A stretch of 41,908 nt of DNA, taken from contig JAHHGX010000032.1 in NCBI GenBank assembly GCA_019359675.1, forward strand, positions 1 to 41,908, given 5' to 3'. Of the stretch, positions 1 through 41,908 are shown in pieces. Each line of letters opens with the position of its first letter. Within the stretch, counting starts at the first letter, position 1. The position numbers and the translations under genes are program-made. The notes below the pieces were generated by a model. The model was not told the origin of the DNA, searched no databases, and worked only from the letters and a program-made list of their open reading frames with translations. The DNA comes from Calothrix sp. FI2-JRJ7. GTDB lineage: Bacteria > Cyanobacteriota > Cyanobacteriia > Cyanobacteriales > Nostocaceae.

Positions 1-90
1 CACAACAAGCCACATGTAAAAATTTGATGATTGAGTATAATTTTACTCTTTTTATCATTTATGTAGTTCAGTTATTACCGCATACTACAG

Positions 91-306
91 TTGAATGGCG
101 CCTTGGGGTGCGGAATGTGGGATTTAAGACCATTACAAGAAAATACAAATAGGAACAGTAAAATTACTCAATCTTTACACAATGAAGCACCTTCAATTAT
201 TGAAGCAACAAATTGGGAAAAAGATGCATTAGGAAATATACAACTAGTCGCACGTTTTCCCCATCAAGAAAACCAACTTGCTCTCAAATGCACAAACCAA
301 TCGTAA
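91..306 (+). pseudogene. C-terminal remnant of a filamentous-hemagglutinin-like exoprotein (tentative)
   Basis: A 71-codon open frame. From about residue 33 it reads EAPSIIEATNWEKDALGNIQ and ends with a Cys-containing tail (LKCTNQS). This resembles the extreme C-terminus of cyanobacterial hemagglutinin-domain (two-partner secretion) exoproteins, which typically finish with an IIEA.GW...G.V.LVA pattern and a late Cys. The first dozen residues come from a dispersed repeat that starts with GGCGCC, so the start is artefactual and the rest of a very large gene is missing. It is followed immediately by a strong hairpin, as expected at the 3' end of a gene. The family assignment rests on a short motif remembered from the family and is tentative. 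If it is not a remnant, it is an unidentified small ORF. Confidence 0.4.
97..138 (+). repeat. Dispersed repeat, copy 1 (GGCGCC...GTGCGGAATGTGGGAT)
   Basis: About 42 nt starting GGCGCCTTGGGGTGCGGAAT and ending in CATTACAAG are nearly repeated at 37814-37855. The two copies share GGTGCGGAATGTGGGAT and the final ATTACAAG, with a few substitutions between. Similar sequences are, from memory, common between genes in filamentous cyanobacteria. Function unknown. Confidence 0.7.
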
Positions 307-351
307 TAAGCACTTTAGCACTTAACTCCACCAAGTACTGAAGTGCTTATT
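305..351. terminator. Hairpin between convergent gene remnants
   Basis: AATAAGCACTT (305-315) is a perfect reverse complement of AAGTGCTTATT (341-351), extended by an AG/CT pair. It lies between the plus-strand remnant ending at 306 and the minus-strand protease II remnant ending at 375, so it probably serves as a bidirectional terminator. Confidence 0.6.
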
Positions 352-374
352 AAGTGAACACTCGTTTGCGAATG

Positions 375-1258
375 TTACCAGCAAAATACTATTCCAACTT
401 GTGAAAGCATCCAAGCGTACTCAAACGCAGTATCTTTAAGTTCTTCATAACGACCACTGGCGCCTTGATGACCTGCTTCTAGGTTAACTTTTAGTAGTAA
501 GGGATTATTATCTGTTTTGAGGGTGCGTAATTTAGCAACATATTTTGTTGGTTCCCAATATCCAACTTGACTGTCGTTAATACTGGTAGTAAGGAATATT
601 GAAGGGTAAGCTTTACGCGTCACATTATTATAAGGACTATAAGAGCGCATGTAACTATAGGCAGATTTTTCATGCGGGTTGCCCCATTCGAGATATTCTT
701 CGGTAGTTAATGGTAAGCTTTCATCCCACATTGTGTTCATAATATCTACGAAGGGTACATCGAGATGTGCTGCTTTGAAAAGGTCAGGACGCATGTTTAT
801 TACAGGACCAACTAGTAAACCTCCTGCACTAGCACCACTAATTAGCAAACGGTCTTTAGATGTCCAATTATTACTAATTAAATATTCGGCACTGTCGATA
901 AAATCATTAAAGGTGTTTTTTTTCTTCATCAGCTTACCGTCTTCGTACCATTGCTTGCCTAATTCATTTCCACCACGTATATGAGCAATTGCATAAATCA
1001 TACCTCTATCAACTAAGCTAATTAAATTGCTATCAAATCTTGCTTCTTCTCCTAGACCGTATGCACCGTATCCGTAAAGAAACAAAGGCGCCTTACCATT
1101 AAAGTTTTATTCCTTTACGATAAACTATAGATAACGGTACTTTTATGCCATCCCGAACTGGCACCCATACTCTTAGCGTTGTATATTTAGTAGCATCGTA
1201 GTTTGGAACTTGTTTACGCTTGATTACTTTTTGTATACAGCGAAAATAGAGTATACGG
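375..1258 (-). pseudogene. Protease II / prolyl oligopeptidase (S9A), truncated and frameshifted
   Basis: The intact part (375-1085) is the C-terminal alpha/beta-hydrolase domain of a protease II-type serine peptidase, which cleaves small peptides after basic or prolyl residues. The Ser nucleophile lies in GASAGG, the Asp in SINDSQVGYWEP and the His in GHQGASGR, so the triad survives. Upstream on the same strand another frame continues the family sequence (VPNYDATKYTTLRVWVPV, then DGIKVPLSIVYRKG) and meets the catalytic domain through a one-base frameshift near 1100. Homology fades near 1240-1260, just before the arsR gene, so about 400 residues of beta-propeller are gone. A whole protein would be near 690 residues. 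Almost certainly non-functional. Confidence 0.85.
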
Positions 1259-1285
1259 CGCCTGTTGCAAACTTGTCTGTAAATT

Positions 1286-1684
1286 TTATTTTTCTTCCAT
1301 ATGCTCGGCTAAAGAAGTATATAAAGTTACAATATGACCGTCTGCCAAAGTGTAATAGACATTGCGACCTTCACGACGGTAGTTAACTAAACGCATTGCT
1401 TTTAATAAACGCAGTTGATGACAAATAGCAGATTCGGTCATTTTTGTGACTGCGGCTAAATCGCAAACGCATAATTCTTGTGATGCCAGTGCGGAAATTA
1501 AACGCAGACGATTTGTATCTGCTAGCAGACTAAATACTTCTGCCATTTGTTGCGCTTTGTCAGTTGGTAATATTTGTGACTGTATAGAGCGCACGCTTTC
1601 TAAGTGTACTAAATGGTCGTCACACTTTGGCGCCTCTAAGCTTTGAGACAATTCGGCACTTTCTTGGCGCTTGCGTTTACTCAT
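1286..1684 (-). CDS. ArsR/SmtB-family metal-sensing repressor
   Basis: 132-residue winged-helix repressor that leaves DNA when it binds metal. Two metal-site signatures are visible. An N-terminal Cys/His cluster (C21, H24, H27) plus C72-V-C74 in ELCVCDLAA matches the alpha3N site of AztR/BxmR/ZiaR-type sensors. D115, H117, H128 and E131 in the last helix match the alpha5 zinc site of SmtB in spacing. The recognition helix is around MTESAICHQLRLL (82-94). Known cyanobacterial relatives answer to Zn, Cd, Pb or Cu/Ag and sit beside their target, a metal-exporting ATPase or metallothionein gene. No such target is adjacent here: one side is a dead protease gene and the other a repeat and an invertase. 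It may be an orphan or act in trans. Confidence 0.9.
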   Translation of the reverse strand: MSKRKRQESAELSQSLEAPKCDDHLVHLESVRSIQSQILPTDKAQQMAEVFSLLADTNRLRLISALASQELCVCDLAAVTKMTESAICHQLRLLKAMRLVNYRREGRNVYYTLADGHIVTLYTSLAEHMEEK

Positions 1685-1775
1685 ATATCTAAAACTATCT
1701 ATGGTGACTTATATTTCTATATCAAGTATAGCAACCAAAGTCATCGATATTTAACAATTGAACAATTTCTCAAGA

Positions 1776-1918
1776 GTAGGGTGCGTAACGCCATAACAAT
1801 ATTTCAATGAAGCGAATAATTTTGTGGCATTACGCACCATAAATATCAAAGAGTCGGTGCGTGACGCTACAAGTCTTATAAATACGCTGAAGTTTTTTCG
1901 TGCCGTCACACACCCTAC
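1776..1918. repeat. Two-hairpin MITE-like element A
   Basis: The element begins GTAGGGTGCGTAACG and ends with the near reverse complement CGTCACACACCCTAC, so it has terminal inverted repeats. Inside are two hairpins: GGTGCGTAACGCCA (1780-1793) with TGGCATTACGCACC (1825-1838), and GGTGCGTGACGCTAC (1856-1870) with GTGCCGTCACACACC (1900-1914). Element 16467-16634 has the same two-hairpin plan, and a single-hairpin relative lies at 6277-6344. No transposase is encoded. It fills most of the 289-nt gap between arsR and the invertase gene. Confidence 0.75.
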
Positions 1919-1973
1919 ATTATGTTCAAAAATCAAATTGTAAAATTTCTTGTGTTTCCATAAACCAAAATAC

Positions 1974-3362
1974 CTAAAATTCACATGCTATTGCGCGGTC
2001 ATCTTCTTCAAAAGTAATTAGCTTTAAATGTTCAGGGTTGGCGATGAGTTGTTTAGAGAGTAGGAATGCTGCTATCGACCAAGTTTGATAACGACGCGCT
2101 TCTTTACCAATGAGGCGCCCGTTTTTACCATCATAATATTCGGGGAATAAGTCTTTACCTAAACGAAGCTCGGTAAGTTTAATAGCATTTTCTGCAAGTT
2201 GAATATTACCTGTTTTAACTGCCGCAGCGACTAAAAACCATAGTAAAACAGGCCAGTTACCTCCATTATGGTACGACCAAGGTACATTTTTAGGGTCAAA
2301 ACCAGTAAATAATTGCCAGTCGCGGTCTTCTACTGCGGGGAAACAAATCTTCATCGGCATTTGTCCCACCAAATCATCCCAACGGTTTTCTACCAAAGTT
2401 AAAATATTACTCGATTGCTCTTTAGTTGACAGCGAAGTAACTACCGACATTAAATTACCTAGCGTAAAGAAACGAAAGTCTATTAAACTGGGACCAATAT
2501 TTCCGGCAAAATATCCACCTTCATCAGGAAGCCAATTAATAAACCAAGCTGGTATAGAAGAAGCGTAAATATTAAACTTGTTAACTGCGCTGATGCCAAA
2601 CTCTTCACCTTTATAATGATAAATTTCGCTCAAGCGTTGCATATCAAGCCAGTAATAGCTTCGCATATGAAAAGCCAAATGACCCAAACGTTCAATTACT
2701 GCTGTATGTATACCATCTAAGTCGTTTGGTAACAATAATTCTTCTGCCGCCCGTAAAGCTGCATAAAATAAAGCTTGAATTTCTAATGGGTATCCATACA
2801 CACCCATCCGACGGTCAATCATAAACGAACCATCGGGAACTAACAGTGTAGGATACATATCAAACCGGGTTTCCAAACATAAACGCAATATCAAACGCAT
2901 TCCATGTTGAAAGTCGCTGTGGTTAGCAAGTGCTAAATCTCCTGTTGCTTTTACATACGCACGCAACAAAATCATCCACCACAAACAAGAGTCGATAGGA
3001 GTGACTCTTGCTATAGCATGTTCGCCAAAATCGGCAATTAGAACTTCTCCACCACCACGTAACTCTACCTTGAAACTAGCAGGCATTAAACCTAGTCCTG
3101 GTTTAAAGCAGTCCATTCGTCGTTCTTGGCTTTGCAGCGTTAAGGTTATTTCCAAGAAATTACGAACTATTTCTTCTCTGCCTGTTGTTAAAAACACTAA
3201 TGCTGATGATACAAAATCACGCACAAAGCATTGGTCATAGTTGAGCGCAAGTGCATCTCTATCGCGTGCGGCAATCGTTCCTACTGCTTGCCCTTTATAG
3301 TACATAATACTCGCTTCAAGGGCTTTTTGAGCATCTTCAACTAAGTTTCTTAGCGGAGGCAT
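1974..3362 (-). CDS. Alkaline/neutral invertase (GH100), paralogue 1
   Basis: 462-residue cytosolic (alpha/alpha)6-barrel glycosidase that hydrolyses sucrose to glucose and fructose, linking the compatible solute sucrose to carbon metabolism. Family blocks are [10 protein letters not shown] (41-50), [16 protein letters not shown] (83-98), [21 protein letters not shown] (176-187), [15 protein letters not shown] (361-375) and [16 protein letters not shown] (406-421). D183 and E408 are the residues I would align with the catalytic Asp/Glu pair known from Anabaena InvA. Length is normal and there is no signal peptide. A second GH100 gene lies at 33997-35388, clearly related but diverged throughout. 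Unlike that gene, I see no 11-bp direct-repeat box upstream of this one. Confidence 0.93.
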
Positions 3363-3663
3363 GAGTTATATAAATTAATTAGAAGAAGGTTAAAGTAATA
3401 CTGTGGCTAGTTCTATTATTTTACGTATTATTGTAATTTTATAGTGTTAATAATTACGAATGTACCTAAAATTATGTTAAGTTTAAATTAAGATTGCTGT
3501 ATATAATTTATTTTAGGGACGGGGCAAGAGAAAGCCCATCCCACAAGATTTATATAATTCCACAAGATTTATTGTTTAATACAACTTTAATGATTAAAAC
3601 GGTAGTATTTTTTAATTTTAAAACTTTATCTTACTTTCATTCACTTTATCAAGAATTATTTAT
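3363..3663. other. Gene-free AT-rich interval with decayed hairpin repeat
   Basis: Lies between the divergently placed upstream end of invertase 1 and the 3' end of the response regulator. It holds an imperfect GC-rich hairpin, GGGACGGGGC (3516-3525) with GCCCATCCC (3534-3542), of the kind dispersed in filamentous cyanobacteria. It also holds a short direct repeat CCACAAGATTTAT at 3541-3553 and 3560-3572. The 62-codon frame across it has no family resemblance. Any promoter of invertase 1 should lie between 3363 and 3480. Confidence 0.45.
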
Positions 3664-4332
3664 CTACCTTCGCAATCTGTAACCAATACCTCTAACTGTC
3701 TCTATGCGACTGCTACCAAATTTCTTTCTTAAGTGTCCTACATATACGTCAACTATATTTGAACCTGGGTCGTAGTCATAACCCCAAATTCGGTTTAATA
3801 ATTGTTCGCGACTTAGTACTTGCATCGGGTGACGCAAAAACACTTCTGCTAAGATAAATTCGCGCGTGGAAAGTTCTACTAAGTTATCTCCTACCCAAAC
3901 TTGACGTGTTAGCAAGTCTAAACAAATGTCACCAACTCTTAATGTAGTGTCTTCTTGTTGACGGGGAATGTGACGATTTCGCATTTGTACGCGGACGCGC
4001 GCTAGTAGTTCTTCAAAGCGAAATGGTTTGGTAATATAATCATCGGCGCCTCCTTCTAAACCTGCAACCGTATCATCTACCGTATCACGGGCTGTTAGTA
4101 CAATAATTGGGAGTGTCTCTCCTCTACCACGTAAGTTCCTCAACACATCAAAACCGTCGAGGTCGGGTAAACCAATATCTAAAATTAGTAAATCAAATAT
4201 TTTACTGTCAGCAACGTTTATAGCTTCATTACCAGTTGCTACTATCGCTGTTGTGAACCCATGTGCTTGTAACCCAGTTTCCAAGAAAGAACTAATGCGG
4301 GGATTGTCTTCGGCGATGAGTATTTGGTTCAT
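3664..4332 (-). CDS. OmpR/PhoB-family response regulator (orphan)
   Basis: 222 residues: receiver domain (about 1-115) with acidic pair E8/D9, phospho-acceptor D52 in LLILDIGLPDLDG, T80 and K102 in ITKPF, then a winged-helix DNA-binding domain ending in the typical RIETVRGIGYRLRR. Proteins of this family dimerise on phosphorylation and bind tandem direct repeats, usually with an 11-bp period. No histidine kinase is adjacent, so the partner is elsewhere. It is one of three OmpR-type regulators in the window and therefore a candidate reader of the 11-bp repeat boxes found upstream of several transporter genes. That link is inference only. Confidence 0.93.
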   Translation of the reverse strand: MNQILIAEDNPRISSFLETGLQAHGFTTAIVATGNEAINVADSKIFDLLILDIGLPDLDGFDVLRNLRGRGETLPIIVLTARDTVDDTVAGLEGGADDYITKPFRFEELLARVRVQMRNRHIPRQQEDTTLRVGDICLDLLTRQVWVGDNLVELSTREFILAEVFLRHPMQVLSREQLLNRIWGYDYDPGSNIVDVYVGHLRKKFGSSRIETVRGIGYRLRR

Positions 4333-4410
4333 GCGTTGCTGTTTCGAGCATAGAACTAGTATATGACGATAGTTATACTATCACGGCTCGGTAGTGTGTA
4401 GGCAGCGGCG

Positions 4411-4448
4411 CCCTTGTGCTGACGTTACGTGTAACGTCAGCACAAGGG
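4411..4448. repeat. Perfect 38-nt palindrome
   Basis: CCCTTGTGCTGACGTTAC (4411-4428) and GTAACGTCAGCACAAGGG (4431-4448) are exact reverse complements separated by only GT. There is no T-run on either side, so it is not a standard intrinsic terminator. It stands between the small acidic gene (stop at 4453) and the response regulator start (4332). RNA from either strand would fold into a stem of about 16 bp with a small loop. Confidence 0.9.
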
Positions 4449-4452
4449 TTTC

Positions 4453-4665
4453 TCAACTGCCAGAAAGATTGGCTTTAATTACTTGGCCTCCATCAGGACG
4501 ACTTTCACCTTGATTGCTCGAATCATCAAACATCTTTAAGTTATCATCCTTACTCACTTCATCGTCGCTTATTATCGGCCCTTCTGGTCCATTAGGGTCA
4601 ATAGTGCGAGGTGGTTCCTTCGCATTGGAAAAATCAATTTTAGCTTTTTGCTGTTCGTGTGCCAT
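4453..4665 (-). CDS. Small acidic hypothetical protein
   Basis: 70 residues, hydrophilic and rich in Asp/Glu/Ser/Pro/Gly (DPNGPEGPIISDDEVSKDDN), with no transmembrane segment, signal peptide or family motif that I recognise. It is probably disordered. It lies 56 nt downstream of the antiporter gene on the same strand and may be cotranscribed with it. There is no clear Shine-Dalgarno sequence before the ATG. I assign no function; low-complexity acidic proteins of this size are common in cyanobacterial stress loci. Confidence 0.5.
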   Translation of the reverse strand: MAHEQQKAKIDFSNAKEPPRTIDPNGPEGPIISDDEVSKDDNLKMFDDSSNQGESRPDGGQVIKANLSGS

Positions 4666-4721
4666 AAATTACTTTAAACATGATTACACCTATAGTGTTT
4701 TACTAGTGTTCATAATTAACA

Positions 4722-6266
4722 TCATTCTAAAGATTGATACGTATCCTGCAAAAAAGGCGAAAGTTCTTTATTTAACCAACCAGTTTTTACAAATTCCCCA
4801 TATGTATCAGCTTCAACTGCTAGCAGTTCTTCGCGTAGTTGTTGTTTTGTAAATTTCTGTAAATTTGGATATTCCAAATACATTTTGTCTATTTCTGTTT
4901 GTAAGCGGGTTAGTTCTCCCTTAATTAATGTTTCCTGGTAACGATAATATTCTGGCTCTATACCTATACGATTTTCTGTTTGTGCTAAATGTTCCAGTAC
5001 ACGATTCAGCGCTACTTGACGAGCTACAGCTTCTGTATACAGTTTACGTAATGGTTGTTTGTCTATAAGCTGCAACTTTTCTAACAAAGGTTTAACGGTT
5101 AGTCCTTGTACTAGTAGTGTAAATAAAACTACACCAAACACAGTGGCAATAATTTCTTCCCTTGCTGGAACTACAACAGATACACTTAATGCAAGTGCGA
5201 TAGAAACCGAACCTCGTAATCCTCCCCACCAAACAACCGTTTGGTCAGGAATTGGAATTTCTGATTTAACAAGGAAGTTACTTAAAGCACTGAGTGAACA
5301 AATTGAAATTGCCCGCGCGAATATCATGGCGCCGACTGTGATGGCGATAGTGATAAAATTAGCTTGCAATACATCAAAACGAATTTGGTCGCCAATCAAC
5401 AGAAACACAATAGAATTGACGAAAAAGGCTAAAAACTCCCAAAACTCGCTGACAATGAGTCGCGTGCGTGGGTTCATGCCAATGCGCGAACCAAAATTAC
5501 CCAATATCAAACCGCAAGTGACAACTCCAATTACCCCAGAACCTCCTAAATCTTCAGTAATGAGGTAGGTTCCATAAGCAGAAACTAATGTTAGAGATTG
5601 CTCTACTAAAGGCAAATCAAAGCGTTGCGTTAAATAAGAAATACTAAATCCGATTAAGCAACCAACAGCAATACCAATACCAACTACTGAAAGCAACTCA
5701 ACCAAAATAGGTTGTAATCCTAACTGTGTAGTTTCCTGTTGCAGGGCTACTAAAAATCCAAACGCCACTACAGCCATGCCATCATTGAATAGGCTCTCAC
5801 CTTCCATCAATGTAGTTAAGCGTTGCGGGGCGCCTAATTCTCGAAACAAAGCAGTTACAGAAACCGGGTCAGTTGCAGATAAGCTGGCGCCAATTAATAA
5901 AGCAGTAGTCAAAGAAATTCCTGCAATCTGGTTTAAACCGAGCGCAACACCCGCAATTGTAATTAGTACACCTAAAATGGCATACAAGCAAATTGGTACT
6001 AAATCTCGTTTTAAATTTGACCATTTTAAATTCCAAGCGGCTTCAAATAATAGTGGTGGTAGAAAAATAGTCAAAATTAGCTCTGGAGATAGATTGACTA
6101 ATCTGACATCTACCAAAGCTAATATTAATCCTACAATCACTAACAATAGTGTGTAAGGAATTTGACGTAACCAACTAAATATTTGCGGTAGCGTTGCAAC
6201 ACTCAAAGAAACTGAGAGTACTAACAGAAACGATTTCAGATTGGCGTGGATAAGTTCTTCTTCCAT
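4722..6266 (-). CDS. Na+/H+ antiporter (CPA1/NhaP type)
   Basis: Inner-membrane cation/proton exchanger with about 12 hydrophobic segments and a C-terminal cytosolic helical tail of roughly 110 residues (VARQVALNRVLEHLAQTENR onwards). The exchanger signatures are SATDPVSVTALFRELG and EGESLFNDGMAVV, the latter carrying the conserved Asn-Asp pair of electroneutral CPA1 transporters. I place the start at the ATG of MEEELIHANLK (6266). The upstream in-frame ATG at 6296 would add MAFTHPTLGT, which is encoded by the arm of a dispersed hairpin repeat. It follows the SDR gene on the same strand, with that repeat between them, and one of two full-length CPA1 antiporters in the window. Expected role: Na+ export and pH homeostasis. 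Confidence 0.93.
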   Translation of the reverse strand: MEEELIHANLKSFLLVLSVSLSVATLPQIFSWLRQIPYTLLLVIVGLILALVDVRLVNLSPELILTIFLPPLLFEAAWNLKWSNLKRDLVPICLYAILGVLITIAGVALGLNQIAGISLTTALLIGASLSATDPVSVTALFRELGAPQRLTTLMEGESLFNDGMAVVAFGFLVALQQETTQLGLQPILVELLSVVGIGIAVGCLIGFSISYLTQRFDLPLVEQSLTLVSAYGTYLITEDLGGSGVIGVVTCGLILGNFGSRIGMNPRTRLIVSEFWEFLAFFVNSIVFLLIGDQIRFDVLQANFITIAITVGAMIFARAISICSLSALSNFLVKSEIPIPDQTVVWWGGLRGSVSIALALSVSVVVPAREEIIATVFGVVLFTLLVQGLTVKPLLEKLQLIDKQPLRKLYTEAVARQVALNRVLEHLAQTENRIGIEPEYYRYQETLIKGELTRLQTEIDKMYLEYPNLQKFTKQQLREELLAVEADTYGEFVKTGWLNKELSPFLQDTYQSLE

Positions 6267-6276
6267 AGTGCCTAAC

Positions 6277-6344
6277 GTAGGGTGCGTGAAAGCCATTACA
6301 ATCTACAATAAAATAAAATATTAAACTGCTTTCACGCACCTTAC
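6277..6344. repeat. Single-hairpin relative of the MITE-like elements
   Basis: GTAGGGTGCGTGAAAGC (6277-6293) pairs with GCTTTCACGCACC (6328-6340), followed by TTAC. The left half is almost identical to the left end of element 16467-16634. It touches the SDR stop codon on one side and supplies the optional upstream start of the antiporter gene on the other. It may act as an RNA hairpin between the two genes. Confidence 0.75.
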
Positions 6345-7150
6345 GCAGACCAAGCTTCTCGAAAATCTGCATATAGCGTCAAGCCACCATCTACAAAAAG
6401 TGTTTGCCCTGTAATATATGCAGCTTCATCAGATGCTAAAAAAGCTACAGCAGCAGCCATTTCTTCTGAAGTTCCCGCGCGACTCATCGGAATATGACTT
6501 TCTACAACCGCTTTTTTTTCGGGGTCATTAACCCATTCTTCGTTGATGGGTGTTATGGTTGCTCCCGGCGCCACAGCATTGACGCGAATACCTTTATTAG
6601 CATACTCTAACGCTAGAGTTTTAGTCATATTTTCCATTCCACCTTTGCTGATGGAATAGCTAAGGTAAAACGGTCGAGGAATAATTTCGTGGACACTGGA
6701 AATATTAATAATTACTCCAGAACGGTTTTGTGAAAGCAGGTGTTTGATGGTTTCACGCGCGCAGAGGAAAGCACCCCTTAAATTTACTCCTAACACAGAG
6801 TCAAAATCTTCTGCCTTAAGCTCATGGGAAGCACATTCTTTCTGAATTCCAGCATTATTAATTAGTATATCTAGACTACCGAACTCTTGAACTACGGTAT
6901 TGACCATGTTAACAATGTCTTCTTCTTTAGAGACATCACCTTTAACTGGTAAAGACTTAACACCGCAATTATTAATGTCTCCACAAGCTTTCTCCATTGC
7001 CATGTCTTGGGTATCTTCCGCATCTTCAATGTTTCTGCGGTAGTTAATAGCTATATTACAGCCTTCTTCAGCCAAACGAATCGCGATTACTTCCCCAATA
7101 CCCGAAGTGGCACCTGTAATTAGTGCATTCTTACCTTTTAATCCTTTCAT
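6341..7150 (-). CDS. SDR-family oxidoreductase, glucose 1-dehydrogenase-like
   Basis: 269-residue short-chain dehydrogenase. NAD(P)-binding glycine motif TGATSGIG (12-19), structural NNAG (98-101) and catalytic Ser (151/152 in INISS) with Y165-S-I-S-K169 are all present. The C-terminal GGLTLYADFREAWSA is typical of the glucose/ribitol-type subgroup that oxidises sugars or polyols with NAD(P)+. A good Shine-Dalgarno (AGAAGGAGA) precedes the ATG. It lies 32 nt downstream of a small membrane-protein gene and the ferric-reductase-like gene on the same strand, so an operon is likely. The substrate cannot be read from sequence. Confidence 0.93.
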   Translation of the reverse strand: MKGLKGKNALITGATSGIGEVIAIRLAEEGCNIAINYRRNIEDAEDTQDMAMEKACGDINNCGVKSLPVKGDVSKEEDIVNMVNTVVQEFGSLDILINNAGIQKECASHELKAEDFDSVLGVNLRGAFLCARETIKHLLSQNRSGVIINISSVHEIIPRPFYLSYSISKGGMENMTKTLALEYANKGIRVNAVAPGATITPINEEWVNDPEKKAVVESHIPMSRAGTSEEMAAAVAFLASDEAAYITGQTLFVDGGLTLYADFREAWSA

Positions 7151-7182
7151 AGTAATTTCTCCTTCTCGTTAACCATTCAATC

Positions 7183-7320
7183 TTACTTTGTTTGTTCTGT
7201 TAGTGAAGCACCTTGCTGAGGTGGGTTAGGACGGTTTTGTATCCAGGCAAAGATTGCGGCGCCACCAACTAAAACTAAAGTGATGCCTGTAACTAGTTGA
7301 AGCATTATACTGTAACGCAT
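7183..7320 (-). CDS. Small single-span membrane protein
   Basis: I choose the ATG at 7320, giving 45 residues (MRYSIMLQLVTGITLVLVGG...). The longer frame from 7383 would overlap the 3' end of the reductase gene. One strong hydrophobic helix (about residues 7-25) is followed by a short polar Pro/Gln-rich tail (NRPNPPQQGASLTEQTK). No family recognised. It sits 16 nt after the reductase stop and 32 nt before the SDR start, which suggests cotranscription and perhaps a role as an accessory membrane peptide. Confidence 0.55.
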   Translation of the reverse strand: MRYSIMLQLVTGITLVLVGGAAIFAWIQNRPNPPQQGASLTEQTK

Positions 7321-7336
7321 GGCGGTATATTGAGTA

Positions 7337-8674
7337 TTAAACAAGATTGAAATGTTCCATGTGAATATTTGTAGGTGGAACATCGAGTTGATGCAGTGCT
7401 AACTCTACTTGTTCCATCATTTTTGGCGCCGCACAAATTAAATAATGCCTTGTACCGCGCCGCTTCGGAATATAACGCTGTAGTAATTCTTTGTCTACAT
7501 AGCCTGTTTCACCTGACCAGTCTTCTGGTGGTTCTCTTAGAACATGAATGATTTTTAAGTCTAACTTTTGTTGTAATTCATCCAATTCTTCACGGAAGGT
7601 TATATCTTCCCATTTTTTGCTGGCATAGATAAGTAAATAAGGACGCTCGTCTTTACGCTTAGAGGCAGTTAAAAGTATACTCATCATTGGTGTAATACCA
7701 ATACCACCTGTAATTAATATAAATCCTGCTGAGTCTTCATAACGCTCTGTTGTAAAAACTCCATATGGGCCATCTAAAAAAGCTTTAGTTCCCGGTGCTA
7801 CATCTTTGATAGTATTGGTAAAGTCGCCTAAAGCCTTGATACTAAACTCGATGCGTTCTAAATTATCTCCATTGGAAGACATAGAGAATGGATGTTCGCG
7901 CATCTGAAAGGGGGAAATATCAAGAGTTATCCAGGCAAACTGTCCAGGTTCAAAGCAAAAACCTTTGTGTCCGATAGGTCTTAGTGCTAGCGTCCATACA
8001 TTTCCACGTTCTGGACGTACTTCTTCAACTAAGTAGGGCTTTTTTAGCATGAACCAAGGTTTTACTAAACGCACGTAGACCAACAACCAAAGTGCAATAA
8101 GCGCAATACCTGTCCACAATACACTTTTCCAAAATAATCCCAAGTAATTACCTACACCGATAGCATGTCCTAACCCTAAACCTACTGCTAAGACAGCAAA
8201 AATACCGTGGGATGTACGCCAAGGTTCGTAGGGTATTTTCAATTGTTGGCGCCAAATAGTTGTGACAACTAGCGCAATTAATGCTAACGTTGCTAAAACA
8301 GCCATTCTTGCTCGCCAAGGTGCTGTAAAAAAGTTTAAAAGTTGTAGAGTTTCTGGCTGTGCGACAAACAATATCAATGGATGGATAAGAATTAAGGCGA
8401 ACGCTACTAAAGAAATATAACGATGAAATTGGAGAATAATATCTACTCCATAGGAAGCTTCAATGCGATTAATACGCGCAGTTAAAGCAAACTGAAGTGC
8501 CATCATTGCTAAACCAATGAAACCGAGGGCAACAGAGAAATCAATCCAAAAGCCTTTATCTTCTGGCGCCGGATATACTACCAACAGCAGCAAAGGTAAA
8601 AGAGCTATTAAAATATAGGCGCCTATCCAACTGGCAGCTACAACAACTGGACTTCGCATTAACAGACTTCTCAT
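7337..8674 (-). CDS. Ferric-reductase-like transmembrane flavoprotein (NOX/FRE family)
   Basis: 445 residues. The N-terminal half has six to seven membrane helices of the ferric-reductase heme domain. H84, H98, H156 and H170 are spaced as the bis-heme ligand pairs. The C-terminal half is a ferredoxin-reductase-like module: FAD site REHPFSMSS (260-268) and NAD(P) site TGGIGITPMMS (323-333), ending with MEHFNLV. It should move electrons from NAD(P)H through FAD and heme across the membrane to Fe(III), oxygen or another acceptor. AAGGGG precedes the ATG. Neighbours are a broken superoxide dismutase gene upstream and the small membrane protein and SDR genes downstream, a redox-flavoured operon. 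Confidence 0.92.
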   Translation of the reverse strand: MRSLLMRSPVVVAASWIGAYILIALLPLLLLVVYPAPEDKGFWIDFSVALGFIGLAMMALQFALTARINRIEASYGVDIILQFHRYISLVAFALILIHPLILFVAQPETLQLLNFFTAPWRARMAVLATLALIALVVTTIWRQQLKIPYEPWRTSHGIFAVLAVGLGLGHAIGVGNYLGLFWKSVLWTGIALIALWLLVYVRLVKPWFMLKKPYLVEEVRPERGNVWTLALRPIGHKGFCFEPGQFAWITLDISPFQMREHPFSMSSNGDNLERIEFSIKALGDFTNTIKDVAPGTKAFLDGPYGVFTTERYEDSAGFILITGGIGITPMMSILLTASKRKDERPYLLIYASKKWEDITFREELDELQQKLDLKIIHVLREPPEDWSGETGYVDKELLQRYIPKRRGTRHYLICAAPKMMEQVELALHQLDVPPTNIHMEHFNLV

Positions 8675-8712
8675 GATACACCCCTTGTTATATGGTAGAA
8701 AATTACTTTTAT

Positions 8713-9180
8713 TTAAGCTTGGCGTGATGCAATAGCACGTCGGTTGACTTCATTCCAATTCACAACATTCCACCAGTTATTTAAATAGTCCGCACGGCGA
8801 TTTTGATATCGTAGGTAGTAAGCATGTTCCCAGACATCATTACCCATAATTGGATATAAGCCATCCATAATTGGGTTATCTTGATTTGCAGTATTGACAA
8901 TTTGTAATTGACCTTGAGGGTTACGCACTAACCATACCCAACCACTACCAAAACGGTCTCCACCAGCTTCATTAAATTGTTTGCGGAATTGTTCAAAACT
9001 GCCAAAAGTTTGATTTATTTCTTGAGCTATTTCTCCTGTTGGTTGTCCACCACCCGTAGGACTCATAATTTGCCAAAAAATTGTATGGTTCAAATGTCCG
9101 CCACCATTATTACGTACTGTGGCACGAATGGTTTCAGGAACACTATTTAAGTCGCGTAGCATTGCTTCTACACTAGACAT
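8713..9180 (-). pseudogene. Fe/Mn superoxide dismutase lacking the N-terminal helical hairpin
   Basis: 155 residues against about 200 for the family. The sequence starts at [20 protein letters not shown], where a whole enzyme would already have about 45 residues carrying the first metal ligand (in FHHDKHHAAYV). The remaining ligands are present: H32 in GGGHLNH, D115 and H119 in [10 protein letters not shown]. Neither the missing hairpin nor its first His is found in any frame of the 140 nt upstream. Without that ligand it should not be an active dismutase. The rest is uninterrupted, so truncation is recent or the fragment retains some use. It is 38 nt upstream of the reductase gene. Confidence 0.8.
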
Positions 9181-9320
9181 CTCCGAAATCTCTCAAACAA
9201 TTACATACAGCGGTTTTACCCTAAAGAAGCGTGGGGAGCTACGGCGCCTAAAAGAAACGCTACAATAAGGGTTTGAGATATTTAATATTAGATAATAGAT
9301 AAGAAGAAAGGAGTCAAATC

Positions 9321-9590
9321 ATGAATATTTTAGCTTGGATTGTCTTGGGTTTAATTGCAGGTGCTATTGCTAAAATGATTTATCCCGGTTCACAAGGAGG
9401 CGGTTTAATTGGCACTCTTATATTAGGAGTTATTGGCGCCTTTATTGGAGGTAGTTTGTTTAGTTTATTACAGACGGGTACTTTGACGCTTACTGCTAGT
9501 AGTCTATCTTTTGGTGGTATAGTTGTTGCCGTTATTGGCGCCTTAATAGCTGTATTCTTGTACAACTTGCTTACTCGTAGAGCGGCTTAG
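9321..9590 (+). CDS. GlsB/YeaQ/YmgE-family stress membrane protein
   Basis: 89 residues forming three hydrophobic segments with the Gly-rich pattern of the transglycosylase-associated family: MNILAWIVLGLIAGAIAKMI, then GGGLIGTLILGVIGAFIGG, then a third helix GGIVVAVIGALIAVFLYNLL. These small inner-membrane proteins are associated with envelope and general stress in many bacteria; no enzymatic role is established. A good Shine-Dalgarno (AAGGAG) lies 7 nt before the ATG. It stands alone, diverging from the superoxide dismutase remnant and followed by a hairpin repeat and the P-type ATPase gene. Confidence 0.93.
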   Translation: MNILAWIVLGLIAGAIAKMIYPGSQGGGLIGTLILGVIGAFIGGSLFSLLQTGTLTLTASSLSFGGIVVAVIGALIAVFLYNLLTRRAA

Positions 9591-9714
9591 TAAATATTCA
9601 CAATTACCTTAGAAGCCAAACGCAAAATAATTTTTTTTGGAGATACAATAACTTGTGTCTCCATATTTGCATAAATATAATTATTTCATCTGTCATTAGG
9701 TATATTTAAATTTT

Positions 9715-9846
9715 AATCCCCCCTAGCCCCCCTTAATAAGAGGTGAACAAGAAAAGAAATAATAATCTTAGCGCTATACGTAAGCAAATCTTAGTCGCAT
9801 ACGTAAACAAATTTTAGCCCCCCTTATTAAGGGGGTTGGGGGGATT
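9715..9846. repeat. C/G-run inverted repeat element
   Basis: The left arm 9715-9740 (AATCCCCCCTAGCCCCCCTT plus AATAAG) is nearly the reverse complement of 9823-9846 (CTTATTAAGGGGG then TTGGGGGGATT). The core contains two similar 24-nt stretches (TCTTAGCGCTATACGTAAGC and TCTTAGTCGCATACGTAAAC). It has the look of the non-coding hairpin elements common in filamentous cyanobacteria. It ends 2 nt before the ATPase 1 regulatory box and may insulate it from upstream transcription. Confidence 0.75.
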
Positions 9847-9848
9847 CT

Positions 9849-9870
9849 ATCACATTTCAATCACATTTCT
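9849..9870 (+). promoter_or_regulatory. 11-bp direct-repeat box, ATPase 1
   Basis: ATCACATTTCA is followed directly by ATCACATTTCT, an exact 11-bp period with 10 of 11 bases identical. A TATATA -10-like box starts at 9882. It matches the shared TCAYWTT pattern also seen at 16261, 30448, 35492, 36419, 39305 and 41486. Likely an OmpR-family activator site in place of a -35 element. Confidence 0.7.
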
Positions 9871-9944
9871 CTTCGACAATATATATAAGCTAATTGTTGC
9901 AGAGTAACGTAGATGCAGATTAAAACAATAATAAACTAAAGAAT

Positions 9945-12734
9945 ATGAGAGTAGAATCGAAAGAAATAATTCAATCGAGCCAATGGCATCAACTATCTAC
10001 AAATGAAATTACGCACCACTTAGAAACTAACTTAGAAACAGGTTTAAGCGAGTCAGTAGTTGCTAAAAGGCAATCACATTTCGGCGCCAACGAACTCAAG
10101 GCTAAACCAGGTACTAGTCCCATAGTAAAATTTTTACAGCAATTTAACCAACCACTACTATATATATTACTAATTGCAGGCGCCATCAAAGCAATAATCG
10201 AACAGTGGGTAAATGCTTGGGTAATTTGGGGTGTAACGTTAATTAATGCCATCATTGGTTTTATTCAAGAATCAAAAGCCGAAAGTGCCATTGCTGCTTT
10301 AGCTTCTTCTGTGCGAACTAATGCCACTATTTTAAGAAATGGTAAAAAAATACAAGTTCCTTCTACTGAGTTAGTACCTGGAGATATAGTATTACTTGCA
10401 TCGGGTGACAAAGTACCAGCAGATTTACGGCTTGTACAAACGCGGAATTTACAAATCAATGAATCTGCACTGACAGGTGAATCAATAGCAGTTGAAAAAA
10501 ATTCTCAACCTGTTAATGCTGATATTCCTCTTGCAGAACGCACTAACATGGCTTACGCAGGCACATTTGTCACATTTGGCACTGGTAGTGGTATTGTTGT
10601 TGCGATTGGAGAAGCTACAGAAACAGGGCGCCTGAGTCAGCTAATTGAACAAGGAACAAGTCTAAAAACTCCATTAACTCGCAAGTTCGATAAATTTAGT
10701 CGGACTTTACTATATATTATTCTTGGTATTGCGACGCTAACATTTGCAGTTGGATTAGGATACGGTAATTCTTGGGCAGAAATGTTTGAAGCTGCTGTTG
10801 CTTTTGCTGTCAGTGCTATTCCTGAAGGTCTGCCCGCAGTAGTTACAGTCACTTTAGCAATTGGAGTTTCACGCATGGCACGGCGCCATGCAATTGTTCG
10901 TAAATTACCCGCAGTAGAAACTCTCGGAGGCGCCACTGTTATCTGTTCTGATAAAACTGGTACTTTGACAGAAAACCAGATGACAGTACAAGGTATTTAT
11001 GGAGGAGGTCAATATTATACAGTTACAGGAGTCGGTTATGCACCACCTGGGGAAATCTTATTACATGAAAAGCAAGTTGACCTTAATACTTCACCAGTAC
11101 TTGTAGAGTGTTTAATTGCTGGACTTTTATGCAATGACGCACGCTTAGAAGAAAAAGATGAACAATGGCAAGTTATTGGCGACCCAACAGAAGGAGCATT
11201 AATAGCTGCTGCAAATAAAATTGGATTTAACAAGAGCAATCTAGAACGTGAAATCCCCAGACTTGATGTAATTCCCTTCGAGTCTGAGTTTCAATATATG
11301 GCAACTTTACATCAAGGAAAGAAACTTTCACCTAATACTCATCACTCAGAACTCAGCACTCAGAACTCAGCACTCAGCACTCAGGACTCATCACTCAGCA
11401 CTATCTACATCAAAGGTTCAGTTGAAGCAATTCTCAAATTCTGTCGGCAAATGTTAGATGCAGAGGGTGAAATAGTTCCTATACAAGCTAATACTATACA
11501 TTCCTCTGTTAATGCAATGGCTCAACAGGGTTTAAGAGTATTAGCTTTTGCTAAAAAAAATGTTCCCACAACTAAAAACTCCCTTGACCACGGGGATATT
11601 CAAAACGATTTGATTTTTTTAGGGTTGCAAGGGATGATCGACCCACCCCGAAGCGAAGCCATTATAGCAGTGCAAGCCTGTCAAGAAGCTGGTATTCAAG
11701 TAAAAATGATTACAGGCGACCATGCTGTAACTGCACAAGCTATAGCTAAACGTATGGGATTTAATAAGAATGGCGAAGTGATGGCTTTTACCGGACAACA
11801 ACTTGCCCAAATGGATAATCAACAACTAAAAACAGCTGTTGAAGATGGGGTAGTATTTGCTCGTGTGGCGCCTGAACAGAAACTGCGTATTGTTGAGGCA
11901 CTACAATCTAAAGGTGAAATAGTGGCTATGACAGGTGATGGTGTTAATGATGCACCTGCACTAAAACAAGCAGATATTGGCATTGCAATGGGAGGCGCCG
12001 GAACTGAGGTAGCAAAAGAAGCTTCGGATATGATATTAACGGATGATAATTTTGCTTCGATACAAGCTGCGGTTGAAGAAGGGCGAACCGTTTATCGTAA
12101 TTTGCTCAAAGCTATTGCTTTTATATTACCAGTCAACGGTGGTGAATCGATGACGATTTTGATTAGTGTATTATTTGCCAGAGTGTTACCTATATTATCT
12201 TTACAAGTTCTCTGGTTGAATATGGTTAACTCTATCGCTATGACTGTACCCTTAGCGTTTGAGCCTTCTTCAAAGCGAGTGATGCAGCAACCACCACGCA
12301 ATCCTCGTCAACCGTTACTTTCTGGCAATTTAATTAAGCGTATCGGAGTTATTTCTGTTTTCAACTGGATTTTGATTTTTGGCATGTTTGAATGGATAAG
12401 ACAAACAACAGCAAATATTGACTTAGCACGTACTATGGCAATTCAAGCTTTAGTTGCTGGTAGAGTCTTTTATCTTTTAAGTATCAGCAAGCTAGGTGCA
12501 ATAATTATCGATACGATACGTGGAGTTAAACACAATATTAGCGATGCTTCCGCAATTATTGTTGGTATTGTGGCAACTATAGTCTTACAAATAATTTTTA
12601 GTCAATGGAGTTTAATGAACAATTTGTTTTCAACGGCGCCGCTTAATCTAAGTCAATGGTTAATTTGTGTTGTTGCAGGTTTACCAATGATTTTAGTAGC
12701 TGCATTAGTTAATCGCTTTGACCCTCTTGATTAA
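9945..12734 (+). CDS. P-type cation-transporting ATPase 1 (P2-type)
   Basis: 929-residue ATP-driven cation pump. Order: N-terminal cation-ATPase domain (from about 15), actuator loop T177-G-E-S180, M4 ion-site motif AIPEGLP (E294), phosphorylation motif CSDKTGTLT (D336), nucleotide domain, TGDH, TGDGVND (D665), then the C-terminal membrane bundle. All core catalytic motifs are intact. M6 reads WLNMVNSIAMTVPLAFEP, lacking the Asp of classical Ca2+ pumps, so the ion (Ca2+, Na+, K+ or other) is uncertain. A run of nine 7-nt repeats lies in frame in the nucleotide domain at residues 465-485. Preceded by an 11-bp direct-repeat box. A paralogue lies at 22614-25487 and a decayed copy at 16261-16465. 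Confidence 0.93.
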   Translation: MRVESKEIIQSSQWHQLSTNEITHHLETNLETGLSESVVAKRQSHFGANELKAKPGTSPIVKFLQQFNQPLLYILLIAGAIKAIIEQWVNAWVIWGVTLINAIIGFIQESKAESAIAALASSVRTNATILRNGKKIQVPSTELVPGDIVLLASGDKVPADLRLVQTRNLQINESALTGESIAVEKNSQPVNADIPLAERTNMAYAGTFVTFGTGSGIVVAIGEATETGRLSQLIEQGTSLKTPLTRKFDKFSRTLLYIILGIATLTFAVGLGYGNSWAEMFEAAVAFAVSAIPEGLPAVVTVTLAIGVSRMARRHAIVRKLPAVETLGGATVICSDKTGTLTENQMTVQGIYGGGQYYTVTGVGYAPPGEILLHEKQVDLNTSPVLVECLIAGLLCNDARLEEKDEQWQVIGDPTEGALIAAANKIGFNKSNLEREIPRLDVIPFESEFQYMATLHQGKKLSPNTHHSELSTQNSALSTQDSSLSTIYIKGSVEAILKFCRQMLDAEGEIVPIQANTIHSSVNAMAQQGLRVLAFAKKNVPTTKNSLDHGDIQNDLIFLGLQGMIDPPRSEAIIAVQACQEAGIQVKMITGDHAVTAQAIAKRMGFNKNGEVMAFTGQQLAQMDNQQLKTAVEDGVVFARVAPEQKLRIVEALQSKGEIVAMTGDGVNDAPALKQADIGIAMGGAGTEVAKEASDMILTDDNFASIQAAVEEGRTVYRNLLKAIAFILPVNGGESMTILISVLFARVLPILSLQVLWLNMVNSIAMTVPLAFEPSSKRVMQQPPRNPRQPLLSGNLIKRIGVISVFNWILIFGMFEWIRQTTANIDLARTMAIQALVAGRVFYLLSISKLGAIIIDTIRGVKHNISDASAIIVGIVATIVLQIIFSQWSLMNNLFSTAPLNLSQWLICVVAGLPMILVAALVNRFDPLD
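11337..11399 (+). repeat. In-frame heptamer tandem repeat inside ATPase 1
   Basis: Nine consecutive 7-nt units of consensus ACTCAGM (ACTCATC, ACTCAGA, ACTCAGC and so on) total 63 nt, exactly 21 codons, so the reading frame survives. It encodes a Ser/Thr/Gln/Leu-rich insert (HHSELSTQNSALSTQDSSL) just before [11 protein letters not shown]. Degenerate heptamer repeats of this sort are normally intergenic in filamentous cyanobacteria. Paralogue 2 has an unrelated linker at this position. Confidence 0.9.
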
Positions 12735-12800
12735 GGTTTGCGATTAGGTTTAAATTGGCAACAAACAGTTAGGTTCATTTAGCATTTTTTGGGAGGTAAA

Positions 12801-13334
12801 ATGGTTTCTGCTCAACTCCAACATGCAATTGGTATATTTCCTTACCGTCAACATGCAGTACAAGCATTTGACGAACTTAGAAGTAATGGCTTTTCAATGA
12901 ATAAGATTTCTGTAATCACTAAAAAACCTGAAGATGAGCAACTTGACAATACTGATACGAATGAAAGTAATATCACTCCATCAGAAGGTGCAGCAATGGG
13001 CGCATTAGCAAGTGCTAAAACAGCAGGTTTACTGACCTTGGTTGCGGGTTTAGGTATTTTGCTAATTCCAGGTTTTGGTCCAGCGCTGGCTGTTGAGTCT
13101 GTTTTAGTAACTCTTTTGGGAAGTGGAGCTAGTGCAGCTGCTGGCGGTTTAATTGGCGCACTTAGGGGTTGGTTTCTTCCGGAAGAAGCAGCTCAACTTT
13201 ATAATAACCGAGTATTCCAAGGAGAATATTTGGTAACAATAGAAGGAACAGAAGATGATATCCGTCGCGCTGAACCAGTTCTTAAGCGTTGGGGTATTCA
13301 GGAGTGGCGTGTTTTTGATATTCCTAAAAGTTAA
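12801..13334 (+). CDS. General-stress-protein-like protein with glycine-rich hydrophobic core
   Basis: The ATG at 12801 (MVSAQLQHAIGIFPYRQ) follows GGGAGG by 5 nt, which decides it over the TTG at 12789. 177 residues: an N-terminal region with the pattern of general-stress-protein 17M-like domains (GIFPYRQHAVQAFDELRSNG), a long Gly/Ala hydrophobic stretch (about 70-125), and a C-terminal compact domain ending RAEPVLKRWGIQEWRVFD. Related cyanobacterial proteins are annotated as stress or low-temperature-induced; no biochemical role is known. It lies 43 nt upstream of the RCK gene, so it is probably in an operon with RCK and the DUF3124 lipoprotein. Confidence 0.8.
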   Translation: MVSAQLQHAIGIFPYRQHAVQAFDELRSNGFSMNKISVITKKPEDEQLDNTDTNESNITPSEGAAMGALASAKTAGLLTLVAGLGILLIPGFGPALAVESVLVTLLGSGASAAAGGLIGALRGWFLPEEAAQLYNNRVFQGEYLVTIEGTEDDIRRAEPVLKRWGIQEWRVFDIPKS

Positions 13335-13377
13335 AGTGTAAAGTGAAGTAGGAAGTCGAAAAGTATCAGGAGCAGCC

Positions 13378-14055
13378 ATGTACGTGCTAATTGGTGGAGC
13401 AGGCTTAGTGGGGCTAAGTTTAGCTCAAAAATTGGTAGAATTAGGGCATACTGTCGCCGTTATTGACATTGACCCTAATGCTTGTCACTATGCCCGTGAA
13501 CAAGTGGGAGCGATGGCTTTTGAAGGAAGTGCAGTCAGTACAGAAGTGTTGTTAGAAGCTGGAATTCGTAAAGCCGATGCCTTAGCAGCTGTTCTCCGCA
13601 GTGATGCCTTAAATTTGGCGATGGTGACTCTCGCTAAACATTACGGTGTCCCCCATATTATAAGTCGTATGCGTCATCCCGATTTTGCCGAACCGCTGCG
13701 TTTGGTTGGAGCCAATCATATTATCAGTACTGTTGAGCTAGCGGTTAACACGATGGTAAATGCCATTGAGTATCCGCAAGTGGAATCAATGATGCATTTT
13801 GAGCAAGGTCAGATTGAGGTGTTGAAACTTTCTATCCCAAATAATTGCTATGTTATTGGTCGTAGTGTTGCCGAAATTGCTCAGGATTCCCGTTTTCCTA
13901 CTGGCTCCCTAATTATTGGCTACCAATCTCATCCGCATGAAGATTTAACGATTCCCAACGGTAGTACAGTACTGGAACCTAGTTCAACTGTGCTGATTGC
14001 GACAAAACCCGGCTCATTACATCAAGTTATTGATTTTATCGAAGGTTGTAAATAA
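13378..14055 (+). CDS. TrkA-family RCK (KTN) protein
   Basis: 225 residues with two domains. The N-terminal Rossmann RCK-N domain has the dinucleotide motif GGAGLVGLSLA (6-16) and acidic ribose ligand D (VIDIDP), and the TrkA-C domain spans about 140-222. Such soluble proteins gate K+ channels/transporters or K+/H+ antiporters in response to NAD(H)/ATP or c-di-AMP. No Trk channel subunit is nearby. The convergent CPA1 antiporter (14642-16192) lacks an RCK domain of its own, which makes it a possible partner. GGAG lies 7 nt before the ATG. Confidence 0.9.
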   Translation: MYVLIGGAGLVGLSLAQKLVELGHTVAVIDIDPNACHYAREQVGAMAFEGSAVSTEVLLEAGIRKADALAAVLRSDALNLAMVTLAKHYGVPHIISRMRHPDFAEPLRLVGANHIISTVELAVNTMVNAIEYPQVESMMHFEQGQIEVLKLSIPNNCYVIGRSVAEIAQDSRFPTGSLIIGYQSHPHEDLTIPNGSTVLEPSSTVLIATKPGSLHQVIDFIEGCK

Positions 14056-14061
14056 ACTGAA

Positions 14062-14634
14062 ATGAAGTTGTACCCACATTTTTATTTATTTATTGCATTT
14101 ATTTTTCTTGCCTCTTGCACATCATCAGAGAATCCACTAAAGTCACAATCAAATACTAATCAGATAAATCCATCTCAAAAGGTAGTGACTTTAGATAAAA
14201 ATTTTAAGATAGCAATAGGTCAAACTATTTATGTACCTATCTATTCCTATATTTATCACGCTGATCAAAAAGATGTTTTAAATTTAGCAGCTACACTTAG
14301 TATTCGTAATACAGATTTGAATCAACCTATGATTATAACTTCTGTGCGCTACTATGATTCAGCTGGTAAATTAGTCAAGCAGTATTTGAAGCAAGCTATT
14401 CAACTCGATCCATTAGCTTCTACAGATTTTTTTGTGCAAAGAAGTGATGTAAGCGGAGGTTTAGGAGCAAATTTTATTGTAGAATGGGTAGCCCAAACTG
14501 AAATTTCTGAACCTATAGTGGAGGCAATTATGATTGCTACTGAATTTCAGCAAGGAGTTTCTTTTATTAGTCCTGGTAAGGTCATCAAAACTAAAAAAAA
14601 CAATAATGCTTTATCTCCAAAACCGAGTTCTTAA
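14062..14634 (+). CDS. DUF3124 lipoprotein
   Basis: 190 residues. Lipoprotein signal peptide with lipobox LASC (Cys19), then a DUF3124 domain recognisable by IYVPIYSYIYHADQKDVLN followed by LAATLSIRNTD and a mid-domain VRYYDSAGKLVKQYL. Predicted to be a membrane-anchored extracytoplasmic beta-rich protein of unknown function. The start is 6 nt after the RCK stop codon, so it is translationally coupled to that operon. Its stop lies 7 nt from the convergent antiporter stop, leaving no room for a terminator. Confidence 0.88.
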   Translation: MKLYPHFYLFIAFIFLASCTSSENPLKSQSNTNQINPSQKVVTLDKNFKIAIGQTIYVPIYSYIYHADQKDVLNLAATLSIRNTDLNQPMIITSVRYYDSAGKLVKQYLKQAIQLDPLASTDFFVQRSDVSGGLGANFIVEWVAQTEISEPIVEAIMIATEFQQGVSFISPGKVIKTKKNNNALSPKPSS

Positions 14635-14641
14635 AAAGTTA

Positions 14642-16192
14642 TTAATCATCTTCTAGCTTCAGCAATTGCTCATCAATTTTTTTAAGTCGTCCACGCGCAA
14701 TTTCTTCTGAGAGAATTCGTTTACGTATTGCCTCGTTTAGTGCAGCTTTCTCCGCCAGTAGCAATCGACGACGAATAGCATCAAGTTTTTTGTATTCTCC
14801 ACTTTTAGTATCATATTCATCTGGGCGCCGATTATATAATTCTCGTAATGCCTTTTCTGCACTTGCTATTTGCACTTGGTAAGCTGAACGCATTTCCTCA
14901 TACACAGCTTTTGGTAATACTCCTGTTTTCAATAGCGTGTCTAATTCATCTTGCGCTGCTTTAGCTGTGATTAATTGGGCTTGCAATTGTTCAACCTGCT
15001 GCTGTGCTTCTGAAAATTTAGATAAGTTTAAGCGTTTCACTAACCAAGGTAAGCTTAAGCCCTGCCCCACTAATGACAATAGTACACAGCCAAAGACTAA
15101 AGCGATTAGACTTTCTCGCCCTGGTAATGTGGTGGGTAAGCTTAATGCCAAAGCCATTGAAAGTGAACCTTTGATATTGCCTAAAAATAGTAAATGTTGC
15201 CAGCGCATTGGAATTGGACGGTCAAACCAACGCACCATACCTAGCAGGGGATAGACTGTAATAACTCGTCCGGCTTGATACGCCAAAACTGCAAGTAAAA
15301 TTGCAGGTAAAGTTCTCCAAAGTGTTACCAGGTTAATTTCTACACCAATCAGTAGAAAAATGAAGGTGTTAACAGTAAAACTGGCATATTCCCAGAAACT
15401 CAACAAGGTGATACGACTAGAAGCAGAAGTATTGCCAAGCCCTAAATTGCCGAAAATTAATCCAGCAACAACTACAGCTACAGCACCTGATACACCGATA
15501 AATTGCCCAACCTGAAAAGTTCCTAATGCAACTGCGACAGTTAGTAAAAGACTGCTAAGGGGATCATCTAAACGGTTAAATATAGGTATACTCAAGTAGC
15601 CCAAGACTAACCCAACGAGGCAACCTCCTAGAGAGATAAATAGCAGTTGCTGGACTCCTTCTACGAACGTAAGCGAACCTGTCGAATATACTTGCAAAAT
15701 CAGGTTGAACGAAACTAAGGCAGCGGCATCATTAAATAGAGTTTCTCCTTCAACAATAGTCGAAAGCCGCGATGGTACTGGTATTTCCTTGAAGACAGCA
15801 ATCATGGAAACCGTATCAGTGTTTGCCAGAATTACTCCTATAAGTAGAGCGGGTATCCAAGCTAGTCCTAACCACAATTTCAATAGGACGGCAATAATAG
15901 TACTGGACAAAACAGCTCCTGGCCCAGCTAGAAGGGCAATTGGTTTAAACGTATTACGTAGGCGCCGGATATCTGTATTGATACCAGCTTCAAATACGAG
16001 AATTGGTAAGAAAAGATTTAAAACAAGGATTGGATCTAAACCAATACGGCGAGACAGTAGCTCAGTAATTGGCAAACCTGCCAACACTAAACCTGTAACA
16101 TAGGGAACACGAAGCCGTCGTGTTATGAGGGCAACACCTGTGGCTAGGAGCAGGAGAATAATTGAAACAGTGATTAAGGAAGCAACATCCAC
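14642..16192 (-). CDS. Cation/H+ antiporter, CPA1 type, paralogue 2
   Basis: Membrane exchanger with about 12 helices and a C-terminal cytosolic coiled-coil tail of about 130 residues (AQQQVEQLQAQLITAKAAQD, then EKALRELYNRRP). Signatures: ANTDTVSMIAVFKEI and EGETLFNDAAALVSF. The longest frame begins at a TTG at 16249, but I prefer the GTG at 16192 (VDVASLITVSIILLL), which puts the first membrane helix at the N-terminus as in relatives. Neither has a good Shine-Dalgarno. A single TCACATTT half-site lies upstream (minus strand, 16245-16255), without a convincing partner 11 bp away. Convergent with the RCK/DUF3124 operon. Confidence 0.9.
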   Translation of the reverse strand: MDVASLITVSIILLLLATGVALITRRLRVPYVTGLVLAGLPITELLSRRIGLDPILVLNLFLPILVFEAGINTDIRRLRNTFKPIALLAGPGAVLSSTIIAVLLKLWLGLAWIPALLIGVILANTDTVSMIAVFKEIPVPSRLSTIVEGETLFNDAAALVSFNLILQVYSTGSLTFVEGVQQLLFISLGGCLVGLVLGYLSIPIFNRLDDPLSSLLLTVAVALGTFQVGQFIGVSGAVAVVVAGLIFGNLGLGNTSASSRITLLSFWEYASFTVNTFIFLLIGVEINLVTLWRTLPAILLAVLAYQAGRVITVYPLLGMVRWFDRPIPMRWQHLLFLGNIKGSLSMALALSLPTTLPGRESLIALVFGCVLLSLVGQGLSLPWLVKRLNLSKFSEAQQQVEQLQAQLITAKAAQDELDTLLKTGVLPKAVYEEMRSAYQVQIASAEKALRELYNRRPDEYDTKSGEYKKLDAIRRRLLLAEKAALNEAIRKRILSEEIARGRLKKIDEQLLKLEDD

Positions 16193-16260
16193 TTTGATTT
16201 TATAAATTTGTTTTGACTTTATCTTACCCAATTTTAATTTAGCTATCAAATGTGAGGGTA

Positions 16261-16282
16261 GTCATATTTAAATCACATTTTT
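16261..16282 (+). promoter_or_regulatory. 11-bp direct-repeat box in the decayed ATPase copy
   Basis: GTCATATTTAA (16261-16271) is followed directly by ATCACATTTTT (16272-16282), then AACAATATATATAAG. The layout is the same as at 9849-9890. It is divergent to the antiporter gene at 14642-16192. Confidence 0.6.
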
Positions 16283-16465
16283 ACCCAACAATATATATAA
16301 GCAGATTTTTGCATGATGACATAGCACTAATTAAAACAAAACAAATCAAATTATAGTTAACATCAATTAACTATGTTTAATGAACAATTTTTTCAACGGC
16401 GCCGCTTAAGCTAAGTCAATGGTTGATTTGTGTTGTTGCAGGTTTACCGATGATTATAGTAGTTA
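16261..16465 (+). pseudogene. Decayed third copy of the P-type ATPase gene (5' leader and 3' end only)
   Basis: Two pieces of the ATPase 1 locus are joined. Positions 16261-16345 resemble the promoter and leader (AATCACATTT, then ACAATATATATAAGC). Positions 16377-16465 match ATPase 1 codons near 12614-12700 at about 93% by eye (CAACGGCGCCGCTTAA, then TTTGTGTTGTTGCAGG). The roughly 2.7 kb between is gone. At the junction is a perfect inverted repeat ATAGTTAA-CATCAA-TTAACTAT (16353-16374). The protein is dead but the regulatory box remains readable. Confidence 0.85.
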
Positions 16466-16466
16466 A

Positions 16467-16634
16467 GTAGGGTGCGTGAAAGCTATTACAACCAACAAAT
16501 AAAACGCAAAAATAAACTGCTTTCACGCACCACCAACACGCGAGATACATCATAATTTAAAATTGTTGATGGTGCGTCACAGCTACTTTAGTTGTTGCTT
16601 CGCTGTAGATTGTTTAAGCTGTGACGCACCCTAC
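16467..16634. repeat. Two-hairpin MITE-like element B
   Basis: Starts GTAGGGTGCGTGAAAGC and ends GCTGTGACGCACCCTAC, giving terminal inverted repeats like element 1776-1918. The first hairpin pairs GTGCGTGAAAGC with GCTTTCACGCAC. The second pairs GGTGCGTCACAGCT with AGCTGTGACGCACC. Its right end supplies the stop codon (TAG) of the adjacent sensor kinase gene, so insertion may have redefined that gene's 3' end. Confidence 0.8.
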
Positions 16635-17899
16635 AATGGCAAAATAATTTTGAAAGTGGAGCCTTTATCAATTACACTTTTGACACGAATATATCCTCCG
16701 TGTGCTGAAACAATTTGTTGAACAATAGATAACCCTAAACCATATCCACCAGACGAGCGCGCGCGTTTTTTATCAACTCGGTAAAATCGCTCAAAAATGT
16801 GTGGTAAATCAGCTTCTGGAATGCCCATACCAGTATCTATTACTTCAATAACTGCCCAAGAAGACGGAGCGAATAAATTTAACTGAACTTGACCACCTGC
16901 TTTTGTATATTTACATGCGTTAGTTAATAAATTAACTACTGCTTGATGCAGTAAATCTGCATCTCCTAGTACTATCAACCTATTATTTGGTAATTTATAA
17001 GTAAGATTGATATGCTGTGCAATTTCTAGTTTCGTGTATTCGGAAGCTATTTTTAAAAGTTCGCTTTTTAAATCAACTGGTTGCAAAGATTCAGGATTTA
17101 ATCGACCTGCATGACGTGCTAGAATCAACAAGTTATTTATCAGAGTACTCATTGACTTCACAACATCAACGATATTTTCAAACCGTTGACGTTGTACAGA
17201 AGGGTTATTAGAAATTAATCCATACTGAGCATTGCTGCTAATTGCTGATAAGGGTGAGCGTAATTCATGAGAAGCATCAGCAGTAAAGCGTTGTAGTTGG
17301 TCATAGCTTTCACGAATTGGTTGCATTGCTAGTCCTCCTAACCACCAACCAGCTAACCCAATAACTCCTAAAGTTGCTGGAACTGTTAAAAGTAAAACTA
17401 AGCGTAAATGAGCCAAATCATTTTGAGTATATGTTAGTGGTGTTGCAACTTGAAGATAACCAATTAATAAATGATCTTGATATATGGGAAGTGTTAACTC
17501 ACGCAACCAAGCATCTCGAAACGTTCCTCTAACTTGATGATACTCAGGTTTTATTGTATGAAATCCAAGAGTGGTTGTTAAACGCTCAGGTGGAGTGGCG
17601 CCGAAAAATTGTACCATCTGCTTTTGAGTATCATACCAACGCGCGTACACAAGGTCGCTATCTACTGGTGATACGTTACTACCTAATAGTGGCACATTTT
17701 CTAAATCAAGCTGTTGCTTAAGTGTGTCATACTTTGCATTTACTGCCATTACTCTAGATTTTTTGTCTAGTAGTTGGTCGAGATTCCTTAACGAATCTAA
17801 AACTTCTTGGTAATATAGCACTGAGGCAAAACCTACCAAAATACTTCCCATTGTTAAGGTAAACCATAAAGCTAAATTACTACGGCTGCGACTAAACAT
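16631..17899 (-). CDS. rppB: Sensor histidine kinase, RppB-like
   Basis: 422 residues. TM1 (about 10-30), an extracytoplasmic sensor region of about 135 residues, TM2 (about 167-190), then a HisKA dimerisation domain with H211 in DASHELRSPLSAI, and a HATPase domain with N, G1 (DTGMGIPEADL) and G2 (GGYGLGLSIV) boxes. It resembles RppB/NrsS-type kinases of cyanobacteria, which with RppA/NrsR sense redox state or nickel. The paired regulator is at 18515-19192 on the same strand, but an opposite-strand gene fills the space between. The ATG overlaps the start of that gene by 2 nt. The stop codon lies within MITE-like element B. Confidence 0.88.
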   Translation of the reverse strand: MFSRSRSNLALWFTLTMGSILVGFASVLYYQEVLDSLRNLDQLLDKKSRVMAVNAKYDTLKQQLDLENVPLLGSNVSPVDSDLVYARWYDTQKQMVQFFGATPPERLTTTLGFHTIKPEYHQVRGTFRDAWLRELTLPIYQDHLLIGYLQVATPLTYTQNDLAHLRLVLLLTVPATLGVIGLAGWWLGGLAMQPIRESYDQLQRFTADASHELRSPLSAISSNAQYGLISNNPSVQRQRFENIVDVVKSMSTLINNLLILARHAGRLNPESLQPVDLKSELLKIASEYTKLEIAQHINLTYKLPNNRLIVLGDADLLHQAVVNLLTNACKYTKAGGQVQLNLFAPSSWAVIEVIDTGMGIPEADLPHIFERFYRVDKKRARSSGGYGLGLSIVQQIVSAHGGYIRVKSVIDKGSTFKIILPL

Positions 17900-18518
17900 G
17901 ACAACTCATATTTTTATTTCAATGCTCCACTGGTTACAAAAACTACATTATTCTCAATTCACACTTTTATTACTGCCACTGTTTTTAATTAGTTTTGCCA
18001 TAGGTGGTGAATCGTTTACAAACCAGATATTAAGCCGTTCATATAATACCACAAGTAAGCTACAAGCAGACAAACAAACGGTAAAAGCACAATTTGCAGC
18101 CAACGTACTAGTTACGGCAGTTGAAGTTGAAAAAAAGCGAGAGTCAACTGTAGTTGAATATCAAACAGAAAATTCTGTACTCAAAAAAGTAAGATTCGTT
18201 CTACCAGTTACAGAAGTAAATACTGCTAAAACCATAATTGCCCAAGAAATGGGACAGACGCAAGCGAAAGATGTTTTGCAAATTGGTAGAAAAATGCAGG
18301 TACGGTCTGCATTCAAAGTTTTAGGAATTTTGGCTGAGATTGAAAAAAAGCGAGGAGTTACTTTAGTCACGGTTAATACAGCTAGCTCTACACTACAAAA
18401 CTTAGAGTTCGAGTATCCAGTTACAGACTTACCCATAATAAAAGCAACGCTAATTCAACAGCTAGGATTATCTAAAGAAGATATTGCCAGATTTGTAAGT
18501 TATCGAATCAAAAACTAA
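17898..18518 (+). CDS. Hypothetical protein with internal duplication, nested between RppA- and RppB-like genes
   Basis: 206 residues, or 198 if the second Met (MLHWLQKLHY) is used. One N-terminal hydrophobic segment (about 22-38) may be a signal anchor. The rest is two copies of a domain of about 50 residues: VEVEKKRESTVVEYQTENSV continuing to FVLPVTEVNTAKTIIAQEMG, and AEIEKKRGVTLVTVNTASST continuing to FEYPVTDLPIIKATLIQQLG. Both end with a helix-like segment. No family recognised. It lies on the opposite strand to both flanking genes, overlapping the kinase start by 2 nt and the regulator stop by 4 nt. An exported accessory sensor of this two-component system is a reasonable guess, not shown. 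Confidence 0.75.
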   Translation: MTTHIFISMLHWLQKLHYSQFTLLLLPLFLISFAIGGESFTNQILSRSYNTTSKLQADKQTVKAQFAANVLVTAVEVEKKRESTVVEYQTENSVLKKVRFVLPVTEVNTAKTIIAQEMGQTQAKDVLQIGRKMQVRSAFKVLGILAEIEKKRGVTLVTVNTASSTLQNLEFEYPVTDLPIIKATLIQQLGLSKEDIARFVSYRIKN

Positions 18519-19192
18519 TTATCCGGTGCCTTTAAACTATAGCCCATACCATAGACTGTTTTTATCCAATCTGCGGCGCCTACGAGTTGCAAGCGATTCC
18601 GTAACTTACGTACTAATACGGTTAGTGCATTGCTTTCTGGCTCAGAACCCCATTCCCACAATGCTTCTTCAATTTGCTCGCGCGTTAAAATTTGATTTTG
18701 GTGACGGATTAAATACTCTAGTAATTGAGTTTCGCGCGGTGATAACTCTACAGTTTGTTGGTTACGTTCAACCATTAATGTATCTAAGTGCAATTGCAGG
18801 TCAGCAACACGGAGAGTATTTCCCACCCAAGTAGGAGAACGTCTACCCAAAGCACGCACGCGCGCTAAAAGTTCTACTAAGTCAGCAGGTTTAACAAGAT
18901 AGTCATCTGCTCCCGCATCTAAACCCTCTACTTTATCGAGTGTAGTATCCTTCGCAGTAAGCATCAACACAGGCGCCGTTTTGCCAAGAAGTCGATACTG
19001 CCGACAAAGACTTAGCCCGCTAACGGTGGGTAGCATCCAGTCTAAAATCAGCAAATCATATTCCTTTTTAGATAAAAGCCACTGTGCAGTGTCGCCATCT
19101 TCAACGCCATCTACAATATATCCAGCTTCAGATAGTACACCTTGTAATGGCTCTAACTGTTCTGGGTCATCTTCCACAAGTAATATTCGCAT
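18515..19192 (-). CDS. rppA: OmpR-family response regulator, RppA-like
   Basis: 225 residues. Receiver domain with E7/D8/D9, phospho-acceptor D51 in LLILDWMLPTVSGLSL, T79 and K101 in YLVKPADL. The winged-helix domain carries ELSPRETQLLEYL and ends WIKTVYGMGYSLKAPDN. The EALWEWGSEPESNALTVLVR segment and the overall pattern match cyanobacterial RppA/NrsR proteins, which act with RppB/NrsS in redox or Ni2+ responses. The likely kinase partner is at 16631-17899, separated by a reverse-strand gene. It is one of three OmpR-type regulators in the window. Confidence 0.9.
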   Translation of the reverse strand: MRILLVEDDPEQLEPLQGVLSEAGYIVDGVEDGDTAQWLLSKKEYDLLILDWMLPTVSGLSLCRQYRLLGKTAPVLMLTAKDTTLDKVEGLDAGADDYLVKPADLVELLARVRALGRRSPTWVGNTLRVADLQLHLDTLMVERNQQTVELSPRETQLLEYLIRHQNQILTREQIEEALWEWGSEPESNALTVLVRKLRNRLQLVGAADWIKTVYGMGYSLKAPDN

Positions 19193-19238
19193 ATACTAAT
19201 TTAACAACTAATGCACTTAAAATTGTAAGGCTTTGTTC

Positions 19239-19406
19239 TCAAAGTACAAGAGTCAAACTTATTTTATATCTTCCATTAGCAGTAAATCGCGCCAGTGGCA
19301 TAACTATTTCTTCTGACACAGGAGGAAAAAAGTTTTCTACCAACATTAAAAAGATAATACCTAAGTAACCTAAATCAGAAATAATATTGCTAATCCAATC
19401 CAACAT
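19239..19406 (-). pseudogene. N-terminal remnant of a DedA-family membrane protein
   Basis: A 55-codon frame from ATG 19406 reads MLDWISNIISDLGYLGIIFL, then MLVENFFPPVSEEIVMPLAR, then F plus an unrelated tail and stop. The ENFFPPVSEEIVMPLAR block is the DedA/SNARE-associated N-terminal signature (normally E..FPPIPSE.I.PLAG). Whole proteins are about 200 residues with several membrane helices. Only the first quarter is left. Confidence 0.75.
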
Positions 19407-19468
19407 AATAAAGTTTAAAAAAAAACCTAATTCTCACATTAGGGGTAAAACTAAGATTTTGTTCGAGT

Positions 19469-19717
19469 TTAAATTGGTGTGATTAAAACTTTATCTACTC
19501 GCGTACCGTCCATATCGACTACCTCAAACCGTAGTCCATCCCATTCAAAACGATCGCCTGCTTTCGGTATATATTTCAAGAAAGTAATTAAAAATCCAGC
19601 AAGGGTATGGTAATTCCCCGTTTCTTCTTCAGCTAGTGATTCTTTATCGAGCAAATCTTTGAGTTCATCGGTTGGAAGTAGACCATCTACTAGTAAGGAG
19701 CCATCTTCTTGCCTAAC
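19469..19717 (-). pseudogene. C-terminal remnant of a CorC/HlyC-family hemolysin-like transporter protein
   Basis: An 83-codon open stretch reads VRQEDGSLLVDGLLPTDELK and ends FEVVDMDGTRVDKVLITPI. This is the C-terminal transporter-associated (CorC/HlyC) domain of CNNM/TlyC-type membrane proteins. A stop codon (19718-19720) directly precedes the homology, so DUF21 and CBS domains are gone. The in-frame ATG at MLDKES is internal to the domain and not a real start. It sits with the dedA remnant between the two two-component loci. Confidence 0.8.
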
Positions 19718-19736
19718 TTAAAATAATTTAATTTCA

Positions 19737-21110
19737 CTATAATATTTCTTTGTTTTGCGGAATAGTAACAGTAAAAGTAGTGCCAACCCCCTCTTGACTT
19801 TCTACATCAATTTGTCCTTTGTGTAAATCTATACATTTTTTTACAACTGCTAATCCCAATCCTGTGCCAAGAATACCCAAGGCATTTTCACCTCGTCGAA
19901 AAGGTTCGTACATTTCCTGTTGAGTTGTTTGAGAAATGCCAATTCCCTGGTCTTTAACTTGAAATATTACAGCTTGATTTTGGCATTTTAATTTAAAATA
20001 AATATTACTGGCTTCAGGTGAATATTTAATAGCGTTGTAAAGTAAATTACTTAAAATAGAATATAATAATTTTTCATCTACCCATGCATTAGTTGCACTA
20101 CCTTCCATCTCAAATTGAATTGCATGGCTAGATTCACTTAAAGTTTGCATATCTTCAACTAAATTGAGGCAAAAACTCTGCATTTCTAATAGTTGAGGCT
20201 TATACTCTAATTTTCCGGCTTCTGCTCTTGCTAATGTCAGAATATCTGAGAGTAATTGAGTCATTAATCGAGCATTAGTTTGGATGCGGTAGAGATTTTT
20301 TAGCCTCTTTTTTTCTACAAATTGTTGAAGACTTTCTTCTAAAAGTTGAGACGACCCCAAAATGATACTTAAAGGTGTACGAAACTCATGAGAAGCCATT
20401 GAGAAAAATTGCAGTTTGAGTTCACCTAATTCTTTTTCTTTTGTAAGTTGGAGTTGTTTCGCTTCTGCTTGTTGACGTTTTACTAATTGCCGATAAAGTT
20501 GAGCATAAACACCAAAAAGCAAAGTAAATGTTAACAAAGTTCCAAAAATTTCAATTAGCATTCTTGACTGAACGTTAGATTGAGATTGTTTTACCCATAC
20601 ATCTAATGCTTGTTCTTCTTGACTTTGCATCTGTTCAATAAGTTGCTGAATTTCATTGCGGTTACGATTATTATCAGCCACTAACTGAGCTTGTTTTTTT
20701 TGTAAAGAGGGGTTTTTTCTATATAATTGAATAGTTTGATTAGATATCACGAGTCTTTGAGCCAGTAAAGATTCTAGTGTGATTAATCTTTGCTTTTGAT
20801 TGGAATCATCTGCAAATAGCTTTTCTAATGTTTTGATTCTTGGCTTGATTTTTTGAATAGCTTGATTATAACGCTGTAATTCTAGGTCATCTCCCAAAAG
20901 TATATAACCGCTTCGTCCAGATTCAGCTTCGTTTAAATGAGCAACGACACCAACTAAAGTCTCAATAACTTCATGAGTCTCTTTTACTTTTACAATAGTT
21001 TCTGCTAATCTGGTAGCATTTTGGTAAGAAATAAAACTAATAAACCCAGTAACCGTCATCGCCATCGCGAAACCGCTTGCAATCCATTTTCCCTCTACAG
21101 ACCATTTCAT
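19737..21110 (-). CDS. CHASE3-domain sensor histidine kinase
   Basis: 457 residues. TM1 (11-29), a helical extracytoplasmic CHASE3-type domain (about 35-180, with NEAESGRSGYILLGDDLEL), TM2 (187-206), coiled linker, HisKA with H241 in SMASHEFRTPLSIILGSSQLL, and HATPase with DQGIGISQTTQQEMYEPF and LGTGLGLAVVKK. The CHASE3 domain commonly senses extracellular or membrane-associated cues of unknown identity. Divergently transcribed from the OmpR-type regulator at 21169-21843 with 58 nt between the starts, so they are very probably a pair. That interval contains one TTCACATTTAAG but no second half-site. Confidence 0.93.
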   Translation of the reverse strand: MKWSVEGKWIASGFAMAMTVTGFISFISYQNATRLAETIVKVKETHEVIETLVGVVAHLNEAESGRSGYILLGDDLELQRYNQAIQKIKPRIKTLEKLFADDSNQKQRLITLESLLAQRLVISNQTIQLYRKNPSLQKKQAQLVADNNRNRNEIQQLIEQMQSQEEQALDVWVKQSQSNVQSRMLIEIFGTLLTFTLLFGVYAQLYRQLVKRQQAEAKQLQLTKEKELGELKLQFFSMASHEFRTPLSIILGSSQLLEESLQQFVEKKRLKNLYRIQTNARLMTQLLSDILTLARAEAGKLEYKPQLLEMQSFCLNLVEDMQTLSESSHAIQFEMEGSATNAWVDEKLLYSILSNLLYNAIKYSPEASNIYFKLKCQNQAVIFQVKDQGIGISQTTQQEMYEPFRRGENALGILGTGLGLAVVKKCIDLHKGQIDVESQEGVGTTFTVTIPQNKEIL

Positions 21111-21168
21111 ATTGTTTTTATGCTAGTAATCTATAAATACAAATTCACATTTAAGATATTGGGTTAAG

Positions 21169-21843
21169 ATGCGTATTTTAGTTGTTGAAGATGATGTGCA
21201 AATAGCGGATATGCTAGTGGAAGCGTTGACGAATCGTCAGTACACGGTAGATGTTGTGCAAGATGGTGAAGCCGCATTAAATTACGTGGAGACATTTGAT
21301 TATAACTTAATTGTGCTAGATATTACGTTGCCTAAGCTAGATGGTATTAAGTTTTGTCAAAAACTGCGCTCACGTAATTTGCCTGTTCCCATTTTAATGC
21401 TTACTGCTCGCGATACTATCGCCGATAAAATTATTGGACTAGATGCAGGCGCCGATGACTATATGGTCAAACCCTTTGACTTAGGAGAATTGATGGCACG
21501 TATCAGGGCACTTTCACGTCGCGGTAACTCTCGACCAGGAATAAATTTATCCTGGGGAAACTTATGTATCAATCAAAGTACCTATGAAGTTTTCTATGAA
21601 GAGCAACTGTTAAACCTGACACCGAAGGAATACGCAATTTTAGAGTTACTCGTTTCTAGCGGTCGTCGTGTTTTGAGCAGACCGGGTATTATCCAGCAAG
21701 TTTGGTCTATAGAAGACTCTCCTACCGAAGACACCGTTAAGTCCCACATCAAAAGTTTACGCCAAAAACTCAGAGAAGTGGGGGCGCCTGACGAGTTTAT
21801 CGAAACAGTTCATGGACTGGGTTATCGTCTGAAGCAACTTTAA
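21169..21843 (+). CDS. OmpR/PhoB-family response regulator, partner of the CHASE3 kinase
   Basis: 224 residues. Receiver with E7/D8/D9, phospho-acceptor D51 in LIVLDITLPKLDG, T79, K101 in YMVKPFDL, then a winged-helix domain with NLTPKEYAILELLV and C-terminal EFIETVHGLGYRLKQL. Phosphorylated family members bind tandem 11-bp direct repeats. Immediately downstream, on the same strand, is an array of four such repeat clusters with promoters and hairpins (21850-22530), followed by ATPase 2. The regulator is therefore the first candidate to control that array. This is inference from position and family behaviour. Confidence 0.94.
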   Translation: MRILVVEDDVQIADMLVEALTNRQYTVDVVQDGEAALNYVETFDYNLIVLDITLPKLDGIKFCQKLRSRNLPVPILMLTARDTIADKIIGLDAGADDYMVKPFDLGELMARIRALSRRGNSRPGINLSWGNLCINQSTYEVFYEEQLLNLTPKEYAILELLVSSGRRVLSRPGIIQQVWSIEDSPTEDTVKSHIKSLRQKLREVGAPDEFIETVHGLGYRLKQL

Positions 21844-21849
21844 CTTTAA

Positions 21850-21893
21850 ACTTCTACTCAATTTCTGCCCGTTTTTTTCCTCTAATCTCAACT
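21850..21893 (+). promoter_or_regulatory. Array unit 1: 11-bp direct repeats
   Basis: Four 11-mers in register: ACTTCTACTCA, ATTTCTGCCCG, TTTTTTTCCTC, TAATCTCAACT. The -10-like AATAAC lies at 21912-21917, 18 nt after the last unit. Same pattern as units 2-4, with unit 3 the closest in sequence. Confidence 0.55.
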
Positions 21894-21923
21894 TTTCAAG
21901 AATAACCTGGAAATAACAGGTTA

Positions 21924-21990
21924 GATTGAACTTCGACAACACACACATCCCACTTTGGTTCTTGCTTAGAGGCGAGAACCAATTTTTATA
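21924..21990 (+). ncRNA. Predicted small RNA 1 of four-unit array
   Basis: Predicted from a -10-like box at 21912-21917 to the T-rich stretch after a hairpin. GGTTCTTGC (21957-21965) pairs with GCGAGAACC (21972-21980) around TTAGAG, then AATTTTTATAATTT. The 5' part is AC-rich (ACAACACACACATCCCAC). Expected length about 62-66 nt. No ORF. Confidence 0.45.
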
Positions 21991-22008
21991 ATTTCAGTCT
22001 CATTAATT

Positions 22009-22052
22009 CAATTTACCCGATTTCTACATAATTTCTACCTTATTTTTAGACT
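22009..22052 (+). promoter_or_regulatory. Array unit 2: 11-bp direct repeats
   Basis: CAATTTACCCG, ATTTCTACATA, ATTTCTACCTT and ATTTTTAGACT follow each other without gaps. TATAAC is at 22074-22079, 21 nt downstream. The period and placement fit an OmpR/PhoB-type activator site replacing a -35 box. Confidence 0.6.
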
Positions 22053-22085
22053 TATTTACAGTTAAACTAAAGTTATAACTGATTT

Positions 22086-22153
22086 AGTTACATTAAGGGA
22101 ACACACGTTTTTTCGGTTCTTGTTTATAAGCAAGAATCTATTTTTATTTTTTT
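22086..22153 (+). ncRNA. Predicted small RNA 2 of four-unit array
   Basis: Strongest hairpin of the array: GGTTCTTGTTTA (22115-22126) is complementary, with G-T wobbles, to TAAGCAAGAATC (22127-22138). It is followed by TATTTTTATTTTTTTG, a textbook T-tract. With a start near 22086 the RNA is about 65 nt and carries GAACACAC in its 5' part, like RNA 1. Confidence 0.5.
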
Positions 22154-22186
22154 GTATATTTTTACAATTTTTTATCTACTTAATTA

Positions 22187-22230
22187 GAATCTACTCAACT
22201 TCTGCCCAATTCCCTCCTATTTTTTCACAA
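22187..22230 (+). promoter_or_regulatory. Array unit 3: 11-bp direct repeats
   Basis: GAATCTACTCA, ACTTCTGCCCA, ATTCCCTCCTA, TTTTTTCACAA in register. -10-like TATACA at 22250-22255, 19 nt after the last unit; a TATAAC at 22269 is an alternative. Closely related to unit 1, about 338 nt away. Confidence 0.55.
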
Positions 22231-22261
22231 TTTTCGAAGAAATTGTAAGTATACAATTTGT

Positions 22262-22332
22262 GTGTCTTTATAACTCAAATTTCACATTCAATGAATTCTT
22301 GTAAATAAAATAAGACAAGAATCGATTTTTTA
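22262..22332 (+). ncRNA. Predicted small RNA 3 of four-unit array
   Basis: ATTCTTG (22295-22301) pairs with CAAGAAT (22316-22322) around a 14-nt A-rich loop, followed by CGATTTTTTAT. The predicted length is about 68 nt. The CAAGAATCGATTTT 3' end is shared with unit 4 in slightly changed form. Confidence 0.45.
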
Positions 22333-22393
22333 TATTTACTATTTTTGAGTCTTTCTGACTGTTTAGTATTAATTTTGCTTTTACACATAAATA

Positions 22394-22437
22394 ATTACTA
22401 CCCGATTACTACCCGATTTTTACCAAATTTATTTACT
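22394..22437 (+). promoter_or_regulatory. Array unit 4: 11-bp direct repeats
   Basis: The clearest repeat of the array: ATTACTACCCG occurs twice in tandem (22394-22404, 22405-22415), followed by ATTTTTACCAA and ATTTATTTACT. TATAAC (within TATAACTGAT, as in unit 2) is at 22452-22457. Confidence 0.65.
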
Positions 22438-22463
22438 TGGCGGCATTAATATATAACTGATAA

Positions 22464-22530
22464 AACTATAGTTCATAACTCTTCTAACACCAAGAATCGA
22501 TTCTTGGCTTGAGTCAGGAATCGATTTTCC
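22464..22530 (+). ncRNA. Predicted small RNA 4 of four-unit array, or leader element of ATPase 2
   Basis: GATTCTTG (22499-22506) pairs with CAGGAATC (22515-22522) around an 8-nt loop, then GATTTTCC. An alternative fold is the perfect 18-nt palindrome CCAAGAATCGATTCTTGG (22490-22507), so two mutually exclusive hairpins share a strand. The T-tract is weaker than in units 1-3, so read-through into the ATPase 2 gene at 22614 is plausible. Confidence 0.45.
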
Positions 22531-22613
22531 ATATTTCTTTGGTAACTATAGCTCTATAGCTTACCTGGATTTGAACTATGTATATTGTTAATTCTATTAT
22601 CTATAGGAGTAAC

Positions 22614-25487
22614 ATGGCAACAATCAATATAGAGAAATCTGTAACTGGTATGCACCCACTTACTGGTACTAAATGGCATCACATTGATCTGGAAGAAGTT
22701 GCATCTTTATTGCAAACAAATTTACAAAAAGGATTAAAATCTACAGAAATTAGCTCCAGACAGGCATTGTATGGAGTTAATGAATTAACAGCAAAGCCTC
22801 CTACAAGCCCTTGGCTACGGTTAGTTATACAATCTAAGCAACCGTTTCTATATATATTATTAATTGCAGGATTTCTTAATATTGTACTAGGCTATTGGAC
22901 AAATACAGCGGTTATTTTGGGTGTAATAGTTATTAACGTAATTGTTAGTTACGTTCGAGAATTAAAAGCAGAAAAAACAATATCAATTTTAGATCAAGCT
23001 TTAACTACAAAAGCAGTAGTGGTGCGTGACGCTAAAAAGTGTTGCATTCCAGCTAAGGAATTAACACCAGGAGACTTGGTATTATTGGCATCTGGTAATA
23101 AAGTTCCAGCTGATTTACGCTTAATAAGTGCAAATAACTTACAAGTTGACCAATTTGCTTTGACTAGGGAATCTTTACCAGTTAGTAAAAATGTAAAGTT
23201 ATTAGATGTAAACGAAAATACTTCTCTGTCACAGCGAACTAATATAGTTTACGCTGGAAGTTTTGTCACATTTGGGGAAGGTAGCGGTATTGTTATAGAT
23301 ATTGGTAATAATACTCAGCTAGGGCTAATTTCTGAACCAATTCCTGTGCGTCCTAGTTTGGACACACGTTTAACTCGTAAGTTAAACAAATTTAGTCAGA
23401 TTTTAACTTATATTATTTTATCATTAGCTAGTTTTACATTTGTATTTGGAATTGGATTAGGAAGGCCTTGGGGTGAAATGTTTAATGCGGCGGTCGCGTT
23501 AGCTGTGAGTGCTATTCCTTATAGTTTGCCTGTGGTTATCACTATTATTTTCGCGATTGGAATAGAACGAATGGCACGGCGCCATATAATTATTCGTAAA
23601 CTGCCAGCAATAGATTCACTCATAAAGGCCACAGTCATATGTTCCGATAAGACAGGCACATTAACAGAAAATAAAATGACTGTAAAGTATATTTATGCTG
23701 GTGAACAGCAGTATACCGTTGGTGGAATTGGTTATAATCTCAAAGGAAGAATTTGGCAGTCAGGTAACTTGCAACCAGTACATTTAGGTGGGCGTTTTCT
23801 AGATAATAATACAGATTTACGCACAACAATTTTTGATTCTAATGGCAATTCAGATGTAACAACTAACAGCACTGATAACAAATATGAGTCACACATTGCT
23901 TTGAGAGAATGCCTAGTTGCAGGTTTATTATGTAATGACTCTCATCTAGAACCTAAAGAAAATCAATGGGTTGTAGTGGGAGACTCAACAGAAGGTGCTT
24001 TGGTCGTTTCTGCCCGTAAGGCTGGGTTAAGTCAGTCAAAGCAAAGAGAAGCTATGCCTAGACTAAACATCATTCCTTTTGAAGCAAAGTATCAATACAT
24101 GGCAACTTTGCATGGAATGGGCAACGTACAAAGTAATCATAACAAAATTAATAAGACAATTTATATTAAAGGCTCAGTCGAGGCAATTCTGAGTCGTAGC
24201 AAGCAAACGTTGGATAAAAATGGAAATCTTGTTGCCCTAAACAGTACATTTATTGAACAAGAAGCAGAGATGATGGCAAAGCAGGGATTAAGAGTGCTTG
24301 CTTTTGCGAAAAAAATTGTAGAAAGTGACTGTAATTTTATAACTCATGATAGTATTACTTCTGGTTTAATTTTTTTGGGATTACAAGGAATGATTGATCT
24401 ACCTAAACAAGAAGTATTCGCTGCAATTAAATTTTGTCATTATGCGGGAATAAAAGTCCAGATGATTACCGGAGAGCATATTATTACAGCAGTTGCAGTT
24501 GGCTATAAATTAGGATTAGGTCAAAATGGTGAAATAACTGCATTCAAGGGGCAAGAACTCGCAGTTATGAATGATGCAAAATTAGAAGCAGCAGCAGAAA
24601 CTGGGGTAGTGTTTGCTAGAGTTGCACCTGAGCAAAAATTGCATCTTGTTAAGGCATTACAAGCTAAAGGTGAAATTGTAGCGGTGACTGGAAATTCGGT
24701 GAATGATGCTCTGGCATTAAAACTGGCAGATATTGCTATTGCAATGGGGAAGGCAGGGACAGACGTTGCTAAAGAAGCTGCTGATATATTGTTAATGGAT
24801 GATAACTTTGCTTCGATTACAACTGCTGTTGAAGAAGGACGAAGCATTTATCAGAACTTGCACAAAGCTATAGCCTTTATATTACCTGTTTGTAGTAGCG
24901 AGTCAATGACGGTTTTTATTGCTGTACTAGTGAGTTTGCAATTGCCTATCTTACCGATACAAATTCTCTGGTTAAGCATAGTTAACGTTATCATGACAGT
25001 CTCATTAGCATTTGAACCAAAATCTAACGATTTAATGAAACAGCCTCTACGCAATTGGAGCGAAGCTTTGCTGTCAAAAAAATTACTATGGCGCATTTTA
25101 CTAGTCTCTGTACTTAACTGGATTGTGGTTTTTGGGATGTTTGAATGGGCATATCGTACATTTTTAGATGTGGCTGTTGCTCGAACGATGGCTATTCAAG
25201 CTCTAATTCTCGTGAGAATAGTTTATCTGCTAACTATCAGCCAGTGGGGAAAGGCTATTACTGCTATTACTCAAGGTCAAGCGGCGCCAAGTGATGATGC
25301 CTCTTTCTTTGCACTGGGGATTTTTGCCTCAATTATCCTGCAAATAGTCTTTAGCCAGTGGGATGTTATGAATACCTTGTTTGCAACTGCTCCTTTAAAT
25401 TTAATTCAGTTGCTTATCTGTTTTATTCCGGTTTTGCTGATGATTCCGGTAGCTATTTTAGCTAATCGTCTAAATCCTACCGATTAG
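22614..25487 (+). CDS. P-type ATPase 2 with altered catalytic and ion-site motifs
   Basis: 957 residues from the ATG at 22614, chosen because AGGAG lies 5 nt upstream; an ATG at 22578 has no such site. Homologous to ATPase 1 throughout, with the phosphorylation Asp (D345 in CSDKTGTLT) kept. Several other signature residues are changed: TGES is TRES (R185), the M4 PEGLP is PYSLP (no Glu at 303), TGD is TGE (E621) and TGDGVND is TGNSVND (N694, S695), and M6 is one residue shorter. A nucleotide-domain insert of about 30 polar residues follows [11 protein letters not shown]. The frame is open from end to end, which argues against simple decay. Best read as a possible pseudo-pump or a strongly re-tuned pump. 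It follows the four-unit array. Confidence 0.85.
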
Positions 25488-25620
25488 TATTAACTTGTAA
25501 AGTTCATCTACCTAAAGAAAGATTTTTTAAGAAAAATTAATTTAATATAAGAATAATTGAAGTTTTGTTAAATATGATTGTAAATATAATATGATGTACA
25601 ATAAATTTTACAAGTTTTTA

Positions 25621-25673
25621 GGACTTACGCTCTCGTAACCCGGTTTCTAGTTTCTAGGATTTTATGCGTAAGT
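25621..25673. repeat. Short inverted repeat GGACTTACGC/GCGTAAGT
   Basis: ACTTACGC (25623-25630) and GCGTAAGT (25666-25673) flank 35 nt containing a small direct repeat (GGTTTCTAGTTTCTAGGA). The ends resemble short non-autonomous elements common in filamentous cyanobacteria. It lies in the gap before the UPF0182 gene. Confidence 0.5.
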
Positions 25674-25715
25674 TATGGTTTGAATTAGTACTTTATTTTT
25701 TGTGAAAAAATCTCT

Positions 25716-28700
25716 GTGTGGAAGCGCATTCTAAAAATATTTCTATATATCCTTGGCTTTGTGCTACTTTTGGAATTGATTTCTCGCCTAGTAGCAGAAA
25801 TACTTTGGTTTCAAGAAATCGGTTATCTATCAGCATTTTGGCTTAGATTGATAACTCAGGCACTTTTGTGGGTAGTAGTGTCTGGCATTAGTGTGTGGTA
25901 TTTGCTAAAAAATCTGTCCATTGCCCAGAAACAAAAATACCCTTCCCCAATATTAGATGATGCACATAATAAAAATTACCAAAATACTAAGTACTACAAT
26001 AAAATAGTCAATAATAACTACTCGGTAGTGACATCAACTCTATCAAATGATATAAATAAAGGTGAATATTCTCTAAAATTCAGGTGGCTACTACCTATAG
26101 TTATTGGACTCAGTTTATTACTAGCTATATTATTATTTTTTTATGGACGAATAACTATCTCACAACAATTTAATATAGATTTTAAACGTGTATTGATTAC
26201 CCCAACAATTCCGACCAGCTTTCGATTTGAAGAAATATTGCAAATAGGAAAAATAATAGCTGCTCAAATTTGGTCTATCGTTATAATTGTAGCAAGTGCA
26301 GTCGTATTTTTAGTTTATCCTCGCTTTTTGCTGAATGCGTTTGCGATTTTATTAAGCATTGTGCTGGGAATGATATTTAGCTCTAATTGGGGAAAAGTAC
26401 TGCAATATTTTAATAGCACTTCATTTAACAGTACAGAGCCTTTATTTAATAAAGATATCAGCTTTTACATATTTAACATTCCTATTTGGGAAATGTTGGG
26501 ACTGTGGATAATTGGATTATTCACATATAACTTCATTGCAGTCGCTTTAACTTATCTATTATCAGGAAATAGCGTTAGCCAGGGATTTTTTCCTGGCTTT
26601 TCGTCAAAGCAACGACGCCATATATGTATTAATGGTGGCTTTGTAATGTTGGTAGTCGCCTTTAGCTACTGGTTAAGTTCCTACGAACTAGTATATTCTC
26701 CTCGTGGAGTAACTTACGGCGCCAGTTACACAGATGTGACGGTGCAATTACCAGCCTACAATGTTTTGAGTATCTTAGCATTAGTAATTGCAGTGTATTT
26801 AATACTGCGGTCTATTTTCTGGCGCCATAAATCATCTTTTAGTAGATTACTGTTTCACGGGTTAGGGATTTTTGCGGTGCTGGGTATTGGTGGTATTGTG
26901 GTACCAAGTATAGTACAGTATTTGATTGTTCAACCAAACGAATTAGCAAGGGAGCAACCTTACATTCAGCGTACTATAGCTTTGACAAGACAAGCATTCA
27001 ATTTAGATACAATTAATGCAACAAGCTTTAACCCACAAGGACAATTAACAAAAGCTGATATTGCCGCAAATGATTTAACTATTCGTAATATTCGTTTGTG
27101 GGATGAGCGACCACTATTACAAACCAACCGCGAATTACAACAAATTCGACCTTACTATCAATTTTCCGATGCTGATATCGACCGCTACACTTTGCAAACA
27201 GACGTAACGACTCGTAGACCTGCTGCCCCACAAAAACCCCCAGCAACTGAATTAAACACTAACGAGACAACAGAACGGCGTCAGGTATTAATTGCAGCAC
27301 GAGAATTAGATTATAATGCCGTACCTCAAGAAGCTCAAACCTGGATTAACCGTCATTTAATTTATACTCATGGTTATGGATTTACATTGAGTCCAGTAAA
27401 TGTAGTAGGTGCAGGTGGGCTTCCAGAGTATTTTATCAAAGATATTGGTGGTAAAAATGATGCCCTTTCTACTTCCAGTGAGTCAATTCGCGCTAGTATC
27501 CCAATTGGACAACCCCGTATATACTTTGGTGAAATAACTAACACTTATGTAATGACTGGAACGCGCGTAAAAGAATTTGATTATCCTAGCGGTAGCGAAA
27601 ACGTGTACAACGTTTACAGCGGAAAAGGTGGAATCAATATTAGTTCACCCTGGAAAAAATTACTATTTGCAATTTATTTTAAAGATTGGCGAATACTACT
27701 AACACGAGAATTTTTAGCCCAAACAGAAGTTTTATTTCGCCGTAATATAAATGAGCGAATTCGAGCGATTGCTCCCTTTTTACGATACGACAGTGACCCA
27801 TATTTAGTAACGGCTGATACTGTTCCTGATAATCAGCAAGGATTTGGTTCTGAGCAAAATTATCTTTACTGGGTTGTTGATGCTTACACAACTAGCGAAC
27901 ACTATCCTTATTCTGATACCAGTGTAGATGATATAAACTACATTCGCAACTCGGTTAAAGTTGTCATTGATGCTTATAATGGTTCAGTAAACTTTTATGT
28001 TGCCGATACTAGTGACCCAATAATTGCCTCGTGGCAGAAAATATTTGGAGGTATGTTTAAACCGCTTAGTCAAATGCCAACAAATCTTCGTATGCATATT
28101 CGCTACCCTTTAGATTATTTTAAAATTCAATCTGAGCGGTTAATGACTTATCACATGACAGACACCCAAGTATTTTATAACCGAGAAGACCAATGGCAAA
28201 TTCCCAACGAAATTTATGGTAATGAACCTCGTCAAGTTGAACCTTATTTTTTAATTACTAGTTTACCTGCTGTACCGTTTGAAGAATTTATATTACTCAT
28301 ACCTTATAATCCTCGCGGAAGAACTAATTTAATTGCTTGGTTAGCTGCACGGGCAGATGGAGAAAACTATGGTAAGTTACTTTTATATGAATTTCCGAAA
28401 GAACGCTTAGTATATGGACCGGAACAAATTGAAGCTCGTATTAATCAAGATCCAATAATTTCTCAGCAAATTTCTTTATGGAATCGTCAAGGTTCAAGAG
28501 CAATTCAGGGGAATTTGTTAATAGTTCCCATTGAGCAGTCTTTGCTTTATGTCGAGCCAATTTATTTAGAAGCAACTCAGAATAGTTTACCTACTTTAGT
28601 TAGAGTTGTTGTTGCTTATGAAAATAGAATAGTTATGACTCAAACTTTACAACAAGCGTTACAGGCTATTTTCCAACCAGAAGCAACGCCTGCTCCTGCT

Positions 28701-28742
28701 ATTATCCGTCCATTGGAGGAGTCGGCGCCGCCTGAACAATAG
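25716..28742 (+). CDS. UPF0182-family large membrane protein
   Basis: 1008 residues starting at GTG 25716. About seven hydrophobic helices fill the first 400 residues, beginning with a Trp-containing first helix ([20 protein letters not shown]) and a helix pair near 45-60. A large extracytoplasmic part follows, with the family landmarks [63 protein letters not shown] and [11 protein letters not shown]. The length is normal for the family. Function unknown in any organism to my knowledge. The last 15 codons ([14 protein letters not shown]) recur at 30406-30447, on the far side of the glycosyltransferase gene. Confidence 0.93.
28698..28742 (+). repeat. 3' end of UPF0182 gene, left copy of a flanking direct repeat
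   Basis: GCTATTATCCGTCCATTGGA and onward through the stop codon recur at 30406-30447 with a 3-nt deletion and four substitutions. The two copies bracket the glycosyltransferase gene and the IS1380-like fragment. Confidence 0.85.
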
Positions 28743-28920
28743 CTAAAATATAGTTTGAATTACTATGATTAATCCTAAATTGTTTTTGAAAAAATTGCGC
28801 GTATTTGTAAGGTAGGCACTGCCCGCCATATTGCACTAAAAATTATGAGATAAATGGTATAATTTGAAAAGATGTAAATCCGAATTGTAAAAGCTACACG
28901 AATAGCTCAAGCAATGACTC
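28743..28920 (+). other. Short intergenic interval before glycosyltransferase
   Basis: No gene and no 11-bp box. Contains a small GC-rich hairpin near 28811-28830 (AAGGTAGGCACTGCCCGCC) and AT-rich sequence. No clear Shine-Dalgarno precedes the ATG at 28921. Confidence 0.4.
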
Positions 28921-30180
28921 ATGATAAATAAGCGAATTTTAATCCTAACTGCTGGTTCGCGGGGAGATGTTCAGCCCTATGTTGCGCTGGGAATTGGATT
29001 GAAGCAGGCAGGCTTTGAAGTCACGCTAGCGACTGATCCGGGCTTTTCTTCATTTGTGATCAGTCATGCGTTAGACTTTGCTGCATTACGGGCGCCTTTT
29101 GCTCAACTTATTGATACCGATGCAGGTAAAGCAGCTTTAGCAGGTAAAAAATCATTCAGTTTAAAGCAAATAAAGCCTATGCTCCATCAAATGATGGATG
29201 ATGCTTGGGATATTGCTCAACAATACAAACCTGATGCCGTTATCTACCATCCGAAGCCTCTGGCAGGCTACCACATTGCTGAGAAACTGGATGTACCGGG
29301 ATTTTTAGCCATGCCTGTGCCGGTGTATTCTCCAACACGAGCCTTTTTCAATCCAGTGTTTGGTGGTGCTAACCGTGGCGGATTTTTGAATCAACTAAGC
29401 TATACTCTATTTTTAAAAGCTACTCTATTAAGTTATCGTGGCTTGATTAATAACTGGCGCCAAGAAAAACTAGGCTTATCCAAATTCCGAGATGAATTGA
29501 CCTTAAAGGGTCGAGCCGTACCCAAACTTTATGCTTACAGTCCTCATGTTGTGCCAGTTCCACCCGATTGGGATGAGACCTCAATCGTCACCGGATATTG
29601 GTTTCTCAATTCTAATGTTGACTGGAAACCTCCCTCTGATTTAGTTGCATTTATAGAACAAGGTTCTGCCCCTATTTATATTGGTTTTGGTAGTATGGCA
29701 TCTCAAGATTCGCGTCGAACCACGCGCCTTGTCCTCGAAGCAGTACGGCAGTCAGGCCAGCGGGCAATTCTAGCAACAGGGTGGGGAGGTTTATCGTCTT
29801 TAGAAATTCCAAACAATGTCTATATCCTAAAATCTGCACCACATGATTGGCTTTTTCCTCGGTGTGCTGCGGTGGTTCATCATGGAGGGGCAGGAACAAC
29901 TGCCGCCGGTTTAAAAGCTGGAAAACCTACAATTATTTGTCCATTCTTTGGCGACCAATCCTTTTGGGGAAGACGTATTTTTGAATTACGTGTGGGTTAC
30001 CATCCAATTCCTCAAAAGCAACTGACAGCAGAAAAGTTAGGGCAGTCAATTCGGGAAGTAATCACAGATTCAGAAATGCGCCAACGATCTGAAGCATTAG
30101 GAGAAAAGATTAGAACTGAAAATGGAGTAACTCAAGCAGTGAAGTTAATTAAAGAGAAATTATCACAGAGTGATAATTAG
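28921..30180 (+). CDS. Glycosyltransferase family 1, UDP-glucosyltransferase (sterol/MGT-like)
   Basis: 419 residues with the GT-B fold. The N-terminal acceptor domain starts RILILTAGSRGDVQPYVALG. The C-terminal donor domain has IYIGFGSMASQDSRRTTRLV and the sugar-nucleotide signature FPRCAAVVHHGGAGTTAAGL followed by KAGKPTIICPFFGDQSFWG. This subgroup transfers hexoses from UDP-sugars to sterols, hopanoids, polyketides or other lipophilic acceptors; the acceptor cannot be told here. It is flanked by two copies of the UPF0182 3' end and an IS1380-like fragment, which suggests it arrived by insertion. Confidence 0.92.
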   Translation: MINKRILILTAGSRGDVQPYVALGIGLKQAGFEVTLATDPGFSSFVISHALDFAALRAPFAQLIDTDAGKAALAGKKSFSLKQIKPMLHQMMDDAWDIAQQYKPDAVIYHPKPLAGYHIAEKLDVPGFLAMPVPVYSPTRAFFNPVFGGANRGGFLNQLSYTLFLKATLLSYRGLINNWRQEKLGLSKFRDELTLKGRAVPKLYAYSPHVVPVPPDWDETSIVTGYWFLNSNVDWKPPSDLVAFIEQGSAPIYIGFGSMASQDSRRTTRLVLEAVRQSGQRAILATGWGGLSSLEIPNNVYILKSAPHDWLFPRCAAVVHHGGAGTTAAGLKAGKPTIICPFFGDQSFWGRRIFELRVGYHPIPQKQLTAEKLGQSIREVITDSEMRQRSEALGEKIRTENGVTQAVKLIKEKLSQSDN

Positions 30181-30261
30181 CTTATTCATTGATTTACGCA
30201 AATTTATACCGGGTAAACTTGTCTGGAGCAGATTTGTCAGCAGCAAATCTTTGGTTGAACT

Positions 30262-30447
30262 TTGGCCTCAAATAAAAACCATTGTATACTAGAACAGTTT
30301 GTATTTGAACAAGTCAAGTCACGTGCAGTTATAGTTAATTTCAAGGGTGAGCCTTTAACATCGGATGCAAGATTAAAATTAATTGCGGAACTTGATAGAA
30401 AAAGTGCTATTATCCGTCCATTGGAGCCGACGCCACCTGAACAATAG
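30262..30447 (+). pseudogene. IS1380-like transposase N-terminus fused to UPF0182 tail
   Basis: The open frame reads LEQFVFEQVKSRAVIVNFKG then EPLTSDARLKLIAELDRKS. This is the N-terminus of an IS1380-family DDE transposase (normally followed by more than 350 residues). At 30406 it switches to AIIRPLEPTPPEQ and stop, a second copy of the UPF0182 C-terminus. The TTG used as start is not convincing. It is a dead junction fragment marking a past insertion and recombination event, not a gene. Confidence 0.75.
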
Positions 30448-30469
30448 TCATATTTTATTCACATTTATT
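30448..30469 (+). promoter_or_regulatory. 11-bp direct-repeat box, membrane protein gene 30555
   Basis: TCATATTTTAT is followed directly by TCACATTTATT. Lies about 85 nt before the ATG at 30555 and directly after the fragment's stop codon. Same pattern as the box of ATPase 1. Confidence 0.6.
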
Positions 30470-30554
30470 TGTAATCATGATAACACGATTGAATTAGTAG
30501 CTGCCAAGAGGCGCCTGCTAATCTAATACTTATAAACTTTATGGTAATTGGGTT

Positions 30555-30995
30555 ATGAATATTGAATTTTTAAATCGATTTTCTTGGTCGTCTTTATTGT
30601 TAATGTGTTTAGGTTACACTCTTGTAGGATGGTATTTATCTGCTCATCACATTGTTTGGCTGGTAGGAATTTTTATAGTATCAATAGTTTTATATATAGC
30701 AAGTAAAACTAATCCTATACTCGAAAGTTTAATAAGTTTTTCTTCTCAAGGTTGGCTAGCTGTTTTATTTATCAGTTTTATTGCGAGTATATCAATTGCC
30801 TTGGCAGTAATTTGGTCAATGTTGTGGACTCTTATATTTATTCCACTTTCGACTACACTTTTAGCTGAATTAGAAATGCGTTTAGGAGGCTTTGATAAAA
30901 CTGATACGTTTTGGATTTTAACATTTTTTGCTGCATTTGGTTTAATTGTAGGTGAAATTACTGACTTAGTATTACTACCAAGTATTCGGTACTAA
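30555..30995 (+). CDS. Small polytopic membrane protein of unknown function
   Basis: 146 residues with about four hydrophobic helices (approximately 12-30, 33-48, 62-90, 118-142) and few charges. Noticeable is LLAELEMRLGGFDKTDTFWI between the third and fourth helix. No family recognised. The gene is preceded by an 11-bp direct-repeat box, so it probably belongs to the same regulatory group as ATPase 1, invertase 2, mgtE and the permease. No good Shine-Dalgarno. Confidence 0.7.
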   Translation: MNIEFLNRFSWSSLLLMCLGYTLVGWYLSAHHIVWLVGIFIVSIVLYIASKTNPILESLISFSSQGWLAVLFISFIASISIALAVIWSMLWTLIFIPLSTTLLAELEMRLGGFDKTDTFWILTFFAAFGLIVGEITDLVLLPSIRY

Positions 30996-31139
30996 TAAAT
31001 ACACTTGTTTTACCTAAATGAATAAATTTTGGCGCCGACTGCCTCATATAGCAAGTAAACATGTAGAATAATTATTCAGATTGATGTCTGGGCAATGGAG
31101 CTTGCCATTAACCGCCATTACATATAATAAAAGGCTGAT

Positions 31140-31247
31140 AGCTCCTACTTTCCTCTACTTGTAGCAGGATAGTAGGGCTGTGTGTAAACATTACCTGACT
31201 CTCTTGTTAGCAAGTTTCTCTACAACCATGATTTTGAGAGTTAGGTC
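31140..31247 (+). promoter_or_regulatory. Structured mRNA leader that can sequester the ribosome-binding region
   Basis: Two hairpins precede the ATG at 31248. The first (31140-31179) pairs AGCTCCTACTTTCCTCTAC with GTAGCAGGATAGTAGGGCT through bulges. The second pairs ACCTGACTCTC (31193-31203) with GAGAGTTAGGT (31236-31246), ending one base before the start codon, with an inner CTTG/CAAG stem at 31203-31214. The second would hide the initiation region. It matches no riboswitch class that I can recognise. Confidence 0.5.
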
Positions 31248-32354
31248 ATGTTACTAAGTGTAATTTTGATTTTATTAGCGGGTTTTTTTGTTGGTCAGAT
31301 AGCGCGACGGTTTAGCGCTCCTGGGCTGATTGGTATGATTTTAGCTGGTATAATGCTTGGTCCTCAAGTCGCTAATATCATCCATCCAGATATTACTATC
31401 CGCGCAGAGGGCTACGATATCTTTGTGCCGCCACTTTCGGTCACGGTTGGTATGATACTAGCGTTTATCTGTATTTGCGTACTGATTTACTTTATAGATC
31501 ATGCATCAACTATTATTCAAGCATCACACGTTATCAAGAGTGCTAGTGATGAATTAAACCGTGCAATTGAGCGATTGTTTCCCCAAAGAATTGGACATAG
31601 CATAGCCGATAATCAATCTATTATAGAAATACCAGCAAACTTTGAAGAAGAAGCTTACCCAATCAAAGCTACTAGAAATGGTTATATGCAGGGAATTGAT
31701 GACGAGGAATTAATACAGATTGCTTGTCAGTATAATATAATAGTAAAAATTTTAACTCGACCGGGAAAGTTTGTTGTTAAAGGCGCCAGTTTGGTTAAAA
31801 TTTTTCCTGGGGAACGTGTAAATCATAAATTAACAGAAAAAATTAACGATACGTTTCTTTTTGGTAAAGAACGTACCGAACAGCAAGATGTAGAATTCCC
31901 TATTAATCAGCTAGTTGAAATTGCGCTTCGTGCTATTTCTCCTGGTATAAACGACCCATTTACTACAATTCGCTGTATCGACAGACTCAGTGCTGGACTT
32001 TCTAATTTTGCTCAAAGAGATATTCCTTCTCCTTACCGCTACGATAAAAACAACAATTTGCGTGTAATTGCGGAATCAGTAACATTTGCAGGGTTAACGG
32101 ATGCAGCTTTCAATCAAATTCGCCAATATAGTACTTCAGATGTGGCAGTAACGATTCGCTTGTTAGAAGCTATAACTTGTATCGCTACTTTTACGCATCA
32201 CCCCAAACAAAAAGAAGTACTACGGCGCCATGCTGATATGATTTTACAAGGTAGCAGTGAACAAGTTTCTTGTAAAGAGGACTGTAAGGATATAGAACAT
32301 CAGTACAACATAGCAGTACAAATATTAACGCGAAACCAATATTTTTTAAGCTAA
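31248..32354 (+). CDS. Fusion: antiporter N-terminus joined to DUF2254 C-terminal part
   Basis: 368 residues. Residues 1 to about 50 (MLLSVILILLAGFFVGQIAR, RFSAPGLIGMILAGIMLGPQ) are the start of a CPA-type cation/proton antiporter. From about residue 50 the sequence is DUF2254 (TIRAEGYDIFVPPLSVTVG, FIDHASTIIQASHVI, ALRAISPGINDPFTTIRCID), missing that family's first 100 or so residues and first membrane helices. The junction is in frame. The result has three membrane helices and a soluble C-terminal domain. It may be a recombination by-product or a functional chimera; the open frame and upstream structured leader keep the second option alive. Confidence 0.8.
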   Translation: MLLSVILILLAGFFVGQIARRFSAPGLIGMILAGIMLGPQVANIIHPDITIRAEGYDIFVPPLSVTVGMILAFICICVLIYFIDHASTIIQASHVIKSASDELNRAIERLFPQRIGHSIADNQSIIEIPANFEEEAYPIKATRNGYMQGIDDEELIQIACQYNIIVKILTRPGKFVVKGASLVKIFPGERVNHKLTEKINDTFLFGKERTEQQDVEFPINQLVEIALRAISPGINDPFTTIRCIDRLSAGLSNFAQRDIPSPYRYDKNNNLRVIAESVTFAGLTDAAFNQIRQYSTSDVAVTIRLLEAITCIATFTHHPKQKEVLRRHADMILQGSSEQVSCKEDCKDIEHQYNIAVQILTRNQYFLS

Positions 32355-32358
32355 ATAT

Positions 32359-32853
32359 ATGATAATTAATAATGGTGTATCCAACAAGCCAACTATGATT
32401 AAATTTTTTCAGGGATTAAGTAAGAATGAGACTTTTTTAAAGCTAACTGTCAATTTTAAAAGCATCATTACTAAAATTTTATCTTTGATAATGGTGCTGA
32501 TTATTATCTTTGCTGTTATTGACTTAGTAATATTTATTATTTATGACCTAATATATCATCCAATTGGCAGGTTTTCTTTGACATTATTAGAAATCCTTGC
32601 TCTCTTTCTAAACATGTTAATTGGTTTAGAAATACTTAAGAATATTACAGCTTATTTAAAGCAACAAAATATTCAATTAAAGTTAGTAATTACAACATCA
32701 TTAATGGCGGTTTCTAGAAAGATTATCGTTTATGATTTAGAAAAACTCTCTGGAATCAATCTAATTGGTCTAGCTATGACAATTTTTGCTCTTTCTGCTA
32801 GCTATTCAATTATTAAACAAATTGGCAACGGATACAACCGATGTAACGGATGA
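32359..32853 (+). CDS. PsiE-like membrane protein
   Basis: 164 residues (152 if the start is at MIKFFQGL). Four hydrophobic segments with the phosphate-starvation-inducible PsiE pattern: an N-terminal amphipathic part, ILSLIMVLIIIFAVIDLVIF, LLEILALFLNMLIGLEILKN, then VITTSLMAVSRKIIVYDLEK and a last helix. Function of PsiE proteins is not established. The start is 4 nt after the preceding stop codon, so it is translationally coupled to the fusion gene. The stop codon lies in the arm of a terminator hairpin. Confidence 0.8.
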   Translation: MIINNGVSNKPTMIKFFQGLSKNETFLKLTVNFKSIITKILSLIMVLIIIFAVIDLVIFIIYDLIYHPIGRFSLTLLEILALFLNMLIGLEILKNITAYLKQQNIQLKLVITTSLMAVSRKIIVYDLEKLSGINLIGLAMTIFALSASYSIIKQIGNGYNRCNG

Positions 32854-32886
32854 GTTATTAAAAATTACCATCCGTTACATCCGTTG
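32835..32886. terminator. Bidirectional terminator hairpin
   Basis: CAACCGATGTAACGGATG (32835-32852) pairs with CATCCGTTACATCCGTTG (32869-32886) with one mismatch over 18 bp and a 16-nt AT-rich loop. It separates the convergent psiE-like and PRC-barrel genes. Confidence 0.8.
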
Positions 32887-32898
32887 ATCATTGGTTGG

Positions 32899-33876
32899 CT
32901 ATATTTTGTCATTAAGAGTATTAATATCTAACTCTTCTCGACGAACTTGTTCAGTAGCTTGAACGGTGTCTTGCTCTACAACCTTTTTAACTCTAACTTC
33001 TTCTTTAACTACAGCTTGTTTTTGAATTTCAGAAGTTTCTTCGTAGATATCCATGCGTACAACTTCTTTATCCTTAAGAGCTGCTTCATTAGTAAAAGCA
33101 GCTCTGCCAGTATCTGTGGGTGTAATGCGCTCAACGATGACTCGCTCTTTCTCAACTGGTACTGCAACGTTTACAGTTTCAGTTTCAACGTGTTTTCCAA
33201 GCGTTACCTCTCCTGTTTTTATACGTTGCTTATTGGTAATTAAACGCTCTTCGTATAATCTGAGCGTATTATGCTCCTGTTCATTCATTTCATACAAATC
33301 TGGCTCTTGCTCATAAACGTAAGTTTCGCGGTTATATACAGGTTGCGGCGCCACTGGTTGTGGAATTGGTTGTTTTGGTTCAGCAAAAGCAGGTATTTCT
33401 TTATGGATAGTGCGTTCTTGTTGTTGATTATTCATAAGAGCAGAGTCCAAAGCTACTGGTGCTTCTAAAGGTATCTCTGTCTCTAATGGTGTTATCGTTT
33501 CTAAAGGCGCCTGTACATACGTATTGCGGTACACCTTACGCACTTTTTCTTCATAATCATAATTTACCCGCTCCAACTCATCATACTCAGGTAAATACTG
33601 AACTTGCTCTCTTGTTAATCCTTTGGCATAAACGCGACGATTCGTATCATCAACACGACAGCGATCAATTGGTAGTAATACATGCTTACCTTTTACCCAG
33701 AAAGCTGTATCTATAACTAAATAACGTAGACTACCTGCCTCATCGACTAAAAGATCCTTAATACTGCCGACTTTATTATCTCTAATGTCTGAGTAAACAT
33801 CATAGTTGTTGATGTTATGTTCACCAACATTTTTATGAAAAGTTGCGTCAAAGTCGTGCAATCTGAAAAGTACCAT
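32899..33876 (-). CDS. PRC-barrel and DUF2382 (YsnF/AvaK-like) stress protein
   Basis: 325 residues. An N-terminal PRC-barrel (about 20-95: YDVYSDIRDNKVGSIKDLLV, RYLVIDTAFWVKGKHVLLPI), a Pro/Gln/Glu-rich linker (about 115-205) and a C-terminal DUF2382 domain (LRLYEERLITNKQRIKTGEV, VNVAVPVEKERVIVERI, then heptad-like VVKEEVRVKKVVEQDTVQAT). It resembles AvaK, an akinete-associated protein of Anabaena, and general stress YsnF proteins. Molecular function unknown. AAAGGAA precedes the ATG by 8 nt. Monocistronic. Confidence 0.9.
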   Translation of the reverse strand: MVLFRLHDFDATFHKNVGEHNINNYDVYSDIRDNKVGSIKDLLVDEAGSLRYLVIDTAFWVKGKHVLLPIDRCRVDDTNRRVYAKGLTREQVQYLPEYDELERVNYDYEEKVRKVYRNTYVQAPLETITPLETEIPLEAPVALDSALMNNQQQERTIHKEIPAFAEPKQPIPQPVAPQPVYNRETYVYEQEPDLYEMNEQEHNTLRLYEERLITNKQRIKTGEVTLGKHVETETVNVAVPVEKERVIVERITPTDTGRAAFTNEAALKDKEVVRMDIYEETSEIQKQAVVKEEVRVKKVVEQDTVQATEQVRREELDINTLNDKI

Positions 33877-33996
33877 AATAATATTCCTTTACTCTTGAAT
33901 TACTTTCTATTACAAATCTAATTCTAGTTACTTTCATCTTCCTATTGAAGTGATTTTTTCATATTTAATTAGGAAACAATATTGCCCTTAAATAAA

Positions 33997-35388
33997 CTAC
34001 ATACTACAACCAGGACTTATAGCAATCTCGTCAAAACTAATTAACTTCAAGTTATGAGGATTGTCCATAAATTCTTTTGCAGCTAATAAACCTGCTATTG
34101 TCCAAGTTTGAAAAGTTCTAGATTCTTTTCCTATCAAGCGACCATTTTTACCGTCGTAATATTCAGGAAATTTATCGATTATTAAACGATTTTCAGCAAT
34201 CTTTATTGCTCGTTCAGCTAGGTCTACTCGACCTGTTCTTTGTGCTGCTGCAACAAAAAGCCAAAGTAAAACTGGCCAGTTACCTCCATTATGGTAAGAC
34301 CAAGGAGTATTTTTAGGGTCACATCCTGTGACAATTCGCCATTCTAAACCTTCTAAAGCAGGGAAGCAGATTTTTACAGGCATGAAACCAATTAGGTTTT
34401 GCCAGCGTTGCTCAAATAGATTCATAATACTATCAGCTTCTTCTTTACTTGCTAAAGAAGTCAAAATTGCCATTAAATTACCCAAAGCAAAGAAGCGAAA
34501 ATCCATTAATCCAGGTCCAAGATTACCTGCTAAATATCCTCCATTTTCTGGCAACCACTCAGTTAACCAATGGGGAATAGATTCTGCGTAAATATTAAAT
34601 TTATTTGCAACTTCTTTACCAAACTCTTCACTTTCATAGCGGTAAATTTCATTTAATCGTTGCAAATCTACCCAGTAATATTCACGGACGTGGTAGCTTA
34701 AAGTACTTAATCGCTGTTCAATACGGTGATAATGTTTGTCTCCATTCTGTAAAATTAACTCGCGCGCGGCACGTAAAGCTGCGTAAAATAAAACCTGAAT
34801 TTCTAAAGGATGTCCTGATACTCCCATCCGACGGTCAATCATAAAGGCGCCATCAGGAACTAACAGTGTAGGATACATTGCAAACCGATGTGCCAAGCAT
34901 AAATCGAGAATCAGCTTTATTCCTTCTTGATATTTTGGTTGATGGGCAAAGCTCAAATCACCTGTCGCTTTACAATATGCTCTTAATAAAAGAATCCACC
35001 ATAAGCAAGAATCAACAGGAGGAACACGACCAATCGCATGTTCTCCAAAATCAGCGCTTAAAAATTCTTCTCCATTAAATACTACCTTAAAACTGGCAGG
35101 CATTAAACCAGGTCCAGGTTGAAAGCAATCCATTTCTTTGTCATGACTTTGCAACTTCAAGGTAATATCCAAAAAGTTACGCACAATATCTGTTTTACCA
35201 TGCATCAAAAATAATAATGCTGACGGCACAAAATCACGAATAAAGCACTGGTCATAGTTGAGTGCTTTTAGAGTTGGGTCTTGAGCAGCTTTGTTACCTA
35301 CAGGTTTTTCCTGATAATAAATGATGGATTTATCAAGAATGTTCCAACATTCTTCTATCCAATTTTGATGATTGATAATGGAAGTCAT
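33997..35388 (-). CDS. Alkaline/neutral invertase (GH100), paralogue 2
   Basis: 463 residues, cytosolic sucrose hydrolase. The same blocks as paralogue 1 are present: [64 protein letters not shown] (candidate catalytic D185) and [16 protein letters not shown] (candidate catalytic E near 410). The sequence differs from paralogue 1 all along its length, so the duplication is old or the two came from different sources. Unlike paralogue 1 it has an 11-bp direct-repeat box 104 nt upstream (35492-35513) followed by TATAAA, suggesting stress-linked expression. Confidence 0.93.
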
Positions 35389-35491
35389 GGTTATATAAAG
35401 AATTATAATAAAGGTTTAACAATCAATCATATTTGACCTTGAATTTTTTCTAGAATTGGGTGTTGGCTATTTTATATGCTTAGTATGAAAA

Positions 35492-35513
35492 TTAAATGTG
35501 ATTTAAAAGTGAC
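35492..35513 (-). promoter_or_regulatory. 11-bp direct-repeat box, invertase 2
   Basis: Reading the minus strand: GTCACTTTTAA followed directly by ATCACATTTAA, then a TATAAA -10-like box at 35471-35476. Start codon at 35388. Same pattern and gene-ward orientation as the other boxes. Confidence 0.65.
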
Positions 35514-35560
35514 TGCTACGTTGCTGTCGCTAATATAGCAGTCATTATTCATTATATAGA

Positions 35561-36271
35561 TTAGAAGTTATAGCCAACACCCAATAGTAAGCCAACATTG
35601 GTGTCATCTAAAAAACTCACATTTAAAGCCGCATTGGCTGTTAATTGTTCTGCAACTGGTACATCTAAACCACCAGAAATCAGAAAACCAACGTTGCTGT
35701 CATCCGCCGTTGATACCGATACTCCGGCGCCTACATAAGGAGAAGCGCTGATTTGGGTTTGCCCAGTGTTTGTAATTGTTTCAATTGGAAAGTCTAGAGT
35801 TATGGGAACAAGAAAAGTAGCATTGTCGCCAATTAAAGCAGCAGGACGCACTGACAAACTATTAGTCAATCCAATTTTACTGATGACAGCGAAAGACCCT
35901 TCGCTTAATGTTGTTTCACCTGCGATACCAAGATTACCACCAACTCCTATGTAACTAGAGCCTCCACGAGTTGCTCTTCCGGGAGAAACGAATGGAGCTT
36001 GAGTTGGAGTTTGCTGCTGAGTTTCGGTTGGAGTTTGATAAGGAGTTTGTTGTTGAGTTTGAGTTGGCGTTTGATAAGGAGTTTGTTGCTGAGTTGGAGT
36101 TGGAGCTTGAGGATAGGTTGTTTGAACGAGTAAATCAGCGGCTTTTGTGCTTGAGTTTACATTACTTACTTTTTGAACCTCTTGAGCATTTGCTTGTAAC
36201 ATGCTGGAAGCAACAATAGCAGAGGTAATGCCAAGTACAGACAAGGTTTGCGTGAGAAGACGATTAATCAT
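35561..36271 (-). CDS. Secreted outer-membrane beta-barrel protein with Gln/Thr/Pro repeat linker
   Basis: 236 residues. Signal peptide (1-30, cleavage likely after ANA), a linker with three 12-residue repeats (TQQQTPYQTPTQ), then a beta-rich domain of about 140 residues with Gly-alternating strands (SSYIGVGGNLGIAGE, ASPYVGAGVSVSTADD, VGLLLGVGYNF). It ends in Phe, the hallmark of outer-membrane barrel insertion. Probably a small porin-like or OmpA/OmpW-type barrel of about eight strands; the exact family is not recognised. An 11-bp direct-repeat box lies 148 nt upstream of the ATG. Confidence 0.8.
   Translation of the reverse strand: MINRLLTQTLSVLGITSAIVASSMLQANAQEVQKVSNVNSSTKAADLLVQTTYPQAPTPTQQQTPYQTPTQTQQQTPYQTPTETQQQTPTQAPFVSPGRATRGGSSYIGVGGNLGIAGETTLSEGSFAVISKIGLTNSLSVRPAALIGDNATFLVPITLDFPIETITNTGQTQISASPYVGAGVSVSTADDSNVGFLISGGLDVPVAEQLTANAALNVSFLDDTNVGLLLGVGYNF
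35990..36094 (-). repeat. Tandem 36-bp coding repeats
   Basis: Encodes residues 60-94 of the barrel protein: TQQQTPYQTPTQ, TQQQTPYQTPTE, TQQQTPTQAPF. The unit is 12 codons, so copy-number change keeps the frame. It forms the flexible linker between signal peptide and barrel. Confidence 0.85.
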
Positions 36272-36633
36272 AACAGTTCCTGATTCGTTAGTTAGATGAG
36301 TGAAGCGTACATTTTGAACAATTTTTAGGAAATGTAGTCTACCAATAACTCGTATTTGATAAACTACAATTTTAAGTGAGGGATGTTAAATGAAAACGCT
36401 TATTCTTAGTATTGAAGATAAATATGATTAGAAAGTGACAATATAGTTATTTACTAAAAAGTTATTGATTTTTGTAAAATAGCATAAAAGTAAACATTCA
36501 AATATATACTTGGGTAGATGTCAAAGAATTTCCTATTGTTAGGATATTAATTATTGAAAAAATATTACTAAATTCAATTCTCTTTTATCAAAAATAAGAT
36601 TTATTTTTCTGACACTGCAAACTATTTATTATT
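36272..36633. other. AT-rich divergent promoter interval
   Basis: No gene. Serves the minus-strand barrel gene and the plus-strand YIP1-like gene. It contains the box at 36419-36440 for the barrel gene. Nothing else distinctive is seen, and there is no clear Shine-Dalgarno for the plus-strand gene. Confidence 0.5.
36419..36440 (-). promoter_or_regulatory. 11-bp direct-repeat box, barrel protein gene
   Basis: Minus strand: GTCACTTTCTA followed directly by ATCATATTTAT, then CTTCAATACTAAGAATAAG. The spacer shares TACTAAG with the invertase 2 promoter (CATACTAAGCATATAAAA). Confidence 0.6.
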
Positions 36634-37536
36634 ATGACCGAAGCAGAGTTCAACCGATTTTGGGAACTATTAGGAGCAGTCCTTGCCCTCCAACCTCGAG
36701 CGTTTGAGCAAATTTATGCTCAGAGGGTTGATGCAACCATTGCGTTAATAATAGTCTTAGCGGCGGGTTTATCTCAAGAAGTCGCACAAAGTATTGTTTT
36801 ATTTGTGAACCGCGTCAAGCCTCTACGGTTTATTCTTTGCTTAATTGTTGGTGCTATTTTATTTGGGATGGGTTACTTTTTTCTCGTTTGCAGCACTAAT
36901 GTCATTAGTTTTAGCCCATTTATTAATCATGCTCCTTTTAGAACCATTGCTAAGATTTTAGGGTTTAGCTATGCACCATTAATGTTTAGCTTTTTAGGTG
37001 CAATACCTTATTTAGGAGTGCCGATTTTAACACTACTCTCTTTGTGGAGTTTACTTGCAATGGTGGTTGGTTTGTCTGTTGTACTTGAAACTAGTACGTG
37101 GCAGGCATTTGCAGCAATCGGATTTGGGTGGTTTACTTTACAGATATTACAAAATACTATTGGACAACCATTAGCTGAGTGTGGAAATTGGTTAGTAGAT
37201 CAAGTTGCTGGAGTTCAACTTGTCAGGCGCCCTCAAGCTGTGTTTGCAATGATGCAACAAAGATTACTCTCTTGGGATAATTCTGCTTCTAGTTCATCTG
37301 GAGAAAAACAAGAAAAGTCTTCTCGGTCACGACACCAACAGCAGATAATTGGTCTTTTCGCACTAGTTTGTATTACATTTGTGGTGATGCTGATTTTGTC
37401 TCCCGTGCAAAGTTGGTGGTTTGGTTGGTCTGCTGATTTGGCTAGTATACCAAAGTTAGTATTTGATTTGTTTTGGATTGGCTTTATAGGTATTATAGTT
37501 GCTGGACTACTGGCGCCGTTAGAAGCTTTGGGGTAG
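36634..37536 (+). CDS. YIP1-family membrane protein
   Basis: 300 residues with six or so hydrophobic segments and a polar Ser/Lys/Gln linker (about 214-236) between the fifth and sixth. The central FSYAPLMFSFLGAIPYLGVP followed by ILTLLSLWSLLAMVVGLSV is the Yip1 signature. Function in cyanobacteria is not defined. The frame continues for 34 codons after the TAG stop (GVYFVGKWLKKVHAVFVSFF and on), so the present stop could be a nonsense change of a longer protein; the read-through part is not recognisable. A hairpin at 37627-37668 follows. Confidence 0.75.
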   Translation: MTEAEFNRFWELLGAVLALQPRAFEQIYAQRVDATIALIIVLAAGLSQEVAQSIVLFVNRVKPLRFILCLIVGAILFGMGYFFLVCSTNVISFSPFINHAPFRTIAKILGFSYAPLMFSFLGAIPYLGVPILTLLSLWSLLAMVVGLSVVLETSTWQAFAAIGFGWFTLQILQNTIGQPLAECGNWLVDQVAGVQLVRRPQAVFAMMQQRLLSWDNSASSSSGEKQEKSSRSRHQQQIIGLFALVCITFVVMLILSPVQSWWFGWSADLASIPKLVFDLFWIGFIGIIVAGLLAPLEALG

Positions 37537-37848
37537 GGTGTTTACTTTGTGGGAAAATGGCTGAAAAAAGTTCATGCAGTTTTTGTGTCTTTTTTTCAGG
37601 AGCCAGAAAAGACGATTCTTCGTTGTGAGAGCATGGACTGACCAAAGACCTGTGATGACCATGCTTTCAAATCAATGTATCGTATAGTTTAAGCACAATT
37701 TTTTTATTAATACAAAATTACTAATAAAAATACAGCTATTTCTCATTTAGTCTAATAAAATTCTCTGATTTATTAGTTATTGAGTACTATATACAAGTGT
37801 TCTATACTGAGCAGGCGCCTGGGGGTGCGGAATGTGGGATATAAACAA
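37537..37848. other. Intergenic interval with terminator and dispersed repeat
   Basis: Contains the hairpin at 37627-37668 and the dispersed repeat at 37814-37855. The first 105 nt are open in the frame of the YIP1-like gene beyond its stop. The rest is AT-rich with no gene seen. Confidence 0.5.
37627..37668 (+). terminator. Hairpin downstream of YIP1-like gene
   Basis: GAGAGCATGG (37627-37636) pairs with CCATGCTTTC (37659-37668) with one G-T wobble. No strong T-tract follows, so its efficiency is uncertain. Confidence 0.5.
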
Positions 37849-37855
37849 TTACAAG
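37814..37855 (+). repeat. Dispersed repeat, copy 2
   Basis: GGCGCCTGGGGGTGCGGAAT onward through ATTACAAG, nearly the same as 97-138. It overlaps the last codons and stop of the mgtE gene on the minus strand. Confidence 0.7.
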
Positions 37856-39244
37856 CTCAAAATCCATCGAGCAACATTTAAATAAATTAATACTCCTAAA
37901 ACATCAACCGCAGTGGTAATAAATGGAGCAGACATTAATGCTGGGTCTAATCCTAAAGAGCGAAATAAAAATGGCAAAGCCGAACCTGCCAATGAAGCTA
38001 TTAACGATATAGCACATAAACTAATGCCTACAGCCATTGCTACAGCAAGATTTCCTTGAATAAAATAAGCCCATATAGTCACTACTAAACCTAGCATTGC
38101 TCCTAGCATTGCTCCAGCAATTAGCTCACGTTGCATTATATTCAATGCTTTATTTACATTCAACTTCTTTAGTATTCAAACCTCTAATAACTACAGTGGA
38201 AGATTGCGCTCCTACATTTCCACCTGTATCAATTAATAAAGGAATAAAGGCAGTCAAAGCAACTACTTGCTCTAAAACATCTTCTTGGCTACGAATAACT
38301 GCACTGGTAGCAGTATTTGTCAATAAAAGTACGAGCAACCAAACTACTCGCCTACGGGCAACGGTGAATAAATTAGTTTGAAAATAATTATCGTCCCCAG
38401 ATTCCAAGCCACCTAATGTATAAATGTCCTCGGTGGCTTCTCGCTCAATAACATCAATCGCATCATCTACGGTAATAATTCCTACTAACCTCTGCTCGGA
38501 ATCTACAACAGGTAATGCTAGTAAATCATAACGCTTAATAGTATGTGCTACTTCTTCTTGGTCAGTATCAGTATGAACAAACACCGCATCGCGCGTCATG
38601 ATGTTATCGATTGTTTGCTCTGGAGGCGCCAGTACTAATTCTCGTAACGAAAGAACACCCGTTAGGCGCCGAGCATCATTAGTAATATAAAGATAATAAA
38701 TTGTTTCACTGCCACTGGCGTTTTGCCGAATTCGCTCCAAAGCTTGGGTTGCCGTAAGGTTTTCTTTGAGCGATATGTACTCTGGGGTCATGATACGTCC
38801 TGCCGTATCAAGTTTATAACCCAAAAGCAGGTTTGTTGCATCACGTTCTGCGGGACTGAGTTGCCGTAAAAGTTTTCGGACTACCTTAGCTGGTAATTCA
38901 TCAAATAGTCGCGCGCGGTCATCGGGTGACATGTTTTCAACAATTTCCAACACATCTTGCCGATGAAAATCAGCTAGTATTGCTTGTTGAAGGTTAGGAG
39001 GAAGGTGCTCGTAAACTTCAATAGCTTCTTCCTTTGAAAGTAAGCGAAAAGCAAGAGCCTGCATAGCTTCAGGCAAATCTTCAATAGCTTCGGCAATATC
39101 TACAGGCTGCACGGGAACTAATAAAGCTTTGGCACCCTCATAATTTTGCCTTCTAAGTAATGTTTCCAATTGCGCTCGTACTAGCTCCCTGATCTCTTGT
39201 CGGGGAGTATTTTGCAAGCGTGAAGCGGAAAAATTTTGAGTCAC
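37849..39244 (-). pseudogene. mgtE: Mg2+ transporter MgtE, single frameshift
   Basis: Two overlapping frames make one MgtE. 38150-39244 (364 residues) holds the MgtE-N superhelical domain (about 30-135, DIAEAIEDLPEAMQALAFRL), two CBS domains (about 140-265, ITVDDAIDVIEREATEDIYT) and the first membrane helices up to GGNVGAQSSTVVIRGLNTKEV. 37849-38163 supplies the remaining helices from NVNKALNIMQRELIAGAMLG. One surplus base near 38160 (GTTGAATGT) separates them. The intact channel lets Mg2+ enter under CBS-domain control. Everything else is well preserved, so this is a very recent mutation or a sequencing error. An 11-bp box lies upstream. Confidence 0.88.
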
Positions 39245-39304
39245 GGCAATCTCCCTAAATTCACGCAGATAGTTAATTTAAATATTACACATAGGATAAT
39301 AAAA

Positions 39305-39326
39305 TAAAAATGTGAATAAAAAATGA
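39305..39326 (-). promoter_or_regulatory. 11-bp direct-repeat box, mgtE
   Basis: Minus strand: TCATTTTTTAT followed directly by TCACATTTTTA, about 61 nt before the start codon at 39244. Same 11-bp period and gene-ward orientation as the others. Confidence 0.55.
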
Positions 39327-39351
39327 CCAAAGGTTTCTTTAGTTTTCTAAC

Positions 39352-39968
39352 TCAAGGATTTTTTAAATTTGGAGGAACATTTTCAGGAACAACCCATAAA
39401 TAAATGGTGCTTCCATTTACTTGCTGCACTTGTTGTGGTTTCCAGTCACCCATATCAAAAGAGTGAGATACTATACGTGTACCTGGTTTTAGTTCTTGTA
39501 GTAGCTTTGGTCTGAGTTTTAAATTCATATCTGGTAGTAAGTAAAGTGTCACAACTGAAGCATTACTGAAGTCAGTTTCAAACAAGTCTTGTTGACGGAA
39601 TTGAACCCGGTTCCCAACTCCAGACTTTTGTAGATTGGCATTTGCTTCTTGAACACGTTCTGGATTAATGTCTATGCCAATACCGCGCGCTCCGTATTTC
39701 TGCGCTGCGGTTATAGGAATTCTTCCGTCACCACTTCCCAAGTCATAAATCACATCATTATTATTCACTTGTGCTAGTTGTAACATTGCATCCACTACTG
39801 GTTGCGGGGTGGGTACGTAAGGTACATCTGGTTGGCGTTGCGCTGTAGTTGTTGTAGCTGGTGTTCGGGCATCAGTTCAAATTAACGGACATTGTTGCAT
39901 CCGCTTATACCAAGACTACTTACTAAAACGCTTGTTGCAATTAAAAGTGAAATTCGTTGTAATTTCAT
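39352..39968 (-). pseudogene. Lipoprotein-type SAM-dependent methyltransferase, frameshifted N-terminus
   Basis: The intact part (39352-39795, 147 residues) is a class I methyltransferase: AdoMet motif I VIYDLGSGDGRIPI, acidic residue in GIGIDINPERV, and motif near RVQFRQQDLFE. Upstream in the same frame TPATTTTAQRQPDVPYVPTP continues the protein. From ATG 39968, in another frame, MKLQRISLLIATSVLVSSLG then ISGCNNVR forms a lipoprotein signal peptide with lipobox SGC, ending in TAA at 39882. So the original was a membrane-anchored, extracytoplasmic methyltransferase-fold protein, broken near 39875-39890. It begins 39 nt after the permease stop codon, likely in its operon. Confidence 0.75.
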
Positions 39969-40007
39969 AACTTAATTACCTGTTGTGTGTTAATTATTAA
40001 TTGACTG

Positions 40008-41377
40008 TTAATTTTTAAGCGAGCGTTGTCGGTATTGGCTCCATAACAACAATGGAATGCCTGCTATGACAACCAAAACTCCAACAACGGCGCCTATTCC
40101 CGTATATGCCAAGCTGGAATAAAGTAAATATCCACAAACAAGGCAAAAGAGTAATGGTATCCAAGGATAAAATGGCACTTGAAAAGGTCTAACTATATCC
40201 GGGTCTTTTCTTCGCAATACAAACAATGAAATGGCTGAAAGTAGGAAAAAGAACCAAAATACAGGCGCTGTATAATCTACCATCGTTTCAAAGCCATTAC
40301 GAGTAATAGTGCCTAAAAACACTAGTGCTAGAGAAGCAATACCTTGGAGTAATAATGCTTGGACGGGAGTTTCCTTTCCTTGTTGCCAACGTCCCATAAA
40401 ACCAAACAATGAAAAATCTTGTCCTAAAGCAAAGTTTGAACGGGCGCCTGTTAGAATTGTGGCGTTGATAGCGCCAAAAGTGCAAATAGCCACTAAAACA
40501 CTCAGGAATAATGCTCCCGGTGCGCCTGCTGTTTTATCCATTAGAGCGGCGCCGACAGCTTCAGATTTTGCCATTGCTGTTAATCCCAAACCTCGCAAAT
40601 ATGCAAGATTAATTAGCAAGTAAATAGTAGTAATAATGCCAATGCTCCACATTAAAGAGCGCACTATGTTACGCCGCCTATTTTTAATTTCTGCTGAGAT
40701 ATAAGCAGCTTCATTCCATCCACCAAAGGAAAGTAAAACGAATACCATTGCTAATCCCCAGTTAGAAGAACTAGAGGTAATAGAGGTAGTAGGAGGGGGA
40801 GCGTTTGCAGAAACTCCAATTATAACTACTAGAAGTAAGCCTAGTATTTTTGCAGCGGTAAGCCAGTTTTGTGTCCATTTACCTGGATATAAACCAAGAA
40901 TGTTTAAACCTGTCAGTAATGTAATTACTAGTGCTGCATATATAGAAGATGAATACGTGCCTGGAGCGGCAATAAACCAGAAAAATAGTCTCCAAAAACA
41001 AATGCCAGCAAGACGATAGAACCAGTTTGAATAACTGTCATTCTTGCCCAAGCAAATAGAAAAGCAATTGGGTGCCCAAATGCACGTTTCAAATAATAAT
41101 ACGTTCCGCCCACATCTGGATAAGTTGTTGCTAGTTCTGCATAACACAGCGCTCCAACGAAAGATACCCCACCACCCAGCAACCATAGCAGCAATACTGC
41201 AATATCACTTCCTGCGTTCGCTGCTACGAACGCTGGAGTTTGAAAAATTCCTGCCCCAATTACAATACCAACAATTATTGCCACTGCATCTACAAGTGCT
41301 AGTGACGGTCTTTGTTGGGCAACTGGCGCAACCACTATGTTTTCTTCTACACTACTATAGTTTTGTCGTCTACTCAC
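40008..41377 (-). pseudogene. Amino-acid permease (APC family), single frameshift
   Basis: Two frames make one transporter. 40928-41377 gives the N-terminal part (SLALVDAVAIIVGIVIGAGI, FQTPAFVAANAG, DVGGTYYYLKRAFGHPIAFL) up to FGDYFSGLLPL. The second frame continues GTYSSSIYAALVITLLTGLN to the end (LLLWSQYRQRSLKN) at 40008. One base is missing near 40965. The ORF that begins at 41186 in the second frame is antisense noise before that point. The whole would be about 455 residues with 12 helices, importing or exchanging amino acids. An 11-bp direct-repeat box lies 109 nt upstream of the ATG. Confidence 0.87.
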
Positions 41378-41485
41378 ATTAACTCCTGTTTTTCCAACAA
41401 AGAACTGTTGCAGTCATTAAGCCCAATAGTACTAGTTTATTCATCGGTACTCACCTTTGAATTTTAGTTATTTTTAATTATTAAA

Positions 41486-41507
41486 TGAAAATGTGATGAT
41501 AAAGTGA
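41486..41507 (-). promoter_or_regulatory. 11-bp direct-repeat box, permease
   Basis: Minus strand: TCACTTTATCA followed directly by TCACATTTTCA, then TTTAATAATTA. The permease start codon is at 41377. This is one of the two closest matches to the shared pattern. Confidence 0.65.
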
Positions 41508-41733
41508 CATTTTTAAGAAAACATATTTTATTTTTCTTAAACTAAAAATTTTTATCTTATTATAGTTGAGTGTAGAAAAATTTTCCTCACTCTGTAGATA
41601 GAACTTATTTAATCTTGGGTTTGCTTTGCTTTATCTAATCAAGAATAATCTTCAACTGTTACAGATGTTAATTTAGATAATAATCTCTGTTTTTAAGCAT
41701 ATAAAATTAGATTAACAAATATAGATTTTTAAA

Positions 41734-41760
41734 GTTGGGTTTAGCGCAGCATAGCCCAAC
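41734..41760. repeat. Short hairpin repeat GTTGGG...CCCAAC
   Basis: GTTGGG (41734-41739) pairs with CCCAAC (41755-41760) around TTTAGCGCAGCATAG. A form frequent between genes in filamentous cyanobacteria, from memory. Function unknown. Confidence 0.5.
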
Positions 41761-41877
41761 ATCCATCGTATCTTAGCTTAACCCTAGTACAAAACGGCTT
41801 AAATAAACCAAGTATTTTGTGGGATAATGATTAATTAGATTAAAACAACTTTTTATTGACAGGCAAGGAGTCAGGGT

Positions 41878-41908
41878 TTGGGACGATTAGCTCCAAAGGA
41901 ATTGAGTT
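41878..41908 (+). CDS. Possible start of a gene running off the window
   Basis: AAGGAG at 41865-41870 precedes a TTG at 41878 that would begin MGRLAPKELS and stay open to the window end. Ten codons cannot establish a family or even that it is coding. Confidence 0.15.
   Translation, partial: MGRLAPKELS

Follow-up and report, generated by a model that had tools for sequence, protein, structure and literature searches.

The analysed window, a stretch of 41,908 bp from Calothrix sp. FI2-JRJ7 (JAHHGX010000032.1), contains a gene for an OmpR-family response regulator (RR; 21169..21843, + strand; Response_reg and Trans_reg_C domains), for which the best NCBIfam model was RppA (227.7 bits, under the model cutoff of 250). 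Divergent from it lies the gene for a CHASE3 sensor histidine kinase (HK; 19737..21110, - strand; CHASE3, HisKA, and HATPase_c domains), the presumed partner of the RR, and the downstream neighbour is a P-type cation ATPase gene (22614..25487, + strand; ORF from 22578). The 770-bp gap between the RR and ATPase genes holds four units, all on one strand, where a preliminary description of this DNA had placed them. Within each unit, a triple 11-bp operator and a -10 position come first, followed by the 5′ part of the RNA and then by a hairpin with a T-rich tail; the RR is the predicted activator of the array. A second kinase/RR pair is located at 16631-19192, and its RR (18515-19192) just passes the RppA model (250.7 vs 250). 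At the gathering threshold, Rfam gave one match in the window, an unrelated fluoride riboswitch at 31082-31154 (45.6 bits), which lies approximately 90 bp upstream of a DUF2254 membrane-protein gene at 31248.

Architecture of the four units

The operators of units 1 to 4 occupy 21851..21883, 22010..22042, 22188..22220, and 22395..22427 (+ strand), with the repeat consensus TTTCTACCCGA in three copies at 11 bp. The 11-bp direct repeats reported earlier are real, as the self-match peaked at lag 11 in every operator (0.55, 0.58, 0.48, and 0.70 in units 1 to 4, respectively), and in unit 3 lag 10 was almost equal (0.47). From 15 regions downstream of RR genes, all in other genera, we derived a 33-bp weight matrix and scanned both strands of the 41,908 bp with it. 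The four best distinct sites were the four operators, beginning at 22395 (score 34.1), 22010 (30.0), 21851 (24.5), and 22188 (16.5), and the best unrelated site scored 9.2. The maxima of 60 shuffles had a mean of 7.0 (sd 3.2) and reached 18.1; therefore, the unit 3 operator, the weakest of the four, taken alone falls inside the shuffle range, and those of units 1, 2, and 4 fall outside it. That a matrix from other genera fits all four operators means that the 11-bp phasing is kept in relatives, and the loss of phasing that the preliminary description had named as a refutation did not occur.

A TAnnnT hexamer was found 20 nt past the operator in unit 1 (TAACCT, 21903..21908; box and spacing identical in L024 and L025) and in unit 4 (TAATAT, 22447..22452), and 21 nt past it in unit 2 (TAAACT, 22063..22068). 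The corresponding position of unit 3 (22239..22244) reads GAAATT, with no TAnnnT in FI2-JRJ7 and TAAATT in several relatives, and may have been weakened in the FI2-JRJ7 genome. Among other-genus operators, 15 of 17 had TAnnnT at 20 nt, compared with approximately 4% expected per position. The hexamers proposed earlier as -10 boxes do exist, but upstream of each lies this fixed-spacing -10 position, which reads TAnnnT in units 1, 2, and 4; both sets are candidates for driving transcription. A sigma-70 consensus scan of the window returned three promoter-like sites (4.6 expected), none of them at the proposed -10 boxes, and so gave no promoter excess, a result that counts against the array reading.

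If transcription starts 7 nt past the TAnnnT-position box, the presumed RNAs would be 72 (21915..21986), 76 (22075..22150), 80 (22252..22331), and 72 nt (22459..22530) long for units 1 to 4, respectively, rather than the 62–68 nt estimated before. Their hairpins lie at 21955-21982, 22115-22138, approximately 22290-22327, and 22493-22528, and the fold z-scores were -3.3, -3.2, -0.77, and -4.25. Three terminator-like sites were found, as against 0.3 expected; they lie in units 1, 2, and 4 and not in unit 3. In the predicted folds, the 5′ part was mostly unpaired in unit 4, largely unpaired in unit 1, and partly paired in units 2 and 3. The sequence AUAACUC is kept in units 3 and 4, the latter carrying AUAACUCUUCUAACACC, and units 1 and 2 have other sequences in their 5′ parts.

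The preliminary description took units 1/3 and 2/4 to be most alike and proposed that a pair had been duplicated. The operators of units 1 and 3 are indeed the most similar (73%), but units 1/4 tie with units 2/4 (67%), and the hairpins pair units 1 with 2 (77%) and 3 with 4 (74%). The 5′ parts are 34–44% identical in every unit pair. The stated likeness is thus only partly borne out, and the duplication scheme needs correction.

Conservation of the array within the genus

The array was found in all seven genomes of the genus (Dulcicalothrix/Calothrix) that were searched, with four units each, except for three in Calothrix sp. NIES-4105. Genomes G002 to G006 are Calothrix sp. PCC 7716, Calothrix sp. 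NIES-4105, Dulcicalothrix desertica PCC 7102, Calothrix sp. PCC 7103, and Calothrix sp. HK-06, respectively. Between the window and the most diverged genus member (G001), identities, with gaps scored as differences, were 9–31% in the spacers, 69–84% in the operators, 55–73% in the 5′ parts, and 59–91% in the hairpins.

These comparisons bear on whether some units are decaying duplicates, with functional RNA coming from one or two only (unit 4, perhaps unit 1 or 2). In FI2-JRJ7, unit 3 lacks the TAnnnT box, and both its operator and its fold are weak; unit 4 of PCC 7103 (G005) has a hairpin without 24 bases, one arm being lost; and NIES-4105 is without unit 4. The most diverged genus member nevertheless has all four units, kept while the spacers were randomised, and we regard partial decay as unlikely.

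Two extra lone copies were present in D. desertica: the first adjoins a different RR gene approximately 4 kb upstream, and the second is on a separate contig. In this species, a lone RNA unit is divergent from the counterpart of RR 18515-19192 (L010/L089). A pattern scan of contigs returned 13 stretches, of which six were the genus array or a near-array (L046, L047, L048, L054, L056, and L057) and one a lone unit (L049). By eye, no operator was seen in L050, L051, and L055, the three that were inspected among the other six stretches (these three and L045, L052, and L053). Short DNA matches at L008, L009, L013, and L014 were judged by eye to be chance, and at L011 and L012 the match is to the complementary strand of a hairpin within the array. 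Three isolated units with TTCTTG-type hairpins were observed: L049:4711-4813 (- strand), with no matrix operator and upstream of a receiver-domain gene, and L099:1501-1598 and L100:1501-1591 (- strand), with weak operators (16.7 and 16.9) and other neighbours. These are possibly RNA copies under other control. Approximately 20 kb from the NIES-4105 array, a GATTCTTG/CAAGAATC hairpin with a T run and no visible operator occurs at L051:7235-7271 (- strand).

Single units in other genera

We used two models, R1, built from 11 other-genus sequences and without any of the genus, and R2, trained on array units. R1 matched 27 of 192 family genomes (16 beyond its 11 training genomes) in 9 of 56 genera, and R2 matched 12 further family genomes (7 of the genus; 5 other genera); under stricter filters, with approximately 20 candidates scored in each, the remaining 153 matched neither. 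An order-wide R1 search matched none of 195 genomes, and carries little weight as it included no known positive. Within the window, the best R1 match was unit 4 (E 0.0084), which ties the array to the single units. Units 1 to 3 were not listed by R1 up to E 5, and what links them to the single units is therefore their position, their operator and promoter, and model R2, which scored them at 84.9 (with unit 1 itself in its training set), 70.5, and 74.3 bits, respectively.

Of 30 fetched R1 loci, 23 adjoin an RR homologue, six are divergent from an HK homologue, and one (L079) is neither; an HK homologue adjoins the RR in eight of the 23, within flanks of 1.5 kb. Some R1-matched genomes have two copies, and one has four. 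In this four-unit genome (G209), the units form two pairs, at about 2.145 Mb and about 7.107 Mb (L073, G209:C6:7106862-7108398), and one of the four precedes a penicillin-binding-protein-like gene (L132).

Operators scoring >12 in the 330 nt past the RR stop were present in 24 of 30 RR loci, namely 7/7 in the genus and 17/23 outside it; the 23 other-genus loci are the best of 145 genomes searched, and 15 of the 17 are the matrix's own training set. In 16 of these 17, the strong operator lies no more than 2 bases from the RR stop codon (+40 in L023). An AACUCC-type core was found in 16 of the 17. Its position is +36 to +40 in 12 loci and +77 to +144 in the other four (L031, L033, L036, and L040), where the RNA must be longer or start elsewhere. 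The core consensus in other genera is AAUAACUCCUYURACACC, and the hairpin sequences vary, being of the TTCTCCAAA/TTTGGAGAA or GATTCTTG/CAAGAATC types. One unit with such a core stands behind the RR gene in 16 of the 23 other-genus RR loci, and the combination of operator, core, and hairpin behind the RR gene was found in these 16 and in all seven genus arrays. One locus, L022 (G073), keeps the operator with no recognisable RNA. Six other-genus RR loci have no operator, four forming one fully supported RR clade and the others being L026 and L034. In the RR tree, this operator-less clade nests among operator-bearing RRs, which do not form one clade; thus, losses must be assumed. The co-occurrence of operator, -10 box, core, hairpin, and RR gene in other genera supports the earlier claim of a small-RNA array under the neighbouring OmpR-type regulator.

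The preliminary description also offered an alternative, in which the hairpins are serial attenuators in a complex RR-regulated leader, stopping transcription or letting it into the ATPase gene. Genomic context gives this some footing: an ATPase homologue lies behind the array in 6/7 genus genomes (58–60% identity in G001), behind the unit in G024 and G095, and one gene further in G150, and the gene that follows one G209 unit looks, by eye, similar to that for the class A penicillin-binding protein in L131. However, every unit has its own operator, units 1, 2, and 4 have their own TAnnnT box, and several other genera have a different next gene with its own operator. In NIES-4105, units 1 to 3 are followed by a 93-residue DUF2254 remnant (79.6% identity) and an opposite-strand invertase, and no match to the ATPase was found in the flanks examined behind the array. 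Because three units persist there with no ATPase behind them, we disfavour the attenuator model and consider it very improbable. The P-type ATPase gene is a neighbour of the array and at most a candidate member of the system.

Covariation of the hairpin

Hairpin pairing was kept through compensatory changes in three alignments, and the loss of pairing in relatives that had been named as grounds for refutation did not occur. In A7 (32 rows), 94.2% of cells were paired, with compensatory changes in 7/12 pairs (23 cells), as against ≤5 pairs and ≤9 cells in controls with slid partners. In A8 (33 rows), 95.3% of cells were paired, with compensatory changes in 6/11 pairs (32 cells; slid controls ≤3 pairs and ≤6 cells). 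A8 comprises 26 array units, two lone D. desertica copies, and, from other genera, three single units and two lone copies. A7 and A8 had each been fitted to the models and their related rows inflate the cell counts, and A7 retains one row (L062:1457-1554:+) from the opposite strand of a true match. A5, an 11-row MAFFT alignment on which the structure was named, agrees, with compensatory changes in 4/12 pairs (slid ≤1).

This covariation speaks to a further alternative, namely that the array is an operator decoy, in which repeated RR sites titrate the RR and the hairpins merely insulate against transcription. Strong conservation of the operators, within the genus and across genera, speaks for this design, but a decoy does not account well for hairpin pairing preserved through compensatory changes, a 5′ core preserved across genera, or -10 spacing preserved in 15/17 other-genus loci. 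We consider a decoy highly improbable.

Regulon and target prediction

The regulon was scanned with a 22-bp operator pattern allowing ≤3 mismatches, the reversed pattern serving as a control. In five genomes (approximately 55 Mb), ten matches were found, some in overlapping registers, nine of them at the RR/RNA locus, and the reversed control gave none. The pattern recovers only unit 4 among the window operators and is therefore insensitive, so that weak sites elsewhere are possible. Six other genomes gave 13 matches vs two for the reversed control. Three of the 13 were at RR-linked units and two at other G209 units (one before a gene resembling that of L131). Five precede a gene whose 73-74 aa product matches no Pfam family and which is followed in G158 and G116 by a penicillin-binding-protein gene; two, representing one site, are in G089, where a class A penicillin-binding-protein gene starts approximately 330-420 bp further downstream; and one precedes an unrelated small gene in G116. 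Pfam assigned the penicillin-binding protein to class B in G158 (L129) and class A in G089 (L131), and those of G116 and G209 were called by similarity only. These sites suggest an envelope or peptidoglycan function for the RR regulon.

The 73-74 aa protein (MSxFxVNIxNxVLT...; L058:1061-1279 (-), L136, L129, and L130) has no Pfam or NCBIfam match and is encoded in 16 of the 30 R1 loci. Where looked at, its gene has its own RR operator approximately 80 nt upstream of the start.

For targets, duplex energies were computed for the four 5′ parts against 30 start regions in the window. The best value, -23.5, paired the unit 1 5′ part with the kinase gene at 16631-17899, and was rejected, being equalled by 24 of 1000 shuffles and by 21 of 4186 60-nt windows (windows covering the complement of unit 1 itself are counted among these). 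For the single-copy core and the ATPase leaders of G024 and G095, 46 and 187 of 500 shuffles, respectively, paired as well, and this pairing was likewise rejected. Overall, target prediction in the window start regions and these two leaders gave nothing beyond chance.

Discussion

We consider it highly probable that this locus holds four small-RNA genes in tandem, which together serve the neighbouring two-component system as an output arm. The units, their conservation, the covariation, and the linkage to the RR are read directly from the genomes. The transcription, RR phosphorylation, RR binding, and target base pairing that we infer from them would proceed as follows. The CHASE3 kinase would phosphorylate the RR, which would then occupy the three 11-bp repeats in front of every -10 box and activate a short transcript ending at a TTCTTG/CAAGAA-type hairpin. 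The matrix and the RR loci link a conserved operator to the RR, and the RNAs may depend on it. Ancestrally, there was probably just one such gene, immediately following the RR gene, and it was copied to four in this clade; after copying, the 5′ parts would have diverged, with the operator, the promoter, and the hairpin all retained. The unpaired 5′ part might pair with mRNAs, which we rate as possible and somewhat doubtful; through its CU-rich core (AACUCC) it could mask Shine-Dalgarno sequences and thereby block translation.

A broader reading, put forward tentatively, is that a cyanobacterial two-component system for envelope stress could have an undescribed sRNA family among its main direct outputs. 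In Dulcicalothrix/Calothrix, one signal would then fire four RNAs with diverged pairing regions, so that one regulator would control several target sets by RNA, convergent with LhrC and the csRNAs. The most fitting description of the units is a new sRNA family, of an established type, that was tandem-expanded in one clade. It offers an sRNA family with its own candidate regulator and operator, open to test, and relatives with one vs three or four diverged copies in which to examine how sRNA duplication alters targets. If the envelope link is true, OmpR-type regulators with multicopy sRNAs, recurring in unrelated bacteria, would point to a general design.

Comparison with known systems

Rfam contains both the LhrC family and Yfr1. 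Searched up to E 5, the array and five loci of relatives (L007, L023, L024, L025, and L027) gave two chance matches, both to other families, and no match to the sequence or structure of LhrC was obtained in the window at the gathering threshold or in these loci up to E 5. No paper on this RR-coupled sRNA family was apparent among the open-licence PMC papers listed.

Yfr1, also a short RNA of cyanobacteria, carries the motif CACUCCUCACACC, which contains CUCCU and is presumably unpaired, and was present in every genome of the study concerned (PMC4734099, in part). By eye, this motif is absent from the unit alignments, which have no Rfam match; the motif of the units is AACUCCUYURACACC-like and tied to the RR gene. 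Table 1 of the same study lists unnamed short sRNAs of Nostoc 7120 by position, one of which could be the RR-coupled RNA (PMC4734099, in part).

NsiR1 of Nostoc sp. PCC 7120, an sRNA of approximately 60 nt, has 12 tandem copies upstream of hetF with individual DIF1 promoters, and its diverged copies have different targets (PMC9045159, in part). The array likewise consists of tandem diverged copies in a heterocyst-forming cyanobacterium. Unlike NsiR1, it lies behind an RR gene and carries RR operators, and its neighbours are the RR, HK, and P-type ATPase genes rather than hetF. PsrR1 of Synechocystis acts in a feed-forward loop with the response regulator RpaB on photosystem I targets (PMC6202907, in part); the array would similarly join a cyanobacterial sRNA and a response regulator in a loop, but with a different regulator, photosystem I being the target of PsrR1.

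The csRNAs of streptococci are controlled by CiaRH through CiaR repeats, TTTAAG-N5-TTTAAG, with an 11-bp period, and the strongest CiaR promoters (5/15 in S. pneumoniae) drive sRNAs (PMC8186281, in part). The array repeats, also at 11 bp, read TTTCTACCCGA in three copies instead of the CiaR site, and form one tandem array beside the RR gene with no Rfam match. LhrC1-5 of Listeria is a multicopy sRNA that needs the LisRK two-component system and is induced by cell-envelope stress, and its CU-rich single-stranded sites are predicted to block a Shine-Dalgarno sequence (PMC4132741, in part). An array unit has one hairpin, whereas LhrC has two, and it adjoins the RR gene, is cyanobacterial, and has no Rfam match. 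With no claim of homology, the array would by its proposed action come closest to csRNA/CiaRH and LhrC/LisRK, the latter for being multicopy, linked to a two-component system, and equipped with CU-rich sites.
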